Source: Pseudodesulfovibrio alkaliphilus
Lineage (GTDB): Bacteria > Desulfobacterota > Desulfovibrionia > Desulfovibrionales > Desulfovibrionaceae
Direction of reading: 5' to 3'
Assembly: GCF_009729555.1 (NCBI RefSeq)
Contig: NZ_WODC01000011.1
Location: forward strand, 1 to 64,000
Length of the DNA: 64,000 nt
The notes under the pieces are model-generated. The model had not been told where the DNA came from, made no database searches, and saw only the letters and a program-made list of their open reading frames with translations. A program made the position numbers and the translations under genes. Shown one piece after another: positions 1 to 64,000 of this stretch. Within the stretch, counting starts at the first letter, position 1. Each line of letters starts with the position of its first letter.

Positions 1-78
1 CAGGGACGGACGCCGAACCAGGTCTTCCTGGACGGCATCGTGAAAGGCAAGAAAACGGAAACCGAAGAAGCAGCGTAA
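1..78 (+). CDS. IS481-like transposase, C-terminal end (cut by window start)
   Basis: Frame 1 is open from the first base to TAA at 76-78 and encodes 25 residues beginning QGRTPNQVFLDGI. The pattern G-R/K-T-P-x-Q-x-F-x-D-G is the usual tail of IS481/IS3-type DDE integrase-fold transposases, just after the catalytic core. The catalytic residues lie outside the window, so it cannot be said whether the gene is intact. The stop lies close to a plausible IS terminus at about 126, which fits a complete right end. Identification rests on a short segment only. Confidence 0.6.
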   Translation, partial: QGRTPNQVFLDGIVKGKKTETEEAA

Positions 79-100
79 CTCACCCCGCCAGGGGCGGCGG

Positions 101-126
101 TGTCAGGTGAATACTATCTCTGTACA
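101..126. repeat. Putative right terminal repeat of the IS element
   Basis: The segment begins TGTCAGGTGAATACT and ends TGTACA, 22-48 bases after the transposase stop. IS481-family ends characteristically begin TGT and finish ACA. The matching left end is outside the window, so the inverted-repeat relationship cannot be shown. Confidence 0.4.
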
Positions 127-332
127 GCTTGAAGCTCTCGCCTGTCCTTTCTTGAGGCATGTGGCTTTTTCACGATCCGTTCGCAAAAGGCGTTTCGCCA
201 CCGAACAACGCGAGCGAGCTTCGCTTTGTCTTTCGCGGCATCAAAATGTTGTTTGGAAAAGGAGGTATCCAGTTTCAGGAATTTCTTGATGATTCTGATG
301 CTCTCCGCGCTCAACTTCAATTCCATGGTCAT
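114..332 (-). CDS. Small hypothetical protein, possibly truncated by the IS
   Basis: An ATG at 332 (alternative ATG at 326) follows an AGGAG sequence and gives about 72 residues that are strongly basic and rich in Lys and Arg, with many charged helix-forming residues (IRIIKKFLKLD, then KDKAKLARVVRWR). A longer form starting at 431 would overlap the gene upstream and is less likely. I do not recognise a family. The last few codons lie inside the presumed IS end, so the natural C-terminus may have been replaced by the insertion. It is the last gene of the 1568-to-114 leftward string in the island. Confidence 0.4.
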   Translation of the reverse strand: MTMELKLSAESIRIIKKFLKLDTSFSKQHFDAAKDKAKLARVVRWRNAFCERIVKKPHASRKDRRELQAVQR

Positions 333-414
333 TTGCTCCTGTCTTATTGGGGTTTCTCGTCCCAAGGGATCGGGGAACGCACCACAATTCATTGTGCGTA
401 CCAGTGCAAACCAT

Positions 415-1359
415 CTATTCGATTGACTCATATTTTGAGAACATTATTCTAATCCAAATGTCTTCAGAATAAATGTGTGGCTTACTTTCGCATTTTGCAG
501 GATGCTCAGAAGATATTGTTTCCCACCATACTCGCGCTTTCATAGAAATTTCTTGCAACTTACTGTGAAGAGTTTCTTTCTCATGTTGAATATTGTTTGT
601 TTCATGAAGCACTGCCTCTGCATTTTTCATGTTATCTCGGTTCCATCGGATCAGTTCATCAAAATCTGACATATCCAGTATTCCTTGTGCTGCCTTTCGG
701 ATGAGAGATGTTCTCAGTCGCTCACTGCTCTTTCGAATCTCACCTTCGGCAACAGTGCGCTTGACCTTCAAATCGATGTATCGGTTTTGCTTCTCACACA
801 AAGAAGAACTACAACCACCACGCGACTCTTCAGAACCTTGGTCCTCACTTTGGGAATGTGTAGTGGTGGTAGTATTCTTTTGATTCTCTTCATGAACCTC
901 TTTGGGTCCACTCTGTAAACCGGGCTGGTCTACAGGGTGAACTAGGATTGGTTCATTTTGTATACTGGGAGCATTGCCAGAAGCAGCTCCTGGTACACAG
1001 TGTGTACCAGGAGCATTGAACGGTTCATCGAAAATAGGATGCCACAAGAAGTAGTACCGATTCGTCTTCTGATTACCTAGTTCCGCACCGCTGGGTATAT
1101 GCTTTTCCAAGAACCCCTTATCAACGAGGGACTTCACACTTTTTATCGCGCCACTCCTGGAGATACCTAATTCATGGGCGATTCTGGTGAAGGATGGAAA
1201 GCAAAGCCCATTTCCCCCAGCAAACTGGCATAGACGTGCCCAAACAAGCTTGTCAGTGGGGGATAATAGCCTTGTCCTGGCAACAAGGTTCGGAAGAAAC
1301 ATACCGTTGAACAAACGATACGGATTGAACCGTTGCCCTGTTTTGAGGTGGTTTGCCAT
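415..1359 (-). CDS. Helix-turn-helix (HTH_36-like) protein of the island, possible replication/regulatory protein
   Basis: This is a 314-residue protein whose N-terminal 110 residues (LLSPTDKLVWARLCQFA, then SFTRIAHELGISRSGAIKSVKSLVDKGFLEK) form a clear winged helix-turn-helix of the type found in plasmid or ICE replication initiators and phage regulators. The middle is low-complexity and Ser/Thr/Gln/Glu-rich (a TTTTTT run and an SEDQGSEE stretch). The C-terminal third is charged and probably helical or coiled coil. The ATG at 1359 has GGAG seven bases upstream and lies two bases after the stop of the excisionase-like gene, so the two are co-transcribed. The exact role is not visible from sequence. 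Confidence 0.6.
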   Translation of the reverse strand: MANHLKTGQRFNPYRLFNGMFLPNLVARTRLLSPTDKLVWARLCQFAGGNGLCFPSFTRIAHELGISRSGAIKSVKSLVDKGFLEKHIPSGAELGNQKTNRYYFLWHPIFDEPFNAPGTHCVPGAASGNAPSIQNEPILVHPVDQPGLQSGPKEVHEENQKNTTTTTHSQSEDQGSEESRGGCSSSLCEKQNRYIDLKVKRTVAEGEIRKSSERLRTSLIRKAAQGILDMSDFDELIRWNRDNMKNAEAVLHETNNIQHEKETLHSKLQEISMKARVWWETISSEHPAKCESKPHIYSEDIWIRIMFSKYESIE

Positions 1360-1361
1360 GA

Positions 1362-1568
1362 CTACTCCGCAGGATTACGAAGAACGGTTGTGCCGCTGGC
1401 AAATTCATCCAATACGGTTCGCTCATAGTACACGCGCATGGAGATTTTTTTATACGGCGGACCACCACCGCGACACCGCCACTTCTCCAATGTCTGAGGC
1501 GCAAATTCTATCCCCAACGTTTTCAAATAATCGGACGCTTCCCGCGTGTTCAGGTTTCTCTTTTCCAT
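1362..1568 (-). CDS. AlpA/excisionase-like small DNA-binding protein
   Basis: The encoded 68 residues begin MEKRNLNTREASDYL and contain the MerR/AlpA-type pattern: a 'tREASdYL' helix, a 'TLEKWRCRGGGPPYKKI' recognition region and a closing 'vYYERTVLDEFA' strand-helix. This architecture is shared by AlpA regulators and recombination directionality factors encoded beside tyrosine recombinases. The ATG at 1568 was chosen because AAGGAGAC precedes it with good spacing; an upstream in-frame start lacks this. The gene sits directly before the helix-turn-helix gene and after a perfect palindrome at 1653-1670 that could be its operator. It may regulate integrase expression or direct excision. Confidence 0.65.
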   Translation of the reverse strand: MEKRNLNTREASDYLKTLGIEFAPQTLEKWRCRGGGPPYKKISMRVYYERTVLDEFASGTTVLRNPAE

Positions 1569-1652
1569 AGCTGTCTCCTTTTTGTCTTTACATCCTGGGC
1601 ATTGACGCAATGGAGACACGCGGAAATATTTTGCACAGCATTAATATTAACT

Positions 1653-1670
1653 TTTTTTCATATGAAAAAA
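1653..1670. promoter_or_regulatory. 18-bp perfect palindrome, possible operator
   Basis: The sequence TTTTTTCATATGAAAAAA is self-complementary over all 18 bases. It lies in an AT-rich gap 85 bases upstream of the excisionase-like gene and beyond the terminator of the integrase transcript. A dimeric regulator binding here is plausible, but no experiment or known consensus supports a specific protein. Confidence 0.4.
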
Positions 1671-1710
1671 TTCAAACCAGCCCACTAGAATAACTGCTAT
1701 TTGCACATCA

Positions 1711-1738
1711 AAAAAACGACTAGTAAAAACTAGTCGTT
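1711..1738 (-). terminator. Rho-independent terminator of the integrase/membrane-protein transcript
   Basis: A 10-bp perfect stem (AACGACTAGT, 1715-1724, with its complement at 1729-1738) encloses a four-base AAAA loop. On the minus strand it is followed by a run of T, given by the A tract at 1711-1716. It lies 38 bases after the stop of the membrane-protein gene that follows the integrase. Confidence 0.75.
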
Positions 1739-1775
1739 CTCTCGATGCACAACTTTCTGGATTTTTCAGGAGAGA

Positions 1776-2408
1776 TTAAGTCCAAGATTCGAATTCTGCC
1801 TGTTCCCTCGTTCTAAAGAGTCTCTCTCCATCATCAGCCCACTTCCTGCTAAGGCGCTTGTAAGTGTCATATACGGGTTTACGATCAGGCTTATAAAAAT
1901 TTGAATTCTCCACAAATGAATTCAATTCCTGAACTGCCCCTCTTAACCATCGCCCGTTGCCATGATCTCTAACCATACCAGCATCGACAATGAATGCTCG
2001 TCCAACACAGCATATTTCATAAACTTCTTCTAACTTGGCATGCTTTCCAAGGTTTCGGCATAACAGCTTCAGGCCGCGATAAAACCTATTTATTAAGAAC
2101 TCATTTTTGAAACTTCTACTTCCAAGCATATTGCGGAAAACACCACACAGCAATCTGTGTTTAGTTCCATATAAACGCTCACTCACTAAGCCTTGTACTG
2201 GCAAAAAAATGCAAACTGCTACCAACAAAATAGCTATATAAACCCACACGAAATTATGATATTTTACTAGCATCGCAAGCAAAGAGACTATAGAAATAAT
2301 CAATGATACACTGAATGATAAAATCAAATGTTTTGCAAAACTTTTATTCAAATCCAAAGGAGTTATCTTGTTCTTATTCGATTCCAATAAATACGATTTC
2401 TGCCCCAT
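1776..2408 (-). CDS. Island-borne membrane protein of unknown function
   Basis: This 210-residue protein has two adjacent hydrophobic helices near the N-terminus (about residues 28-50 and 55-75, a LILSFSVSLIISIVSLLAML-type segment and a VYIAILLVAVCIFL segment) followed by about 130 soluble residues rich in Arg, Asn and aromatic residues. The soluble part contains two Cys (the ICCVG region). I do not recognise the family. It starts six bases after the integrase stop and ends at a strong terminator, so the two form a bicistronic unit. Two-helix membrane anchors with a cytoplasmic tail occur among phage exclusion and defence cargo, but nothing here proves such a role. Confidence 0.55.
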   Translation of the reverse strand: MGQKSYLLESNKNKITPLDLNKSFAKHLILSFSVSLIISIVSLLAMLVKYHNFVWVYIAILLVAVCIFLPVQGLVSERLYGTKHRLLCGVFRNMLGSRSFKNEFLINRFYRGLKLLCRNLGKHAKLEEVYEICCVGRAFIVDAGMVRDHGNGRWLRGAVQELNSFVENSNFYKPDRKPVYDTYKRLSRKWADDGERLFRTREQAEFESWT

Positions 2409-2414
2409 AACAAC

Positions 2415-3560
2415 CTACCTTTTCATTATCAAAGAAGCAGCACGTTCACTGGCCTTCTTCTTGGTGTCTGGCAAAAACTGACCATACCTTTTCGTCATGT
2501 CCCGATCTTTGTGAGTTAACAACTCACCAATCATATCGAGAGAAAATTCACCTGAATTTGCAAGGGTGACAGCGTAGTGATGCCGTAGTCCATGGAATAT
2601 GCGGAAATTCTTAGGCAACTTCGCTTCTTCTTTGATGCGATTGACAGCACTGCTATTCACTCTCTGCGCACCCCCACGCCCAGGAAAGACATAAGGCGAA
2701 CCAGGGGAAGTCATATCACGCCATTCAAGTTGCCTCATAAACAACTTGGAAACCGGGCCACTCATTGGGATAGAAACCGTCTGCCCTCCCTTTGGTTTTT
2801 GCAGCACGATCAGAGCTTGTTCAAAATGCAAGTCCTCATCGCGAAGCTTGTAAATCTCTCCGCGCCGCATACCCGTAAGCATAGCCAAACGCAGCATCCT
2901 GACCACATCCCTTGACGGCCATTTATCAAGCACACCGAAAAGACACTCAAGCTGCTTGGGCTTGAGGTATTCGACAACCTCGTTGTCACGCTTGGGCATC
3001 TTGATCTTGAACGGAAGCCGTTCACAGAGATTCGAATAAACACCAAAATTGATCACTCTGCGCAACATCTCCAAAGCTCCCCAGATTGAAGCGGCAGACA
3101 ACCCCTGCATTTGAGTTTCGACTTTCTGCGCATCTAGAGGGGTCAACTTTCGTGGAGTCAGTTTTCCCAATATCGGGGACACATGGTTTTCATAACGCCC
3201 TTTATCGATCTTGACGCTTTGTCTCCCTGTGTCGCGATTTTTGAAGTAGGCCTCGGCGATCTCGTCCACTGTTCTATTGCGCTGACGCTCTTCCTGACGG
3301 ATTTCCTTTTGCGTCTTGACCGTGTTGCCGTGCCGAGCTTTTTTCACGCGCTCAGAGCGCAGCTCGTCTGCCGTTTGCGGGGAATACCCTTCCCCCTTCC
3401 ATCCGACTTTTTCCCAAATCTTCCTGCCATCGACCTTATAAGTAATATAGTAGCAAACATCAGGCTTGCCATCGACACGCCGCGTATTGCTCGAATACCC
3501 GTAAACCCCAGGCCAGCGATGGGGATCAACTCTCTTTCGCGTTCCATTCCCGAGTGCCAT
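2415..3560 (-). CDS. int: Tyrosine-family site-specific recombinase (island integrase)
   Basis: This 381-residue integrase catalyses integration and excision of the element. The N-terminal part carries an Arm-type DNA-binding region, followed by a SAM-like core-binding domain (about 100-200) and the catalytic domain. Visible catalytic residues are Arg in TGMRRGE, the His-x-x-Arg motif in HGLRHHYA, and the nucleophile Tyr in KRYGQF near the C-terminus, so the active site appears complete. The ATG at 3560 is preferred because GGAGG lies just upstream; an earlier in-frame start at 3665 would add a spurious hydrophobic leader. The gene lies 167 bases from the tRNA-Pro scar and reads away from it, the usual layout for tRNA-targeting islands. 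Confidence 0.92.
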   Translation of the reverse strand: MALGNGTRKRVDPHRWPGVYGYSSNTRRVDGKPDVCYYITYKVDGRKIWEKVGWKGEGYSPQTADELRSERVKKARHGNTVKTQKEIRQEERQRNRTVDEIAEAYFKNRDTGRQSVKIDKGRYENHVSPILGKLTPRKLTPLDAQKVETQMQGLSAASIWGALEMLRRVINFGVYSNLCERLPFKIKMPKRDNEVVEYLKPKQLECLFGVLDKWPSRDVVRMLRLAMLTGMRRGEIYKLRDEDLHFEQALIVLQKPKGGQTVSIPMSGPVSKLFMRQLEWRDMTSPGSPYVFPGRGGAQRVNSSAVNRIKEEAKLPKNFRIFHGLRHHYAVTLANSGEFSLDMIGELLTHKDRDMTKRYGQFLPDTKKKASERAASLIMKR

Positions 3561-3726
3561 ACGCCCTCCTATTGCTACCCTATTGCTACCCAAAAGCGCA
3601 AAAAGAAGCAAATACTCTTCTGCAATCGGAAACAGAAGCAAGGCCACAGACAGAATTAAACTCAATAAAAACAGACATAATCAAAGAAAATAAAAGAAAA
3701 AGAAAACACGTCAAACAAACGGTATT

Positions 3727-3776
3727 TTGCGTTCGGGACGCAGAGACCGGAGGTTCAAATCCTCTCATCCCGACCA
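3727..3776 (+). pseudogene. 3' half of tRNA-Pro(CGG), attachment-site scar (attR-like)
   Basis: The sequence matches the anticodon arm, variable loop, T arm and acceptor 3' strand of a bacterial tRNA-Pro. The anticodon loop TTCGGGA is at 3732-3738 (anticodon CGG at 3734-3736), closed by stems 3727-3731 and 3739-3743. The T stem-loop is GGAGG-TTCAAAT-CCTCT at 3749-3765, and CATCCCG-A-CCA ends at 3776. No D arm and no 5' acceptor strand (expected CGGGATG) precede it; the upstream sequence is AT-rich island DNA. It is therefore a non-functional duplicate left by integration, and the intact tRNA is expected at the other island end, before the window. Confidence 0.85.
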
Positions 3777-3786
3777 GGAAAAGCAA

Positions 3787-3821
3787 GGCACTTGCGGCAA
3801 ACGCCGTGGGTGCCTTTTTTT
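3787..3821 (+). terminator. Former tRNA-Pro terminator
   Basis: GGCAC at 3787-3791 pairs with GTGCC at 3810-3814, with an inner GCGGC/GCCG-type pairing, and seven T follow. Its position ten bases after the CCA end suggests that it was the native terminator of the tRNA gene before the island separated the two. Confidence 0.7.
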
Positions 3822-3993
3822 ATTCATTGTCCTGGCCTATCCCGGATCATCGAATAGGGCGATTATAAAGGATTTTGGTGACAATCTTGTGACCAACGGG
3901 ACAATCTCGGAAGCAACACAATACATATCAAGGTCTTACCCCTAAACATTTTTATTGACTTCTTTCCAACTTAGGAAGATTTAGCAGTCTACA

Positions 3994-4045
3994 GGATGGC
4001 CCTCCGGTGGTTGGGCTTTTTTTTGTGTGTTTTGTTGGGCCATCC
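3994..4045 (+). repeat. Nine-base inverted repeat in the leader of the glycosyltransferase gene
   Basis: GGATGGCCC (3994-4002) is repeated as its exact reverse complement GGGCCATCC (4037-4045) around a 34-base interval. The interval contains an eight-T run after TTGGGC, so it also resembles an interrupted terminator. The repeat ends 18 bases before the start codon and could hide or expose the ribosome-binding site (GAGGAAC, 4051-4057). Function is inferred only. Confidence 0.4.
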
Positions 4046-4063
4046 GACTAGAGGAACATCACG

Positions 4064-5506
4064 ATGTTTATGAACAAGGTATCACCCGATCAGGGAGGCG
4101 CGAGCGTCGGCCGCGAAGGGTATGCCATGGCTTCTGGCAACACCGGGGCCTCCGTCTGGATGAAGGGGTTTCTGGCCGCGAGTCTCATGGTGCTCCTGGC
4201 ACTGCTCGTATTCAACTCCCTGCTCTACGCGGGCAAGGTACACCTGTCGCTGTCCATGCCCCTGAACGCCGTCTGGCGGGCCGGGGTCTATCTGCTCATC
4301 CTGGTCAACCTGGGTGTGCTCGCGTGGCGCGTCTACCTCGTGCTGCGTTATCGCCCGGCGCCCCACTGCGCCGACGAGGAGCTTGTCTCCTGCACCGTCA
4401 TCATCCCGGCATACAATGAAGGCCGCCAAGTGCTCGATACCTTGCGCAGCGTCATGGCCAGCGACTATCCGGCCGACAAGCTGCAGGTTATCTGCGTGGA
4501 CGACGGAAGCAAGGATGACACATGGCTGTGGATGCACCGCGGGGGCGAGGAGTTCGGCGACCGTGTCGAACTGATCCGCGCTCCAAGAAATCAGGGCAAG
4601 CGCCACGCACTGAATCATGGTTTTTTGCGCGCCACAGGCAACGTCATCGTAACCATTGATTCTGATTCCGAAATCGAAACCACGACCCTGCGCTCCATCG
4701 TCAGCGTCTTCTGCCGCAATCCGCGGGTGGGGGCCGTGGCGGGCAACGTCCGGGTGCTCAACACCCGCCAGGGCATCATCCCCAAGATGCTCGACGTGGC
4801 CTTCACCTACTCCTTCGACTTCATCCGCGCCTCCCAGAGCACCTTCAATACGGTCATGTGCACCCCGGGTGCCCTCTCGGCCTACGACGCCGCCCTGGTC
4901 ATGAAGATACGCGAAACATGGCTGCGACAGACCTTTCTGGGCCAACCCGCCAATATCGGCGAGGACAGGGCAATGACCAACCTCATTCTCAAAGAGGGGC
5001 GGTTGGTCCATTTCCAGAGCGATGCCGTGGTCTACACGAATGTGCCCGTCAAATATCGCGGCCTATGCAAGATGATGCTGCGCTGGGCGCGTTCCAACAT
5101 TCGCGAGACCATCGCCTTGAGCCGCTTCGGCTTTACCCGGTTCCGCCCCGAGCCGGTACTGGGCGCCCAGGTGGACCTCTCCCACCAATGGCTGCGACTG
5201 ACCTGCAACGAGCTGCTCAAGCTCGGGCTTGTCTCCTCCCTGATCAACTGGCCGGGCGCGACCCTCTACGGCTTGGCTGTGGGCATGCTCCTCGCCTCCA
5301 TCATGCCCGCCTTCCTCCATCTGCTCAGGTATCGCTCGCCAGCCTGCCTCTGGGCTTTCCCCTACACGGTGTTGATGCTCTTTGGACTGACCTGGATCAG
5401 CCTCTACGCCCTGCTCACCCCGCACAAGAACGGCTGGCTCACCCGTGACCTCGCCGCCGCCCCGCTTCCCGCGCAGGAAAGACTGTGGCGGGATGAAGCG
5501 GCCTGA
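4064..5506 (+). CDS. Family 2 processive glycosyltransferase (hyaluronan/chitin/cellulose synthase type), membrane-bound
   Basis: This 480-residue protein should polymerise a sugar from a nucleotide-sugar donor at the inner membrane. Two N-terminal membrane helices (about 33-55 and 70-92) precede a GT-A domain with VDDGS at 145-149, DSD at 199-201, the GED motif at 299-301 and LRW at 339-341. This is the D, DxD, ED, R-W set of processive GT2 enzymes (the canonical form is QxxRW; the Q is not obvious here). Several C-terminal membrane helices follow (about 390-460). The start at 4064 has GAGGAAC upstream; an ATG at 4070 is also possible. The gene stands alone between the island scar and a terminator, with no synthase partner genes visible, so the polymer is unknown. 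Confidence 0.8.
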   Translation: MFMNKVSPDQGGASVGREGYAMASGNTGASVWMKGFLAASLMVLLALLVFNSLLYAGKVHLSLSMPLNAVWRAGVYLLILVNLGVLAWRVYLVLRYRPAPHCADEELVSCTVIIPAYNEGRQVLDTLRSVMASDYPADKLQVICVDDGSKDDTWLWMHRGGEEFGDRVELIRAPRNQGKRHALNHGFLRATGNVIVTIDSDSEIETTTLRSIVSVFCRNPRVGAVAGNVRVLNTRQGIIPKMLDVAFTYSFDFIRASQSTFNTVMCTPGALSAYDAALVMKIRETWLRQTFLGQPANIGEDRAMTNLILKEGRLVHFQSDAVVYTNVPVKYRGLCKMMLRWARSNIRETIALSRFGFTRFRPEPVLGAQVDLSHQWLRLTCNELLKLGLVSSLINWPGATLYGLAVGMLLASIMPAFLHLLRYRSPACLWAFPYTVLMLFGLTWISLYALLTPHKNGWLTRDLAAAPLPAQERLWRDEAA

Positions 5507-5541
5507 TTCCCGCACCCCGGACAACCGAAACCACACGACAC

Positions 5542-5576
5542 AAAACCCCCGCCTGCCTCATGGCAAGCGGGGGTTT
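5542..5576 (+). terminator. Terminator after the glycosyltransferase gene
   Basis: AAACCCCCGC at 5543-5552 pairs with GCGGGGGTTT at 5566-5575 around a loop that can itself pair (TGCC/GGCA). It lies 36 bases past the glycosyltransferase stop. It is palindromic enough to serve also the leftward feo transcript that ends at 5631. Confidence 0.75.
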
Positions 5577-5630
5577 CTCGGGTCCGGTCCCAGCCGGACG
5601 CCAGGCAAGGCGAAACCGCGCCCAGCAGGA

Positions 5631-5906
5631 TCATTGAGAACCTTTGCTCCCCTGCTCCTCCTCAGTTCCGGAAGGCCCTGCCTCCCGGGCATCTTTCCCG
5701 CCGACCCCGGACTCACCGCCCTGGCCATCGAGAGACTTGCTCCCTTCAGGCTTGTCCGCTCCGGCCGAAGTATCGCAGACTCCAGGCCCGCCGCAATCGC
5801 AGCCGCACCCGCACCCGGACTTGCCGGAGGAAAGTCTGCCCGTGAGTCGCAGAAATAGATAGACTCCGGCCGCCGCCACAATGATGAGTACGATTAGTGT
5901 GTCCAT
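5631..5906 (-). CDS. FeoB-associated Cys-rich membrane protein
   Basis: The 91 residues begin with one hydrophobic helix (MDTLIVLIIVAAAGVYLFL) followed by a cysteine cluster, KSGCGCGCDCGGPGVC, and then a Gly/Glu/Ser-rich tail. This is the pattern of the short 'FeoB-associated Cys-rich membrane protein' family, usually encoded after feoB and proposed to handle ferrous iron at the membrane. AGGAGGAG precedes the ATG at 5906. It is the last gene of the leftward feo group, separated from the DUF4198 gene by 191 bases. The acidic, low-complexity tail is longer than in many members. Confidence 0.75.
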   Translation of the reverse strand: MDTLIVLIIVAAAGVYLFLRLTGRLSSGKSGCGCGCDCGGPGVCDTSAGADKPEGSKSLDGQGGESGVGGKDAREAGPSGTEEEQGSKGSQ

Positions 5907-6097
5907 AATTCATCTCCTCCTCGGGGCATCGCCCGGTCGATGTCGCCCGCATGGCATGGTTCAACGGATTATCGTGACGACAACGCGAGGCGTTTCCGTA
6001 AAAGACCGTGCACAGAACCTCACTCCTTGGGGCGCGACGACCCGGACCACCCGGACCGCCGCGCCCGCCAGGGGGGGCTACGCAGGTTGCGGGATGG

Positions 6098-6925
6098 TTA
6101 CTTCATGTCCACGGCCTTGACCCAGATAACGGCGTCCTGCGACAATTCCTTGCCGTTATGCTCGGTGTCGGGACCGATGCCCAGAGCGGCAAAGCCCCAC
6201 CAGCCGGCCTTGGGAATGCCGAAAGTGATGTAGCCGTTGTCGTCGGAGAAGATGGTCTGGGTGATGAAGGCGTCGTGCGGATACTCGACGGAAGAAGCCT
6301 CGGGCATGGAATTGGTCTTGAGGTCGGGCATGTGGCTCATGAATTCCACCTCGACCTCAGCACCGGCCACGGGCTTGCCCTCGGAGAGCACCTGGGCCTT
6401 GAAGACGTTGCCGGTCCACATGGCATAGGGCTTGATCAGAGGCACGATTTCGCAGGGGAGCCCCACGGGCTCGGACCAATTGCCGGGCACTCCGCCCACG
6501 TTCATGATCACCTTGGTGATCTGCTGCATGTAGAGGTCTTCTTCCTTCTCGAAGTAGTAGCCGGGCTTCATGACGAAGACGTAGTCACCCATGGAGCGCA
6601 CTTCCTTCCTGGGAATCACGCCCGCGAAGGCGGGAGCCTTGGAGCCGGGATTGGTCCATTCGATCTGCTTGAGGTGACCCTTGAGGTCGATTTTCTTGGG
6701 CTCCGAGTCGCCGCGCTGGAACACGGCGTAGAACTCCTCCACGCCGCCCATATCCATCATGTGTCCGGCTTCGGCGGGATGGGTGAACAGGATGCGGACA
6801 TCCATGTCTTCAGCCTGTTCAAAGGCGATTTCCGGGGTGTAGACCACCATGAAGTGGGCAAAGGCCGAGCTGACCACGGCAAGCACGCAGGCCACGGTCA
6901 AAAGCATGATGAACCGTTTTTTCAT
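6098..6925 (-). CDS. Periplasmic DUF4198 protein, probable metal-uptake accessory
   Basis: The 275-residue precursor has a typical signal peptide (MKKRFIMLLTVACVLAVVSS, then AFAHF) with cleavage after AFA, so His follows close to the mature N-terminus. The body has the beta-rich layout of DUF4198 (NikM-like) proteins, with His/Met-rich stretches such as FTHPAEAGHMMDMGG that could bind metal. DUF4198 proteins are commonly encoded with nickel, cobalt or iron transporters. The ATG at 6925 is preceded by AAGGAGAGG; a 21-codon upstream extension lacks a ribosome site. Its place between feoB and the Cys-rich protein suggests delivery or buffering of iron for FeoB, which is inference from context. 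Confidence 0.75.
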   Translation of the reverse strand: MKKRFIMLLTVACVLAVVSSAFAHFMVVYTPEIAFEQAEDMDVRILFTHPAEAGHMMDMGGVEEFYAVFQRGDSEPKKIDLKGHLKQIEWTNPGSKAPAFAGVIPRKEVRSMGDYVFVMKPGYYFEKEEDLYMQQITKVIMNVGGVPGNWSEPVGLPCEIVPLIKPYAMWTGNVFKAQVLSEGKPVAGAEVEVEFMSHMPDLKTNSMPEASSVEYPHDAFITQTIFSDDNGYITFGIPKAGWWGFAALGIGPDTEHNGKELSQDAVIWVKAVDMK

Positions 6926-6981
6926 GAAACCTCTCCTTGGAATGAAATTGAGTGTTGTTTTCAGACAACGGATATGAAAAT

Positions 6982-7010
6982 GGCGCACAACGGCACGTCC
7001 GCTGTGCGCC
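6982..7010 (-). repeat. Intercistronic hairpin in the feo operon
   Basis: GGCGCACA (6982-6989) pairs with TGTGCGCC (7003-7010) around a 13-base loop. On the minus strand the hairpin follows the stop of the small periplasmic gene by eight bases and is followed by ATTTTC, a weak T run. It may be a partial terminator or an mRNA-stability element that sets lower expression of the DUF4198 gene. Confidence 0.45.
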
Positions 7011-7018
7011 GCACTTCC

Positions 7019-7336
7019 TTACTCCACGATATTTGAGCCGTCGATGACCACGCTGTGGCCCTCGCCTGCGTCGAATACAACGGTGTAGGCGCCCTCGGGC
7101 TTGTTAAAGGTGAACTCGCTATCCTGGTTCATCTTGCCCTCAATGAGCACGTTGCCGTCAGCTCCCTTGACGTGCATGGACACTCCGGCAGCGGACGAGC
7201 CGTCGGAGAATCCGCCCTCGCAGGTCACAGTGCCGTCACCGTTGTCAAAGCAGCTCATGAGCGGGCTGTGGGCGAATGCCTGGACAGAGAGTGTCAGCAT
7301 TGCGGCCAACAGGCAGAGAATCAACAGTTTTTTCAT
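7019..7336 (-). CDS. Small secreted protein of the feo operon
   Basis: This 105-residue precursor has a clear signal peptide (MKKLLILCLLAAMLTLSVQ, then AFAHS). The mature part has a beta-sandwich-like pattern (GDGTVTCEGGFSDGSSAAGV, then VLIEGKM, AYTVVFDAGEGHSVVIDG) recalling carboxypeptidase-regulatory or DUF4198-like Ig folds, with two Cys that may form a disulfide. The ATG at 7336 lies 14 bases after the feoB stop and is preceded by AAGGAGTG, so it is co-transcribed with feoB. As with the DUF4198 neighbour, the mature chain starts near a His. An accessory role in periplasmic iron binding is inferred from position only. Confidence 0.65.
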   Translation of the reverse strand: MKKLLILCLLAAMLTLSVQAFAHSPLMSCFDNGDGTVTCEGGFSDGSSAAGVSMHVKGADGNVLIEGKMNQDSEFTFNKPEGAYTVVFDAGEGHSVVIDGSNIVE

Positions 7337-7350
7337 TTTTTCACTCCTCC

Positions 7351-9855
7351 TTAAGAGCATTTATTTTTGCATATTTCCTTCCCGTCCACCACGGTGGTCC
7401 GGGCCTCTTCCCTTGTGGGGATCAACGCCATGATCACGGTTACAGCCACGCACAGGGCATAAAAAGCCCACATGGCCTGGAACCCGCTCAGCGAGAGCAT
7501 GCTCCCGCCGCTGAAGACCAGAACGGCCACAAACAGCCCGAGCAGAGACTGGTAGCCGATGGAGAACAGCATCCACTTGGTGGAATTGGCCTGATGGCGC
7601 ACCATGATCGAAGTGGGGATGCACGGCGGATACAAGGCCATGAAGAGCATCAGGGCCAGGGCGTGCAGCGGTGTGAACCCGGCCTCGGCCTGCTTCATGC
7701 TCTCCTCCACGGACAGGCCGGAACCGTCGATGCCGTAGATGGAGCCCAGGGTGGCCGCGCTGTTTTCCTTGGCCGCAAAGGCGGACAAAAGCGCGATGTT
7801 GATGCGCCAGTTGAACCCGGCGTACTGGGTGACAGGCTCAATGGCCCGACCGAGCACGCCGAGAAAGCTGCCCTCGAAGCGTTCGGTGCGAATTTCTCGC
7901 CGAAGCTGCTTGCGTGTTGAGATGACCTTGCGCAATTCCCGGTTCAGCGTCCTGCCGTCGTCTCCCTGCCGCCGGACCACGGCGGAGTAAACCGGGTTTG
8001 CCGCGTCGAAGCGCGCATTGATGGTGTCGGACACAGCCTGATCGGTAACGCCGACTTTGGCCTGCTTGAGGGCCTCGTCAAAGAGAATAATACCCAGCAC
8101 ATCATCGCGGGTGATCACACCCTTGTATTCGGTCTTGTCCACCTCGGCCATAAAGGCGTCTATGGCGGCCTTTTCCTCGGCGGCAAAGTGCGCCGCGCGT
8201 GTCTCGCTGAGACCGGGGAAGTTGATGAGCACGAAGACCACAACGGCCACCGCCGCCACAACGGTGATGATTTTCTTCAAAAAAAGCCATGTGCGCTCAA
8301 TGGACCGGCGCATCACGCCGCCCATGGTCGGCACATGGTAGGGCGGCATCTCCATGATGAATGGGGCATGTTCCTTCTTGCGCAGCACGGTCATGGAAAG
8401 AGCCTTGGCCACAGGCAGGGCCATGAACAGGGTCACAGTGGCGATGAAGAACATGGCCAACCCACCCGCTTGCGGAAAATAGGCATCAATGAGGATAAGA
8501 TAGAGCGGAACCTTGGCCAGGCAGTTCATCATCGGCACGATGAGAATGGTAGCCAGCCGGGCGCGTTCGTCCGGGATGGCCTTGGTAGCCATGACTCCGG
8601 GTATGGCGCAGCCGCCCACATACACCCCGCCCAGGATCATGGGCAGGGTGGACTGTCCGTGCAGACCGAAACGCCGGAAGAGCCTATCGAGGATAAAGGC
8701 CATGCGCGGCATGTATCCACTGTCCTCAAGGGCGGCGATAAAGGCGAAGAGCAGGATGAAGATGGGCAGATAATTGAGAATGGCGGTCATGGACTTGACC
8801 ACCCACTCGCCAAGGGAACGGACAAGCGGATCCTCGATGAAACCTGCTTCGGGCAGCAGATCGGAAACCAGGTTTTCGATGCCTCCCCACAAGGGCCACA
8901 CTTCAACGGCCAGCCATCCTCCGAAGACGATGGAAACCTGGTACAATGCCAGCAGAATAAGAATGAGAATGACCGGCCCCAAAACGCGATGGCATATGAA
9001 CCGATCCGCTCTGTCCGACAGTGAGCGCCCCCTGCCCTCCTCGACCGCCACCACCTCACGGGCAATGCGTCCGGCGGCGGTATGCCTGGCATAGGCAACC
9101 TGGCGCTCGATGTCGCGGCCCTCGCTTTCGAGGAATCCGGCCCGCGCCTTTGTCACCGCATCCATCACGGCCTGCGGTTCCGAATGCGCCCGGCGCAGCA
9201 GTGCCTCGGCTTCCTGGTCCTTCTCCAGCAGCTTCACCGCCAGCCAGCGCAAGGGATACTGCGCACCCAGGGTCGGCTCTTTGCCCAGCAAAATCGAAAT
9301 ATCCTCAATGCGCGGCTCAAGAGGGCCGTAATCCACCACGAACGGAGCCACCCTCTTGTCGGCATGGGCATTCTCCACGGCCATGCGGATGGCCTCCTTG
9401 CCTTCCCCTTTCTTGGCCACCGTCGGCACCACAGGGACGCCGAGAAGCTCCTCAAGTCTGGCGACATCCAGACTCTGCCCGCGCCGGGTGGCCACGTCCA
9501 TCATGTTCAGCGCCACCACAGTGGGCACCTCCATCTCGAGTAGCTGGATGGTGAGGTAGAGATTGCGCTTGAGATTGGAGGCATCGGCAACGTCGATGAC
9601 CACGCCGGGGTTGTCGTTAAGCAAAAAATCCCGAGCCACCCGTTCTTCAAGGGAATACGAGGTCAGGCTGTAAGTTCCGGGCAAGTCCACCAGTTCGACC
9701 CGCAAGTCGCCCAATGAAAAAAATCCCGTCTTCTTCTCGACGGTCACGCCAGGATAGTTGGCAACATGCTGACGGGCTCCGGTGAGCATGTTGAAAACCG
9801 TTGATTTGCCGCAGTTGGGCTGCCCTGCCAATGCGACCAGAAGGCTCGAACTCAT
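7351..9855 (-). CDS. feoB: Ferrous iron transporter FeoB
   Basis: This 834-residue FeoB imports Fe(II) across the inner membrane. The N-terminal G domain shows GQPNCGKST (P-loop, 11-19), the PGVT switch and DLPGTYSL (G3, about 57-64). The G4 motif reads NMMD, as in many FeoB proteins. After the helical regulatory segment come the Gate domains, with membrane helices from about residue 285 and the GGVYVGGCAIPGV and FALYPP-type (LYPPCIPT) regions. A soluble insertion at about 530-620 is rich in charged residues. The C-terminus carries two Cys (EICKNKCS). The start overlaps the feoA stop by four bases (ATGA), showing translational coupling in the order feoA2-feoA-feoB. Confidence 0.96.
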   Translation of the reverse strand: MSSSLLVALAGQPNCGKSTVFNMLTGARQHVANYPGVTVEKKTGFFSLGDLRVELVDLPGTYSLTSYSLEERVARDFLLNDNPGVVIDVADASNLKRNLYLTIQLLEMEVPTVVALNMMDVATRRGQSLDVARLEELLGVPVVPTVAKKGEGKEAIRMAVENAHADKRVAPFVVDYGPLEPRIEDISILLGKEPTLGAQYPLRWLAVKLLEKDQEAEALLRRAHSEPQAVMDAVTKARAGFLESEGRDIERQVAYARHTAAGRIAREVVAVEEGRGRSLSDRADRFICHRVLGPVILILILLALYQVSIVFGGWLAVEVWPLWGGIENLVSDLLPEAGFIEDPLVRSLGEWVVKSMTAILNYLPIFILLFAFIAALEDSGYMPRMAFILDRLFRRFGLHGQSTLPMILGGVYVGGCAIPGVMATKAIPDERARLATILIVPMMNCLAKVPLYLILIDAYFPQAGGLAMFFIATVTLFMALPVAKALSMTVLRKKEHAPFIMEMPPYHVPTMGGVMRRSIERTWLFLKKIITVVAAVAVVVFVLINFPGLSETRAAHFAAEEKAAIDAFMAEVDKTEYKGVITRDDVLGIILFDEALKQAKVGVTDQAVSDTINARFDAANPVYSAVVRRQGDDGRTLNRELRKVISTRKQLRREIRTERFEGSFLGVLGRAIEPVTQYAGFNWRINIALLSAFAAKENSAATLGSIYGIDGSGLSVEESMKQAEAGFTPLHALALMLFMALYPPCIPTSIMVRHQANSTKWMLFSIGYQSLLGLFVAVLVFSGGSMLSLSGFQAMWAFYALCVAVTVIMALIPTREEARTTVVDGKEICKNKCS

Positions 9856-10076
9856 TGGTGCTTCACCTCGACATACTTGGCTTCATCGTGCCGAATGCTG
9901 ACATGGTATCCGTCAAGTTGCAGCACCACGGGATCGACAAGCGGCGCGTTGCGCACCACTTCAATGCTCGCCCCCGGGCAGAACCCAAGGTCCATGAGCC
10001 GCTGCCCGAGCGGACCATCGGTATGCAGATCAACCATGACACACCGTGCGCCGGGTTTCATCTCATCCAGTGTCAT
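9852..10076 (-). CDS. feoA: FeoA ferrous iron transport protein
   Basis: This 74-residue SH3-like FeoA protein is thought to bind the FeoB G domain and modulate transport. The family pattern is visible: LGQRLMDLGFCPGASIEVV, then PVVLQLDGYHVSIRHDEAKYVEV. Its stop overlaps the feoB start by four bases. It lies 65 bases downstream of a second feoA-type gene, so the operon encodes two FeoA proteins, a recurring feature in Desulfovibrio-type feo operons. Confidence 0.93.
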   Translation of the reverse strand: MTLDEMKPGARCVMVDLHTDGPLGQRLMDLGFCPGASIEVVRNAPLVDPVVLQLDGYHVSIRHDEAKYVEVKHQ

Positions 10077-10141
10077 TCCCTAATACCCCCTGATCCGGGC
10101 GGCCCGGACCCGTTGTAAGTGATTTGGGCGCCGCGGCGACC

Positions 10142-10366
10142 TCAGGCGACCAGCACCTTGTCGGCCACGCCGCGCTCGACCATGATCCGCCCCTCGCCCA
10201 CCGAGACAAGAAGCGGCCCGCCGCCATTGGTAAGCACATCCACTTCAATCCCGGGAATTATGCCCATGGATTCCAGCCTGGCTCTGGCCTTGCCTCCGGC
10301 ATCCACAGCCAAAACAAATACGGATTCCCCGTCCGGCACACCGGCCAGCGTCCTTCGTGACGACAT
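10142..10366 (-). CDS. feoA: Second FeoA-domain protein
   Basis: This is a 74-residue FeoA/SH3-like protein with the pattern KARARLESMGIIPGIEVDVL, then GGGPLLVSVGEGRIMVERGVADKVLV. It is similar in size to, but clearly diverged from, the next feoA. It is the first gene of the leftward feo operon, and a Fur-box-like sequence lies 38-58 bases upstream of its start. Two FeoA proteins may act as a pair on FeoB, or this one may regulate it; sequence alone does not decide. Confidence 0.88.
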   Translation of the reverse strand: MSSRRTLAGVPDGESVFVLAVDAGGKARARLESMGIIPGIEVDVLTNGGGPLLVSVGEGRIMVERGVADKVLVA

Positions 10367-10403
10367 CGCCCACCCCTTAAGTTGCCAAGATTACGGTTGC
10401 AAT

Positions 10404-10424
10404 TGATAATGAATTTCGGTATCA
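10404..10424. promoter_or_regulatory. Putative Fur box of the feo operon
   Basis: GATAATGAATTTCGGTATC (10405-10423) matches 14 of 19 positions of the classical Fur box, and its outer bases form a TGATA/TATCA inverted repeat. It lies between the divergent feoA2 gene and the Fur-like gene, where it could control both. The left 13 bases are almost identical to a second site at 17922 upstream of siaD. Confidence 0.6.
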
Positions 10425-10578
10425 GAAATAGACCTTGAAACACGGAAGGTCAACGAAAAAATGCAATTGAGACGCAGTCTCAAAGAGGCGCGAGAAACCG
10501 TTCGCAATGACACGTTCATGACACTGCTCATTGCAGATAAACCCGCGAGAATACCGAACTGAACCACGGAGAGAGGTT

Positions 10579-11064
10579 GTGAAAGAGGCACTTAAGACAT
10601 TTAAGGATTATCTGGCTGCCAACAAGCTCAAGCTGACACGGCAGCGCCTGCTCATCTTCAAGGTCTTCCTGAGTCAGGACTCCATGCTGACCTCTGAAGG
10701 ATTGCTGCGCAAGGTTGTGGAGATGGATGCCACCATCAGCAGATCCTCGGTCTACCGGACGGTCAGACATCTTCACCAGTCCGGCGTGGCCCGCTGCATC
10801 CGGCTATCCGACGGAACCACCCGCTACGAACCCATGGGCGACCACCACAGCAAGATGATCTGCGAGCGGTGCGGTCGCCAGTTCCCACTCATCAACCCCT
10901 ATCTCGATTGCCTCCAGCGCGAGTCGGCGCGCCAGCAGCGGTTCACCCTCTTCCACTGCCAGACAGTACTGCACGGCCTTTGCCACGAGTGTACGAATGC
11001 AACCAACGGTGTCCCGGGCAGCCCCTGCGAGGCGGTCTGCGACACGACACGGGAGAAGCCATGA
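10579..11064 (+). CDS. Fur-family regulator, divergent metal site, next to feo
   Basis: This 161-residue Fur-superfamily repressor has a winged helix (about 15-75, LTRQRLLIFKVF, then SRSSVYRTVRHLHQSG) followed by a dimerisation/metal domain with ICERCGRQF and LCHEC, the two CxxC pairs of a structural zinc site. The regulatory metal region is unusual: where Fur normally has HHDH this protein has HHSK. The GTG at 10579 is chosen because GGAGAG precedes it; an upstream TTG at 10531 is possible but lacks a good site. It is divergent from feoA2 across a putative Fur box and overlaps the next small gene by four bases. Control of feo is likely, but the metal sensed may not be iron. Confidence 0.85.
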   Translation: MKEALKTFKDYLAANKLKLTRQRLLIFKVFLSQDSMLTSEGLLRKVVEMDATISRSSVYRTVRHLHQSGVARCIRLSDGTTRYEPMGDHHSKMICERCGRQFPLINPYLDCLQRESARQQRFTLFHCQTVLHGLCHECTNATNGVPGSPCEAVCDTTREKP

Positions 11065-11225
11065 CCATACGCAGTTCCATCGCCAGCGGCAGGGACGCTC
11101 GCGCCGACCTCGGACGCGGCATCCGCTCCATGTTCACCGTCAAAAAGGACGAGTGCGCCACTCCGCCGGTGGACACGGAATCGGAGCGAAGAAAAACCCC
11201 CAAGCCGGAGATTCTCAGCGAGTAG
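11061..11225 (+). CDS. 54-residue hypothetical protein coupled to the Fur-like gene
   Basis: The ATG at 11061 overlaps the TGA of the Fur-like gene (ATGA), and GGGAGAAG lies upstream, so translation is probably coupled. The peptide (MTIRSSIASGRDARADLGRG at its start) is polar, basic and Ser/Arg-rich, with one Cys and no membrane segment or recognisable domain. It ends just before a strong hairpin. It may be a genuine small partner protein or a non-conserved ORF. Confidence 0.4.
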   Translation: MTIRSSIASGRDARADLGRGIRSMFTVKKDECATPPVDTESERRKTPKPEILSE

Positions 11226-11250
11226 CGCCTACGCCCCCCCGGCAAAAAAA

Positions 11251-11274
11251 CGCCGGGCCTTGGCAGGCCCGGCG
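11251..11274. terminator. Bidirectional terminator between two convergent Fur-family genes
   Basis: A perfect GC-rich stem (GCCGGGCCT at 11252-11260 with AGGCCCGGC at 11265-11273) has a four-base loop and a seven-A tract on its left. The A tract becomes a T run for the leftward fur gene ending at 11337, so termination is best supported in that direction. Confidence 0.75.
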
Positions 11275-11336
11275 CGGACGGATTCGCCTAGCGGGGGGAG
11301 GCGAATCGTCCTGATTCCCGAAAAAACAACGACAGG

Positions 11337-11771
11337 CTAGCCTGTCCCGGAACACCCGGGACAGAGGCCGTAGAGCACCATGCGGTGCCGGGTCAGCGTG
11401 AATCCGTGCTCTTGGGCCACAGCGGCCTGCCTGCGCTCAATGGTTTCATCCACGATCTCGACCTTGCGCCCGCATTCGACACAAACAAGATGATCGTGAT
11501 GGGCATGGCCATAGTGGTGTTCGTAAAGCGTCACCCCCTCGCCCAGGTCAAAGGCATCGGCCAGACCGGACTCCACAAGCAGCTTGAGGGTCCGGTAGAC
11601 CGTTGCCTGGCCGATGTCAGGCACCTGACTGCTCACACGAGTATAGAGCTGTTCCGCCGTGAAGTGCCCCTCGCTTTCGAGGAACGTCTCAACGATCACC
11701 CTGCGCTGGTGGGTCATGCTCATCCCGTTGTCGCCCAGATACTCCATGAACACCTGTCTTGCCGATTTCAT
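11337..11771 (-). CDS. fur: Ferric uptake regulator family protein with canonical metal ligands
   Basis: This 144-residue Fur protein has the winged helix (MTHQRRVIVETFLESEGHF, then DIGQATVYRTLKLLVESGLAD). The canonical site is complete: HAHHDHLVC with CVEC, the downstream Glu in ETIERRQ, His in LTRHRMVL, and CPGC. These are the usual ligands of iron-sensing Fur or the closely related PerR. The ATG at 11771 is preferred because AGGAG lies seven bases upstream; two earlier ATG codons lack this. It follows the MoxR/VWA string on the same strand, 23 bases after the stop of the 153-residue unknown gene, so it may be read through from the sia operon. Confidence 0.88.
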   Translation of the reverse strand: MKSARQVFMEYLGDNGMSMTHQRRVIVETFLESEGHFTAEQLYTRVSSQVPDIGQATVYRTLKLLVESGLADAFDLGEGVTLYEHHYGHAHHDHLVCVECGRKVEIVDETIERRQAAVAQEHGFTLTRHRMVLYGLCPGCSGTG

Positions 11772-11794
11772 CGTCTTCTCCTGTTTCCGCATCA

Positions 11795-12256
11795 TCAGAA
11801 TCCTGCCGCCGCCAGAAACCTCGCGGAGACCACACCCTTGGCGATGTGCTTTCTCGTGGCGTCCGTCAGATCAAGCTCGCTGACAATGTCCAGCGGCGCA
11901 CTGTCGTAGGCGGCGGTCAAAACCGTTTCAAAGTCGCGACGAAGCCGGGCAAAGGCCTCGTCCACGTCGCTGAAGTTGGTCCCTGGGCCTCGCCAGGGCA
12001 GCGTCAGGGTCTCACCGAAGGTCTTCATGACATGACTTGGGGTCATCAGCCGGTGCCACCCCGGCAAAGTCCCGGCTCGCTCATCCTGACCCGGATGGCA
12101 ATACGAGCGCCAGGCCGAAGGCGGCTTGACAACAGCCTTTTCCAAGACCACCTGGGGCACAGCCAGATCAATTTCAAAGGACTCCAGTTCAATGGAGTAG
12201 GTCAGCACCGGCCGGTGATAGCCGCGTCGCTTCCTGATTTCCCATTGCATCCTCAT
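11795..12256 (-). CDS. Unknown 153-residue protein of the MoxR/VWA cluster
   Basis: The ATG at 12256 overlaps the VWA stop by four bases, with GGAGG upstream, so the two are translationally coupled. The protein begins MRMQWEIRKRRGYHRPVLTY and then shows an alternating beta-type pattern (YSIELESFEIDLAVPQVVLE), a Trp/His/Pro-rich centre (SAWRSYCHPGQ) and a C-terminal helical region that mentions aromatic and acidic residues (FARLRRDFETVL). No known domain is recognised and no signal peptide is seen. Tight coupling suggests that it works with the AAA+ and VWA proteins, perhaps as a substrate or adaptor; this is inference. Confidence 0.6.
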   Translation of the reverse strand: MRMQWEIRKRRGYHRPVLTYSIELESFEIDLAVPQVVLEKAVVKPPSAWRSYCHPGQDERAGTLPGWHRLMTPSHVMKTFGETLTLPWRGPGTNFSDVDEAFARLRRDFETVLTAAYDSAPLDIVSELDLTDATRKHIAKGVVSARFLAAAGF

Positions 12257-13590
12257 GCGCCATCCTCCCTGACCGCCACCTCGACAATCTCGCCGAAGGG
12301 GGCAGCGGTTCCGCCTCCGCCCACCCGAGCCCAGAGAACCGGATACTCCGGCTCGCGCTCGGGAAAACGGGAGCATTCCATGTCCGTAAGATACACAAGG
12401 CAAGCCGGGATCACTCCCTCGGCCGCCACCCAGTCGAAGACCGGACGATAATCGGTTCCCCCGCCACCTACGGGTTCGATCTCAAGGGGCAGATCCGACC
12501 GACTGAAGGTGCGCACCGAGGTCAGCCCGGCATCGCAGCAAAGCACATGAACCGTGGTGTCATAGGTTTCAAGCAGGCCGGAAAGCTCGGCAGCGAACAT
12601 ATCCATCTCCCGCTCGTCCACGCTGCCCGAAGTGTCCAGAGCCAAAACCACTTCAGGAAGCCTGCGGTGCGACAGCGACGGCAGGACCACATTCATATGC
12701 AGGAAACGTCTGTTGGGGGGGCTCCAGCTATAGTCGTCCCTGGCCCGCTCGCTGATGTACCGGGACAGCAGCTCACGCCAGTCGAGCCGGGGGGCAAGCT
12801 GTTCGCGCACCAGCCGGGCAAGACCGCCGGGCAGCTCGCCGCACTCACGAGCCTGGCGCACTGCGTCGGCCAGGGCTATCTTCCACTCCTGATCCGTCTC
12901 GTCGTCCGACGAACCGCCTCCCTGGGCATGGTCAAGGGCGTCGCGTACCTCCCCACTCCCGCCCGGGTCCCCTTCGCCTTGGTCCTGAGCCTGCGACTCG
13001 TCCTCGCCGCCCTCGCCTCCGGCATCGCCGTCTTCGGCCGCCTTGGCCGCCCCATCGCCACTGTCGGCCCCCTCGCCAGGATCGCCCCCGTCGTCCGTAT
13101 CGCCCGGAGTGGGCAAAACCTCGCGCTGCTCCTCCTGGCCTGTTTCCCGGCCCTCACCGTATCCTTCCGAAGGCATGCCGTCGCTCCCGCGCACGGAGGA
13201 CAGCTCGGCATAGATGGCGTCAGCGCTCATGCCCCTGTAGGCAGGATTGTCCAAATGCCCCGGAGGCAGGGTGAACCCTGCGTCCAGAAGCACCCAATTG
13301 ATGGCATGATCGCAGGCCACGTTCCACAGTCCGGCGTCGCGCCCGTTGCGCCGGACATGGTGCTGACAGGCGGGGTGCATGACCGTATGGGCGAGCATAC
13401 CCAGCACCTGGGCCTCGCTCAAACTATCGACATAGGCCGGGTTGAAAGCAAGAACGCGGCCGTCGGTCCAGGCCGTGCGGCAGGAACGATCCTCCTTCGG
13501 CTCCATGCGCATGCACAGGGAACCGAAAAAGGGATGGTCCAGCAGCAGCGAGGTCCGAGCCCGGATCACTTTTTTGCGCGATGCGTTCAT
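12253..13590 (-). CDS. VWA protein with N-terminal metallopeptidase-like domain (DUF2201 type)
   Basis: This 445-residue protein has the two-domain layout of VWA partners of MoxR ATPases. The N-terminal putative metallopeptidase-like domain carries H68-T-V-M-H72 where family members often have HExxH, so the catalytic Glu is replaced by Thr. A long Gly/Glu/Asp-rich acidic linker (about 150-230) follows. The C-terminal VWA domain carries a clear MIDAS, LALDTSGSVDE, and a second metal-site Thr in GGGGTDYRPVF. The ATG at 13590 lies two bases after the AAA+ stop; longer upstream starts run into that gene. The pair is expected to act as an AAA+/VWA remodelling machine, substrate unknown. Confidence 0.82.
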   Translation of the reverse strand: MNASRKKVIRARTSLLLDHPFFGSLCMRMEPKEDRSCRTAWTDGRVLAFNPAYVDSLSEAQVLGMLAHTVMHPACQHHVRRNGRDAGLWNVACDHAINWVLLDAGFTLPPGHLDNPAYRGMSADAIYAELSSVRGSDGMPSEGYGEGRETGQEEQREVLPTPGDTDDGGDPGEGADSGDGAAKAAEDGDAGGEGGEDESQAQDQGEGDPGGSGEVRDALDHAQGGGSSDDETDQEWKIALADAVRQARECGELPGGLARLVREQLAPRLDWRELLSRYISERARDDYSWSPPNRRFLHMNVVLPSLSHRRLPEVVLALDTSGSVDEREMDMFAAELSGLLETYDTTVHVLCCDAGLTSVRTFSRSDLPLEIEPVGGGGTDYRPVFDWVAAEGVIPACLVYLTDMECSRFPEREPEYPVLWARVGGGGTAAPFGEIVEVAVREDGA

Positions 13591-13592
13591 GA

Positions 13593-14576
13593 CTAGAAGA
13601 GCACATCCGAATTGGCCGTGGCCCAATGGGCAAAGGCCGGGCACTCCACCACGCAGGGGGCGGTCCTGACGGAATCGCGCACCAGGAGCACGGCGAATTC
13701 GGCGGGCAACCTCGAGGCGTAGGCAATGATGCTGCCGGCGGTATCGGCCCCGGCCTTTCGGGCCAGTGCGCCGCACAGGGCGTACAGAGTGGCTGGCTCC
13801 TCGGGAATCTCCGCGGCATCCGGGCTTTCTATGACCCGGTCAGGATCAGGCAGTTGGCGATGGATGCGGGCGAACCCGATGAACTCCGCAGCCGCCCCCG
13901 GACCCACTGCGCCGCGAAGCAGATCCGCCTCAACCTCGGGAGCAGGGTCGGCCGCGAGCATCCGGGCCGCAAATTCCCAAGACCGAGGCGAGGGAAACGC
14001 CTTGTCGTCGCACCTGGGATCAAAGCTGTGCAGCAGATTGGGACGGTAGCGGACAAAGGCGCGAACCTCGTCGGGGAGCCCCTGAGCCTCGGCCCAGTCG
14101 AGCCACTGGTCGACATCCACTTCAAAATCAAGATGCACGAAGCGGTTGGACAGGGCCGAAGGCATCCTGTGGGTCACGGCCCTGTCGCTCTCGCGGTTGC
14201 CCGCCGCGATCACGGTCCACCCCTCGGGCAGTTCGTACTCGCCCACACGCCTATCCAGGATGAGCTGGTAGCAGGCAGCCTGCACCAGCGGCGGCGCGGC
14301 ATTGAGTTCATCAAGGAAAAGTACGCCCCGACCCGCAACGGGCAGAAAGGCGGGGGGGCACCAGCGGGCCGTCCCGTCGCTTGAGACGGCAGGGATGCCG
14401 CGCAGGTCCACGGGATCAAGCAGCACGGCCCGAAGGTCGGTCAATTCGCATTTTAGCTCGGCGGCCACCTGGGCCACCACCTGGCTCTTGCCCACGCCGG
14501 GAGGGCCCCAGATGAATACGGGCTGTCGGATGGGAATCAGCGTCCGCAGGGACGCCTTGATCTGGCTCGGTGTCAC
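13593..14576 (-). CDS. MoxR-family AAA+ ATPase
   Basis: This 327-residue AAA+ protein has Walker A GPPGVGKS (about 24-31), Walker B GVLFLDELN (about 84-92), a sensor-1 AAGNRESD region and an arginine in ALSNRFVHLDF. MoxR ATPases work with VWA proteins to activate or assemble partner complexes. The start is a GTG at 14576 with GAGAGG upstream; it lies 24 bases after siaC and two bases before the VWA gene, so the whole block probably forms one transcript with sia. The family is often linked to insertion of metal cofactors or to stress-related complexes, but the partner here is not identified. Confidence 0.88.
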   Translation of the reverse strand: MTPSQIKASLRTLIPIRQPVFIWGPPGVGKSQVVAQVAAELKCELTDLRAVLLDPVDLRGIPAVSSDGTARWCPPAFLPVAGRGVLFLDELNAAPPLVQAACYQLILDRRVGEYELPEGWTVIAAGNRESDRAVTHRMPSALSNRFVHLDFEVDVDQWLDWAEAQGLPDEVRAFVRYRPNLLHSFDPRCDDKAFPSPRSWEFAARMLAADPAPEVEADLLRGAVGPGAAAEFIGFARIHRQLPDPDRVIESPDAAEIPEEPATLYALCGALARKAGADTAGSIIAYASRLPAEFAVLLVRDSVRTAPCVVECPAFAHWATANSDVLF

Positions 14577-14600
14577 TATTCGCCTCTCATTGCTGCCCGG

Positions 14601-14987
14601 TCAATCCACGTACTCCACAAGATTGAACCGGAGGTTTCGCACGTCTTCCATGAATTCCTCGCCGCATTCCATGGCGGTCTCGTTTTCTTCGTGGTAGCGC
14701 CAGTTGACAACGATGCTGCGGCCCTTGGCGGCCTCGGAATCCAGCATGTCGAACAAATCCATGAAGGTCTTGGAGGAAGAGCTGTTGAAGTAGAGTATCT
14801 CCATGTTCAATTCCACCCGGTCGTTACGGGCGTCGGACAGAAACCGCTCAAGCCAATCGAAGACCGGGCTGTAGAAATTCGAGCAATTTTCAGGATAGGA
14901 CTCGCCCCGTATTTCCAAAATGCAGGTCTCGGGATCGAAATCTATATGCGGAGACGACTTGGTCGCCTGAACGCTGAAACGTGTCAT
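14601..14987 (-). CDS. siaC: SiaC-family regulatory phosphoprotein (DUF1987)
   Basis: This 128-residue single-domain protein matches the SiaC/DUF1987 layout: SSPHIDFDPETCILEIRGES, YSPVFDWLERFL, LNMEILYFNSSSSKTFMDLF. In Pseudomonas aeruginosa, unphosphorylated SiaC binds and activates the diguanylate cyclase SiaD, SiaB phosphorylates SiaC and SiaA removes the phosphate. The Ser/Thr-rich segment at 69-74 (SSSSKT) is the expected phosphorylation region. It is the last of the four sia genes here and is preceded by siaB at a nine-base interval. The presence of all four partners makes the assignment firm. Confidence 0.88.
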   Translation of the reverse strand: MTRFSVQATKSSPHIDFDPETCILEIRGESYPENCSNFYSPVFDWLERFLSDARNDRVELNMEILYFNSSSSKTFMDLFDMLDSEAAKGRSIVVNWRYHEENETAMECGEEFMEDVRNLRFNLVEYVD

Positions 14988-14996
14988 GACAAACTC

Positions 14997-15551
14997 CTAC
15001 TGGGCCACTACTTTCATGGAAAAAAACGAGGTGTCGCAGTCCAGAGGAACAAAGTCGAAGTCCATGGGGCGCGACGATTGACGGGCCATCTCAATAAAGC
15101 CGAGACCGGCACCCTTGGAATCCGCGTCCGGCAGTCTCCGACGACGTTCGCGATAATATTCCTTGAGATCCTGCCTGCCCATGGTGCGCAACAACTCAAG
15201 CTGGCCGGCCAGCCTGTCCACGTCCTCGGTGCGCACCTTGTTGCCGCAGGCAACAAAAAAACTGCCATCACTTTCACGCCCGACAACAACCTGACCATGA
15301 GCCATTTCACCCAAACCCTGGCTCAAGTGCGACGAACGCTCGGACGAGTAGCGCACGATGTTCTGCATCTGCTCCACCAGGATGGAGAAAACGCGCTGTA
15401 CGCTGGCCATGGCCGCATCCTCGGCGCGCATCTTCTCGCGCATGATCCCGGCCAACCCCTCGACCATGGCTTGGGACACTGGCCCGTTAAAATAGAGGAT
15501 CGTGCCCTTTGCCCTCATTTCCTCGTAATATTTATACAAATTTGTTGCCAT
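14997..15551 (-). CDS. siaB: SiaB-family protein kinase
   Basis: This 184-residue protein resembles SiaB kinases, with KGTILYFNGPVSQAMVEGLA at the N-terminus, then RVFSILVEQMQNIVRYSSER, a GHKL-like N-box helix, and a GAGLGFIEMAR glycine-containing segment before the C-terminal strand DTSFFSMKVV. SiaB phosphorylates SiaC and so lowers SiaD activity. The ATG at 15551 is chosen because GGAGGAG precedes it; an earlier GTG at 15566 would place that ribosome site inside the coding region. It lies 11 bases after the siaA stop. Confidence 0.85.
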   Translation of the reverse strand: MATNLYKYYEEMRAKGTILYFNGPVSQAMVEGLAGIMREKMRAEDAAMASVQRVFSILVEQMQNIVRYSSERSSHLSQGLGEMAHGQVVVGRESDGSFFVACGNKVRTEDVDRLAGQLELLRTMGRQDLKEYYRERRRRLPDADSKGAGLGFIEMARQSSRPMDFDFVPLDCDTSFFSMKVVAQ

Positions 15552-15562
15552 ATTCTCCTCCG

Positions 15563-16741
15563 TCACCTGACATCAAAGCCGAGTACGGTCATGTCGTCGC
15601 GGCGGGGCTCCTCGCCCTGATAGGCATTGACCAGAGCCAGCAGCTCCTCGCCAAGCCCTCCCACGGGCTGGTCCGCCCTATCCTCCAGAAACCGCATCAG
15701 CCGACTTTTGCCAAAGGGCAATCGCCGGGGACCGCCCACCTGATCCACGATGCCGTCAGTGGCCATGCAGACCCGGACACCGGGCGACAACGCCACCTCG
15801 ACATCGGAAAAAACAAAATCCCGAGGAGAGCGAACATGACCGAGGCCGCAACGGTCGCCACGGATGCGACGGGCCGCACCCGCCTCCACCACATACAGAG
15901 GCGTGTTGGCTCCTGCGAAAACGAGCCGGGAACTCCCTGGCGCGATATGGCACAGGGCGCAATCCATGCCGTCGTCCGAACGGGCATCGCCCCCCTTCTG
16001 GCCCAGGGCGTCCTTGATCAGCGCGTTGGTCCTGGCAAGCACGCCCGCTGGCGAGGTGTCGCCGACAACCAGCGCCTTTTCCAGTAGCGACTGAACGATC
16101 AGCGTCATGAACGCGCCGGGCACTCCATGGCCCGTGCAGTCGATCACTCCCACGAAGAAGCCTTCGCCCCAGGGCTTGACCCAGTAAGCGTCTCCACCCA
16201 CAACATCCCGCTGAAGCCAGAGCAGGAAGTGGTCTGGCAGGACAGCGGCAAGCTCCGCCTCATCGGGAAGAAACGCGGCCTGAATGTGCGAGGCGTAGTC
16301 GATGCTCTCAAGGATCTGGTTTCGCGCCTCGGCCAGGGACTGCATGGCCGTGGTCAGTCTGCGCTGGCGGCTGGCGATGGCATGGCCCATCCAGTGCATG
16401 TTGCGCTTGAGGTTCGCGAAGTCGTGCCCGTCCTCTTCATCGGGCGGCGCCTCTGTCAACACGTATTCGCCACGCTTGAGCAACTGGCACTGTGCGTTGA
16501 GTTCACGGATGCTGCGCAGGGCGATGACCTGACTGAGCCACTTGGCCAGAGGCACCACCAGGATGATGCCTACCACCAAAAATCCAACCATGAAGTTGAT
16601 GACCGCCTGTTGGGCACCCGAGTGCCAAAACACCAAAGCGGTCAGGGGAAAAGCCACCATGGCCGCAAACAGCACGGCCGTCATCTTGCCCTCGACACTC
16701 ATGGACGAAGCGGTACGTAGCAAGCCAGTCGCAACGCGCAC
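15563..16741 (-). CDS. siaA: SiaA-type membrane PP2C (SpoIIE) phosphatase, short form
   Basis: This 392-residue protein has two closely spaced membrane helices (about 19-41 and 46-68), a HAMP-like linker and a complete SpoIIE/PP2C phosphatase domain: DVVGGDAYWV, GVIDCTGHGVPGAFMT, ATDGIVDQVGG and RRDDMTVLGF supply the metal-binding Asp residues. In Pseudomonas, SiaA dephosphorylates SiaC in response to an external signal through a large periplasmic domain; that domain is absent here because almost no residues separate the two helices. The start is a GTG at 16741 with GGGGG upstream; an internal ATG at 16702 is an alternative. It starts four bases after the siaD stop. Confidence 0.86.
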   Translation of the reverse strand: MRVATGLLRTASSMSVEGKMTAVLFAAMVAFPLTALVFWHSGAQQAVINFMVGFLVVGIILVVPLAKWLSQVIALRSIRELNAQCQLLKRGEYVLTEAPPDEEDGHDFANLKRNMHWMGHAIASRQRRLTTAMQSLAEARNQILESIDYASHIQAAFLPDEAELAAVLPDHFLLWLQRDVVGGDAYWVKPWGEGFFVGVIDCTGHGVPGAFMTLIVQSLLEKALVVGDTSPAGVLARTNALIKDALGQKGGDARSDDGMDCALCHIAPGSSRLVFAGANTPLYVVEAGAARRIRGDRCGLGHVRSPRDFVFSDVEVALSPGVRVCMATDGIVDQVGGPRRLPFGKSRLMRFLEDRADQPVGGLGEELLALVNAYQGEEPRRDDMTVLGFDVR

Positions 16742-16744
16742 TTC

Positions 16745-17887
16745 TCAACCCCCACTGCCGTCCGGGCACCCCGGCCCGTTGTCAGCGCTTCTGCGCGGGC
16801 AGACCGACCGCCGATAGACCTCCACCCGATCCCGGCCATTCTTTTTGGCCGCATACAGGGCGATATCCGAATACTTGAGCAGCGAATCGATGCTGTCCTG
16901 GGGCTGTTCCAGCGAAGCCAGCCCGATGGACACTGTCATGCGCAACGTCCCGGCCACAGACTCGATAGCGGCCGAGCGCACTGCGCGGGCAATGCGGGCG
17001 GCCACGGCGCAGGCATCCTCCGCCGAGGCATCGGGGAGCAACACGCCGAACTCCTCTCCGCCAAGCCTGGCGGCCACATCCACCTCGCGCACCGATTCGC
17101 CGAAAATACGGGCCAGCTCCACAAGGGCCATGTCCCCCACATCATGGCCGTGGGTGTCGTTGATGGCCTTGAAATGGTCAACGTCAATCATCAGCAGCGC
17201 GAGATCGCCCCCCTTTCGCCGAGCCCGATTCAGCTCGCGTCCGGCCAGTTCCATAAAATATCCTCGGTTCCACATGCCCGTCAGACTGTCAGTTCGCGCC
17301 AGACGACACATTTCCTCAATCATGTCCTTGCGTTCAGTAACATCAACCAACACGCCGACCACTCCCTGCAGCCCGACTCCGTCCGCCTCCACCGCACTGG
17401 CACTGATCTCGACCCACAGGCTCTCCGATCCCGGAGCGCGGACCCGGGCCTCATACCGCCGGGCGTCGCCCGAGGCGAGCAGGGCCTCATAAATCCGATA
17501 ATCGTCCGGGTCGCAGAAGAGACGGTGAAGCAGCCCCACTTCGGCCACAAACGCTTCGGGGCTTGCGCAGCCGAACATGGCGGCCATGGCCGGATTGACC
17601 TCCACCAACCGCCCGGCCGAATCGCATCGATAAATCCCCTCGGTCACGTTCTCGAAAATGCTTCTGTATTTCCGTTCGCTCTCAGCGAGATCGCGGTTGA
17701 GATTGCCCAGCGTCTGCTGCATGCGATCGCCCATGGTCACCAGTCTGCGGCTTTGGCGGCAGAGCTTCTCGTATTCGGCCACCAAGGCGGAAAATGCGGC
17801 GGCGTCCCGCTGCCAGGAGTCATCGGCAAGAGCCTCCCGCGCCAGGGTCAACACCCGCTCTTCTCTTCTGAACACTTCCTTGTGCAT
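16745..17887 (-). CDS. siaD: SiaD-type diguanylate cyclase with inserted PAS domain
   Basis: This 380-residue enzyme makes c-di-GMP. The N-terminal helical region (MHKEVFRREERVLTLA, then YEKLCRQSRRLVTMGDR) resembles the SiaD coiled coil that receives SiaC. A PAS domain follows at about 70-190 (YRSIFENVTEGIYRCDSAGR at its start), ending VDVTERKDMIEE, and then a GGDEF domain at about 200-355 with an active-site GGEEF at 276-280 and a product-inhibition RxxD (REVD) at 267-270. It is the first gene of the leftward sia-moxR string. A Fur-box-like site lies 35 bases upstream. The PAS domain adds a possible second input. Confidence 0.86.
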   Translation of the reverse strand: MHKEVFRREERVLTLAREALADDSWQRDAAAFSALVAEYEKLCRQSRRLVTMGDRMQQTLGNLNRDLAESERKYRSIFENVTEGIYRCDSAGRLVEVNPAMAAMFGCASPEAFVAEVGLLHRLFCDPDDYRIYEALLASGDARRYEARVRAPGSESLWVEISASAVEADGVGLQGVVGVLVDVTERKDMIEEMCRLARTDSLTGMWNRGYFMELAGRELNRARRKGGDLALLMIDVDHFKAINDTHGHDVGDMALVELARIFGESVREVDVAARLGGEEFGVLLPDASAEDACAVAARIARAVRSAAIESVAGTLRMTVSIGLASLEQPQDSIDSLLKYSDIALYAAKKNGRDRVEVYRRSVCPRRSADNGPGCPDGSGG

Positions 17888-18282
17888 GGTTCCCCCCGGA
17901 CGACATGCCGCCCGAAAACGTGATATTGAATTTCATTTTCACTGTCAACGCAAAACAGAAAGGGAAACGCTCCGGCCGATGTCCAGGCAACGAGAGAGAA
18001 TTTCGGACCGGGCACGATGTCGGGACGCTCCCATAATCGCCCCTGCGGGCCTGGATTGCGAACGCGGCTGCCGTCATTGAAGCCACACGGCAGGCTTTCG
18101 CCCCCCTGACAACCCAGCGCGACCTGAAATCCGACATGCCGCAAAACCATGACGCGGAGAGGGTGATCGTTTACGGGGCAAGGGGACGGCGACACCCCGA
18201 CAATGATCGTGAGGATCAAAGACGGTTGCCTGATGCGGCATCGGTCGGCAAAAGTCACTTCACTTGTCGACGACCATGGCAT
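17888..18282. other. 395-bp divergent intergenic region, siaD / binding-protein gene
   Basis: This gap separates the leftward siaD operon from a rightward periplasmic binding protein gene, so it should hold both promoters. The only element I can support is the Fur-box-like sequence at 17922-17940. The part from about 18000 to 18270 is GC-rich and open in the rightward frame, but it has no ribosome site and no protein-like composition. Confidence 0.5.
17922..17940. promoter_or_regulatory. Fur-box-like site upstream of siaD
   Basis: GATATTGAATTTCATTTTC matches 14 of 19 positions of the classical Fur box. Its left 13 bases differ by a single base from those of the site upstream of feoA2 at 10405. 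It ends 35 bases before the siaD start codon, where a repressor could block transcription. Binding is not shown. Confidence 0.5.
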
Positions 18283-19113
18283 ATGATGCCAGTTATGATT
18301 CCCATCAAGCCCCCCGGCTGTTCCGCGCCATGGTCCTTCAGGGCTTCATTGGCGGACCTGCCTCAACTCTTCATACTGTCTCTGGGGCTGATACTGGCCC
18401 TTGCGCTGCGTTCGCCCGCTGCCGCGCAACCCGCCCTCATCTCCGAGGTGGTCTCGGCCGGCAAATCCTGGGGCACCTTCACCAATCCCGATGGAACAGG
18501 ACTCTACCACGAAATCCTTGAGGCCGTCTTTGCCCTGCACAACATCTCAGTGCGTCACGAATACGCCACCTCGGACCGGGCCGAGGAGCTGGTGCGCCTG
18601 GGCCAAGCAGACATGATGCTCTGCGCCGACAAGGCGTCGCCTCCTTTGGTCATGGCTCGAATGCCCATGTACCAAAACGCCTTCCACGTCTTCTTCAGCC
18701 GCGAACGCATCGGCCTGTGGCAGGGGGCGGAGAGCCTGCGTAACAAGTTGATCATCAGCCAGCCCGGCTACTATTCCCAAACGAACTTCCCGGTGCCGGT
18801 CCGGCTCAAGTTCGTGACCAGCGGCACCCAGGCGCTGGGCATGGTCCTCCTGGGCAGGGCCGACTTCTATGTGGACGACATGATCCTTATGCAGGAATCC
18901 GTCCGCGAGAACACCATCCCCTTCAATGCGCAAGACTTCGACATCCGACAGGCCGGGGTGCGCTCCTACCACCCTCTTTTCAGCACCTCCGAGCGGGGTC
19001 TCGCGCTCATGGAACTATACGACGAGGGCATACGCACCCTGCATTCCCGAGGCATCTTGAGAAGCATCTACGAAAAATGGGGGCACCCCTACCCGGATTT
19101 CGACAGACGATGA
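18283..19113 (+). CDS. Orphan periplasmic solute-binding protein (family 3 type)
   Basis: This is a protein of about 276 residues with an N-terminal signal segment (LFILSLGLILALALRSPAAAQ), so it is exported. The body follows the SBP family 3 layout (GTFTNPDGTGLYHEILEAVF, then ADMMLCADKASPP, then DFYVDDMIL). No ABC transporter genes are adjacent on this strand before serine dehydratase. The start is uncertain: ATG codons at 18283, 18286 and 18295 lack a strong ribosome site. It is divergent from siaD, so it could act as a periplasmic sensor for that system, or it may be a general amino-acid-binding protein. Confidence 0.7.
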   Translation: MMPVMIPIKPPGCSAPWSFRASLADLPQLFILSLGLILALALRSPAAAQPALISEVVSAGKSWGTFTNPDGTGLYHEILEAVFALHNISVRHEYATSDRAEELVRLGQADMMLCADKASPPLVMARMPMYQNAFHVFFSRERIGLWQGAESLRNKLIISQPGYYSQTNFPVPVRLKFVTSGTQALGMVLLGRADFYVDDMILMQESVRENTIPFNAQDFDIRQAGVRSYHPLFSTSERGLALMELYDEGIRTLHSRGILRSIYEKWGHPYPDFDRR

Positions 19114-19222
19114 TGTGCCCCGGCAAGGAAACGGGCTTCTCCTTTTTTCATTTATTGGCTACGTTGCGCCAGGATGGTCACTCCGACCCTCCGTGAAAAC
19201 CCCTTGCGTAAAGGATACCCCC

Positions 19223-20584
19223 ATGTCCGCCATCGCCACCTCCGTCTTTGAGCTGCTCAAGATAGGCCCGGGGCCGTCGAGCTCACACACCATCGGCCCC
19301 ATGCGGGCCGGATTCGACTTTCTGGAACACGTTCGCCAGCTGCCTGAGTCTGACCGGCTCGGCGCGGACGCCCTGGAAATCCGCCTCTTCGGCTCCCTCT
19401 CGGCCACAGGCGGAGGCCACGGCACCCCCAGGGCCATCATGGCAGGGCTGCTCGGCCAACAGCCCGACACCTGCCTGCCCAACGCTCTGGAACAATTCGA
19501 CGACGCCACGCGCAGCTTTGATCTGGACCTTGGCGGCAAGGCCCTTTCCTATCGCACCTGCGATATCATTTTCGATGCCGTCCAGCATGACTACCCACAC
19601 AGCAACACCATGGTATTCCGGCTGCTCAAGGGCAACCGGACGATTTTTGAACGGATGTACTTCTCGGTTGGAGGCGGCTTCCTGCGCTGGGAGGGATGGG
19701 AGGAGCCCGTCCGCGGCCGCCCCGCCTACCCCTATGAATCCATGGCCCAGGTCAAGGAACACCTGCGCACCCACTCCATGCGCCTTCACGAACTGCTGCT
19801 GGCCAACGAACAATCCATCACCGGCATGACTGAAGAACAGATATGGAACGGACTCGACAGGATAACCGAAGTCATGGAAGGGGCCGTGGAGACCGGCATT
19901 GTCACCGAAGGGGTGCTGCCCGGCCCCATCGGCCTGCAACGCAAGGCCCCGGTCATGTATCGCCGGGCCAAGAGCGAATACTTCCAGGGCTCGGGCTTTC
20001 TCAAGGCGCTCAACGCCTACGCCCTGGCCGCCTCGGAAGAAAACGCCGCCGGACACTGCGTGGTCACGGCCCCCACATGCGGCGGCGCGGGCGTGTTGCC
20101 CGCCATCCTGTACACCGTCAAGCGCCACATGGGCGCCTCGCCCGAAGAGATCCGCCAGGGACTGCTGGCGGCCGCCTGCTTCGGCTTCCTGGCCAAGCAC
20201 AATGCCTCCATCTCCGGGGCCGAGGTGGGCTGCCAGGGCGAGGTGGGTGTGGCCTCGGCCATGGGAGCGGCCTTTCTGGCCTACGCACGCGGCTACCGCT
20301 TCCAGGTCACGGAAAACGCCGCCGAGATCGCCATGGAACACCATCTGGGCCTGACCTGCGACCCCGTGGGCGGCTATGTCCAGATACCCTGTATCGAACG
20401 AAACGCCATGGGCGCGGTCAAGGCCTTCAACGCCTACCTCATCGCCTCGACCCTGGATGAATCGTACCAGAAGGTGGATTTCGACAAGGTCATCAAGGCG
20501 ATGGCCCAGACAGGCCACGACATGTCCCGCAAATACAAGGAAACCTCCCTGGCGGGTCTGGCCATGAGCATGACCGAGTGCTGA
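19223..20584 (+). CDS. sdaA: L-serine ammonia-lyase (iron-sulfur, single chain)
   Basis: This 453-residue enzyme deaminates L-serine to pyruvate and ammonia. The N-terminal beta domain contains KIGPGPSSSHTIGPMRAGFD; the alpha domain contains APTCGGAGVLPA, ISGAEVGCQGEVGVASAMGA and LTCDPVGGYVQIPCIERN, whose conserved Cys residues bind the [4Fe-4S] cluster. AAGGA precedes the ATG at 19223; an upstream start at 19115 gives a non-homologous extension. It is followed after 154 bases by an amino-acid ABC transporter, which suggests uptake and use of serine as a pyruvate source, although transporter specificity is not proven. Confidence 0.95.
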   Translation: MSAIATSVFELLKIGPGPSSSHTIGPMRAGFDFLEHVRQLPESDRLGADALEIRLFGSLSATGGGHGTPRAIMAGLLGQQPDTCLPNALEQFDDATRSFDLDLGGKALSYRTCDIIFDAVQHDYPHSNTMVFRLLKGNRTIFERMYFSVGGGFLRWEGWEEPVRGRPAYPYESMAQVKEHLRTHSMRLHELLLANEQSITGMTEEQIWNGLDRITEVMEGAVETGIVTEGVLPGPIGLQRKAPVMYRRAKSEYFQGSGFLKALNAYALAASEENAAGHCVVTAPTCGGAGVLPAILYTVKRHMGASPEEIRQGLLAAACFGFLAKHNASISGAEVGCQGEVGVASAMGAAFLAYARGYRFQVTENAAEIAMEHHLGLTCDPVGGYVQIPCIERNAMGAVKAFNAYLIASTLDESYQKVDFDKVIKAMAQTGHDMSRKYKETSLAGLAMSMTEC

Positions 20585-20738
20585 CCGCCCCCGGCTCTGC
20601 CGCCCAAGACGGATTGGTCGGCAAGGGCAGCCCACACCCCTGCACGGCATTCGGGTTCGCCTGAATTGATTGCCCACTTGCGAGAATTCTGCTAGGAGTC
20701 TCTGGCCTTGGGCCAGATTCCACTTTCGGGGAGAGAGC

Positions 20739-21467
20739 GTGATTTCTTTCAAAAACGTCAATAAATGGTTTGGGGAATTCCAGGTCCTCAACAATATCAA
20801 CCTCGACATCAAAAAGGGCGAGGTGGTGGTCATCTGCGGCCCCTCAGGATCCGGCAAGTCCACCCTCATCCGATGTATCAACCGCCTCGAACCCATTCAG
20901 GAAGGCTCGATCACCGTTGATGGCATGGTCGTATCAGACCCGGCCACCAACATGACCCTGCTCCGTGCCGAAGTGGGCTTCGTCTTTCAGCAGTTCAACC
21001 TGTATCCGCACATGACGGTGCTTGAGAACATCACCCTCGCCCCGACCATGGTTCGGCACATGAACAAGGGGCAGGCCACGGCCATCGCCATGGAACTGCT
21101 CAAGAAGGTGGACATACCGGACAAGGCCGGAGCCTATCCCTCCCAACTCTCCGGCGGCCAGCAGCAGCGGGTGGCCATAGCCCGTGGCCTGGCCATGCAG
21201 CCCAAGATCATGCTCTTTGACGAACCCACGTCCGCGCTGGACCCCGAGATGATCAACGAAGTGCTCGATGTGATGAAGTCCCTGGCCCGTGAAGGCATGA
21301 CCATGATCTGCGTCACCCACGAAATGGGCTTTGCCCGCGAGGTGGCCGACCGGGTCATCTTCATGGACGGCGGTCTGCTCATTGAGGAAAACACCCCTTT
21401 GGAGTTTTTCAACAATCCAAGAAGCGACCGGACCAAGGATTTCCTCAGCAAGATCCTCAGCCACTAG
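20739..21467 (+). CDS. Polar amino acid ABC transporter, ATP-binding protein
   Basis: This 242-residue ATPase of the GlnQ/AapP type shows Walker [10 protein letters not shown] (about 33-41), Q-loop [10 protein letters not shown], signature [16 protein letters not shown], Walker [14 protein letters not shown] and switch CVTHEMGF. The start is the GTG at 20739 after GGGGAGAG, which makes the protein begin [14 protein letters not shown] like its homologues. It heads the operon formed with the binding protein at 21544 and the fused permease at 22437. It is closely similar to the paralogue at 53690-54418, which serves the second amino-acid system. Confidence 0.95.
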
Positions 21468-21543
21468 GCTTTTGGATACGCTCCGGCGGGCGCGGTGCGC
21501 GTCGCGGGCATTTGGCAGAATTCAACAGTTGAAGGAGTGGTAA

Positions 21544-22368
21544 ATGAGAGTCCTAAAAATCAGTGTGCTGGCCGCCCTGCTCGTCATGGCCGCCAGCGTG
21601 GCATTCGCCGGCCCCACCTACGACCGGGTCATGTCTACCAAAGTCGTGCGCGCCGGCGTCTCCAACCAGGGCATCCCCTTCGGTTTCATCAACGACAAGA
21701 ACGAGTGGGTGGGCTTCGACGTGGACATGGCCACCGAGATCGCCAAACGCCTGGGCGCCAAGCTCGAAATGGTCGTGGTCAACAACAACACCCGTATTTC
21801 CTTTGTCCAGACCGACCCGCCCAAAGTGGACATGGTCCTCTCCAATATGACCCACAAGCGCGAGCGCGACAGGAAGATCGACTTCTCCATCACCTACTTC
21901 TTCGATGGCCAGAAATTCCTGGCCCCCAAAGGCACCGTGAAGGATGTCAAGGATCTCGCCAACATGCGCGTGGGCTCCATGCAGGGAACCACCTCTATCA
22001 TCAACGCCACCGAATACCTGAAGAAGCTCGGCAACCCCGACCCCAAGGTCACCGGATATGACGGCGAGGTCGCCATGTTCGAGGCCCTGCGCTCCGGCCG
22101 CGTCCAGGCCATCTCCACCGATTCCACCATCCTCCTGGGCTACGCCGCCAAGGAACCCGGCAAGTACGAGCTGGTGGGCGACTTCATCTCCGACGAGCCC
22201 TACGGCATCGGCCTGCCCCAGGACGACTCCGCCTGGCGCGACATCATCAACTTCACCATTCAGGACATGTGGGCCGACGGCACCTACATGACCATCTACA
22301 ACAAGTGGTTCGGCCCTGACTCCGACTACCCCTTCCCCATGACCGAAAAGATCGAGATGTGGCCGTAG
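21544..22368 (+). CDS. Amino acid ABC transporter, periplasmic binding protein
   Basis: This 274-residue family 3 binding protein has a signal peptide (MRVLKISVLAALLVMAASVA, then FAGP). Ligand-site-type regions include GFINDKNEWVGFDVDMATEI, NNNTRISFVQTDPPKVDMVL and KIDFSITYFFDG. AGGAG lies upstream of the ATG. It is the middle gene of the first amino-acid transporter, and a strong hairpin starts 22 bases after its stop, which would favour higher binding-protein than permease levels. The ligand (serine or another polar amino acid) is inferred only from the neighbouring sdaA. Confidence 0.93.
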   Translation: MRVLKISVLAALLVMAASVAFAGPTYDRVMSTKVVRAGVSNQGIPFGFINDKNEWVGFDVDMATEIAKRLGAKLEMVVVNNNTRISFVQTDPPKVDMVLSNMTHKRERDRKIDFSITYFFDGQKFLAPKGTVKDVKDLANMRVGSMQGTTSIINATEYLKKLGNPDPKVTGYDGEVAMFEALRSGRVQAISTDSTILLGYAAKEPGKYELVGDFISDEPYGIGLPQDDSAWRDIINFTIQDMWADGTYMTIYNKWFGPDSDYPFPMTEKIEMWP

Positions 22369-22390
22369 GCCCCACGGCGCAAGCCAAACC

Positions 22391-22419
22391 AGGTCCCGGA
22401 GCGTAACGCTCCGGGACCT
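22391..22419 (+). terminator. Strong intra-operon hairpin after the binding-protein gene
   Basis: AGGTCCCGGAGCG (22391-22403) pairs perfectly with CGCTCCGGGACCT (22407-22419) around a TAA loop, followed by only TT-G. Without a long T run it is more likely a partial terminator or a 3'-end stabiliser that raises binding-protein mRNA. It lies 17 bases before the permease start. Confidence 0.6.
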
Positions 22420-22436
22420 TTGCTTCGGAAAAAGAG

Positions 22437-24200
22437 ATGTTCAAACGCCACTTCGACAAAGCCTGGGTCCAGAATCTCGCCCTGCTGACAATGCTCGGCC
22501 TGGCGTTCTACTATTTCGCCTTCGTCTTCGAGTTCAAATACGATTTTGACTGGTCCATCTTCGTCAAGGAAGGCCAATACGGCCACATGGGCAAGTTGCT
22601 GCTTGGCGGCCTTAACCTGACCGTCACCATCACCCTCTACTCCACGGCCATCGCCCTGACTCTGGGCACCCTCTTCGGCCTGGCCCGGCTCTCAAGCTTC
22701 AAGCCGGTCTATTATTTCGCCACCTGCTATGTGGAGTTTTTTCGCAACACGCCGCTGCTCATCCAGCTTTTCTTCTGGAATTTCGCCCTGCCCTATGCCT
22801 TTCCCGTGGAGTTGCGCATGCAGCTCTTCGACCTTGATTTCGAATTCTGGATGGCGACCATCGGCACCGGCATCTTCACTGGCGCCTTTGTGGCCGAGAT
22901 CGTCCGCGCCGGCGTGCAATCCATCCCCAAGGGGCTGCTGGAGGCCTCCTACTCCTCGGGTCTCAACTTCAGCCAGACCCTGCGCAAAATCATCCTGCCC
23001 CTGGCATTTCGCGAAATCATCCCGCCCCTTGGCAGCGAGATGCTCAACAACATGAAAAACACCTCGCTGGCCATGACCATCGGCGTGACCGAAGTCTGCT
23101 GGGCCATGCAGGAAATCACCGCCCTGACCTACCATAGCTTCGAAGCCACGGTGGCGGCCACGATCATCTACCTTTCCCTCTCCCTGATCATCGCGGGCCT
23201 GCTCAACCTTGTGAACATCAAGCTGAAAATCATGCCGAGCGGACGCAAGCCGCTGATGCGCAAAGTGGCGGACGCCGTCTTCGCGCCGCTGGGCCTGCTG
23301 GCCAGGGGTATAGAGTATGTGTTGTGGCATCTCCGCCGCCCGGCGGATGCCTCCAGGACCGTCTCGCCACTGCGCCGCCTGCTGCGCAGCTCGCGCAAGG
23401 GGGTCGTGCTGGCGGCCAAGGCCGCCTTCGTCCTCCTGCTGGGCGCGGTGCTGCTCAAGGCCGTTGTGGCCGTGGCCGGATTCAACTTCCAGGTCATCGC
23501 CGACAATTTCGTCACGCTCCTGATCTGGCGCTTCCCCGGCGGCTCGGAAACCGAATTTTTCATGGGTCTGGGCGGTCTGGCCGGTGCGCTGCTCATGGCC
23601 GCCATAGCCATCTCCGGCAGCTTCGTCATTGGCCTGTTCGTAGGCATGGGCCGCACTTCGCGAAACCGCGCCCTGCGGGTGCCCTGCACCATGTACATCG
23701 AACTGATCCGGGGCAACCCCCTGATCATCGTCATCTTCTGGATGTACTTCTTCATCCCCATCATTTTGAAAATCGACCCGCATGTGTTCTGGTCAGCCAC
23801 CATCGCCCTGACCGTTTTCTTCGGCGCATACATCGCCGAAATCGTGCGCGGCGGCATTGAGAACATCCCGCCCGGACAGGTGGAGGCGGCCAAGGCGTCG
23901 GGCCTGACCTACTTCCAGACCATGCGAAAGATCATCCTGCCCCAGGCCCTCAAGCAGATGCTGCCCGCCCTGGTGGGCATGTTCATCGCCGCCTTCAAGG
24001 ACACCTCCCTGGCCTACATCATCGGCGTCATGGAGCTGACCCGGGCGGCCTACGCCATCAACAACCGGATCATGATTCATCCCTTCGAGATATACACCAC
24101 CGTGGCGTTCATGTACTTCGTGTTCAGCTACCTGATGAGCCTGTACGCCAAGCGGCTTGAGCGAAAACTCAGCCCAGAGAGCGTCAGGATTGAAATGTAA
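22437..24200 (+). CDS. Amino acid ABC transporter, two permeases fused in one polypeptide
   Basis: This 587-residue protein carries two complete BPD_transp_1 permease domains in tandem. The first (about 50-265) has the EAA-loop region EASYSSGLNFSQTLRKIILP; the second (about 365-580) has EAAKASGLTYFQTMRKIILP. A linker of about 80 residues between them includes another hydrophobic segment (VLLLGAVLLKAVVAVAGF). Most polar amino-acid systems encode the two as separate genes, as the second operon in this window does. Both EAA loops look intact, so one chain should supply the whole transmembrane pore for the ATPase dimer. GGAAAAAGAG precedes the ATG. Confidence 0.93.
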   Translation: MFKRHFDKAWVQNLALLTMLGLAFYYFAFVFEFKYDFDWSIFVKEGQYGHMGKLLLGGLNLTVTITLYSTAIALTLGTLFGLARLSSFKPVYYFATCYVEFFRNTPLLIQLFFWNFALPYAFPVELRMQLFDLDFEFWMATIGTGIFTGAFVAEIVRAGVQSIPKGLLEASYSSGLNFSQTLRKIILPLAFREIIPPLGSEMLNNMKNTSLAMTIGVTEVCWAMQEITALTYHSFEATVAATIIYLSLSLIIAGLLNLVNIKLKIMPSGRKPLMRKVADAVFAPLGLLARGIEYVLWHLRRPADASRTVSPLRRLLRSSRKGVVLAAKAAFVLLLGAVLLKAVVAVAGFNFQVIADNFVTLLIWRFPGGSETEFFMGLGGLAGALLMAAIAISGSFVIGLFVGMGRTSRNRALRVPCTMYIELIRGNPLIIVIFWMYFFIPIILKIDPHVFWSATIALTVFFGAYIAEIVRGGIENIPPGQVEAAKASGLTYFQTMRKIILPQALKQMLPALVGMFIAAFKDTSLAYIIGVMELTRAAYAINNRIMIHPFEIYTTVAFMYFVFSYLMSLYAKRLERKLSPESVRIEM

Positions 24201-24232
24201 TCTTCCGCCCTGAGACACCAAGGAGAACGCCC

Positions 24233-24637
24233 ATGAGCAAAACCATCATGCAACGCCTGCAAAAAGGCGAAGATCTCGTGGCCGAACTGACCCGCGTATG
24301 CCGCGAAAACAACATCACCCGGGGCGCGGTCCAGGTCATCGGCGCCATGGAGCAGGCCCGTCTCGGCTACTACCACCAGGATGCGCGCACATACGAGACC
24401 CACGCCATCGACCAGCACGTCGAAATCCTGGCGGGCATCGGCAACGTCTCGCTGCTGGACGGTGAAGCCTTTGTCCACCTCCACCTGACACTGGGCGACT
24501 CCACCTGCCGGTGCATGGGCGGCCACGCCATGGAAGGCAACATCATCTTCGCGGCCGAGGCGATCATCACCGAGATCCCGGGCGACACGCTGTCCCGGAC
24601 ATTCGATGAACCCACGGGGCTCAAACTCTGGGCCTGA
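24233..24637 (+). CDS. PCC/DUF296 domain protein
   Basis: This 134-residue protein has the PCC (plant and prokaryote conserved, DUF296) fold pattern: RLQKGEDLVAELTRVCRENN, RGAVQVIGAMEQARLGYY, EILAGIGNVSLLDGEAFVHL, HLTLGDSTCRCMGGHAMEGN. The His-x-His in FVHLHLTLGD and His in GGHAMEG fit the metal-binding residues seen in some trimeric members. AAGGAG precedes the ATG, and it follows the permease by 32 bases, so it is likely co-transcribed with the transporter. Its function in bacteria is poorly defined. Confidence 0.82.
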   Translation: MSKTIMQRLQKGEDLVAELTRVCRENNITRGAVQVIGAMEQARLGYYHQDARTYETHAIDQHVEILAGIGNVSLLDGEAFVHLHLTLGDSTCRCMGGHAMEGNIIFAAEAIITEIPGDTLSRTFDEPTGLKLWA

Positions 24638-24672
24638 TCAAACCACCGACGGCATCAAAAACCGCCCCGACA

Positions 24673-24703
24673 CGCGAGAGGCCCGCTTGTGCGGGCCTTC
24701 GCG
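24673..24703. terminator. Bidirectional terminator between DUF296 and rel genes
   Basis: CGCGAGAGGCCCGC (24673-24686) pairs with GCGGGCCTTCGCG (24691-24703) around TTGT. It sits between convergent genes ending at 24637 and 24740, so it can serve both. Confidence 0.65.
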
Positions 24704-24739
24704 TCAGCAAAATCAGAAACAGACGGCGGAACGCACGGA

Positions 24740-26920
24740 TCAGGACACGCGCAGGGCCTCCTGCACAGCCTTGAGCGCCTTGACCTTGGACAAGGCGCTG
24801 TATAGCTGATCCAGGTCCTTGACCTCCACCGTGAACTCCAGCAGCGAGGTGCCGTCCACCTTGGACTCGAAGCTGCCCGAATCGATGTTGACGTTCTGCT
24901 CGGCCAGCAAGGTGCATATTTTTCCGAGCATGCCGGTTTTGTTGAGGCATTTGATGCGGATTTTTGCCGGATACGGCTTGTCCTCAACGCCTTCCCAGTT
25001 AACGCCAATGAGGCGTTCATCCTCGAAATTCTTGACGTTGTGGCAATCGATACGGTGCACAGTCACACCCCGGCCCCGGGTGATGTAACCGATGATGGGC
25101 TCGCCGGGCAGCGGATTGCAGCAGCTGGCGAAACGGACCAGGACATTGTCCACGCCCGAAATTTGCAGCCCGTCTTTTTTCGGCTTCTTCCTGGCCTCGC
25201 TCTGACTGACGGCGGCCTCATCACGCTCCCGGCCCTTGCGCATGTCCGCGCTTTCGCCATGGATGACGGTATAGAGCTTCTTGACAACCTTGCGCGGCGT
25301 GAACCGCGAGAACCCCACCTGGGTCAGCAGGTCGTCCACGCTGCCGCAATTGAAGCTCTCCACCAACTTGTGGAACTCGCCGTCCTTGATGGTCTTCTGG
25401 ACATTGATGCCCACACGGCGCCCTTCCTTCTCCAGCAACTCCCGGCCCAGGGCTATGGCCCGCTCGCGCTCCACTGTGCGGATGTATTGCTTGATGCGGG
25501 TGCGCGCCTTGGCCGTCTTGACGAACTTGAGCCAGTCGCGACTGGGCATCCGGTTCTTGTCGGTGATGATCTCCACCGAATCGCCGTTCTTCAAGGCCGT
25601 ATGCAGCGGCACGATGCGGCCGTTGACCTTGGCCCCGGCACACTTGTCACCCACCTCCGAGTGGATGGCGTAGGCGAAATCCACGGGAGTAGCGCCCTCG
25701 GGCAGCTCCTTGATGTCGCCGTTGGGCGTGAAGACGTAGACCTCCTCCTGGAACATCTCAAGACGCAGCGAGGCCATGAACTCACGCGGGTCCGACAGCT
25801 CGCGCTGCCAGTCCATGATCTGCCTCAGCCAAGTGTAGCGCTCGGCGTCACGGCTGCCGGCTGTCCGGGCCCGTTTGCTCCCCTTTCCCACCTCCTTGTA
25901 CTGCCAGTGGGCTGCCACGCCGTACTCGGCGATGCGGTTCATTTCCTCGGTGCGGATCTGGACCTCGATGCGCTCCCCGTCCGGGCCGATAACGGTGGAG
26001 TGCAGACTCTGGTACATGTTGGCCTTGGGGATGGAGATGTAATCCTTGAACCGGCCGGGCACAGGTCGCCAGATGGAGTGAATAAGGCCCAGGACTGCGT
26101 AACAGTCCTTGATGGATTTCAGGATGATGCGAAAGGCGATGAGATCGTATATTTCGTCGAAGGTCAGCCCCTGCTGCTCCATCTTGACGTGAATGGAGTG
26201 CAGGTGCTTGGTGCGGCCGTAGACGCGCCCCTTGATCTTGTTCTTGCGCAGCATGTCCTCGATCAGGTCGATGACCTTCTCGATGTAGGGCTCGCCTGCG
26301 GCACGGTGCTCGGACACGGCCTGACTGAGTTGGTCAAAGACATCGGGCTTGAGGTAGCGCAGGCAGAGATCCTCAAGTTCGGTCTTGACCCGGTGCAGCC
26401 CCAGACGGTTGGCCAGAGGGGCGTAGATGTCCTGGGTCTCCTGGGCGATAAGGCGGCGCTTGACCGGCTTCATGAACTCCAGGGTGCGCATGTTGTGCAG
26501 CCGGTCGGCCAGCTTGACCATGAGCACCCGGATGTCCTCGGCCATGGCCAGGATGAGCTTGCGGATGTTCTCGGCCTGCTGCACGGCCTTGGACTCGAAA
26601 TCCATCTGGCTGATCTTGGTCACGCCATCCACGATGTCGGCCACGTCCGAGCCGAAGATGTCCTCGATTTCGTCCACAGAGGCCTGGGTGTCCTCCACGG
26701 TGTCGTGCAGCAGACCGGCGGCCACCGTGGCCTCGTCGAGCTGCATCTCAGCCAGCAGATAGGCCACGTTCATGGGGTGCGAGATGTACGGCTCGCCCGA
26801 GCGGCGGACTACGCCGTCATGCGCCTGAGCGGAAAAAATATAGGCCCGCTGAATCAGGTCCAGGTCGGGATTCTCTATGTACGACGCCACCTTGTCGGTG
26901 ATCTGATTGATGCGAATCAT
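24740..26920 (-). CDS. Bifunctional (p)ppGpp synthetase/hydrolase (RelA/SpoT family)
   Basis: This 726-residue Rel enzyme makes and degrades the stringent-response alarmone. The N-terminal hydrolase has HD-domain residues (GLLHDTVEDTQ, ADRLHNMRTLEF). The synthetase domain contains GRTKHLHSIHVKM, DLIAFRIIL and RFKDYIS; the basic RFKD loop is typical of bifunctional enzymes. TGS (VYVFTPNGDIKELPEGATPV at its start), conserved-Cys (RFASCCNPLPGEPIIGYI) and C-terminal ACT domains follow. The ATG at 26920 lies 15 bases downstream of the stop of the peptide-binding lipoprotein gene. As only one Rel appears here, it probably has both activities. Confidence 0.95.
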   Translation of the reverse strand: MIRINQITDKVASYIENPDLDLIQRAYIFSAQAHDGVVRRSGEPYISHPMNVAYLLAEMQLDEATVAAGLLHDTVEDTQASVDEIEDIFGSDVADIVDGVTKISQMDFESKAVQQAENIRKLILAMAEDIRVLMVKLADRLHNMRTLEFMKPVKRRLIAQETQDIYAPLANRLGLHRVKTELEDLCLRYLKPDVFDQLSQAVSEHRAAGEPYIEKVIDLIEDMLRKNKIKGRVYGRTKHLHSIHVKMEQQGLTFDEIYDLIAFRIILKSIKDCYAVLGLIHSIWRPVPGRFKDYISIPKANMYQSLHSTVIGPDGERIEVQIRTEEMNRIAEYGVAAHWQYKEVGKGSKRARTAGSRDAERYTWLRQIMDWQRELSDPREFMASLRLEMFQEEVYVFTPNGDIKELPEGATPVDFAYAIHSEVGDKCAGAKVNGRIVPLHTALKNGDSVEIITDKNRMPSRDWLKFVKTAKARTRIKQYIRTVERERAIALGRELLEKEGRRVGINVQKTIKDGEFHKLVESFNCGSVDDLLTQVGFSRFTPRKVVKKLYTVIHGESADMRKGRERDEAAVSQSEARKKPKKDGLQISGVDNVLVRFASCCNPLPGEPIIGYITRGRGVTVHRIDCHNVKNFEDERLIGVNWEGVEDKPYPAKIRIKCLNKTGMLGKICTLLAEQNVNIDSGSFESKVDGTSLLEFTVEVKDLDQLYSALSKVKALKAVQEALRVS

Positions 26921-26935
26921 GGGGCCTTCTTGATC

Positions 26936-28573
26936 CTAAGGCTGCATTTGCAGCGACTTCGGTATCCACCACTCGGGGAAATTGTAGGTGATGCCCGCCG
27001 GAGCAGCCTGAATATTCTGCACCCGAGCCTGGACGATGGGCAAGGATTTCGGCACATACAGGAAGCTGTAGGGCACGTCGTCGTGCAGGATGCGCTGCAC
27101 TGCATCATAAATGGGCTTGCGCTGGGCCGGATCGACCAGCCTGCGGCCCCGCTCGAGCAGGTCGTCCAACTCCGGGTTGACGTAGCGCGTGAAGTTGAGC
27201 CCCCGCTCCACGGCCTGGGATGAATGCCAGACGCTGTATATATCCGGGTCCTGGAGAATGTTCCAGCTGAGTATCACGGCATCGAAACGCCCCTTGTCCA
27301 CGAATTCGTTGATGAAAGCCGCCCATTCCACGGTGCGCAGCTCCACCTTGATGCCCACGTCCGCGAGCCGCTGCTGGATGATCACCCCGGCCTTGATACG
27401 CTGGGTGTTGCCCTGATTGGTAATGATGGAAAAGGCGAAGGGAACCCCGTCCCTGTCCAGCAGACCGTCGCCGTTGGAATCACTCCAGCCCGCCTCGGCC
27501 AGCAGAGCCCTGGCCAGCCCGGGATCATATTCCCGCGGAACCACATCCTCGTTGTATTGCCAGGTGCCCGGATTGTATGGCCCGTTGGCCGCCTCGCCCA
27601 GGCCGAAGAGCACTCCCTCGACCAATTCGCGCCGGTTGATGGCATAGTCAATGGCCCGGCGCACCCTGACATCACGAAAAAACGGATGCCTCATGTTGAA
27701 ACCCAGAAAGGCATAGCCGGACGCCAGGTATTCGAACTTCCGAAAACTGCCGTCCCAGCCGGGGCCGGTGGTCTGGTAAAGGTATTGCAGCGGCGTCAGC
27801 GTCATGATGTCGAGATTTCCCGCCTTAAGCTCCAGGAACTGGGTGGAGAGATCCGGGATCATGCGATAGATCACCCTGTCGACATGGGGCCTTCCCTCGA
27901 AATAATCCGGGTTGGCCTCCAGCACGATACGGGTTCCCGGCGTCCATTCCCTGAGCTTGAAGGGTCCGGCCCCCAGAGGCTGGCGGCTGTACCGTGTATC
28001 CAGAAGATTTTCCCCCTCCAGGGCATGCTTGGGCAAGATGTCCATGGCCCAGGTGATAAGCGCCTTGGCAAAGGGCTGGTCGTACTCCACCTCAAAGGAG
28101 AACGGGCCGGTCAGACGGAACGCCTTGACCGCCTTGAAATTCTCCGCATAGGCGGTGGGCGTCTGCGGATCGATCATCAGCCGGTAGGTGAACTCCACAT
28201 CCTCGGCCGTGAGCGGCTGGCCATCGAACCAGCGGATGTCCTCGCGCAGGGTGAACCGAAGCAGCCGCCCCTCGTCAAGCACCTCAAAGGACTTGGCGGC
28301 ATGAGGCACGAGCTCGATGTCCTTGTCGTACTTGATGAGACTGACATAAATATACGAGGACAGGGTGTGGGAGGACGAAGAGGTGGAAAGCATGGAAATG
28401 AGGTTGTCTGGCTCGCCGAGCATGGCTTCAACCAGGGTGCCCCCGTCCTCCGGCGCGGCCGGAATGGACGCAGGGTCCACAGGCCGTACGGGCGTGGCCG
28501 GTCCGCCGCCCTCGCCGCAAGCAGCGACAAGGGACATGACCAGGAAGAGGAGGAACAGGACAGGCAGTCTCAT
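26936..28573 (-). CDS. Peptide/oligopeptide ABC-type binding lipoprotein (SBP family 5), orphan
   Basis: This 545-residue exported lipoprotein has a lipobox LVAAC at about residues 14-18 (MRLPVLFLLFLVMSLVAACG). It follows the family 5 binding-protein layout: GGTLVEAMLGEPDNLIS, LREDIRWFDGQPLTAEDVEF, GAGPFKLREWTPG, DYAINRRELVEGVL. The ATG at 28573 is preferred over a TTG at 28585. No permease or ATPase genes of this class are nearby; it is followed directly by the rel gene. It may serve a transporter encoded elsewhere or act as a stand-alone receptor. Confidence 0.9.
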   Translation of the reverse strand: MRLPVLFLLFLVMSLVAACGEGGGPATPVRPVDPASIPAAPEDGGTLVEAMLGEPDNLISMLSTSSSSHTLSSYIYVSLIKYDKDIELVPHAAKSFEVLDEGRLLRFTLREDIRWFDGQPLTAEDVEFTYRLMIDPQTPTAYAENFKAVKAFRLTGPFSFEVEYDQPFAKALITWAMDILPKHALEGENLLDTRYSRQPLGAGPFKLREWTPGTRIVLEANPDYFEGRPHVDRVIYRMIPDLSTQFLELKAGNLDIMTLTPLQYLYQTTGPGWDGSFRKFEYLASGYAFLGFNMRHPFFRDVRVRRAIDYAINRRELVEGVLFGLGEAANGPYNPGTWQYNEDVVPREYDPGLARALLAEAGWSDSNGDGLLDRDGVPFAFSIITNQGNTQRIKAGVIIQQRLADVGIKVELRTVEWAAFINEFVDKGRFDAVILSWNILQDPDIYSVWHSSQAVERGLNFTRYVNPELDDLLERGRRLVDPAQRKPIYDAVQRILHDDVPYSFLYVPKSLPIVQARVQNIQAAPAGITYNFPEWWIPKSLQMQP

Positions 28574-28770
28574 TTTTTCTTGCAAAACTATGGGGCTTGG
28601 ACCATATACTTGGGAGAGCGTCGGCCGCTTCGTTCACTATGAACCAATGAACTTGAAAAGCCAAGTGGACGAAAGGCTGCGCACAGGTTTTTTATTCAGC
28701 TTGCCCAATGCCGTGGATACGGGTATGCACACGTGTTCAACGATACCGGCAAGCGACAGAGAGTGCGCGA

Positions 28771-31700
28771 ATGAGCAGCGGCGAAGAACAAATAGTCAAG
28801 TCAATCCTCCAGAACTTTATCGGCGACAGCATCCCGGAATACATTCTGGAGGGTGCCCGTGAGGTCGTTGCGGCCAACGGGGTCTCCAAGCTTGACCTCA
28901 AGAAACGCGACCAGTACTGGGACATTGACGGCCAGGTACAGGGCGACGATTTCCAGAACTACACCTCCGAAATCGGCATCAATTTAAGCGATCGGAGCAT
29001 CAATTTCTATTGCAACTGCCCGGACTCCTTCTCCGGGGTCTGCCGCCATGTGGCAGCCACCGCAGTCAAGCTGTTCAAGTCGCTGAACTCGGAATCCGGG
29101 GAAAAGGCGCCGATCACGCGCACGGACTGGCGGCAGACGTTCCGCCCCTTTTTCGCCACCGAACTGGAGCCCGAGGCCGGTCGGCACTACCTCATCTACC
29201 GCATATTCCCGGAACTGGGTCGGCTCCAGGTGGCCTTCTTCCGCGCCCGCCAGAACAAGTCCGGCATCTCCCAGGTGCAAAACGAGATCACCCTGGCCCA
29301 GATCGTGGAGAATCCCGACTGGTGCGACACCTCCCCGGCCCTGCCGGGCGTGGCCGAGCAGATCGGCCACTACCTTGACTACTGGGGGCATCGGGTCGAG
29401 ATCCCTGCGGGTCTGCATTCCTGGTTCTTCCGCGCCGTAAAGAACGAATACTATCTCTTCCTGCGCGATACCGACCAGCCGGTGACCATCGAATCCAAGA
29501 CCATGCAGCTCAAGCTCTCCCCCACCCTGAGCGAAGACGGGCTGATGTTCGACATTCTTCTGTCCCGCGAAGACAAGATGCCCTTCTCCATCACCAACGA
29601 GGAGGAGATCTACTTCTACGGCCGACTCCCGCTCTGGGTCTATTACAAGAACTCCTTCTACCCGGTGCAGACCGGCCTTGATCCCAAGCTGGTGCAGGGA
29701 ATGGTGGAGAAAAAGCCCATCGTGCCCCACGCCGACGTGTCCGAATTCCTTGATCGCGTCTGGACACGCATCCCGGTCTCGGACCTGTACGGCCAGGAAG
29801 ACTTCCTGGAGCGTGTGGGGCCGATATTCCAGGATGCGGAATACAATCCCAAGCTCTTCCTCGACGAGGAGGGGAGCCTGCTTGTCCTCAAGGTCCAGAA
29901 CATCTACGAGAACGAACACGGCGAATTCATCATGCCCGGGCCCAACCCGGACCTCCAAACAGGCAGCTACCACGCCGAAGGCAAGAGCTATCTGATCCGC
30001 CGCGCCCAGGACGAAGAAGCCAACCTGCTGGCCGAATTGCAGGACATGAATTTTCAACCAAGAAGCAACCATATCTGGTTCATGGAGCAGGAGGAGGCCA
30101 TCAACTTCCTCCTCGACCACTATCCGCAGTTGGTTGAGGCCTACCGCGTCTACGGCGAACAGAACCTGACCCGCTACAAGGTGCGGACCACCCAGCCCGT
30201 GGTGGTGGCCGAAGTGGAATCGGACGAGGAAGACAAGTGGTTCAACCTTGAACTCTCCGTGGAATACGACGACCAGCGCGTCCCCATCGACGTGATCTGG
30301 GAGGCGTGGACCAAGGGCAAGCGCTACGTGCAGCTCAAGGACGGCTCCTACACCAGTCTGCCCGAATCCTGGCTGGAAAAGCTGGGCCACAAACTCAAGG
30401 CCCTCGGCTTTGACCCTGAAAAGGCACCCAAGAAGCAGTTCAACCAGTTCGAGGCCCCGGTCCTCGACAAGATCCTTGAGGACCTGCCCCAGGCCCACAC
30501 CGACGAATACTTCGTCAAACTCAGAGAAAAAATAAACAACTTCAGAGAAATAAAAACTGTCGAGCAGCCCAAACGGCTCCAGGCAACCCTGCGTCCCTAC
30601 CAGGTTCAGGGCCTTAGCTATCTCAACTTCCTGCGCGAGTACGGGTTCGGCGGCATCCTGGCCGACGAAATGGGGCTTGGCAAGACCATCCAGACCCTGT
30701 CCTACATCCAGTCCCTGGTGGATTCCGGCGTGGAAAGGCCAAACCTGATCATCGTACCTACCTCGGTACTGCCCAACTGGGAGCGCGAGGCGCAAAAATT
30801 CGTCCCTGACCTCAAGCGGCTGACCATCTACGGTGCCAAGCGCGACGACCTCTTCCAGCACATCAAGAATTCGAACCTGGTCATCACAACCTATGCCCTG
30901 CTGCGCCGCGACCTGGACGAGCTGCTCAAGTACGATTATGCCAGCGTCATTCTCGACGAAGCGCAAAACATCAAAAACCCCAACACCATAACGGCCCGCT
31001 CGGTGCGCAAGCTTGAGGCCGACCTGCGTGTCTGCCTCTCGGGCACCCCCATTGAGAACAATCTTTTCGAGCTGTGGTCGCTCTTCGAGTTCCTCATGCC
31101 CGGCTTCCTCGGCTCGCAGCACTCCTTCCAGCGCGGCATCGTCAAGCCCATCAAGGACGGCGACGAAGAAACGCTGGACTATCTGCGCTCCCGCGTGAAG
31201 CCCTTCATCCTGCGCCGCACCAAGTCCGAGGTGGCCAAGGACCTGCCGCCCAAGATCGAGACCACCCACTACTGCGAGCTGGTGGATGAGCAGCGTGATC
31301 TGTATAACGCCCTGGCTAAGAAACTTAAGGACCAAGTGCTGCGCGATGTGGAGGAGAAGGGCATGGCCAAGAGCCAGATGTCCATTCTCGACGCCCTGCT
31401 CAAACTTCGCCAGATCTGCTGCCACCCGCGTCTGCTCAAGCTCGACATGCCCGGAGTTTCCACCAACCTGCCATCCGGCAAGTTCGACGCCTTCAAGGAT
31501 CTGGTGGTGGACATCATCGAGGGAGGGCACAAGGTGCTGGTCTTCTCCCAGTTTGTACGCATGCTCCATGTCATCCGCAACTGGCTGCAAATCCGGGAAA
31601 TCCCCTTCGCATACCTCGACGGGTCATCCAAGGACCGCTTCGAACAGGTGGACCGGTTCAACGAGAACCCGGACATCCCCATCTTCCTCATCTCGCTCAA

Positions 31701-31980
31701 GGCGGGCGGCACCGGCCTCAACCTGACCAGCGCCGACTACGTCATCCACTACGATCCGTGGTGGAACCCGGCCGTGGAGAACCAGGCCACGGACCGCACC
31801 CACCGCATTGGCCAGAAACGACAGGTGTTCGCCTACAAGATGATCTGCCAGAACACGGTGGAAGAACGCATCCTCAAGCTCCAGGAGCAGAAGAAGGACG
31901 TGGCCGAAGCCATCATCCCCGGCCAGTCCGCCCTCAAGGGACTGACCCGCGACGACCTCGAAATGCTCTTTGAGATATGA
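28771..31980 (+). CDS. SWIM-type zinc-finger SNF2-family DEAD/DEAH helicase
   Basis: This 1069-residue protein has an N-terminal SWIM zinc finger (about 79-97, FYCNCPDSFSGVCRHV, the CxCx7CxH pattern) and a long middle region. The SNF2 ATPase domain carries DEMGLGKTIQT (about 632-642), DEAQ (about 729-732) and SGTPIENNLFELWS, and the helicase C-terminal domain carries VLVFSQFVRMLH, SLKAGGTGLNLTSADYV and ATDRTHRIGQ. The order SWIM-SNF2_N-Helicase_C is the usual one for bacterial HepA-type proteins, thought to remodel protein-DNA complexes. The ATG at 28771 has only a weak upstream AGAGAG. No restriction or defence genes flank it, so a housekeeping role is as likely as defence. Confidence 0.93.
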   Translation: MSSGEEQIVKSILQNFIGDSIPEYILEGAREVVAANGVSKLDLKKRDQYWDIDGQVQGDDFQNYTSEIGINLSDRSINFYCNCPDSFSGVCRHVAATAVKLFKSLNSESGEKAPITRTDWRQTFRPFFATELEPEAGRHYLIYRIFPELGRLQVAFFRARQNKSGISQVQNEITLAQIVENPDWCDTSPALPGVAEQIGHYLDYWGHRVEIPAGLHSWFFRAVKNEYYLFLRDTDQPVTIESKTMQLKLSPTLSEDGLMFDILLSREDKMPFSITNEEEIYFYGRLPLWVYYKNSFYPVQTGLDPKLVQGMVEKKPIVPHADVSEFLDRVWTRIPVSDLYGQEDFLERVGPIFQDAEYNPKLFLDEEGSLLVLKVQNIYENEHGEFIMPGPNPDLQTGSYHAEGKSYLIRRAQDEEANLLAELQDMNFQPRSNHIWFMEQEEAINFLLDHYPQLVEAYRVYGEQNLTRYKVRTTQPVVVAEVESDEEDKWFNLELSVEYDDQRVPIDVIWEAWTKGKRYVQLKDGSYTSLPESWLEKLGHKLKALGFDPEKAPKKQFNQFEAPVLDKILEDLPQAHTDEYFVKLREKINNFREIKTVEQPKRLQATLRPYQVQGLSYLNFLREYGFGGILADEMGLGKTIQTLSYIQSLVDSGVERPNLIIVPTSVLPNWEREAQKFVPDLKRLTIYGAKRDDLFQHIKNSNLVITTYALLRRDLDELLKYDYASVILDEAQNIKNPNTITARSVRKLEADLRVCLSGTPIENNLFELWSLFEFLMPGFLGSQHSFQRGIVKPIKDGDEETLDYLRSRVKPFILRRTKSEVAKDLPPKIETTHYCELVDEQRDLYNALAKKLKDQVLRDVEEKGMAKSQMSILDALLKLRQICCHPRLLKLDMPGVSTNLPSGKFDAFKDLVVDIIEGGHKVLVFSQFVRMLHVIRNWLQIREIPFAYLDGSSKDRFEQVDRFNENPDIPIFLISLKAGGTGLNLTSADYVIHYDPWWNPAVENQATDRTHRIGQKRQVFAYKMICQNTVEERILKLQEQKKDVAEAIIPGQSALKGLTRDDLEMLFEI

Positions 31981-32105
31981 GCCGCGCCCTACGAATAACA
32001 GGAAAGATTCCTGTTTACCCCGCCGCTCCACTCTGCTAAGGCACTGGGCGGGACACGGGTTTGTGTGCCGCAGTGCCGAACGACCACAGCGACAGGACAC
32101 GACGC

Positions 32106-32987
32106 ATGTACGCGATGGACAGGTTCTTCAACGGGGTCACTTACATATTCGACCCCCTGCACCACTTCTGGGAAAAAGACTCGACCCAACGCACCGTGGG
32201 CGGTGCGCTCATCGTCATCTTCGTCCTGGCCCTGATCACCATCGAGCTGAACCGCCAGGGGCTGCTCTCCGGCCATCTGGCCCAACTGACCCCCACCAGC
32301 CACTACATGGCCATCAACCTGGCCTTCACTCTGGTTCTGGTCCTTGAGGTAATCAGCCTCATCTTCACCCTGCCCTGCTCCATCTCCAAGTCCGTCGGAA
32401 AACAGTTCGAAATACTGGCCCTGATCCTGCTGCGCAGCGCATTCAAGGGACTGGCCGAATTTCCCGAGCCGCTGACCATCGTGGGCTATGAAAAGGAGCT
32501 GCTGGTCATCCTGGCGGACGGCGGCGGAGCCGTAGTTATCTTCGCCTTGCTCGGAGTCTACAGGATGCTGCGCCAGCGTATGCAGGAGACCGGCATGGCC
32601 GGGCCGACCCTGTTCCGGTTCGTTGCGGCCAAGAAACTCGTGGCCCTGTGCATCCTGGCCATCTTCATCGGCATGGCCGTGCAAAACTGCCTGCTTATGG
32701 CCTCTGGCCGGATGCCCCACGCCTTTTTCGAGAAATTCTACACGGTTCTCATCTTCAGCGACATCATGCTGGTGCTCATCGCCCAGCGCTTTCTGCCTGA
32801 ATTCCGTGCGGTCTTCCGCAACTCGGGCTTTGCCCTGGCCACCCTGCTCATCCGCGTGGCCCTGACCGCTCCGCCCTACAACAACGTACTCATCGGCATC
32901 GGCGCGGCTGTTTTCGCCTGCGCCCTGACCCTGGTTTACAACACCTTCTACTCCAACCCGGAAAAACGCGCCAAGGCTCCCCGCTAG
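32106..32987 (+). CDS. Polytopic membrane protein, unknown function
   Basis: This 293-residue protein has about seven to eight hydrophobic helices (LIVIFVLALITIEL, INLAFTLVLVLEVISLIF, VVIFALLGVY, LCILAIFIGMAV, IMLVLIAQ and GIGAAVFACALTLVYN are clear). The N-terminal cytoplasmic part (DRFFNGVTYIFDPLHHFWEK) and the segment SISKSVGKQFEILALILLRS are rather polar. I do not recognise a named family. It follows the SNF2 gene by 125 bases on the same strand, and several hairpins follow it. AGGA lies upstream of the ATG at 32106. Confidence 0.7.
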   Translation: MYAMDRFFNGVTYIFDPLHHFWEKDSTQRTVGGALIVIFVLALITIELNRQGLLSGHLAQLTPTSHYMAINLAFTLVLVLEVISLIFTLPCSISKSVGKQFEILALILLRSAFKGLAEFPEPLTIVGYEKELLVILADGGGAVVIFALLGVYRMLRQRMQETGMAGPTLFRFVAAKKLVALCILAIFIGMAVQNCLLMASGRMPHAFFEKFYTVLIFSDIMLVLIAQRFLPEFRAVFRNSGFALATLLIRVALTAPPYNNVLIGIGAAVFACALTLVYNTFYSNPEKRAKAPR

Positions 32988-33054
32988 GCAGTGTGCCCGC
33001 GCATCGGGCCAAGCCCGGTCTTGACTGTGTCACTCCCCGGCTTCGGTCGGGCTA

Positions 33055-33110
33055 CGGCTTTGCCCCATGGGGGCGAAGCCGCCTCGGTAATCCCCCCATT
33101 ACTAGGGGGG
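33055..33110. repeat. Tandem GC-rich hairpins downstream of the membrane-protein gene
   Basis: CGGCTTTGCCCC (33055-33066) pairs with GGGGCGAAGCCG (33070-33081, one T-G wobble) around ATG. A second stem, CCCCCC/GGGGGG, follows at about 33092-33110. They stand in front of the terminator at 33150 and may be a repetitive extragenic element; no second copy is seen in this window. Confidence 0.45.
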
Positions 33111-33149
33111 GGCTGAAAAGTAGAGCGTACGCCACAACGATGAACCGAG

Positions 33150-33175
33150 AAAAGGCCCGCAAAAGCGGGCCTTTT
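33150..33175. terminator. Bidirectional terminator between the membrane protein and cstA-type genes
   Basis: AAAAGGCCCGC (33150-33160) pairs with GCGGGCCTTTT (33165-33175) around AAAA, followed by CGTTTTT. On the opposite strand the same stem ends in A/T-rich sequence, so it can also end the leftward carrier transcript at 33213. Confidence 0.75.
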
Positions 33176-33212
33176 CGTTTTTCCGTCCAAGACGGCAGGG
33201 AAGATGGAGAGG

Positions 33213-34643
33213 CTATGCGGATTCTGTGACCGTGTCGGTCGACTTGCGCAAACCGAACTTCAGTATGAAGGCGGCAAAGGCCAACGCCGCGGCCACAATC
33301 CCGCCGACAACGGATATTGTATAGCTCAGATTGAAGCCGATGGTGGCGTTCATGATGAAAGTAACGCACACTGCAGTCATGAACACCGCCGGGACTGTGG
33401 CGATCCAGTGCAACTTGTCGCGCTGGGCCAGGTATATCGCGGAGGTCCAGAGGACCAGGGCGGCCAGGGCCTGGTTGGAGAAGCCGAAGTAGCGCCAAAT
33501 GGTGGAGAAGTTCTGCATGGAGATTATGTAGCCGATGACAAAGAGCGGAACGGAGATCAAGAGCCGCTTTGCGGCCTTGCTCTGCTCCAGCTTGAATGTC
33601 TCGGCCACTATCAGGCGTGTGGACCGGAAGGCGGTGTCGCCGCTGGTGATCGGCAGGATGATGACCGCGAGGATTGCCAGGCCGCCGCCAATGGGACCGA
33701 GGAGCCCGTGGGAAACCTCGGCCACCACGCTTGCAGGGGAACCGGAGCTGATCACGGCCTGAAGCGCCTCGGGATTGTTGTAGAAGGACATGCCCAGAGT
33801 GCACCATATCAGCCCGATGATGCCCTCGATGATCATTGCCCCGTAAAACACGGAGCGGCCTTCGCGCTCGTTCTTCACGCAGCGGGCCATCAACGGGGAC
33901 TGGGTCGAATGGAATCCCGACAAGGCCGAGCAGGAAATCGTTATGAACAGCAGCGGCCAGAGGGGAAGGTCGCCCGGATGAGTGTTGACGGTGAAGTCCA
34001 GATTCGGCAGCACGGCATGGGGGCTGGCGAAGAGCGCCACGGCCAGAGCGGTGGTCATGACCAGCAGCAGCAATCCCAGCAACGGATAGAACCGCCCGAT
34101 GATCTTGTCGATGGGCAGAATGGTGGCCAGGAAGTAATAGCCGAATATGGCCGCCACATACCAGCTGGTGGCGATTCCGGGAGTCAGGTTGTTGAGCAGC
34201 GCGGCCGGACTGAGAACGAAAACGACGCCCACAAGCATCAGAAGCGTAAAGGAGAATAGGCGCATCACCTGGCGGGCAGTCATGCCCATGTATTCGCCGA
34301 CAACCTCGGGGATGCTCGCCCCGTTATTGCGAACAGAGAGCATGCCGGAGAAATAATCATGCACCGCTCCGGCGAAGATGCAGCCGACGACGATCCAGAT
34401 CAAGGCCTGAGGGCCGTACAGGGCTCCCAAAATTGGACCGAAGATAGGACCAATGCCCGCTATGTCTAGCACCTGGATGAAAATGAGCTTCCACTTGGGC
34501 ATCGGCGTGTAATCAATGCCGTCTTGAAGCGCGTAGGCCGGGGTCTCCCGGTTTGGGTCGATGCCGAAGACCTTCTCCACGAACGTACCGTAAACGATAT
34601 AGCCCACTATGAGCAGGGCAACGCAAAATAAGAAAAACAGCAT
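33213..34643 (-). CDS. CstA/BtsT-family carrier, probable pyruvate or peptide transporter
   Basis: This 476-residue protein has many membrane helices and matches the CstA family: YALQDGIDYTPMPKWKLIFI, QVLDIAGIGPIFGPILGALY, GAVHDYFSGMLSVRNNGASI. In E. coli, BtsT (YjiY) of this family is a pyruvate/H+ symporter and CstA imports pyruvate or peptides. It is shorter than those (about 700 residues), a common length for bacterial members with a trimmed C-terminus. The ATG at 34643 is used because GGAGG lies upstream; a TTG at 34652 would sit inside the ribosome site. It is preceded by a LytS/LytTR two-component pair, matching the BtsSR-BtsT arrangement. Confidence 0.88.
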   Translation of the reverse strand: MLFFLFCVALLIVGYIVYGTFVEKVFGIDPNRETPAYALQDGIDYTPMPKWKLIFIQVLDIAGIGPIFGPILGALYGPQALIWIVVGCIFAGAVHDYFSGMLSVRNNGASIPEVVGEYMGMTARQVMRLFSFTLLMLVGVVFVLSPAALLNNLTPGIATSWYVAAIFGYYFLATILPIDKIIGRFYPLLGLLLLVMTTALAVALFASPHAVLPNLDFTVNTHPGDLPLWPLLFITISCSALSGFHSTQSPLMARCVKNEREGRSVFYGAMIIEGIIGLIWCTLGMSFYNNPEALQAVISSGSPASVVAEVSHGLLGPIGGGLAILAVIILPITSGDTAFRSTRLIVAETFKLEQSKAAKRLLISVPLFVIGYIISMQNFSTIWRYFGFSNQALAALVLWTSAIYLAQRDKLHWIATVPAVFMTAVCVTFIMNATIGFNLSYTISVVGGIVAAALAFAAFILKFGLRKSTDTVTESA

Positions 34644-34826
34644 GTGGATCAACCTCCAATAAAGTGTACCTATCGGAATTCTTCGTGGAGAGGACTACTA
34701 CGCTGTGGCGTTTGTTTTCCATACGCACGGGATGAAATGGCCATTTTCGGGTTTGAACCGTCCCAAATCCCGAACGAACCAACACGTTCGACCCAACCGA
34801 AAAACAAAAAACCGGAACAAAAAGTT

Positions 34827-36560
34827 TTAGGTTGCCACTCTCAACGGCATTCTGGGTATGGAAAAACTGACCCGCGTCCCTTGTCCGGGGCGACTGCAGA
34901 TTTCCAGAAGGCACTCTGGACCGTAGATCTGCTCCAGACGGGAGGCGCAATTACGGATGCCGATACCGGCGCGGCAGGAATCCATCCCGCCCTGCTCGGT
35001 CAGGGCAGATTTTTCCAGCAGCGAATCCACCAGTGCGTCGTCCATGCCGCTGCCGTCGTCAGTGACGCATATACGCAGCCGATCCGCGTCCAGCCAGGCG
35101 TTGATGATCACCGTGCCGCCGTCGCTTCGGCTCAGGATACCATGCTTGACGCTGTTTTCCACCAGCGGCTGGATGATCAGGGGCGGGATGGGCCAACCGG
35201 CGCAGGCCCCGTCGATATCCCAGCCTACAGCGATGCGCTCCCCAAAACGCGCCTGCTCGATGGCCAGATAGGAGCGCACCTGATCCAATTCTTCGGACAA
35301 GGGAATGAATCCCCGACTGGAATCAAGGTTCTTGCGCATGTAGAGCGACAGGTCGAGGAGCAATTCGCGGGCCTTCTCCGCATTGGTACGGCAAAACGAA
35401 CCGATGGTATTCAGGGAATTGAACAGGAAGTGGGGATTGATCTGGGCCTGAAGACGGCGGATCTCGGCATGAGCCAGCATGTTCTCCTTGATGCGCAGGT
35501 CCTCAAGCTCCAGTTGGGTGGAGAAGAGCTTGCCCAGCCCCTTGCCCAGCTCAAACAGAGTGTTATTCAAGGGAACAGCCTTGCTGCCGTAAAATTTGAG
35601 GGTACCTACGATCTGCCCGGCCTTGGTCAGGGGGATGATGATGGCGCAGGTGTTCGGACAGTCGGGCACGTCGCACCCTATGGCCGTCTGGTCTTCGATA
35701 TACCGGGCCTGGCCGGTCCTTATGACCTCGCGGGTGGCCTCGGTATGAATGGATCTGCCGGAGAGATGGTGGTCGCTCCCCGCGCCCACATGGGCCAGCA
35801 CATCGCGTGTGTCGGTGATGGCCACGGCTGCGGTTTGGACCCGACCGTGGATGATCAGGGCGGTCTGCAACGCGGAGTCCAGGTTCAGCCCGGAGCGCAG
35901 ATGGCTGACGGTCAGGTTCGCGATATCCAGAATCTGCTGGGCATGAAGCGAGTCGCGCTGCTCCCTGCTGTGAAAAAATACGTTGATCAATTCGACAAAG
36001 ATCGCCGCGCCAAAGGCGTTGATGACGATCATGGGCGGAGCGATAAGCTTGACCAGCTCCACGGCGTCGCCATAAGGCCGAGACAGGAGCAACACAAGCC
36101 CCATGTGCAGAGACTCCCCCACCAGGGCCAGCGGGGCGGCGATTTTCCAGCTCATGGCCCGGCCTCCGAGCCTGGCGGCGATGCAACCGGCCACAAGACC
36201 TTCCAGAAACGTAGCCATCCCGCAGGGCACGGCGCTGAAACCATTCAGGTCGAAAAGGATGCGATGCCCACCGGCTATGAGCCCGGCCCCGATGCCGACC
36301 ACAGGCCCGCCGAACAGCCCGCCAGTGATGACCGCCATGGCGCGAAGATTGGCCACGGACTGGAACACCGAGTTGCCGGTGTAGGTCCCGAGGATGCCGA
36401 AGAGGCCAAAAAAAACCGTCAGCAACAACGTCCGGTTTCTAGTCGATGTCCGCGCAAAGCCGAAACGCTGGACCGGAGTGATGACAAGCAGCAGGAAGAC
36501 TGCGCCAACCAGCAGCCCGAAGCGCTCTGCAAGGGTGATGATGAGTTGCTCGGCTTGCAC
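34827..36560 (-). CDS. LytS/BtsS-type sensor histidine kinase
   Basis: This 577-residue kinase has a 5TM-5TMR_LYT membrane sensor (helices through about residue 200), a GAF-like region (about 225-350) and a LytS-type His_kinase motif (RRLQAQINPHFLFNSLNTIG), followed by an HATPase with VENSVKHGIL and DDGSGMDD. LytS/YehU (BtsS) kinases pair with LytTR response regulators; BtsS senses pyruvate. The start is a GTG at 36560, 21 bases after the response-regulator stop. Its partner regulator and the CstA-type carrier are adjacent, so pyruvate sensing is a reasonable inference, not proof. Confidence 0.9.
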   Translation of the reverse strand: MQAEQLIITLAERFGLLVGAVFLLLVITPVQRFGFARTSTRNRTLLLTVFFGLFGILGTYTGNSVFQSVANLRAMAVITGGLFGGPVVGIGAGLIAGGHRILFDLNGFSAVPCGMATFLEGLVAGCIAARLGGRAMSWKIAAPLALVGESLHMGLVLLLSRPYGDAVELVKLIAPPMIVINAFGAAIFVELINVFFHSREQRDSLHAQQILDIANLTVSHLRSGLNLDSALQTALIIHGRVQTAAVAITDTRDVLAHVGAGSDHHLSGRSIHTEATREVIRTGQARYIEDQTAIGCDVPDCPNTCAIIIPLTKAGQIVGTLKFYGSKAVPLNNTLFELGKGLGKLFSTQLELEDLRIKENMLAHAEIRRLQAQINPHFLFNSLNTIGSFCRTNAEKARELLLDLSLYMRKNLDSSRGFIPLSEELDQVRSYLAIEQARFGERIAVGWDIDGACAGWPIPPLIIQPLVENSVKHGILSRSDGGTVIINAWLDADRLRICVTDDGSGMDDALVDSLLEKSALTEQGGMDSCRAGIGIRNCASRLEQIYGPECLLEICSRPGQGTRVSFSIPRMPLRVAT

Positions 36561-36581
36561 GATGGCTTTCCCGGATCAGGG

Positions 36582-37364
36582 CTAGATGCCCAGGGCCGCC
36601 CTGAATTGCCTGACCCGACTCTTGCTCAGCACGATCTCCGTGGCATCACGATAGCGCATGGTGATCACGTATTTGCCGCTGTGCCAGGGGGCAAAGCTTC
36701 GGACAAAGCTCAAGTTGATCAGGTCGGATCGGTTCACCCGGAAAAAATCGAAACAGGAGAGCCGTTCTTCAAGTTTTTCCAACGAGATTCCCGGACCGCA
36801 GGGATACGCCGCCTCAGCGGTATGGGCCAACACCCGCCGGTCTTGAGAGTTGAAATAGAGCACCTCGTCGGGCGTCAGCAAGATATTGCGCCCCTCATCC
36901 TCAGCCGCGATACGCACGATCCCCGTGCCCCCGCATGGGAAAAGCCCCACCCTGGCCAACAGGCTTTCCAGACTTCCGTCTCCTTCGCAGCGTTGGGGAC
37001 GATCCAGGAGCATGCGCACCCGCTCCATGGTCTTGCCGAGGCGCTCAAGGGCGATGGGCTTGAGAATGTAGTCCACCGTATTTTCCTCAAAGGCCCGAAT
37101 GGCGTGTTCGTCAAAGGCGGTGGCAAAGACCACCAGCGGAGGACGGCCACGGACCATCAGCTCGTGCAGCACCTGAAACCCGTTCATGCCGGGCATCTCG
37201 ATATCCAGAAAGACCAAGTCCGGGCGCACCCGCACGATGGCCTCCACAGCCTCACGACCAGACTCGGCTGCAGCCGCGACCTCAATATCCGGGAAACGGG
37301 AGAGCAGATACGCCAACTCGTCCAGCGCAGGCGGTTCGTCGTCCACGATCACGGCGCGGATCAT
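36582..37364 (-). CDS. LytTR-family response regulator
   Basis: This 260-residue regulator has a receiver domain (MIRAVIVDDEPPALDELAYL, phospho-acceptor Asp54 in VFLDIEMPG, conserved Lys in ILKPIALERL) and a C-terminal LytTR DNA-binding domain (about 155-260, FFRVNRSDLINLSFVRSF). BtsR/LytR-type regulators bind direct repeats near their targets. The ATG at 37364 gives the normal family N-terminus; an ATG at 37427 would add 21 residues and has only a weak ribosome site too. It is the first gene of the leftward regulator-kinase pair. Confidence 0.92.
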   Translation of the reverse strand: MIRAVIVDDEPPALDELAYLLSRFPDIEVAAAAESGREAVEAIVRVRPDLVFLDIEMPGMNGFQVLHELMVRGRPPLVVFATAFDEHAIRAFEENTVDYILKPIALERLGKTMERVRMLLDRPQRCEGDGSLESLLARVGLFPCGGTGIVRIAAEDEGRNILLTPDEVLYFNSQDRRVLAHTAEAAYPCGPGISLEKLEERLSCFDFFRVNRSDLINLSFVRSFAPWHSGKYVITMRYRDATEIVLSKSRVRQFRAALGI

Positions 37365-37757
37365 GCCAGCACCGCTACCGCGCTTGGCGGAAAGTGCGCT
37401 TGAGCAGGGGGAGTCGGATTTGGGCATGGCTGATTTCCGGGCTACAGTAACTTGGCGTGCGCGAAACAGTATGTAAGCTGGTAACGGTTGTCAATTTGCC
37501 ATTGCAGCGCTACGACCCCCCTCCCGCATCGTTTCCGGGAAAAGCCAGCGGCAACTGCAGCCGCGCAAAGATGCGCCCGGCGCGGACCGCTCCCCCTGGG
37601 CCGCCATCAAGACTCCTCCCTCTCCACCTTTCCAGGCGATGTTACCCAAAGAAAGAGGGTGGTTGGACCACCCTCAAAAACTCTCAAAACTCTGACCAGC
37701 ATCAGGTGAATTGATCGCTCAAATCCCCCTAACGTGGCACTCGCTGAACATGCCCGG
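37365..37757. other. 393-bp intergenic region, ssb to response regulator
   Basis: This leftward interval holds the ssb terminator at 37655-37675 and, nearer the response regulator, the likely promoter of the two-component pair. No further gene with a ribosome site is seen. The segment at about 37500-37620 is GC-rich and Pro/Arg-coding in several frames, which looks like chance. Confidence 0.5.
37655..37675 (-). terminator. ssb terminator
   Basis: GAGGGTGGT (37655-37663) pairs with ACCACCCTC (37667-37675) around TGG. On the minus strand it is followed by TTTCTTTGGG. It lies 83 bases past the ssb stop, and there is a shorter T-rich sequence on the other side. Confidence 0.6.
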
Positions 37758-38306
37758 TCAAAACGGCACGTCGTCCATGCCGCTGGCCTCCGAGGGAAAA
37801 GCCGGGCCCAGATCCTCCTCGGGTTCCTGCTTGCGCGTCTGGTTCCGCTGGCCCTGGGCGGCCCCCTGTTGCTGATACCCGCCCTGCTGGCCTTGCTGTG
37901 CATTGTTCTGCTGATAGCCGCCCTGGCCTTGGCCCTGCTGCTGGTAGCCGCCCGCTTGGCCGTCGGGAGCCCGGTCAAGGCCCTGCACGTTGTCAGCCAC
38001 GATCTCGGTCATGTAGCGGTCCTGGCCGGTATTCTGATCCTGCCACTTTCGGGTCTGCAACTTGCCCTCCACCAGCACCAGCCGCCCCTTGCCCAGATAA
38101 TTGCCGCAGAACTCCGCCGTCTGTCTCCAGGCCACAATGTTGTGCCACTCGGTGCGCTCAACTTTCTGGCCGGTCTGCCGATCCCGATACCCCTCGTCGG
38201 TGGCGATGGAAAATCTCGCCCGAGCCTGTCCGTTGGGCGTATAGGACAGTTCCGGGTCGCGCCCGAGGCGGCCTATGAGGATCACTTTATTCAAGCTGCC
38301 AGCCAT
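37758..38306 (-). CDS. ssb: Single-stranded DNA-binding protein
   Basis: This 182-residue SSB has the N-terminal OB fold ([19 protein letters not shown] at its start, then [16 protein letters not shown] and [13 protein letters not shown]). A Gln/Gly-rich linker contains repeated GGYQQQG units, and the C-terminus ends in the acidic tail DDVPF that recruits DNA-repair and replication partners. It binds single-stranded DNA as a tetramer. It stands in a leftward string with a small unknown gene on one side and a terminator on the other. Confidence 0.97.
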
Positions 38307-38351
38307 ATCAACTCCTTGCGTAAATCACGTTCACTTGGACCTTGGCATTTA

Positions 38352-38696
38352 TCAAAAATCACGGGCAATGTCTTCCAGTGCATCGAGGCAATCTTCGAGC
38401 TCGTAGGAAATGGCGTCTGCCTCCCTGGGCTGGCGGGCGGCCAGGGCGTCCTGGAGCTTGAAACGCAGGGCCTCGGCCTGTTCGGCCTTCTCGCGCAGGG
38501 GATCCCGCCGCTCCTTTGGGATGAGTCCGGCTCGCACGGCGTCAAACACGGCCTGGGCCAGCTCCATCACCCCCTTGCGAGGGATGGCGTCGCCCCCATC
38601 GCCCCAAACCAATTCCCACAGAGCGGGCCAGACCTTTTTGACCTCGTCCTCGCTGAAGGTCGATGCCGAAACACGGATTTGCAACAACTTGCCCAT
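38352..38696 (-). CDS. Conserved small protein of unknown function
   Basis: This 114-residue acidic protein has no signal peptide or membrane segment. It appears mostly helical, with SEDEVKKVWPALWELVWGDG at the N-terminus, a conserved-looking MELAQAVFDAVRAGLIPKER, and a charged coiled segment LREKAEQAEALRFKLQDALA near the end. GGGGG lies upstream of the ATG at 38696. It sits between ssb and the biotin-domain gene on the same strand. I do not recognise a family, so no function is assigned. Confidence 0.6.
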   Translation of the reverse strand: MGKLLQIRVSASTFSEDEVKKVWPALWELVWGDGGDAIPRKGVMELAQAVFDAVRAGLIPKERRDPLREKAEQAEALRFKLQDALAARQPREADAISYELEDCLDALEDIARDF

Positions 38697-38761
38697 GGCG
38701 TCCCCCGAGATGCAGGATTAATCGCCGCCGCCCCGCAACAAGGGTTACGGCCGGAACACGG

Positions 38762-39409
38762 TCACTCCTCTTCCCACTCGCTCTGGATGCGGGCGACCAC
38801 GTCCTGAATGACGGAAAGCTGGTCCTCGGGACAAACGCCGATGAGGGGTTCGCCTTCATCAACGTTGTCGCCCCGACCGAAATACACGGAATAGATGATG
38901 CCTTCGGGGCCGGAGTATGAAAGCGGTGTCTCGCGCTTCATGCGGGAAACGATCATCAGCTCCATGCCTTCGCGCACCTTGACCGAGCGCTTTCCCGAAA
39001 CCTTGAGCTTCTGGTCCACCTCAGGCACAAAATAATACTTGGCCCGCTCTGGAGCACGGAAGAGGTACAGCGCCTTTTGCAGAACCAGCTCAATGACCTC
39101 CTGACGGGTCAGGAAGTGTCTGATGGTCACCAAAGGTTCGCCGGCCTCGACGAATTGTCCCTCAAGCTCGGAGCGGACCATCCCGACCTCGCCCTTCTCT
39201 GGGGCGTGGAGGGGTTTCTTGTTCTTCTCGCGGGTCAGGTGCGCGAGCAGGGTTCCGGGCTTTTCCTTGTATTCCCCGAAACGGCCATGGACGCGGTCGC
39301 CCTTCTTGAGGCCCGCGAACTCCACCACCCCTGTATGCGGGGCATTGATGACGATCTCGCGATAGGGCGAAGCTTTGACGGTATCGAGCAATTCCTTGAT
39401 ATTCAGCAC
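38762..39409 (-). CDS. Biotin/lipoyl-attachment-like carrier with divergent SRMKRE motif
   Basis: This 215-residue protein contains lipoyl-fold repeats. The C-terminal half (MELMIVSRMKRETPLSYSG, then YFGRGDNVDEGEPLIGV) aligns by pattern with biotinyl domains, whose usual motif is EAMKME; here it reads SRMKRE, so the modified Lys would be K158 but the flanking residues are changed. The N-terminal half has a related hammerhead (INAPHTGVVEFAGLKKGDRV). The start is a GTG at 39409 with AAGGAA upstream. It lies 51 bases after the carboxyltransferase stop in the same leftward operon as the biotin carboxylase, so it should be the carrier of an acyl-CoA or pyruvate carboxylase. Whether it is biotinylated is not clear from sequence. 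Confidence 0.65.
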   Translation of the reverse strand: MLNIKELLDTVKASPYREIVINAPHTGVVEFAGLKKGDRVHGRFGEYKEKPGTLLAHLTREKNKKPLHAPEKGEVGMVRSELEGQFVEAGEPLVTIRHFLTRQEVIELVLQKALYLFRAPERAKYYFVPEVDQKLKVSGKRSVKVREGMELMIVSRMKRETPLSYSGPEGIIYSVYFGRGDNVDEGEPLIGVCPEDQLSVIQDVVARIQSEWEEE

Positions 39410-39460
39410 ATGAAGTTCCTTGATTGCGATTACGATGACAGAATACGCGCCGACGGCGGG

Positions 39461-41725
39461 CTAACGATAGTAAAGGTTGCGCCCACCCATGGTCAAGAGG
39501 GCTTGATGCAGGTTCTTCCTGACCTCCCTGCGGTCCCATACGCCGTGGATATGCCCGCGGGAGAGGGCATGGTAGGCGCTGTGATAGTCCGGGGACACGG
39601 CCATGCCAGTGGTCTCGGCGATGACGCCCGGCCCGGCAAAGCCGATATTCGAAGAATGGACCGCGAACTGATAGGGCGAGCAGCCGAGAAAGCTGGCGAC
39701 CGGCCCCGCATAGGAGTTGGTGTCGTAGAGCACGAGATAGAGGCCGCCCCGGTCGATGTATCGGCGCACGGCAATGGTGCAACGCGGCATCTGGATGACG
39801 CCGTTGACCCCCTCCTGAATGCGAATGCCCGCGGTGCCGTGGACATAGGCGATGAAGGGCTGACGTTTGCGCCCGGCCCGCTCGGCGGCACGGATGAACT
39901 TTTCGCCCTCGGCCGCGCCCACGCTGCCGCCGCGAAAGGGGGCGCAAAGAACAGCCACCACGGCCGCAACCCCGTTGATGACCGTTTCAAAGGTGATGCA
40001 GGCCGACTTCAGGCCGGTTCGCGCCTTGGCCTGATCAAGCTTGGCTTCGAACTGCTCATACCCCAGCGGATTGATGGACTCCAATCGCTGATTGAACTCC
40101 CGAGCGCGGTCATAATCGAAAACATTGTGGAGGTACCACGGGTATTCCATGGGGAAATGGTGGCCGCAGCTGGGGCAGACCCCGGCAAAATCTCCGTACA
40201 GGTCAGGCACCCACAGGTCCGGGCAGTGATGCGTACGCACCTGTGGGCAGGAGACTGTCCTGTCCTCCTGGCTGCGCGGGCTGATCCACGCCCACTCGCT
40301 GCCGACCAGACAGGCTCCGTCCTCGGGGCAGGAGAGCCGGGTTAACCTGTCCCTGACCTCATCGCCCTTTTTCTGCTGCTCCACGTTGGCCACGGGCAGG
40401 ATGCTGTCCATGACCCTCTTCAGCGGCATGAGCAACTTGCGCCGCACGATATGAGCCTCTGCCCCAAGGTCTTCAAGCATGGCGTCCAGCCGCTTCTTCT
40501 GCCGCCCAAGCAGATCGTAGCGCAAAAAGGAATTGGCCGCCCAGACAGTTCCCCTGGCCGAGGCGGCCATGCGCTTGATCAGGCCGGTGCCGTCCAGGCA
40601 TGCGTGGCGGCTCATTGCCCGAAACTTGCGTTGACGCAGATCCACCAGCCGGTTCTGGGCAGATCCCGAAAGACTCCAGCGCATGAAGACGGCCTCGGCA
40701 TCGCCGACGCTGGAGCGCACGGCCATGGCCCGGAAGAGCTTCATGGGCTTGACCTCGCTGACAGCCTCGTTGGTGGCCTGGATCAACTCGCGTCGCAGAT
40801 CCCGAAAAAAATCGAAGTGCGTAGGCCGGGCCCCCAAGGGGGGCTCCTGGAGAACACGGTCCACATAACCGTTTTCCAGATTGTCCAGGGCGGTGATGCG
40901 CAACTGGCGGGCGCATTTCTCGATGAGTTCTGGCGTGGCCCGGCTTGCGCCGCGCAAACCGCCTTCGATGGCCGCTGCCCCCTCAGGGGAAATGACCGAG
41001 TAATAGCCGTGGGAGAGCATGATCCGCCGATCGGCAAGACTCACAGCCTCGGCCCCGCCTGAGCCGCCCTCGGAAAAGACCGCAACCAGGGGCACCCTGA
41101 GAGCGGCCATTTCATAGAGATTTCGGGCAATCTGCTGGGCCGCGCCGGGCCAGTCCTCCACCGGATACGCTCCGGGTGTGAAGACAAAGGTATGGATCGG
41201 AATATTCTCGGTCTCGGCCACTTTCATGTAGTGCAGAGCCTTGGCATTGCCCCACGGCTTGACCGAACCGCCATTGCGAAACGCCTCGCCATGCCCCTTT
41301 TCCTGGCCGATGACCATGACCATCTGGTTGACGATCCGCTCGCCCACCCGCCGGGCGAAGTAAGCCCTGGCGATGAGCATGCTCGGATCAATGTTGAACT
41401 CGCCCCGCCCGCCGATTTCGGTGTAATTGTCGTAGACATTTTCCAGGATGTCCTTGAGGCAGATGCGCTGGGGGTGGCGCACGATACGCACCCGGTCCAT
41501 GGGGGTAAGCTGGGTGTCGAGCTTGCGCTCGGAAAAGGCGAAGAGATCCTCAAGCCGGGACATCTCCTCGGCCTGAACACCGCCGGGGGTGGCGGCATCG
41601 CGGGCCAGCACCTCGCCAAGCTTGGCTGTAAGCAGGCGGATGTGCTCGTCTTCCTTGCCTCCGAATATGTCGCGGATATAAGCAAGGCGGTCTTTGATGT
41701 CCTGGATCCGTCTATCAATGTCCAT
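39461..41725 (-). CDS. Fused carboxyltransferase (AccA-like then AccD-like domains)
   Basis: This 754-residue protein joins both carboxyltransferase halves. The N-terminal part (about 1-330) resembles the alpha subunit (RHPQRICLKDILENVYDNYT, VMVIGQEKGHG, VFSEGGSGGAEAVSLADRR). The C-terminal part (about 500-754) resembles the beta subunit, with a zinc-ribbon-like region (CPSCGHHFPMEYPWYLHNVF), PFRGGSVGAAEGEKFIRAAE and IRIQEGVNGVIQMP. Together they would transfer the carboxyl group from biotin to an acyl-CoA or keto acid. It follows the biotin carboxylase gene by two bases and precedes the divergent carrier gene. Substrate is not evident. Confidence 0.8.
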   Translation of the reverse strand: MDIDRRIQDIKDRLAYIRDIFGGKEDEHIRLLTAKLGEVLARDAATPGGVQAEEMSRLEDLFAFSERKLDTQLTPMDRVRIVRHPQRICLKDILENVYDNYTEIGGRGEFNIDPSMLIARAYFARRVGERIVNQMVMVIGQEKGHGEAFRNGGSVKPWGNAKALHYMKVAETENIPIHTFVFTPGAYPVEDWPGAAQQIARNLYEMAALRVPLVAVFSEGGSGGAEAVSLADRRIMLSHGYYSVISPEGAAAIEGGLRGASRATPELIEKCARQLRITALDNLENGYVDRVLQEPPLGARPTHFDFFRDLRRELIQATNEAVSEVKPMKLFRAMAVRSSVGDAEAVFMRWSLSGSAQNRLVDLRQRKFRAMSRHACLDGTGLIKRMAASARGTVWAANSFLRYDLLGRQKKRLDAMLEDLGAEAHIVRRKLLMPLKRVMDSILPVANVEQQKKGDEVRDRLTRLSCPEDGACLVGSEWAWISPRSQEDRTVSCPQVRTHHCPDLWVPDLYGDFAGVCPSCGHHFPMEYPWYLHNVFDYDRAREFNQRLESINPLGYEQFEAKLDQAKARTGLKSACITFETVINGVAAVVAVLCAPFRGGSVGAAEGEKFIRAAERAGRKRQPFIAYVHGTAGIRIQEGVNGVIQMPRCTIAVRRYIDRGGLYLVLYDTNSYAGPVASFLGCSPYQFAVHSSNIGFAGPGVIAETTGMAVSPDYHSAYHALSRGHIHGVWDRREVRKNLHQALLTMGGRNLYYR

Positions 41726-41727
41726 GG

Positions 41728-43146
41728 TCAGAACTCCAGGATTTTTCCAGTCATACCGGAAAGATACCGGATGTTTGTATAGAAAGCGCCGTCCCTGCCC
41801 GCCCCTGTGCCCTCAAGAACCAATTCATTGAGAAAGCGCTGGCCGCGAGCCTTGGCCTCGTCCAGATCCGCACCCCAGACAATGGCCAGGGCCAGATTCG
41901 GGTCGTACTCCATGGGGATTTCATAGGGTACATCACGAGGCACCTGGGTGAAGACCCGCAACCAATCGTGGTCCTGCCAGGAAAGGCGGGTGACGGTCCC
42001 GGCACAAGGGGTGAAGCGGTTATCGGGACTCTCGGCCACTATGCGGTATTCGATGCCGACCCCTTTGAAAGCGATGTCCTCCTGCGAGTAGCCCAGCGAC
42101 TCGCCAAGAGCCAGACGCACCTGCTCGGTGATGATGTCCACCGGGCGGTCTTTCACGCGCGAGATCACGGCCGAGACGCCATTCTCCACCTGGATGCGTG
42201 TATTGACCTCCATCAGGAAAGGCTCCCCCCTGGGGGTGACTATCCACTCCCAGGTGCCCACGTTGTCGTATCCCGCCTCCCGGGCCATGGCCAGCGAGTA
42301 CTCCGTGATGTCGGCCAGGACCCTGGCCGCGTCAAAAGTATAGGGCACGGTTCCCGGCGCAAAACCGGGAGCGACCTCGACCCGTTTTTGCTTGCCCGTG
42401 CTCTGGATGGAGCAGTTGCGCGTCCCGAAATGGACATGGTTTTTGCCGCCGCGCTCGGAGACCACCTGCACCTCCAGGTGGTTGAAATCGAAAATACGCT
42501 GCTCGATAAGTACGCCCTCGTCACCAAAGTTGCGCTTGGCATAGTTGCGGATACGCCGGAAAACGGAGCGGAACTCGTCGAAACTGCCCACCTCCTCGAT
42601 GCCCATGCCCCCGCCCCCGGCAGAAGCCTTGACCATGATCACGCCGTCGATGATACCCTGGGTCGCCTGGAACTCGAAGAGGCTGGCCGCGATCTCGTCC
42701 GCCTCCATTTCACTGTAGACCGGCCTGTCCGAGCCGGGCACGGTGGGGACGTTCAGACTGCGGGCGATACGCTTGGTGTTGATCTTGTCGCCCAGGTCGC
42801 GGATGACCCACCAGGACGGCCCAATGAACTCCATGGGCCGGTCGCGGCGCACCACGCGGCGGGCGAAACGGAAATCTTCGGCAAAAAAACCGTAGCCGGG
42901 ATGCACGGCTGTGGCCTTGGCCGCATCGGCCACGGCAAACAGTTCGTTGGCGTCGAGATAGGAATGGATGCGATAGACCGCCCCGTCGCCGCCCAGCTCC
43001 CTGGCCAACCGGACATGACCGCTGTGGACATCCTCGGAGGTATGAACGCAGACAAAGTCGATACCGAGCCCCACACAGGCCCGCATGACCCGCATGGCAA
43101 TCTCGCCCCGGTTGGCAATAAGCACCCTGTGTCCGGCTCCTGACAT
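41728..43146 (-). CDS. Biotin carboxylase-like ATP-grasp subunit, divergent
   Basis: This 472-residue protein resembles AccC: HRVLIANRGEIAMRVMRACV, PGYGFFAEDFRFAR, the ATP-grasp loop VKASAGGGGMG, EVNTRIQVEN and GIEYRIVAES. It differs at the usual QRRHQK motif, where it has QSTGKQKR, so the bicarbonate/biotin site may be altered. The ATG at 43146 is preferred; the TTG at 43152 would add two residues. It lies 11 bases after the PilZ gene stop and two bases before the carboxyltransferase, so the whole motAB-pilZ-carboxylase set may be one transcript. Confidence 0.82.
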   Translation of the reverse strand: MSGAGHRVLIANRGEIAMRVMRACVGLGIDFVCVHTSEDVHSGHVRLARELGGDGAVYRIHSYLDANELFAVADAAKATAVHPGYGFFAEDFRFARRVVRRDRPMEFIGPSWWVIRDLGDKINTKRIARSLNVPTVPGSDRPVYSEMEADEIAASLFEFQATQGIIDGVIMVKASAGGGGMGIEEVGSFDEFRSVFRRIRNYAKRNFGDEGVLIEQRIFDFNHLEVQVVSERGGKNHVHFGTRNCSIQSTGKQKRVEVAPGFAPGTVPYTFDAARVLADITEYSLAMAREAGYDNVGTWEWIVTPRGEPFLMEVNTRIQVENGVSAVISRVKDRPVDIITEQVRLALGESLGYSQEDIAFKGVGIEYRIVAESPDNRFTPCAGTVTRLSWQDHDWLRVFTQVPRDVPYEIPMEYDPNLALAIVWGADLDEAKARGQRFLNELVLEGTGAGRDGAFYTNIRYLSGMTGKILEF

Positions 43147-43157
43147 GGGCAACCCGA

Positions 43158-43541
43158 TCAGCCTTCCTGTTCGCGCTGCTTCTTTCGCAATTCGATGAGC
43201 CGCTTTTGCACCTCGAGCACGAGCTTGTCGAGCTTGACCTGCTTCTGGCGCTCCAGGTCCAGGAAGTTGATGCCCACAATGCCGTTGTCGAGCACACGCA
43301 TCACCTGGGCCGCGGCGGCTGCGAGAAAGAGCTTTTTGTTGATGAGCAGGTCAACGTCTATGGCCTGTCCTTCCTTGAACCCCTTGGCGGGATCAAGAAC
43401 GGCGAATCCCGTGGCGCTCAGGTCCTTGACCTCGAATATCATGTCAAGGGACGGAAACCGGGCGGTCAGGCCGGGAACCTTGGTTCGGAAAGCCTTGCGG
43501 AGCTGATCGTCGCCGCTTGGTATGTCTAAGTCGAAGCCCAT
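43158..43541 (-). CDS. PilZ-domain c-di-GMP-binding protein
   Basis: This 127-residue single-domain PilZ protein has the two c-di-GMP motifs RxxxR (RKAFR, about 15-19) and DxSxxG (DLSATG), followed by a charged C-terminal helix (LDKLVLEVQKRLIELRKKQR) that may contact a partner. The start at 43541 follows a G-rich ribosome site; a longer start at 43640 would overlap motB. It lies 43 bases after motB in the same direction, which suggests control of the flagellar stator by c-di-GMP. Binding competence is inferred from the motifs. Confidence 0.85.
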   Translation of the reverse strand: MGFDLDIPSGDDQLRKAFRTKVPGLTARFPSLDMIFEVKDLSATGFAVLDPAKGFKEGQAIDVDLLINKKLFLAAAAAQVMRVLDNGIVGINFLDLERQKQVKLDKLVLEVQKRLIELRKKQREQEG

Positions 43542-43584
43542 ATCCCCCCCAATGGTTGCATTGACGATTCGCCAGACCGGAAGC

Positions 43585-44328
43585 CTAATTGCCGGTGACC
43601 CGTTTTTCAAGCACGAACTCCACCCGCCGATTTTTGGCACGATACTCCGCAGACGTGTTCGGATAAATGGGGTTGAGATAGGCCAATCCCGTGGCGGTCA
43701 GCCGGGTGGATTCAATGCCCATGTCCAACAGTTGACGAAGCACGTTGACTGCGCGCAAGGCGGAGATTTCCCAGTTATCCACAAAACGGGAGTTCTTGCT
43801 TGGGTTGATGTTGTCCGTGTACCCGATAATCTTGATGTTCTGGTCGCGATGCTTGATGAAGAAATCCTTCAGCGCAGCGACCACCTCAACGCCCCGGGGC
43901 GAAAGGGCCACTTGTCCCGAAGCGAACATGACATCCCCCGGCACCCGCAGGGTGATGACCCCGTCCTCGAAATTGGCCGAAACCACGCCCTCCACACCCT
44001 TCTTGGTTTGCAGGGTCTTGACCTCGGCGAACACCTTGCGTTGCGACTCGACGATCTGGCGACGCATGATGGCCTGATCAATGAGCACCCCGGCTTCCTC
44101 CTGGGTGATGCGGCTGGTGGAAACCTGCTCGAGCTTGCCCTGCAGCGCCTGGGTCACTGACGAAAATGTTTTGGAGAATTTCTCCGTATCGATGGTGGAC
44201 ATGGAGTAAAGCAACACAAAAAAGACGAGCAGGAGCAAGGCCAGGTCGGCAAAGGTTGTCAACCATTCCTGACCGGAATCATCCTCCTCTTCGTGGATGC
44301 CCAGGATGCTCTCGTAATCTTCGCTCAT
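43585..44328 (-). CDS. motB: Flagellar stator protein MotB
   Basis: This 247-residue protein has the N-terminal stator helix WLTTFADLALLLLVFFVLLY with its proton-binding Asp28 and a C-terminal OmpA/MotB peptidoglycan-binding domain (IIGYTDNINPSKNSRFVDNW, then NRRVEFVLEK). It forms the MotA/MotB torque generator anchored to peptidoglycan. Its start overlaps the motA stop by one base (TGATG). Its length is typical. The PilZ gene downstream suggests regulation by c-di-GMP. Confidence 0.94.
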   Translation of the reverse strand: MSEDYESILGIHEEEDDSGQEWLTTFADLALLLLVFFVLLYSMSTIDTEKFSKTFSSVTQALQGKLEQVSTSRITQEEAGVLIDQAIMRRQIVESQRKVFAEVKTLQTKKGVEGVVSANFEDGVITLRVPGDVMFASGQVALSPRGVEVVAALKDFFIKHRDQNIKIIGYTDNINPSKNSRFVDNWEISALRAVNVLRQLLDMGIESTRLTATGLAYLNPIYPNTSAEYRAKNRRVEFVLEKRVTGN

Positions 44329-45080
44329 CAGCGTGTCTCGCGCTCGTGCGGAGCCAGGAAAGAGGACAATTTTTCGTAAACGAGCCTCGGGTTGTTATTC
44401 TCAAGAATGGATTTGGCGCCTTCAAAAATAACCTCAAGGTGCAATTGCTCCTGCAGCGTCCTGGCCTTGAGTTTGGCAGCCATGGGTATGAAGATCAGGG
44501 TTGACATGGCGCTGCCGTAGAAGGTCGTCAGCAGGGCCACGGCCATGGCCGGACCGATGGACTTTGGATCATCAAGCATGGAAAGCATCTGCACCAGGCC
44601 GATGAGGGTTCCCATCATTCCGAAGGCCGGGGCCAGGGCCGCAAGACGCTTGAACACGTCCTGTCCCACCTGGTGTCGTCTGCGCATGGAACTTATCTCG
44701 ATGGCCAGGGTGGTACGGATCAATGCCGGGTCGGCGTTGTCCGCAATGAGCTGGCAGGATTTCTTGAGGACCATGTTTTCGGTCTGGACATTCTCCAGAG
44801 CCACCAACCCCTCGCGGCGGCTGATCTCGGCAACCTTGACCATGATGTTGACCACGTCGCGAACCTTGGTCTTGCGCTGCACGAACATCTTGAACCCGGC
44901 GTTGAAGCCCTGTATGACCTCTTCAAACGGGAAAGCCACCATGATGGAGGCCAGCGTTCCGCCGAAAACGATCATCATGCCGGGAACATTGATAAAGACA
45001 TCGACAGCCCCGCCGATGACGATGGCGCCGATGATGAGTGACAATCCAACGGTGAGGCCAAGTAGCGTCACGATATCCAT
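44328..45080 (-). CDS. motA: Flagellar stator protein MotA
   Basis: This 250-residue MotA has four membrane helices (MDIVTLLGLTVGLSLIIGAI at the start, and later GMMGTLIGLVQML and AMAVALLTTFYGSAMSTLIF) and the charged cytoplasmic loop that contacts FliG. The ATG at 45080 gives the family N-terminus; the longer frame at 45197 adds a foreign leader. It is divergent from the purine nucleoside phosphorylase gene across 93 bases that should contain both promoters. The genes that follow leftward are motB and pilZ. Confidence 0.94.
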   Translation of the reverse strand: MDIVTLLGLTVGLSLIIGAIVIGGAVDVFINVPGMMIVFGGTLASIMVAFPFEEVIQGFNAGFKMFVQRKTKVRDVVNIMVKVAEISRREGLVALENVQTENMVLKKSCQLIADNADPALIRTTLAIEISSMRRRHQVGQDVFKRLAALAPAFGMMGTLIGLVQMLSMLDDPKSIGPAMAVALLTTFYGSAMSTLIFIPMAAKLKARTLQEQLHLEVIFEGAKSILENNNPRLVYEKLSSFLAPHERETR

Positions 45081-45173
45081 AAGATCTGCCAGTCCTTGGG
45101 TTCTGTTCGGTCGATCTGTGGGCAACCTGTCCCCGATCCGGCCCGCAGTAGCCGCCGGACATGGGGAGTCCGC

Positions 45174-46019
45174 ATGAAATACCATGAGAAGGTACATCAG
45201 TCTGCCGCATACATACAGGAAAAGCTAGGCAAAATTCAAGTCGGGAGTGCGGGCCTCGTCACCGGCACCGGGCTGGGCGGACTGACCAGCGCCATCAAGA
45301 ACGCAAAAAGCCTTTTCTACAGAGAGATTCCCGGATTCCCGGTTTCCACCGTGGACAGCCACACGGGACGCCTGCTGGTCGGCACCGTCGAGGACGCCCC
45401 GATCGTCGCCCTGCACGGCCGCCACCATCTCTACGAAGGATTCGACGCCAGACAGGCGACCCACGCAGTGCGCACCTTGGGCGAACTGGGCGTGGGCGTG
45501 CTGATCCTGACCAACGCGGCCGGTGCGCTAAACCCCTCCTTTGCCGTGGGCTCGCCCATGCTCATTGAAGACCACATCAACTTCACCGGCACCACTCCGC
45601 TACGCGGCGACAACCACGCCCTCTGGGGAGAGCGCTTCCCGGACATGTGCGAAGTCTATGACTCGAGGCTGCGCCGACTTGCCGTGGATAAAGCGCTGGC
45701 GCTGGGCATCCGGCTTGAGAGGGGGGTGTACATGCAGGTCATGGGGCCGAACATGGAAACCCCGGCCGAAACGCGCATGTACCGGGCCATGGGCGCGGAC
45801 GCCATCGGCATGTCCACCTGCATGGAGGCCATCGCCGCCCGGCACATGGGCATGCGCCTGCTCGGAATCTCCTGCCTGACCAACAAGAATCTGCCCGACT
45901 GCATGCAGGAGGCGCCCCTGAAAACCGTCATCTCCCGGGCCGAGGAAGCATCCTCGACCATGACCGCGCTGATTGCTGCGATCCTAAAGGAAATCCGAGA
46001 CTTGACCGATGAGGCTTGA
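45174..46019 (+). CDS. Purine-nucleoside phosphorylase
   Basis: This 281-residue trimeric-type (class II) PNP splits purine ribonucleosides with phosphate into base and ribose 1-phosphate for salvage. Visible motifs are GLVTGTGLGGL (phosphate loop), GRHHLYEG, LTNAAGALNPSF, MGPNMETPAETRMYRAMGAD and the base-site region GMSTCMEAIAA. GGGGAG precedes the ATG at 45174. It is divergent from motA and 58 bases upstream of the FlgO-like lipoprotein gene. The enzyme is a housekeeping function. Confidence 0.92.
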   Translation: MKYHEKVHQSAAYIQEKLGKIQVGSAGLVTGTGLGGLTSAIKNAKSLFYREIPGFPVSTVDSHTGRLLVGTVEDAPIVALHGRHHLYEGFDARQATHAVRTLGELGVGVLILTNAAGALNPSFAVGSPMLIEDHINFTGTTPLRGDNHALWGERFPDMCEVYDSRLRRLAVDKALALGIRLERGVYMQVMGPNMETPAETRMYRAMGADAIGMSTCMEAIAARHMGMRLLGISCLTNKNLPDCMQEAPLKTVISRAEEASSTMTALIAAILKEIRDLTDEA

Positions 46020-46077
46020 GAACCATCGCGCCACCCGCTTTCGGTAGGCGCGGCCAACGACAACCAGCAGGCAGCGC

Positions 46078-46737
46078 ATGCACAAGACATTCCTTGCATT
46101 CCTCGTCCTGGCCACCCTTCTCCCGGCCCAGGGCTGCGGCAACAGGTTCTGGGAGGACACCAAACGCGCCACAGGAAAGACCTACAACTACGTCTTCGAC
46201 ACCGCGCCCACGGCCAGGGCCTTCCATGATCAGGCTGCCGTGCCCATTGAGGAAATCAACCTCCGGGCCGCCAACGTGCTTTATGCCAATGTCGGCAAGT
46301 ACGAGCTGTCGTCCAAGGCGCCCGTATATGCCAAGCGGTTTGAAAACGGCGACGACCCTGAGGATACGGCCATCTTCGGCACAGTGGTCATGGAGCAGGT
46401 GGTGGACAGACTGGTTCAGCGCGGCATGGTCATCACGGGTGGAGATCCCAGGCCAACCGACTACTTTCTGCCTCAGGGCATAGACCCCGAGAAATACGCC
46501 AAGCCTCCCATGGGCAGCCTTGAGCACCTGCCGCCCAGGGCGGCCATGCTCTCAGGGGCCTATGTCATCGGCGACAATTTTATCTATGTTTCCGCCAAGA
46601 TCACCCGACTCGACGATCGGGCGGTAATCTCGGCCCACACCTGGACCATTCCCATTACGGACAACGTCCGCCAGCTTCTGCCCCAACTGCGCATGGACGA
46701 CGGCCTTGAGCCCACGGTGAAGACCACCTTCAACTAG
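46078..46737 (+). CDS. FlgO-like outer-membrane lipoprotein
   Basis: This 219-residue precursor has a lipobox LPAQGC (residues about 15-20, signal MHKTFLAFLVLATLLPAQGC). The mature domain resembles the FlgO family (FGTVVMEQVVDRLVQRGMVI, GAYVIGDNFIYVSAKITRLD, RAVISAHTWTIPI). In Vibrio, FlgO is an outer-membrane lipoprotein that affects flagella and motility. The ATG at 46078 lies in the GCAGCGC context with a weak AGCAGG. It is followed by a strong terminator. Confidence 0.7.
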   Translation: MHKTFLAFLVLATLLPAQGCGNRFWEDTKRATGKTYNYVFDTAPTARAFHDQAAVPIEEINLRAANVLYANVGKYELSSKAPVYAKRFENGDDPEDTAIFGTVVMEQVVDRLVQRGMVITGGDPRPTDYFLPQGIDPEKYAKPPMGSLEHLPPRAAMLSGAYVIGDNFIYVSAKITRLDDRAVISAHTWTIPITDNVRQLLPQLRMDDGLEPTVKTTFN

Positions 46738-46746
46738 ATATCGAAA

Positions 46747-46774
46747 AAGGGGCACCGAATGATCGGTGCCCCTT
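46747..46774. terminator. Bidirectional terminator between FlgO-like and kor genes
   Basis: AAGGGGCACCGA (46747-46758) pairs with TCGGTGCCCCTT (46763-46774) around ATGA; there are A and T tracts on both sides. It separates convergent genes ending at 46737 and 46795. Confidence 0.75.
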
Positions 46775-46794
46775 GCAAATCAACGGATTTCGTA

Positions 46795-47394
46795 TCAATC
46801 GCTCTCTGACTCGTCCACGCGCCAGACCTCTCCCGCGTCGTCGCCCCATTCCTTTTTTGCCAGCCTGTGGCCGAGGTTGAACGCCTTGACATTCACGGCC
46901 CGGATCTTGGCCGGAAGCGAGGATTCCAGACTCTTGCGCATGATAGACTGGCCAATGAAGGGCAGCAGGTGCGAAAGAGCGCCCAGGACCACGGTGTTCA
47001 TGGCCTGGGCCACGCCCACTTTGTCACGGGCCAGACGGGTGAAGGGCAGGCCGAGGAACCTGTTGGTGGGCGGCTGCCTGACCAGATCGGATTCCAGCAC
47101 CAGCGCACCGCCGGGCTTGAGATAGGGGTAGTAGGCGTTGCAGGCCTCCTGCGAGAGGGCCACCAGCAGATCAAGGCTTTCGGCCTTCGGGTAGCTGATG
47201 GGCTCTGAGCTGATAACCAGGTCGCACCGGCTCGAACCGCCGCGCGCCTCGGGACCGTAGCTCTGGGTCTGGGTGACGTTGTAGCCGTGGCCGAGGGCAA
47301 GCCCCTGGCCCATGACCCTGCCCAGAGTGATGATGCCCTGGCCGCCAAGACCGGAAAAACGGATCTCGAAACGGTGAAGTTGCTGCTGCTTCAT
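46795..47394 (-). CDS. korC: 2-oxoacid:ferredoxin oxidoreductase, gamma subunit
   Basis: This 199-residue gamma subunit of the thiamine-pyrophosphate-dependent ferredoxin oxidoreductase has FSGLGGQGIITLGRVMG and YGPEARGGSSRCDLVIS. It forms the last gene of the leftward korD-A-B-C set, whose complex oxidises 2-oxoglutarate or another 2-oxoacid to an acyl-CoA with reduction of ferredoxin. The start is at 47394, overlapping the korB stop region tightly. The subunit order fits 2-oxoglutarate rather than the single-chain pyruvate enzyme, but substrate is inferred. Confidence 0.9.
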   Translation of the reverse strand: MKQQQLHRFEIRFSGLGGQGIITLGRVMGQGLALGHGYNVTQTQSYGPEARGGSSRCDLVISSEPISYPKAESLDLLVALSQEACNAYYPYLKPGGALVLESDLVRQPPTNRFLGLPFTRLARDKVGVAQAMNTVVLGALSHLLPFIGQSIMRKSLESSLPAKIRAVNVKAFNLGHRLAKKEWGDDAGEVWRVDESESD

Positions 47395-48237
47395 CTACTT
47401 GCCCCCCTTGGCCCGCATCTGCGCCTGCAAGGCCAGGTAGCGCTCCTCGAACCCTGGACGGTCCTCTGCCACGAACACGCCGATGGGCAGACGGTCGCGC
47501 CGCTGCTCCTCGGTCATCTCTTCAAAACGCTCTATGGGCACGGCGGCCTTTTTCAACCACTTGTACATGTCCACAGGGGTCTTGTAGCGATTCTTGCGGC
47601 CGTACTGGGTGTGGCAGGGCGTGATGGCCTCCACCACACTGAATCCGGGCCGGGAGATGGCCTCCTCCATGATCCCCTCCAGCCGCTTGACGTGAAAGAC
47701 CGTTCCCCGAGCCACATAGTTGGCCCCAGCCCCCCTGGCCAGGGCCACGGTGTCGAAGCTGGCGTCGAGCTGGCCGTAGGGATTGGTCATGGTGGTCGCG
47801 CCTTCGGGCGTGGCCGGAGAGCTTTGCCCGCCAGTCATGCCGTAGATGTTGTTATTGAGGATCAGCGCGGTGACGCCGATATTCCGCCGGGCAGCGTGGA
47901 TCAGGTGATTGCCGCCGATGGAGAGTGCGTCGCCGTCGCCCATGATGCAGATGACATTGAGTCGGGGGCTGGCCATCTTGATGCCGGTGGCAAAGGTCAG
48001 GGCGCGGCCGTGGGTGGTGTGGACCGTATTGAAGTCCACATACACCGCCAGACGGCCGGAGCAGCCGATGCCCGCCACGATGACCACATCGTCCTTGGGA
48101 ATGCCCAGGGTGTGGATGGACCGGATGAGGGTGCCCAGCACGATGCCGTGACCGCACCCGGCACAGAGCACATGCGGGAATTTCTTGTTGTGACGCAGAT
48201 ACTGGTGGATGATCTCGTTGCCTGTGATTTCGCTCAT
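47395..48237 (-). CDS. korB: 2-oxoacid:ferredoxin oxidoreductase, beta (TPP) subunit
   Basis: This 280-residue TPP-binding beta subunit has GDGDALSIGGNHLIHAARRN followed by LNNNIYGMTGGQ, the thiamine-diphosphate motif, and the Cys-containing CAGCGHGIV and GCSGRLAVYV regions for an iron-sulfur or substrate-binding site. It works with the alpha and gamma chains and the ferredoxin subunit. It lies one base before korC and follows korA by four bases. Confidence 0.94.
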   Translation of the reverse strand: MSEITGNEIIHQYLRHNKKFPHVLCAGCGHGIVLGTLIRSIHTLGIPKDDVVIVAGIGCSGRLAVYVDFNTVHTTHGRALTFATGIKMASPRLNVICIMGDGDALSIGGNHLIHAARRNIGVTALILNNNIYGMTGGQSSPATPEGATTMTNPYGQLDASFDTVALARGAGANYVARGTVFHVKRLEGIMEEAISRPGFSVVEAITPCHTQYGRKNRYKTPVDMYKWLKKAAVPIERFEEMTEEQRRDRLPIGVFVAEDRPGFEERYLALQAQMRAKGGK

Positions 48238-48241
48238 CTGG

Positions 48242-49387
48242 CTACCCCTGCATGATGACCTTGAGAATTTCCGAGGGAGTGACGATCTGGCCGTCGATGC
48301 GGTTGATGGTCCGCACCGAGGCCCGGCCCATGTTGACGCGCTTCACCTCGCGGGACATCTGGCCCATGTTCATCTCGGGCACCACCAGGGTGCGGGCGTG
48401 GGCCAGCACCTTTTCCGTTTGCCTGCGCGGGTAGGGAAACAGGGTCTTGAGCTTGAGCAGCCCGGCCCGCACACCGTTTTCCCTCGCCTGCCGCACGGCC
48501 AGTTCAGCCGACCGGGCCACGCTGCCGTAGGCGATGACCACCACGTCGGCATCGGCGGTGTCGATGGTATCCACCAGTTGGATGTCGTAGAAGAACTGGT
48601 CGATCTTGCGATGTATGCGTTCCATGAGTTCCACGATCTCCTCGGGCCGCTGGGTGGGAAACCCGTTGCGGTCGTGGGTCAGGCCGGTGACGTGGAAACG
48701 ATAGCCAGAACCCAGCGGAGGCATGGGCGGCACTCCGCGCACGGTCTCCTCGTAGGGCTTGTACCACTCGGGCGGCATGCTCGGCACCGTGCGCGAAAAG
48801 ACCTCGAATTCTCCCTGGTTGGGAATCGCGATCTTCTCGCGGGTATGCGCCGTGACCTCGTCGAGCAGGAGAATGACCGGAGTGCGATATTTCTCGGCCA
48901 TGTTGAAGGCAGTGATGGTCATGTCCAGACATTCCTGAACATTGGAGGCGGAGAGCACGATGATGGGATGGTCGCCGTGGGTGCCCCACCGCGCCTGCTG
49001 CACATCTCCCTGGGCCGGACTGGTTGGCAGCCCGGTGGAAGGCCCGCCGCGCATGACGTTGACCAGGACCATGGGTGTCTCGGCCATGATGGCGTAGCCC
49101 AGGTTCTCCTGCATCAGCGAAAAGCCCGGCCCGGATGTGGCCGTAAGCACCTTGCGTCCGGCCAGGGATGCGCCGATGATGGCCCCCATGCTGGCAATCT
49201 CGTCCTCAAGCTGGATGAAAACTCCGTCTTTGATAAGGGGCAGGCGGGCGGCCATGATCTCCATGATCTCCGAAGACGGGGTGATGGGATACCCCCCGTA
49301 GAAGGAGCACCCGGCCAAGAGAGCGCCCTCGACCACCGCCTCGTTTCCCAGGGCAAAGATTTCCTTGCGTTTTCTCGGTCTGGCCAT
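48242..49387 (-). CDS. korA: 2-oxoacid:ferredoxin oxidoreductase, alpha subunit
   Basis: This 381-residue alpha subunit has the N-terminal pyrimidine-binding domain region GNEAVVEGALLAGCSFYGGY, PITPSSEIMEIMA, and GPGFSLMQENLGYAIMAETP, followed by a C-terminal transketolase-like domain (YGSVARSAELAVRQARENGV, then VVPEMNMGQM). It pairs with korB in the 2-oxoacid:ferredoxin oxidoreductase. It lies three bases after the ferredoxin-subunit stop. Confidence 0.94.
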   Translation of the reverse strand: MARPRKRKEIFALGNEAVVEGALLAGCSFYGGYPITPSSEIMEIMAARLPLIKDGVFIQLEDEIASMGAIIGASLAGRKVLTATSGPGFSLMQENLGYAIMAETPMVLVNVMRGGPSTGLPTSPAQGDVQQARWGTHGDHPIIVLSASNVQECLDMTITAFNMAEKYRTPVILLLDEVTAHTREKIAIPNQGEFEVFSRTVPSMPPEWYKPYEETVRGVPPMPPLGSGYRFHVTGLTHDRNGFPTQRPEEIVELMERIHRKIDQFFYDIQLVDTIDTADADVVVIAYGSVARSAELAVRQARENGVRAGLLKLKTLFPYPRRQTEKVLAHARTLVVPEMNMGQMSREVKRVNMGRASVRTINRIDGQIVTPSEILKVIMQG

Positions 49388-49390
49388 GAG

Positions 49391-49663
49391 TTACGCCCCC
49401 TTGTCCGTTGTGTTTGCCGCACGTCGCCGGGGGAGCTTGTCCGCCTCCACGAAATCCTTGTCCCGGACCACGATGGCGAACTCGGGACAGTGCAGCTCGC
49501 AGAACCCGCACCGGATGCAATCCTGCTCGCGCACCACGGTGGCCTTCCCCTGCCCGCTCAGTTCAAGCACCCTGCCGGGGCAAAACTCGATACAGATACC
49601 GCACCCCTTGCACCAGTCGGGGTACACGGTGATCTTGCTCCTACCCTTTTTCTTGTTGGCCAT
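49391..49663 (-). CDS. korD: 2-oxoacid:ferredoxin oxidoreductase, ferredoxin-like delta subunit
   Basis: This 90-residue 4Fe-4S ferredoxin subunit has two cluster motifs: CKGCGICIEFCPG and CIRCGFCELHCPE. It carries electrons from the TPP site to soluble ferredoxin. AAGGAG precedes the ATG. It is the first gene of korDABC and may define the operon promoter in the 254-base gap above it. Confidence 0.93.
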   Translation of the reverse strand: MANKKKGRSKITVYPDWCKGCGICIEFCPGRVLELSGQGKATVVREQDCIRCGFCELHCPEFAIVVRDKDFVEADKLPRRRAANTTDKGA

Positions 49664-49917
49664 AGCTCCTTCCGACGCTTGATAGTCTTGAACGGGCGAA
49701 ACGCCTGCGGTTCACAAAAACACGCCTTTGCCCGGAACAACAGAAACACCAATACAACGCAACCGCTGCCCCTCCCCTGCTCCCAAGTGGGCTGACAGAG
49801 GGATCGGCAAAAAAAAGAAACACATACGTCAGAAGCCGGAGGCCGACAGAATAAGCGTCGGTTGATCCGGCCCCAAAGCGACGTTTCTCCACCCGTATAC
49901 GAAGAAAAAGAAGAAAT

Positions 49918-50586
49918 CTAGGAAAACTCCCGGGCAACGATGCACAAGGCATTGACCACGCTGGCGGCCAGAGCGGATCCGCCTTTGCGCCCCTCAATGG
50001 CGATGAAGGGCACAGCCCGACTCATGATCAGCGCCTTGGACTGGGCGGCGTTGACAAATCCGACAGGCATGGCCACCACCAGGGCCGGCGCAGGCATGCC
50101 CTGATCCAGGTGTTCCACCAACCGGATGAGGGCGGTGGGCGCATTGCCCACCACAAAGATGATGGGCCTGGCCTTGTCCAAGGCCACATTCACGGCCATG
50201 TCCACCGCCAAATCCACGGCTGCCGTAGCCCTGGTGATATGCTCGGCCCTGGCCCGGGCCACAACGCGCTCGTCATTCATCAGGCAGCGCACGGTCGCGC
50301 CCAAAGGTTCAAGCCGTCGCACCGGAATTCCCTGCCGGGCCATCTCGGTGTCGGTCACGATTGTCGCCCCGGATCGCAGCGCCTTGAGGCCGGAATCGAC
50401 TGCATCGGGATGAAAACGGACGAGGTTGAGCAGTTCGAAATCCGCTGTTGTGTGAATCATGCGGCGCACGATCTGCCATTTTACTCCTGAAAAAGGACGC
50501 GGCTGCGGTACCTCGGCATCGATAATCCGCAGAGATTCGGCCTCGATTTCGTCCGGGGAAAAGAAATTCTGGAGCGGAAAATCCAT
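49918..50586 (-). CDS. cbiC: Precorrin-8X methylmutase
   Basis: This 222-residue protein moves a methyl group on the corrin ring in cobalamin synthesis. The family features are VRRMIHTTADFELLNLVRFH, the catalytic His in RMIHTT, TIVTDTEMARQG, FVVGNAPTALIRL and AMPVGFVNAAQSKALIM. The ATG at 50586 overlaps the deoC stop by one base. It is the last gene of the leftward transporter operon; no other corrin-ring gene is close by, so the grouping is unusual. Confidence 0.94.
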   Translation of the reverse strand: MDFPLQNFFSPDEIEAESLRIIDAEVPQPRPFSGVKWQIVRRMIHTTADFELLNLVRFHPDAVDSGLKALRSGATIVTDTEMARQGIPVRRLEPLGATVRCLMNDERVVARARAEHITRATAAVDLAVDMAVNVALDKARPIIFVVGNAPTALIRLVEHLDQGMPAPALVVAMPVGFVNAAQSKALIMSRAVPFIAIEGRKGGSALAASVVNALCIVAREFS

Positions 50587-51260
50587 CAAAAACCCTCCGG
50601 GTTTTTGGCGGAAACGATGGCCACCGAGGCCGATGCCCCGATGCGATTGGCCCCGGCGTCAAGCATGGACAGCGCCTTTTCATAAGTGGAGATGCCGCCG
50701 CTGGCCTTGACGCCCACCTCCGGCCCCACTGCCTTACGCATCAGCCGGACAGCCTCGACCGTTGCCCCTCCAGAACCAAAACCCGTACTGGTCTTGACGA
50801 AAACCGCCCCGGAATTCACGCAGATATTACACGCAAGAAGGATTTCCTCGTCGCTCAACAGCGCGGTTTCGAGGATCACCTTGACCGGCACCCCCTGGGC
50901 CGCACGGACCACGGCGGCAACATCAGCGGCAACAAGGGCGTGATCGCCGTCCTTGAAAGCGCCGAGATTGAGAACCATATCAATCTCCCTCGCGCCCTGC
51001 TCCACAGCTGTGGCCATTTCCAGCGCCTTCACGGCGGAAGGCGAAGCACCCAGGGGAAACCCGACCACCGAGACCGGCAGCGGCCCCCTGCCGGCCAGAC
51101 GGTCTGCCACATGGCCGATACGCACGGAATTGACGCACACTCCGTAAAACCCGAAACGCACGGCCTGGGTGCAGAGTTCATCAAGCTCCCGAACCGTGGC
51201 ATCGGGTTTGAGCAGCGTATGATCAATGAAGCGGGCAAGCTCTGCCGGAGCCAGGACCAT
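50586..51260 (-). CDS. deoC: Deoxyribose-phosphate aldolase
   Basis: This 224-residue class I aldolase converts deoxyribose 5-phosphate to acetaldehyde and glyceraldehyde 3-phosphate. The active-site lysines lie in VPVKVILETALL (first Lys) and VGVKASGGIST (Schiff-base Lys region), with FIDHTLLKPDAT at the N-terminus. It starts directly at the permease stop (51261) and ends one base inside cbiC, so all are in one transcript. Its physiological role here, nucleoside catabolism, is not connected to the surrounding transporter except by position. Confidence 0.94.
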   Translation of the reverse strand: MVLAPAELARFIDHTLLKPDATVRELDELCTQAVRFGFYGVCVNSVRIGHVADRLAGRGPLPVSVVGFPLGASPSAVKALEMATAVEQGAREIDMVLNLGAFKDGDHALVAADVAAVVRAAQGVPVKVILETALLSDEEILLACNICVNSGAVFVKTSTGFGSGGATVEAVRLMRKAVGPEVGVKASGGISTYEKALSMLDAGANRIGASASVAIVSAKNPEGF

Positions 51261-51977
51261 CTAGCGCCCCCTGGCCTGGTAGCGGGACAGGTGGGCCTCC
51301 ATGCGACGGCTGATGGAGGTCAGCACGTAACAAATGAGAAAATAGAGCAGGGCTATGGTGATCCATATCTCAAAGGAGGCGATCATCTCGCGGTTGTCCA
51401 CCTGGACGCCGGTACGGGTAAGCTCGTTGACGCCGATGACCGAGGCCAGCGAGGTGTCCTTGGTCAGGGAGACGAACTGGTTGACAAAGGAAGGAATCAT
51501 GTTGCGCAGGGCCTGGGGCAGGATGATATAGCGCATGGCCTGATAGCGGGAAAGCCCGGACCCCCGCGCAGCCTCCATCTGCCCCTTGGGCAGGGCCAGC
51601 ACACCCGCGCGCACTATCTCGGCCACATACGCGCCAGTGAAGACAATGAAACAGACAAGGGTTGTGGAAAAGGCTGGCAGCGACTTGCCCAGCACCACCG
51701 GAGCAAGGAAAAAGAACCAAAAAATGAGCAGCAACAGCGGCATGCCGCGAATCACTTCAATATACACCACTGCCGGATATTTGACCCACCAGCGCCTGGA
51801 CAAACGCATCAGACCGGCCGCAAGCCCTATCCAGAAAGCGCCCAGGATGCCGAAAAAGGCCAGGATGATGCCAGCCGCCATGCCGCCCACGTCGTGGACA
51901 AAGGGAAACACCCCGTCCACTGTGGCGCGCCCCCAGAGGAAATAGTCGAAATTGTCGAAGACGATATTCCAATGCAT
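51261..51977 (-). CDS. Amino acid ABC transporter, permease protein
   Basis: This 238-residue BPD_transp_1 permease has about five helices and the EAA-loop EAARGSGLSRYQAMRYIILP. It is one of the two separate permease genes of the second amino-acid system and corresponds in sequence pattern to the second half of the fused permease at 22437 (AAKASGLTYFQTMRKIILP). It lies ten bases after the other permease and is followed at once by deoC. Confidence 0.92.
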   Translation of the reverse strand: MHWNIVFDNFDYFLWGRATVDGVFPFVHDVGGMAAGIILAFFGILGAFWIGLAAGLMRLSRRWWVKYPAVVYIEVIRGMPLLLLIFWFFFLAPVVLGKSLPAFSTTLVCFIVFTGAYVAEIVRAGVLALPKGQMEAARGSGLSRYQAMRYIILPQALRNMIPSFVNQFVSLTKDTSLASVIGVNELTRTGVQVDNREMIASFEIWITIALLYFLICYVLTSISRRMEAHLSRYQARGR

Positions 51978-51987
51978 GCCCGGCCCC

Positions 51988-52755
51988 CTAATAACTCACC
52001 TGAATCAGGAAATGCTTGTTGTACATGTTGATGCAGAAGGAGACGAACAGCGAAATGGCCAGATATATCAGCAGGGCCGCTGAAAACGCCTCAAAGGGGG
52101 CTCCATAATAGGATTCCACCTGACTGGCCATAAACATCAACTCGGTCACGCCGATGACCATGCACAACGACGAGTTCTTGATCAGGTTCAGGGACTGGGA
52201 AATGAGCGGTGGGACAACGATACGCAGGGCCTGGGGCAAAATCACGTACCGATAGGCCTGGATAAACGACAGCCCCACGGCACGGGATGCCTCAAGCTGC
52301 GTCTTGGGAATGGAGAAGATGCCGGACCGGATCTCCTCGGCAATAAAGGCCGAGGTGTACACGGTCAGGGCGATGACGCCAGTGATGAACTCCACATTGA
52401 AGAGCATCCACTGCCCCGCGAACTCATGCCCGAAAAGGGTGAAAGGACCGGGAAACCAATGATACAGAGCATTCATCCATTTATTGATGGATGTGGGAAT
52501 GACGAAATGCGATGCGTTGTACCAGAAAAATATCTGCACCAATAGCGGCGTGTTTCGGAAAAATTCGGTGTAAGCGAGACTAAACCATTGCAGCAGGCGA
52601 AACGGAGTCATCCGAAAAACGCAGATGATGATGCCAAGCAGCATAGAGCAGACAAGGGAAATGGACGCGATCTGCAAGGTGGTGACGAACCCTTCCCACA
52701 TCCATTGGGCTGGCTCGCCGGAGAGCATGATCTTCCAGTTAAAATTGTAAGACAA
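51988..52755 (-). CDS. Amino acid ABC transporter, permease protein
   Basis: This 255-residue permease has a short N-terminal segment and the EAA-loop EASRAVGLSFIQAYRYVILP. It follows the binding-protein gene by 82 bases that contain a strong hairpin. It corresponds to the first half of the fused permease at 22437. Together with the next gene it forms the heterodimeric pore. Confidence 0.92.
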   Translation of the reverse strand: MSYNFNWKIMLSGEPAQWMWEGFVTTLQIASISLVCSMLLGIIICVFRMTPFRLLQWFSLAYTEFFRNTPLLVQIFFWYNASHFVIPTSINKWMNALYHWFPGPFTLFGHEFAGQWMLFNVEFITGVIALTVYTSAFIAEEIRSGIFSIPKTQLEASRAVGLSFIQAYRYVILPQALRIVVPPLISQSLNLIKNSSLCMVIGVTELMFMASQVESYYGAPFEAFSAALLIYLAISLFVSFCINMYNKHFLIQVSY

Positions 52756-52791
52756 GGCTGTATCCGTGGGTTAAGTGTCAAAAAACGGGAA

Positions 52792-52819
52792 ATCCGGGAG
52801 TGCCGAGGCACTCCCGGAT
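52792..52819 (-). terminator. Strong intra-operon hairpin after the second binding-protein gene
   Basis: ATCCGGGAGTGCC (52792-52804) pairs with GGCACTCCCGGAT (52807-52819) around GA. On the minus strand a T run (TTTTTT) follows at a short distance. Like the hairpin at 22391 it stands right after the binding-protein gene and before the permease, so it probably lowers permease expression. Confidence 0.65.
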
Positions 52820-52837
52820 GGACGAATCAGGGCGCAA

Positions 52838-53644
52838 TTACATGGGCCACAGCTCCATCTGCCAGCCAGCAGGCAGATCGTAACCCATCCACTTCTTGAA
52901 GTTGGCGTGGTAGGTGCCGTCAAGCCACATCTGGTTGAGGCACAGGTTGACGAAATCACGGAATTTCGACTCGTTCTCGGGAACGCCGAGACCATAAGGC
53001 TCGGAGGAGAAGAACTCGCCGACGATCTCCCAGCGATCGGGCTCGACATCGCCAGCCTTGAGACCGGCCAGGATGCCGTAGTCGGTGGTCACGGCCACGA
53101 CCTTGCCCTGCTTCAGAGCCATGAATGCCTGCGGATACTCGTCGTAGGAAATGACCTGGGCAGCGGGCTGGGCGTCCTTGATGTTCTCTTCGGAGGTGGA
53201 ACCCTTGACCGTTCCGACCTTCCTGTTGGCCAAATCGGCGGTGGAGTTGATGCCTGAGCCTTTCTCGACCAGCAGCTTCTGACCATCCATGAAATAAGTG
53301 ATTGAGAAGTCGATCTGCTCGTCACGGGAGAACTTGTGGGTCATGGTGGCGGCCACGATATCCACGGCGCCCTGCACCAGCATGGGAATGCGGTTGTTGG
53401 AGGTGACGACCTTGAACTGGATATCCACGCCCAACTTGTCGGCGATGTAACGGACCACGTCGATATCGAAACCGACCAGTTCCTTGGTGTTGGGGTCAAC
53501 AAAGCCGAACAGGTTGGTGGAGTCCCTGACTCCGGCCACAAGAACGCCCCTGGCCTTGATCTCTTCGAGCTTGTTGGCATGGGCGGCCGAGACGCCGAAA
53601 GCCATGACCAGAACCAGAGCCAATACGACAACCAAACGTTTCAT
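52838..53644 (-). CDS. Amino acid ABC transporter, periplasmic binding protein
   Basis: This 268-residue binding protein has a signal peptide (MKRLVVVLALVLVMAFGVSA, then AHANK) and family 3 regions GFVDPNTKELVGFDIDVVRY, NNRIPMLVQGAVDIVAATM and IDFSITYFMDG. GGAGGAAG precedes the ATG at 53644. It is closely related to the binding protein at 21544. A hairpin follows its stop. Confidence 0.94.
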   Translation of the reverse strand: MKRLVVVLALVLVMAFGVSAAHANKLEEIKARGVLVAGVRDSTNLFGFVDPNTKELVGFDIDVVRYIADKLGVDIQFKVVTSNNRIPMLVQGAVDIVAATMTHKFSRDEQIDFSITYFMDGQKLLVEKGSGINSTADLANRKVGTVKGSTSEENIKDAQPAAQVISYDEYPQAFMALKQGKVVAVTTDYGILAGLKAGDVEPDRWEIVGEFFSSEPYGLGVPENESKFRDFVNLCLNQMWLDGTYHANFKKWMGYDLPAGWQMELWPM

Positions 53645-53689
53645 ACTTCCTCCTCTCTCTCTTTGCATTTGCAAAACCGGGTATCGGAC

Positions 53690-54418
53690 CTAAAGAATTT
53701 CCTTCAGGAAATTCTTTGTACGCTGATGCTGGGGGTTTCTGAAAAATTCGTCTGGCGGGGCCTGCTCCACCACCACGCCGCCGTCCATGAACAGGACGCG
53801 GTCGCTCACCTCGCGGGCAAAGCCCATCTCGTGGGTGACGCAGAGCATGGTCATCCCCTCGCGGGCGAGATCCTTCATGACGTTGAGAACCTCGTTGATC
53901 ATCTCAGGGTCCAGGGCAGAAGTGGGCTCGTCAAAGAGCATGACCTTGGGCTTCATGGCCAGAGATCGCGCGATGGCCACCCGCTGCTGCTGCCCACCGG
54001 AAAGCTCGGCCGGATACTTGTGGGCCTGATCGTGAATGCCCACGCGCTCAAGCAGGGCCAGAGCCAACTCCTCGGCCTCGTCCCTCGGGACGTTTTTGAC
54101 CTTCATGGGGGCCAGGGTGACGTTTTTCAGAACCGTAAGGTGGGGATAGAGATTGAACTGCTGGAAGACGATGCCGATTTCGGCGCGCAGGCTGTTGATG
54201 TTGATGTCCCTGTCGTGAATATCCTTGCCGTCAAAGAGAATGGTTCCCTTCTGATATTCCTCCAGCCGATTTATACATCGAATAAAGGTGGATTTGCCCG
54301 AGCCGGATGGCCCGCAGATAACCAGAACCTCTCCCTTGTTCACCGATTCGGTGATGCCCTGAAGGACATGAAAATCGCCAAACCATTTATGCAGCTTCTG
54401 CACTTCAATCATTGCCAT
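53690..54418 (-). CDS. Amino acid ABC transporter, ATP-binding protein
   Basis: This 242-residue ATPase is closely similar to the one at 20739, with [60 protein letters not shown] and [20 protein letters not shown]. The ATG at 54418 has GGAG eight bases upstream. It is the first gene of the second amino-acid operon that continues into deoC and cbiC. Its close similarity to 20739-21467 shows an old duplication of the whole transporter. Confidence 0.95.
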
Positions 54419-54667
54419 GTAGGATTCTCCGAACGTGGATTGGACAAAAAAATGGACCCGAAAAGTCTGGAAGCCCCCTTTGGCCAGGCTTTCCGGGTGT
54501 CGTTTTCGCCAGTATCTTGTTATCCGAATCCGCCTGAAAGTCAAGGCTCTTATCTATTTCCCGCAGGCATTAAGCACGCGGATGCGATTAACGATTGCAC
54601 CAAATCATGCCACGGCGTAAGAAATGACATCTCTTTTCCTCCATAACCGCCTCAAACCGGAGCAAAC

Positions 54668-55855
54668 ATGACAACTACGCCTCACATGCGCCGTCTCGGG
54701 ATTCTATCGAAAAAGAATGCGTTGTCGGCTCTGGGCATACTTTTCATCTTGTTCGCCCTGGTAGGGTGCGACAAGGAAAAGAAAGCGGCCGCACCCCGCC
54801 CTGCCGCTCCGGTCAATACCGTGACAGCCAAGGCAGTGGACACCCCGGTGACCATCAAGGCCGTGGGAAATGTCAAGGCATCCAACTCCGTGACCGTGAA
54901 ATCCCGTGTGGACGGCCACATCCTGCGCATCCATTTCCTTGACGGAGACATGGTCGCTGCCGGGCAACCGCTCTATACCATTGACCCCGAAACCTACATC
55001 TATACCCAGATGGGCGCCCAGGCCAGCGTGGCCAGCGACCGGGCCAACGCCGAATACGCACGCAAGGAGTACCTGCGCTACAAGGACCTGTTCGACCAGA
55101 ACGTCATCTCCCGCGACGAATACGAGGTCAAACTCACCGCCTACGAAACGGCCCGCAAGGCCATGGAGGCGGACTCCGCCCAGGTGGACATTGCCCGCCG
55201 CAACGTCAAGTTCACCCAAATCACCTCGCCCATCAACGGCATGGCGGGCAGCACCCTCCTCGACGAAGGCAACCTCGTGGGTGCGGACAAGGACGAGCTG
55301 GTGGTCATCAAGACGCTGGCCCCGGCCGACGTGCAGTTTTCCGTGCCTGGATACGAGCTGCCACGCATACGGGCCGTATATGTGGACAACCAGCTGACCG
55401 TCCTGGCAACCCCGGCCCTCTCCGGGGCCGAGCCCGCCAGGGGCGTGCTCACCTTCATGGACAACTGGGTCAACCCGGATACGGGCATGATCAATCTCAA
55501 GGCGCGTTTTCCCAATCAGGACACAGCCCTGTGGCCCGGCCAGTTCGTAACCATCAACCTCATCCTCACAACCCAGGAGAACGCGGTACGCATCCCGGCC
55601 CAGGCTGTGCAGCGCGGCCCCAGCGGCAGATATGTCTTCGTGGTCGAGGATGGCAAGGCAAAGATCAGGCCGGTGGTGCCAGGACTGCGCGTGGACGAGG
55701 AGGTCGTCATCGACTCGGGCCTGACTGCCGGGGAAACCGTGGTCGTCGAGGGGATGCTCCGGCTCTTCCCCGACGCGCCTGTGGCGATAAAGAACGCCCC
55801 TGAAACCGCGCCAGCCGCCGAAGGCAACTCCACCAAAGGACAGGAGAACTCCTGA
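54668..55855 (+). CDS. RND efflux system, periplasmic adaptor subunit
   Basis: This 395-residue membrane-fusion protein has a lipobox FALVGC near residue 34 (signal ALSALGILFILFALVGC), a lipoyl hairpin with a helical arm (YKDLFDQNVISRDEYEVKLT, then AYETARKAMEADSAQVDIA), and beta-barrel regions (VTIKAVGNVKASNSVTVKSR, GPSGRYVFVVEDGKAKIRPV). It links the RND pump to an outer-membrane channel. It overlaps the pump gene by one base (TGATG). GGAG lies upstream of the ATG at 54668. No outer-membrane channel gene is in the window. Confidence 0.93.
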   Translation: MTTTPHMRRLGILSKKNALSALGILFILFALVGCDKEKKAAAPRPAAPVNTVTAKAVDTPVTIKAVGNVKASNSVTVKSRVDGHILRIHFLDGDMVAAGQPLYTIDPETYIYTQMGAQASVASDRANAEYARKEYLRYKDLFDQNVISRDEYEVKLTAYETARKAMEADSAQVDIARRNVKFTQITSPINGMAGSTLLDEGNLVGADKDELVVIKTLAPADVQFSVPGYELPRIRAVYVDNQLTVLATPALSGAEPARGVLTFMDNWVNPDTGMINLKARFPNQDTALWPGQFVTINLILTTQENAVRIPAQAVQRGPSGRYVFVVEDGKAKIRPVVPGLRVDEEVVIDSGLTAGETVVVEGMLRLFPDAPVAIKNAPETAPAAEGNSTKGQENS

Positions 55856-58800
55856 TGCAAGTCACGGAACTCTTCATCCGCAGGCCGGTCATGACAGCCC
55901 TGACCATGCTGGGGCTGCTCTTCTTTGGCATCGTCTCCTACCTGCACATGCCGGTCAGCTATCTGCCAGCCGTGGAATTCCCCACCATCCAGGTATCTGC
56001 CTCCATGTCCGGGGCCAACCCCAAAACCATGGCATCCAGTGTGGCCTCGCCGCTGGAACGCGAATTTTCCTCCATCGCCGGGCTGCAATCCATGAGTTCG
56101 GTCAATTCCCTGGGCTCAACCACCATCACCCTGCAATTCGACCTTGACCGCAATATCGACGGCGCGGCCCTGGACGTGCAATCGGCCATCGCCCGCGCCT
56201 CCAGCAACCTGCCCCAGGAGATCACTGACCCGCCCAGCTTCCAGAAGGTCAACCCGGCTGACACGCCCATTCTCTATCTCTCGGTGCGATCCGAGACCCT
56301 GCCCATGTCCACGGTCAACGACTACGCCAAAACCTTTCTCACCCAGACCATCTCCATGATCCCCGGCGTGGCCCAGGTGCTCATCTACGGCGAAAAGCAA
56401 TACGCCGTGCGGATCCGGCTCGACCCCCGCGAGCTGGCATCGCGCAGCCTGGGCATCGACGAGGTCAAGGACGCCGTGGCAAAGGCCAACGTCAACCTCC
56501 CCCTTGGCACCCTTGAAGGGACCGAGCAGTCCCTCATGCTCGAAGACAACGGCCAGCTCCTCACGGCCGACGAATACCGCAACGTGGTCGTGGCCTATCG
56601 CAGCGGCCAGCCCGTGCGCCTGAGCGATCTGGGCCTGGTGGAGGACGGCGTCAAGAACGAACGCTTCAGCTCCTGGCTCAACGACAAGCGCAGCCTGACC
56701 ATCGCCGTCAAACGCCAGCCCGGCACCAACACCATCGAGATTGTGGACTCCATCAGGCAAAAACTGCCCTGGATCACCTCCCAGATGCCTGCGGGCATCG
56801 TCCTCGACATTGTTCACGACAACAGCCTATTCATCGAGGAGTCGGTCAACGATGTGAAGTTCACCCTGGCTCTGGCCGTGGCCCTGGTCATTCTCGTGGT
56901 CTTCATTTTCCTGCGAAACATCGCGTCCACCTTCATCGCCTCGGTAGCAATCCCCTTCTCCATCGTCGCCACCTTCGCGGTCATGCACCTCATGGACTTC
57001 ACCCTCGACACCTTCTCGCTCATGGCCCTGACTCTGTGCGTGGGCTTTGTCGTGGACGACGCCATCGTCATGATCGAAAACATCATCCGCCACCTGGAGA
57101 TGGGCAAGACCCCCATGCAGGCGGCCCGCGACGGCGCACGCGAAATCGGGTTCACCATCATCTCCATGACGCTTTCGCTGGCCATTGTCTTCGTGCCCAT
57201 CATGTTCATGGCGGGCATCGTCGGCCGCGTGCTGCACGAGTTCGCCACCACCATAACAGCGGCCATTCTCGTCTCCGGTGTGGTATCCCTCTCGCTCACC
57301 CCCATGCTCGGCAGCCGCCTGCTCAAGAGCAAGACCCGCATCGCCGAATCCGACCCGGTCTTCGACCGCCTCATGGGCTGGTACAAGGCCAGCCTGCATT
57401 TCTGCCTGCGCCATCGCGGCTCCACCATGATCGCCTCGGGTCTGCTCCTGACGGCCACGGCCTGGGCCTTCATGGTCATTCCCAAGGGATTCCTGCCCAG
57501 CGACGACCAGGGCTTGATAATGGGCTTTACCCAGGCCCGTCAGGGCATCGCCTATGAATCAATGGAACGCCAGCAGATGGAGACCGTGCCCATCATCGGC
57601 GCCAATCCGGGAGTCCGGGACCAGATCCAGATCATCGGCTACCCCCTCTCCAACCAGGGCATGATCGTGGCCCTGCTCAAACCGGCCAACAAGCGCAAAC
57701 AACTGGACGAAATCCTCCGGGAGCTCTGGGGGCCGGTCAATTCCCTGCCGGGACTGGAAGTCTTCCTGGTCAACCCGCCCATGATCCCCATCGGCGGCAA
57801 GCAGGCCAAAGGCGACTACCTCTTCACCCTGCTCTCGCCCGACTCGGCAACGCTCTATGCCAATGCCGAACAATTTGAAGTGGAGTTGCGCAAGCATCCG
57901 CTGCTCACCGGAGTCAACAGCGACCTGCAGATCAGCACCCCACAGGTCGAAATAGAAATCGAACGCGACCTGGCCAGCAGCCTTGGCGTCACGGCAAACG
58001 ACATCGAAAACGCCCTCTTCACCGCCTACGGCGAGCGCCAGATATCCACCATCTATACCGTGGTGGACGAATACAAGGTCATCATGCAGCTCAAGCCCGA
58101 GTTCCAACGTAACTCAGACGCCCTCTCCATGCTCTACATTCGCTCCGATGCGGGAAATCTCATCCGCCTTGACGCCCTGGCCACAATCAAGGAATCCACC
58201 GGCCCGGTCACGGTCAACCACACCGGCCAACTCGAATCCGTGACCTACGCCTTCAGCGGCAAGCCCGGTACCTCCATGGGCCAGATTACAGAGGCTGTGG
58301 AGGCCCTGGCCCTCGAAAAGCTCCCCCAGACCATCAGTACCCTCTTCGAGGGGACGGCCGGCGCCTTTGCCGAATCCATGAACTCACTCTACTTCCTGCT
58401 CTTCATCGCCATCGTGGCCATCTATATCCTGCTCGGCAGCCTCTACGAATCCTTCATCCACCCCCTGACCATCCTCTCGGGTCTGCCCTCTGCCGCCTTC
58501 GGCGGACTGCTCACCCTCATGCTCTTCGGCTATGATCTCGACCTCTACGGCATGGTCGGCATCATCATGCTCATCGGCATCGTCAAGAAAAACTCCATCA
58601 TGGTCGTGGACTTCGCCATTGAAGCCGAAAAAACCGGCCTCTCCCCACAGGAAGCCGCCTTCCAGGGCGCGACAATCCGTTTCCGACCGATCATCATGAC
58701 CACCCTGGCCGCCATCATGGGAGCCATGCCCATCGCGCTGGGCTTCGGCGCAGGCGCGGAAATCCGCCGCCCCCTCGGCCTCGCCGTGGTCGGCGGTCTC

Positions 58801-58923
58801 GCTTTCTCCCAGATCGTCACCCTCTACCTCACCCCCATCTTCTATACCTACATGGACCAATTCCAGCGCTGGCTCGATGCCCGCACCGCGCAACCCGAGG
58901 ACGCTCCGGGAGAAACGGCGTGA
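55855..58923 (+). CDS. RND-family efflux transporter (AcrB/MdtB type)
   Basis: This 1022-residue pump has the RND helices and large porter loops: RPVMTALTMLGLLFFGIVSY, the internal GFVVDDAIVMIENIIRHLEM with two proton-relay Asp residues, and the later GMVGIIMLIGIVKKNSIMVV with its Lys. It expels drugs, metabolites or detergents with the adaptor above. The ATG overlaps the adaptor stop by one base. Substrate specificity is not visible. Confidence 0.94.
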   Translation: MQVTELFIRRPVMTALTMLGLLFFGIVSYLHMPVSYLPAVEFPTIQVSASMSGANPKTMASSVASPLEREFSSIAGLQSMSSVNSLGSTTITLQFDLDRNIDGAALDVQSAIARASSNLPQEITDPPSFQKVNPADTPILYLSVRSETLPMSTVNDYAKTFLTQTISMIPGVAQVLIYGEKQYAVRIRLDPRELASRSLGIDEVKDAVAKANVNLPLGTLEGTEQSLMLEDNGQLLTADEYRNVVVAYRSGQPVRLSDLGLVEDGVKNERFSSWLNDKRSLTIAVKRQPGTNTIEIVDSIRQKLPWITSQMPAGIVLDIVHDNSLFIEESVNDVKFTLALAVALVILVVFIFLRNIASTFIASVAIPFSIVATFAVMHLMDFTLDTFSLMALTLCVGFVVDDAIVMIENIIRHLEMGKTPMQAARDGAREIGFTIISMTLSLAIVFVPIMFMAGIVGRVLHEFATTITAAILVSGVVSLSLTPMLGSRLLKSKTRIAESDPVFDRLMGWYKASLHFCLRHRGSTMIASGLLLTATAWAFMVIPKGFLPSDDQGLIMGFTQARQGIAYESMERQQMETVPIIGANPGVRDQIQIIGYPLSNQGMIVALLKPANKRKQLDEILRELWGPVNSLPGLEVFLVNPPMIPIGGKQAKGDYLFTLLSPDSATLYANAEQFEVELRKHPLLTGVNSDLQISTPQVEIEIERDLASSLGVTANDIENALFTAYGERQISTIYTVVDEYKVIMQLKPEFQRNSDALSMLYIRSDAGNLIRLDALATIKESTGPVTVNHTGQLESVTYAFSGKPGTSMGQITEAVEALALEKLPQTISTLFEGTAGAFAESMNSLYFLLFIAIVAIYILLGSLYESFIHPLTILSGLPSAAFGGLLTLMLFGYDLDLYGMVGIIMLIGIVKKNSIMVVDFAIEAEKTGLSPQEAAFQGATIRFRPIIMTTLAAIMGAMPIALGFGAGAEIRRPLGLAVVGGLAFSQIVTLYLTPIFYTYMDQFQRWLDARTAQPEDAPGETA

Positions 58924-59020
58924 CCAGGCGCCTGATGCTGCCTCCGGCGGCCGGACTCCGCCCGGACCCGCCAAGGGCCTAAGGCCCCTGGAGCCCAAGC
59001 GAGCCTCCGACGGTCAAGAA

Positions 59021-59086
59021 GCCGCGTGAAATGGAAAGGACCAGACCACCCTCCGGGATGGCCTGGCCCTCTCCATTCCACGCGGC
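59021..59086. repeat. Long imperfect inverted repeat after the RND pump gene
   Basis: GCCGCGTG-AATGGA (59021-59034, one unpaired base) is mirrored by TCCATT-CACGCGGC (59072-59086, one unpaired base) around about 37 bases that can form a second short pairing (CCAG/CTGG). It follows the pump stop by about 100 bases and may form the 3' end or a stability structure of the efflux mRNA. Confidence 0.45.
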
Positions 59087-59279
59087 GGAGGGCTGAAAGA
59101 ATCGTTGGTAGCCGCAGTTACGGCCCGATCAGTCGCACCTGAAATCCTACTGCCCACTCCCCGTCAGTGACCGAAGGGAATCCAGCAACAGCTCACTGTC
59201 TATTCTCTTTTCTTCCACAACCAGTCATTCTCGAACAACAATTCCAGTTGCTTCATGAATCCTCATGCCACAAATGCAA

Positions 59280-59305
59280 AAGGCCCGCTCTCGCGAGCGG
59301 GCCTT
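59280..59305 (-). terminator. qrc operon terminator
   Basis: AAGGCCCGCTC (59280-59290) pairs with GAGCGGGCCTT (59295-59305) around TCGC, with AAA before it that becomes TTT on the minus strand. It lies 21 bases past the qrcD stop. Confidence 0.7.
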
Positions 59306-59326
59306 GGAGTGACGAGGATACCGAAC

Positions 59327-60565
59327 CTACTTGTTCTGATAGTTCAGCTTGGTCTCCAGGGGGAAGACCGGCAGATAACGATAACTGAGGCTCAAGACCA
59401 GGAAGCCGTAGGCGACGATCATCAGCGAAGTCGCGTACTCGACCCAGTTGGCGTAGTACACGTACCAGCTGTCAAAAGGCATGACCGGATGTGCCAGGGT
59501 CTGAACCGTGAACACGTAGCGGTTGATACACACGCCGATACATCCGAGGATGGCGGCCGTATAGAGCATCGCGGGCCGGTTTCTGATGGCCGGAACCACC
59601 AGCATGATGGCCGGGACCACGCCGCACAGCACAAGCTCGGTCCACAACATCCATTTGCCGTAGGCAATTCCGTAGAACATCTCGTCGAAGGTCAGTCCAA
59701 CGGAAGGCAGATAGCCAACGGCCCAAGCCCAGGTGTCCAGAATCTTGAAGAACATGTAGACACAAAGCATGGAGCCGGCGATTTTGCCCATCAGGGCCTT
59801 GGTCTTGAAGTCCACCAGCTTCTTGCCCGTGAGCTTTTCCATGAAGGTGGCGACCAGGACGGTAAAGACCGGGCCGGTACCAACGGCGGAGAGCACGAAC
59901 AGGAAGAAAGTCCAGGGCCAGATGAAGAAACCTTCGCGGAAGGCATAGGGGCGACCGATAAGGACACCGTACATGCCGCCCAGCGAACCCTGGTGGAAGG
60001 TGGACAGGAAGGCGCCAAGACCTGCGAACAGGGCCATGTTGACGTGCATGTTGTGCGCCAGCGCGTGGATGAAGGGGATCTTGTTCAGCTGCTTCTGCTC
60101 CAGGATCAGCGGGACGAACTCGATAATCAGCACGGTGCAGTAGCAGGTGATGCAGAAGATAACTTCTGTCAGCATGGAGTGGACGTTGGGATGCCAGTAG
60201 CCGAACCACGCCCGGCCAGGCTGGCCGATGTCGAGGGTCAACACCAGCATGGCACCTGAGTAGCAGATGAAGCCGACGATGACCGTCAGGTTGATAATTT
60301 TCTCAAGCTGTTTGATCTTGAGGATATACTTCAGGAATCCGGTGAAGAACGCGCCAGCGCCCAGAGCGATGACGGCGAGGTCAAAGGTGATCCACGCACC
60401 GAACCCGAAATAGTTGTCCAGTCCGGTGGTGCCGATGCCGTTGTAAAGAACCAGCACGGCGCCATACAGCCCCCAGGCGAAGACGCCGAGGATCGCCAGC
60501 ATCCAGATGGCGAACTGGCCAAACGAGCACCGCTGGACCCCTTCCGGGAAGAGTTTGCTATCCAT
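59327..60565 (-). CDS. qrcD: Qrc complex, NrfD-like membrane subunit QrcD
   Basis: This 412-residue NrfD-type protein has about ten helices (AVIALGAGAFFTGFLKYI, TVIVGFICYSGAMLVLTLDI, FFLFVLSAVGTGPVFTVLVA, LVLCGVVPAIMLVVPAI) and provides the menaquinone site of the Qrc complex. Qrc takes electrons from the periplasmic cytochrome c3 pool and reduces menaquinone, linking hydrogen or formate oxidation to sulfate reduction. It is the last gene of the leftward qrcABCD set and starts ten bases after qrcC. Confidence 0.92.
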   Translation of the reverse strand: MDSKLFPEGVQRCSFGQFAIWMLAILGVFAWGLYGAVLVLYNGIGTTGLDNYFGFGAWITFDLAVIALGAGAFFTGFLKYILKIKQLEKIINLTVIVGFICYSGAMLVLTLDIGQPGRAWFGYWHPNVHSMLTEVIFCITCYCTVLIIEFVPLILEQKQLNKIPFIHALAHNMHVNMALFAGLGAFLSTFHQGSLGGMYGVLIGRPYAFREGFFIWPWTFFLFVLSAVGTGPVFTVLVATFMEKLTGKKLVDFKTKALMGKIAGSMLCVYMFFKILDTWAWAVGYLPSVGLTFDEMFYGIAYGKWMLWTELVLCGVVPAIMLVVPAIRNRPAMLYTAAILGCIGVCINRYVFTVQTLAHPVMPFDSWYVYYANWVEYATSLMIVAYGFLVLSLSYRYLPVFPLETKLNYQNK

Positions 60566-60575
60566 TGCTCACCTC

Positions 60576-61400
60576 CTAGCCGTGATGGTTGGACGCAGCG
60601 CCATCGCCGCCGTTGTAGTTGTCGCCTTGCATGCGCACCCACTCGCGCTCGGTCATGTAATAGACCTGGGGGTCCAGACCGAGTTTCTCAAGCAGGCGGA
60701 AGGAATTCTTGCTCTTGGCAAGCTCATACACCTTGTGTTCGGGATTGTTCAGATCGCCGAAGGTGATGGCCTTGGTGGGGCAGATCTCCGCGCAGGCCGT
60801 GTTGTATGCGCCATCGGCAAGGTCCATGGGGTCGGTTCCCTCGGCTCTGGCCTTGTTCTTGGCATCCAGGTAGCGGCTGTGGCAGAAGCTGCACTTCTCG
60901 ACCACGCCACGCGGGCGCACCGAGGCGTTGGGGCTGAGCCCCTTGTCCATTCCCTCGGGCCAGAGAGGATCCCACCAGTTGAAGTACCTGGCATGGTAGG
61001 GACACGCAGCCATGCAGTACCGGCAGCCGATACAGCGGGGATATATCTGGGAGACGATGCCGCCTTCCTCGTTCTTGTCGGTGGCCACGACCGGGCACAC
61101 GGGCACACAGGCGGGATGGCCGCACTGCATGCAGGGCCTGGGCAGGTACGCAACCTCGTGGTCCGGGAACACTTTCCCGTTGGAGAGTTCGTACACGTTC
61201 ATCCAGGTCAGGGTCCGAAGCTTGTTGGATGCGTCGTCGCGATCCGTGGTCAGGGCCTGAACATAGTTGTATGGGTCTTTCTTGGTCATGGGCGCGATAT
61301 TGTTCTCCACCTGGCAGCCGACCATGCAGGCTCCGCAACCGGTGCACTTGTCAATATCAATGACCATGCCCCATTTGATCTTGAATTCTTTAACTTCCAT
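60576..61400 (-). CDS. qrcC: Qrc complex, iron-sulfur subunit QrcC
   Basis: This 274-residue ferredoxin-like protein has several cluster motifs: CTGCGACMVGC, CMQCGHPACVPVCP, CIGCRYCMAACP and a final CSFC with CAEICP. It passes electrons from the cytochrome/molybdopterin-like subunits to QrcD. The ATG at 61400 is used because GGGGG lies upstream; the longer frame at 61448 overlaps the qrcB stop. It is the third gene of the operon. Confidence 0.93.
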   Translation of the reverse strand: MEVKEFKIKWGMVIDIDKCTGCGACMVGCQVENNIAPMTKKDPYNYVQALTTDRDDASNKLRTLTWMNVYELSNGKVFPDHEVAYLPRPCMQCGHPACVPVCPVVATDKNEEGGIVSQIYPRCIGCRYCMAACPYHARYFNWWDPLWPEGMDKGLSPNASVRPRGVVEKCSFCHSRYLDAKNKARAEGTDPMDLADGAYNTACAEICPTKAITFGDLNNPEHKVYELAKSKNSFRLLEKLGLDPQVYYMTEREWVRMQGDNYNGGDGAASNHHG

Positions 61401-61411
61401 GTCGGTTCCCC

Positions 61412-63361
61412 CTAGATTTTGGCGATGTTCACAGTGGAACCGGCCCATGTGGAGGTGCCGGTGGCAGCCTCCGAGCTCACCGTGAGAATCCTGTAGACAT
61501 TATCGCCCTTGCCCTTCGAGAACTCGTCGCCCACGGTGTGGCCCATACCCAAAGGAGCGGCCACAACGCCGGGCAGGACGCCCTCGTATATCTGGACCAA
61601 TGCCACGCACTCCCCGTTTCCACCGGAAAGCTTGACCTTGGAGCCGACATCCACGCCAAGCTTCTTGGCCGTGGCGGAAGCCATCATGACGACCATGTTG
61701 TCGCCGAGGAGCTGGTTGTTGCTGATGGTGCAGGGGGCATTTGGCGTGGTGGCCCGGTTGGCCGTGCCCACATTGAGCAGCGTATAGGGAGCCAGGGCCA
61801 CGGCGCCGGAACCCTTGACAGGCACGGCGGCCTTGCCCAGCACGTTGGAGGCCAAGGAGACGCCGCCTACTCCCGCCGAGGCGCCCACCACATGGGCGGA
61901 ACCGGACATCAAACGGCGCTTGTTGGCCCCGATGGCAGCGATCTTGGCGTCGAGCACCTCCTCGAAACTCTCAAAGCCGAGATCGACCAAGCCGAGCACG
62001 AAATCGCCAGCATTCCTGACATCAAGAGTCAGCTTGGAAACCGGGGCTCCAAGGGTGTAGGTGGCGACAGGCATGCCGTAGGGGCTGACCATATCGTCAA
62101 AACGCTCATAGGAGTGCGGCGTGGGCAGCACGAGGTCCGCAGCAGCGGTGGTCTCGGTTTCCACACTGTCGAAGGCCACGGTGAACCCGGCCTTGACCTG
62201 CTCGGGCAGCACGTAGGCCGGATTGGCCTCGTAGACCAGCAACAGATCGGCGCTGACGCCCTGGCGGATATCCTTTTGGAGCATCTCGCTACGGGACATG
62301 GCGGTATCAATGGCCTTGTCGAATTCCGGCAGCACCTTCATGGCGCCGCCAAGGAGCATGTTCAAGGCAAACGCAGCGGCGTCCCCAGCCACGGAGCCGG
62401 CCGGAACGACCACGGGATTGCGGGCGGTGAGCAGGGTCCGGGCAATGTCGGCCATGGCATCGGCGGAAACGCCGATGGTGGCCTCGACCTTGGCCGGGGT
62501 GTAATTGCTCGTGACCATGGACTTGAACTGCTCGAAATCGGCAGCGTCCACGGACCGTCCGGCCTGCATGACATAATAGCAGATGCCCAGGGTAAAGGCG
62601 GCCATGCCCTCGGTCGGAACCGGCACCCATTTGCTGGTGACGGCCGCAGTGCGGGTCTGCATAGGCCCGGCAAAGATGAACTTGCCGGAATCGTTAGCGG
62701 CGAATGCCTGCATGTTCGCTACAGTGGGTCCCCAGGACTCCAGGGCGTCGGCCCCGGCAAGCAGGACCACATCGGCGTTCTCCAGATCATAGCCAATCTG
62801 GCCTGAGCCACCCATGAGCCCTCTCCACGCCTTGTCGGCCGTCTGCATTTCGCAGGGCATGGCGTAAAAACCGTCGCTGCCCTTGCTGGTCAACAACGCC
62901 GAGAAGACCTCGTTGATGGTACCGCTCTGATCGCCGCTGATTACAGCGACCCTGCTGCCCGCCGCTGCGAGCTTTTCGGCCACGATCTTGCGGGCCTCGT
63001 CCCAGGATATTTCAGCTCCGTTGAGACGGGGAGCCTTGATCCGGGTCGGGCTGTACATGACCTGGACACCATTGGCGCACATGGGGCAAATGCCCCCTCC
63101 CGAGAGAGGATTGTCCGTGTTGCCCTCTGTTCCAAAGGCCTGCCCGGCAACGGTGCGGACCTTTACGGCACAGCCGGATTCACACATTTTGGACACGGCG
63201 GGCTGATTCTTGATTTCCCCGTATTTCAACGTGGGAATCCAAGGCCAATTCTGCGTCCAGATGGATACGTCGTCCAGGGCGGTCCAGACCGTCGGAGTAA
63301 AAAGGATACCGACGGATGCGCCCACACTCATCTGTATAAATGCTCTGCGTGCTACGCTCAT
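61412..63361 (-). CDS. qrcB: Qrc complex, molybdopterin-oxidoreductase-like subunit QrcB
   Basis: This 649-residue protein belongs to the DMSO-reductase/molybdopterin superfamily but is known in Desulfovibrio as a QrcB subunit without molybdenum. The N-terminus has a Tat-like twin-arginine segment (MSVARRAFIQ) with a hydrophobic helix that probably anchors it on the periplasmic side. Four Cys residues near the start (C60, C64, C92, C95) fit an iron-sulfur cluster. The body is Ala/Gly-rich with domains resembling the family core. It lies 11 bases upstream of qrcC and 13 bases downstream of qrcA. Confidence 0.92.
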   Translation of the reverse strand: MSVARRAFIQMSVGASVGILFTPTVWTALDDVSIWTQNWPWIPTLKYGEIKNQPAVSKMCESGCAVKVRTVAGQAFGTEGNTDNPLSGGGICPMCANGVQVMYSPTRIKAPRLNGAEISWDEARKIVAEKLAAAGSRVAVISGDQSGTINEVFSALLTSKGSDGFYAMPCEMQTADKAWRGLMGGSGQIGYDLENADVVLLAGADALESWGPTVANMQAFAANDSGKFIFAGPMQTRTAAVTSKWVPVPTEGMAAFTLGICYYVMQAGRSVDAADFEQFKSMVTSNYTPAKVEATIGVSADAMADIARTLLTARNPVVVPAGSVAGDAAAFALNMLLGGAMKVLPEFDKAIDTAMSRSEMLQKDIRQGVSADLLLVYEANPAYVLPEQVKAGFTVAFDSVETETTAAADLVLPTPHSYERFDDMVSPYGMPVATYTLGAPVSKLTLDVRNAGDFVLGLVDLGFESFEEVLDAKIAAIGANKRRLMSGSAHVVGASAGVGGVSLASNVLGKAAVPVKGSGAVALAPYTLLNVGTANRATTPNAPCTISNNQLLGDNMVVMMASATAKKLGVDVGSKVKLSGGNGECVALVQIYEGVLPGVVAAPLGMGHTVGDEFSKGKGDNVYRILTVSSEAATGTSTWAGSTVNIAKI

Positions 63362-63374
63362 CTTCAGTTCCCCT

Positions 63375-64000
63375 TTACTTGTGGCAGGTGTAGCAGGCGT
63401 TGGACTGGCCCATGAGAGCGTGGCACCGTTCGCACTTCCACATCTTCATGGTCATCTTGCTGTAGCCGGTCAGAATGTTCCGCTCAAAGGGCGGGAGGTC
63501 GTTGCTCGTGTGGACATCCTTGAGATGGCACAGATTGCAGTTTTGCTCCGCCGGCTCGTCGAACACCGACTTGTCAACCACCCGCGCCAGCTCGTTCTTC
63601 ATCGATGCCAGCTCGGCAATGTCGAGTCCGGCATGGGCCTGATGGGAGAAGTACACGTTGTCGGGCTGGAACTGGTAATTCAGCCAGGGCACTTCCTTGC
63701 CCTGAATGAGGTACTTGACGAGGTATTCGCGCTCGGCCTGAATATCCTCCTCGGACGCGGAGAGAATGCTGTCCTCAATGACATCAAGTTTGGCCTGCAT
63801 GATGGCTTCGTAGTCATTGGGATCGATCCCCGCCTCGGCGATGGCTTCCATCGCCTCCTCGGGATCAATCGAATGACAGTCCTCGCACGACTCGTTGGTG
63901 GGGAATCCGGAAAAGGACCCGTCATCCCTGAAATAGTGGCAGCTGTCACAGTCCAGGCCCTGATCCTCCACATGGATGGCATGGCTGAACCGAAGCGGCT
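63375..64000 (-). CDS. qrcA: Qrc complex, multihaem cytochrome c subunit QrcA (cut by window end)
   Basis: The frame is open to the window end and encodes at least 208 residues that continue the qrc operon at its start. Five CxxCH haem sites are visible: CDSCH, CEDCH, CNLCH, CERCH and CYTCH at the C-terminus; QrcA proteins carry six, so one more and the signal peptide should lie upstream. The sequence before the first visible site contains SHAIHVEDQGLDCDSCH, the His ligands of class III cytochromes. QrcA accepts electrons from periplasmic cytochrome c3. An internal GTG at 63971 is not the true start. Confidence 0.9.
   Translation of the reverse strand, partial: PLRFSHAIHVEDQGLDCDSCHYFRDDGSFSGFPTNESCEDCHSIDPEEAMEAIAEAGIDPNDYEAIMQAKLDVIEDSILSASEEDIQAEREYLVKYLIQGKEVPWLNYQFQPDNVYFSHQAHAGLDIAELASMKNELARVVDKSVFDEPAEQNCNLCHLKDVHTSNDLPPFERNILTGYSKMTMKMWKCERCHALMGQSNACYTCHK

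Follow-up and report, generated by a model that had tools for sequence, protein, structure and literature searches.

The window, that is, the whole stretch of 64,000 nucleotides of Pseudodesulfovibrio alkaliphilus DNA that was analysed, carries on its minus strand seven genes in the order siaD-siaA-siaB-siaC-moxR-vwa-X, as read from open reading frames (ORFs) and Pfam and NCBIfam matches, with successive gaps of 3, −4, 9, 24, 2, and −4 bp. An earlier note on this DNA had described this string of a SiaD-A-B-C set, a MoxR-VWA pair, and an unknown protein at spacings of −4 to 24 bases, and its genes and coordinates agree with the ORFs and profiles. The note had ended the string at X, which proved too early: a Fur-family gene (11337..11795, minus strand; ORF and profile matches), whose start overlaps the stop of X by 1 bp, continues the string as its eighth and final member, and a strong terminator-like hairpin of 11 pairs, 9 of them G-C, with a T run, follows it (11250..11275, minus strand; terminator scan). 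Between the genes from siaD to X, the scan gave no minus-strand terminator-like site, as the note had also said, the single weak site being inside siaD. At the siaC-moxR junction, where both a promoter and a terminator were looked for, there is no terminator-like site, and the only promoter-like site overlapping it is weak (9/12), from a scan that yielded 3 sites against 1.8 expected by chance. We infer from the sequence that the eight genes form one co-transcribed operon.

The Sia and MoxR-VWA-X modules

The SiaABCD set is complete. The siaD-like gene (16745..17887, minus strand; ORF, Pfam/NCBIfam) encodes an N-terminal stalk, whose sole match on searching was weak and belonged to a designed protein, and a GGDEF domain with its GGEEF motif and RxxD I-site intact; the extra PAS domain claimed earlier was found between them by profile. 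The siaA-like gene (15563..16741, minus strand; profiles) encodes 392 residues with a PP2C (SpoIIE) domain that matches PDB 6k4e. That SiaA has lost its periplasmic sensor is borne out by its two hydrophobic segments, which lie close together, and by its match to the SiaA model, which is limited to 308-657 of 658. These genes are followed by siaB (14997..15566, minus strand; ORF, profiles), for a kinase of the DUF6272 and NCBIfam SiaB families, and by siaC (14601..14987, minus strand; ORF, Pfam PF09345), in which Ser69 occupies the place of Thr68 of Pseudomonas aeruginosa; this residue is Ser in all 16 genomes of the genus in which Sia and MoxR-VWA are linked. None of the four proteins reaches the cut-off of its P. 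aeruginosa-type equivalog model, while SiaB passes the SiaB subfamily model and SiaC passes Pfam.

All four families are thus held in common with SiaABCD of P. aeruginosa, and both SiaD stalks carry the docking motif (S/G)DRxQ. The window's SiaD, however, has one docking motif and a PAS domain, whereas that of P. aeruginosa has two such motifs; the window's module further differs in having siaD first, a SiaA without a periplasmic sensor, Ser in place of Thr68, a Fur-box promoter, and a continuation into moxR-vwa-X-fur. The D-first order singled out by the earlier note is real but not peculiar to the window, since it recurs, along with the short SiaA, in other genera (loci L073, L074, L078, L080, L083, L085, and L086). 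A SiaD resembling the window's over most of its length, including the PAS region, is found in the genus and in L080 and L083-L086; L073 and L078 lack it.

The next gene encodes a MoxR-type AAA+ ATPase (13593..14576, minus strand; ORF, Pfam AAA_5) with a Walker A motif at 24 and a Walker B motif at 85. Adjacent to it, as befits a MoxR-VWA pair, is a DUF2201_N plus DUF2201 VWA protein (12253..13590, minus strand; ORF, Pfam) with the MIDAS sequence DTSGS, the MIDAS expression being matched in 41/49 VWA sequences, this one included. Its zincin HExxH is altered to HTVMH, so that the DUF2201 metallopeptidase zinc site is lacking; HT[VI]MH is present in all 19 VWA sequences of the genus, and the Glu is retained in 26 of 30 others (genome G077 counted twice, as L104 and L139). 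X (11795..12256, minus strand; ORF), of 153 residues, is the third gene of this conserved cassette. It matched none of the Pfam and NCBIfam families scanned, and AlphaFold models of four X sequences (mean pLDDT 67.9) gave no PDB match in Foldseek at E ≤ 0.001. Searches of solved structures with MoxR matched seven sequences, all of them midasin or AFG2-type AAA+ proteins, and those with the VWA protein gave no match up to E 1. MoxR-VWA-X is a cassette in its own right; it occurs without linked Sia across the family, and three genomes of the genus have it but no Sia. Like NorQ/NorD and RavA/ViaA, it combines a MoxR AAA+ protein with a VWA partner, but unlike in them, its VWA protein is a DUF2201 member in which the zincin motif is broken, and a third protein, X, is present. 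By analogy with NorQD, which inserts iron (PMC9976466, PMC13036017), and with RavA-ViaA, MoxR-VWA-X is a putative remodelling or metal-insertion chaperone.

Fur boxes and the iron regulon

The siaD promoter reads TTGACA-17 bp-TATCAC (17920..17948, minus strand), and its spacer is filled by a Fur-box-like palindrome (17921-17941) that ends 33 bp ahead of the siaD ATG. This box has no mismatch to the search pattern, which gave 40 strand matches in the genome versus none in the control. Since relatives' siaD sites and the feoA site supplied the pattern, there is some circularity in testing it on siaD, but none in the results for moxR or at the remaining sites in the genome. The box set adjoins feoAB, fur, and TonB-receptor genes genome-wide, and at the 19 box places assigned to a locus, the neighbouring genes encode, among others, FeoA/FeoB, FUR, two TonB receptors, four AraC regulators, an ECF sigma factor, and an HMA_2 P-type ATPase. 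Close to the string itself, beyond a convergent second Fur-family gene (10531..11064, plus strand; ORF, profile), lies a feoA-feoA-feoB string on the minus strand, comprising two feoA-like ORFs read by eye (10366-10142 and 10076-9852) and feoB (7351..9855; ORF; 834 residues), with a Fur-box-like site ahead of it (10404..10424, minus strand; pattern scan, one mismatch). The window operon is therefore predicted to belong to the Fur regulon, sharing its promoter box with feoAB.

A matrix built from 18 sites, with the one at siaD left out, was then applied to related loci at a score of at least 20 within 300 bp. Boxes precede siaD-first operons in 13/16 cases in the genus and 5/7 elsewhere, and Sia-less moxR in 2/3 and 20/28, respectively (L236 being grouped with the genus); none was found upstream of siaA in 24 loci (22 siaA-first loci plus L081 and L123, where siaA is not first). 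Controls before inner genes gave 0/65 at P ≤ 0.01 and 1/65 at P ≤ 0.05, these P values being conservative because the null windows were drawn from these very loci, real sites among them. The start points were alignment offsets, which are wrong for the SiaD proteins without PAS (L073, L078). Scans of whole loci found further boxes ahead of siaD, within about 0.6 kb in L071, L226, L073, and L078 and at 1.4 kb in L070, and brought the Sia-less moxR genes with a box no more than about 420 bp away to 28 of 31; the MoxR-VWA-X loci L132, L133, and L135 gave none. In L081 and L123, which are siaB-first, boxes lie ahead of siaB. Another 20 Sia loci, most of them siaA-first, show no box at all, and neither does the stretch scanned of L075 and L079 (siaA-feoB-siaB-siaC-siaD). 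Sia as a whole is therefore not an iron system.

These observations have a precedent for one of the two modules. Rodionov (2004) predicted that Fur regulates an operon of D. desulfuricans G20 encoding a MoxR-like ATPase and a CoxE-like protein (392971-70-69; PMC545781). As here, this is a three-gene MoxR/VWA-like string behind overlapping Fur boxes, and its third gene is likely to be X. The same paper gives the Desulfovibrio Fur palindrome as WTGAAAATNATTTTCAW, with overlapping boxes shifted by 6 bp, a feature that the present sites share, and lists feoAB, a P-type ATPase, an AraC regulator, and a GGDEF gene in the regulon; in the portion of its text available, neither are Sia genes reported with the G20 operon nor is SiaABCD named as a regulon member. 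In P. aeruginosa, siaD has been tied to iron restriction, though only together with a competing species, according to the part of PMC13192264 available. The searches made in open-licence literature yielded no link between SiaABCD and MoxR or between SiaC and FeoB. The earlier note, which knew of no such combination, was thus right about Sia joined to MoxR-VWA and mistaken in so far as the Fur-controlled MoxR-like/CoxE-like operon had already been predicted. What is new here is the fusion of the Sia switch with MoxR-VWA-X and the presence of Fur boxes on SiaABCD operons.

SiaC partners and the linkage of the modules

With a profile built from 22 seeds, the window's SiaD among them, and residues as defined in the available part of PMC8457831, one SiaC-docking motif was found in the SiaD stalk (residues 31-71, with GDRMQ at residue 53), and none in 42 MoxR, 48 VWA, and 43 X proteins. 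Because of this distribution, the output of SiaC in this operon is most likely SiaD. SiaC-docking stalks on other signalling enzymes are also new here. MCP was considered as a SiaC target, given the MCP-like genes directly 3′ of siaC in eight loci, and was rejected, as the motif is present in 0/15 proteins of the cluster. No docking-motif protein was found in L081 and L123 (siaB-siaC-MCP-siaA), so SiaC may have other binding modes.

Wherever a genome of the genus has both Sia and MoxR-VWA, the two are linked (16 of 16), and the linkage is beyond chance. Among 36 genus genomes, 16 have both SiaC and VWA, 2 SiaC only, 3 VWA only, and 15 neither (Fisher p 3e-5, relatedness uncorrected). The string is thus conserved in 15 genomes besides the window's; the SiaC-MoxR gap is −4 to 31 bp in 15 of the 16, and in G531 an MCP-like gene separates siaC from moxR. 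Outside the genus, none of the 12 genomes with both in the family sample has them linked, and a phylum-wide search found SiaC in 10/395 genomes (the window's own included), where nine loci from seven of the nine others had no MoxR, VWA, or FeoB match. A single joining of the two modules, in an ancestor of one Desulfovibrionaceae genus, is probable.

The preferred reading, to which a probability of about 0.72 is given, is that of an eight-gene, Fur-controlled iron-starvation operon, predicted from sequence, that joins two independent Fur-regulon members, the sensor-less SiaABCD switch and the MoxR-VWA-X cassette. Their association is best accounted for by iron control common to both, not by direct contact, because a common Fur promoter is simpler than control by SiaC. 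Under iron scarcity, Fur would come off the box that separates −35 from −10 and the entire string would be expressed; the fur gene in it would likely serve as a feedback brake. SiaA would then dephosphorylate SiaC at Ser69, an effect that SiaB would reverse, and free SiaC would dock on the SiaD stalk and activate c-di-GMP synthesis, to which the PAS domain may contribute a cytoplasmic cue. In parallel, MoxR and VWA, with X as a dedicated third subunit, might remodel or metal-load a client, probably an iron enzyme; the modules would have a promoter in common and need no direct contact.

Another explanation, close to the phospho-SiaC control of the AAA+/VWA machine proposed in the earlier note, is direct switching of this machine by c-di-GMP or by SiaC, whether free or phosphorylated. 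The tight, conserved siaC-moxR junction and the co-occurrence in the genus speak for it, as do the varied partners adjoining SiaC relatives and the loci L081 and L123; however, the cassette proteins lack the docking motif, elsewhere in the family the cassette is not linked to Sia, three genus genomes have it but no Sia, and siaC and moxR are separated in G531, which leaves such a switch very improbable and the phospho-SiaC control of the note unsupported. The joining could also be neutral, an inherited accident in an iron gene cluster whose functional link is co-location only. This would suit a linkage confined to one genus, a MoxR tree that can be explained by a single joining and two or more losses of Sia, and the 15 of 36 genus genomes without either module, but order and short gaps have been preserved in 15/16 genomes at roughly 50-95% protein identity, and both modules carry Fur boxes independently, so that accident appears improbable.

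If shared iron control is correct, a type of SiaABCD c-di-GMP switch falls under Fur, the poorly studied MoxR-VWA-X machine gains a physiological setting in the iron starvation of sulfate reducers, and a readable docking code is suggested by which the SiaC partner enzyme could be predicted from sequence. A bolder and rather unlikely extension would have a Fur-driven iron-starvation programme couple c-di-GMP output to a dedicated iron-enzyme remodelling machine (MoxR-VWA-X) through one operon, with SiaC as a general plug-in adaptor able to activate whichever signalling enzyme bears that stalk motif (GGDEF, HD-GYP, class III cyclase, histidine kinase), the Sia switch being re-aimed by swapping the next gene.

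Other metal-related genes were seen near Sia loci. P-type ATPase/HMA_2 clusters lie near some of them, where the HMA_2 and heavy-metal ATPase models alone matched, and the ferrosome is here a lead only. In keeping with a link to iron, 9 of 27 Sia loci read in the family beyond the genus encode FeoB no more than 7 kb from SiaC, and in four it is inside the string.

Gene string and siaD promoter

The string lies on the minus strand from 17887 to 11795, where open reading frames and Pfam/NCBIfam searches give, in order, siaD (PAS-GGDEF), siaA (PP2C), siaB (a SiaB-family kinase), siaC, a MoxR-type AAA+ ATPase gene, a gene for a DUF2201-type VWA protein and X (153 residues). The intergenic gaps from siaD to X are 3, -4, 9, 24, 2 and -4 bp. 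All seven genes had been recognized in the earlier note, which overlooked an eighth, a Fur-family gene that overlaps X by 1 bp and has a strong terminator-like hairpin 3' of it. Past the hairpin, another Fur-family gene runs convergently, and beyond it are two feoA-like ORFs, recognized by eye, and feoB. A weak Fur-box-like site with 3 mismatches (6943-6963) lies downstream of feoB, close to genes that are conserved together with feoB.

The siaD promoter consists of TTGACA and TATCAC separated by 17 bp, and this spacer is occupied by the palindrome TGAAAATGAAATTCAATATCA. A 21-bp Fur pattern, derived from the siaD sites of relatives plus the feoA site, gave 40 strand matches in the window's own genome versus none for a reversed-pattern control, and the siaD site is one of the two sites there with zero mismatches. 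Since siaD and feoA sites went into shaping the pattern, how these rank cannot count as independent evidence, whereas the remaining sites can. Neighbors of the matches were surveyed at the 19 places given a locus, with five further places left out: the adjoining ORFs encode FeoA and FeoB (a second copy), a FUR paralog, two TonB receptors, four AraC regulators, an ECF sigma factor, DUF4198 and a CobW protein; one place has a P-type ATPase with HMA_2 opposite catalase, and at three, the ORFs scanned had no Pfam match. The set is like the Desulfovibrio Fur regulon in the accessible text of PMC545781, where the palindrome is WTGAAAATNATTTTCAW and boxes overlap with a 6-bp shift, as they do here. 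The divergent gene opposite siaD (18136-19113), which shares its upstream region with the Fur box, resembles by eye a periplasmic solute-binding protein and had no match in a Pfam scan.

Joining of two modules and their Fur boxes

Within the genus, 18 of 36 genomes have SiaC and 19 have the VWA protein. Conservation of the siaC-moxR neighborhood, a check proposed in the earlier note, was borne out in all 16 genomes with both SiaC and VWA, where these two lie on one contig and strand. The SiaC-MoxR gap, with start codons chosen by script, is -4 to 31 bp in 15 of these; in the other, G531, it is 1401 bp and contains an MCP-like gene. Three genus genomes have MoxR-VWA-X-fur without Sia (L239-L241), and two have SiaC without VWA. 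A sample of 119 genomes of the family, which is Desulfovibrionaceae because genome G077 encodes the very same MoxR sequence as a named record from there, contained SiaC in 30 (28 above the cut-off), VWA in 36 and X in 35, always alongside VWA (35/35). When flanks were read in the 12 sampled genomes outside the genus with both SiaC and VWA, none had them linked; MoxR-VWA-X is therefore a cassette in its own right, and its fusion to Sia was observed in this genus alone. A tree of 49 MoxR rows groups all 19 from the genus together (support 91/81, below the program's star), and among labelled rows the Sia label must change at least twice. The tree is compatible with one joining, after which G512 and the pair G509/G525 lost Sia.

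What the modules have in common was sought in their upstream regions (300 bp) using a Fur matrix of 18 own-genome sites that omitted the siaD site (score >= 20); its result for moxR is independent of the siaD-derived pattern. A box precedes siaD-first operons in 13/16 cases in the genus and 5/7 elsewhere, and Sia-less moxR in 2/3 and 20/28, respectively. None was found upstream of siaA in 24 loci (22 siaA-first; L081 and L123 siaB-first), and control regions before operon-internal moxR, VWA, siaB and siaC gave 0/65 at P <= 0.01 and 1/65 at P <= 0.05. Scanning whole loci added boxes farther upstream of siaD, within about 0.6 kb (L071, L226, L073, L078) or 1.4 kb ahead (L070), upstream of siaB (L081, L123) and, in six loci of the genus, at the junction of X and fur. 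Of 31 Sia-less cassettes, 28 had a box no farther than about 420 bp upstream of moxR in the same scan, the exceptions being L132, L133 and L135. Among siaA-first loci with feoB, it found a box farther upstream in L076 and L082 and none in L075 and L079; another twenty Sia loci, siaA-first whenever gene order was readable, had none anywhere. Since boxes occur both at siaD-first Sia operons and at Sia-less moxR, each module would belong to the Fur regulon on its own, and the joining would have placed both under one predicted box. Most of the 15-16 kb Sia-less loci L088-L107 and L127-L131 have a single Fur box, ahead of moxR.

Probable target of SiaC and the MoxR-VWA-X machine

The earlier note raised the idea that phospho-SiaC or c-di-GMP controls the MoxR-VWA machine. 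According to the accessible part of a structural study (PMC8457831), SiaC docks on the stalk of SiaD through one motif comprising S82, D83, R84, Y85 and Q86 and another comprising S50/Q54; the window's SiaD has a matching stalk (GDRMQ at residue 53). A profile of 22 SiaD stalks, the window's included, was run at E < 0.001 on 821 neighboring proteins (527 in 55 Sia loci, 267 in 32 Sia-less MoxR loci, 27 others). It matched a protein in 41 of the 55 Sia loci, seed stalks matching by construction. At this threshold, there was no match in any of the 32 Sia-less loci, nor in 42 MoxR, 48 VWA, 43 X, 23 FeoB or 15 MCP-cluster proteins. With the docking motif present in SiaD and absent from MoxR, VWA and X, SiaC most likely targets SiaD in the window, and the proposed action of phospho-SiaC on the machine finds no support here; SiaC might still contact MoxR in some other way. 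Of the fourteen Sia loci without a match, some are interrupted by contig ends (L074, L228), others have SiaD matches weaker than the threshold (L083, L086, L118, L124), in L072 and L082 ORF picking chose an opposite-strand frame over siaD, and L081 and L123 showed no docking protein among the neighbors.

Besides SiaD-type GGDEF proteins, the stalk occurs in the gene immediately after siaC in ten loci: a GAF-HD-GYP cluster (L087, L125, L126, L214), a class III cyclase cluster (L116, L120, L237, L238), each assigned by Pfam scan of one member, a histidine kinase-like protein (L217) and a 137-residue protein (L216). L087 has an additional match 2.2 kb from siaC on the opposite strand. A SiaD-type stalk on such varied output domains suggests that SiaC is a re-aimable adaptor. 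An MCP-like gene immediately follows siaC in L074, L080, L081, L083, L086, L123, L225 and L236; the one member scanned (L080) has HAMP and MCP signal domains.

As for the machine, both Walker A and Walker B are intact in MoxR, and the window's VWA has a MIDAS. The zincin site HExxH of VWA reads HT[VI]MH in 19/19 genus sequences and in L088, L092 and L135, and HIVMH in L089; its Glu is kept in 26 of 49 sequences. With this Glu lost, VWA in the genus is probably not a peptidase, and the change probably predates the joining, as Sia-less MoxR relatives have it too. In the window, the lost Glu falls within 13375-13389 (VWA residues 68-72), a loss common to the genus and the nearest cassette relatives. 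X has 22 invariant columns across 28 sequences, one of them Cys, and gave no Pfam or NCBIfam family and no confident fold by predicted structure and structure search. Among related MoxR-VWA pairs, published abstracts describe iron insertion by NorQD (PMC9976466, PMC13036017) and assistance to respiratory enzymes by RavA-ViaA.

Iron as the proposed common theme

We propose that control by iron through Fur is what would unite the two modules, inferring the direction of this control and all protein activities. Iron scarcity would lift Fur repression; SiaA and SiaB would set the state of SiaC, which would set SiaD and raise c-di-GMP; MoxR-VWA-X would service a client, probably iron-dependent; and the operon-encoded Fur would close a feedback loop. 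Elements of this are on record in the accessible text of PMC545781, which predicted that Fur controls an operon encoding a MoxR-like ATPase and a CoxE-like protein in D. desulfuricans G20, with the operon's role called unclear, and likewise a GGDEF gene. In P. aeruginosa, siaD was reported to be induced and required when iron restriction is combined with a competing species, not under iron restriction alone (PMC13192264, accessible part). The literature searched gave no account of the MoxR-VWA-X fusion with SiaABCD, of Fur boxes before siaD-first Sia operons, of the cassette's wide distribution or of the docking motif in other SiaC neighbors.

Iron-gene neighbors agree with the Fur reading of both modules. 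In 18 of 55 Sia loci, FeoB is no more than 7 kb from SiaC; outside the genus, this holds for 9 of 27 loci read in the family (28 such places), in seven genera and counting a weak match in L085. Since genomes mostly have one to three copies of FeoB, we estimate, rather than test formally, that chance is very unlikely to produce proximity this often. In L075, L076, L079 and L082, feoB even stands inside the Sia genes (siaA-feoB-siaB-siaC-siaD), and in a Humidesulfovibrio MAG (L134, 1133-6829), it immediately precedes moxR-vwa-X, with a Fur box upstream of feoB. P-type ATPase clusters occur near the Sia loci L074, L085 and L236, and in the window's own genome such a cluster, with HMA_2, follows a Fur box (C1:679690); these might be ferrosome-like iron storage genes.
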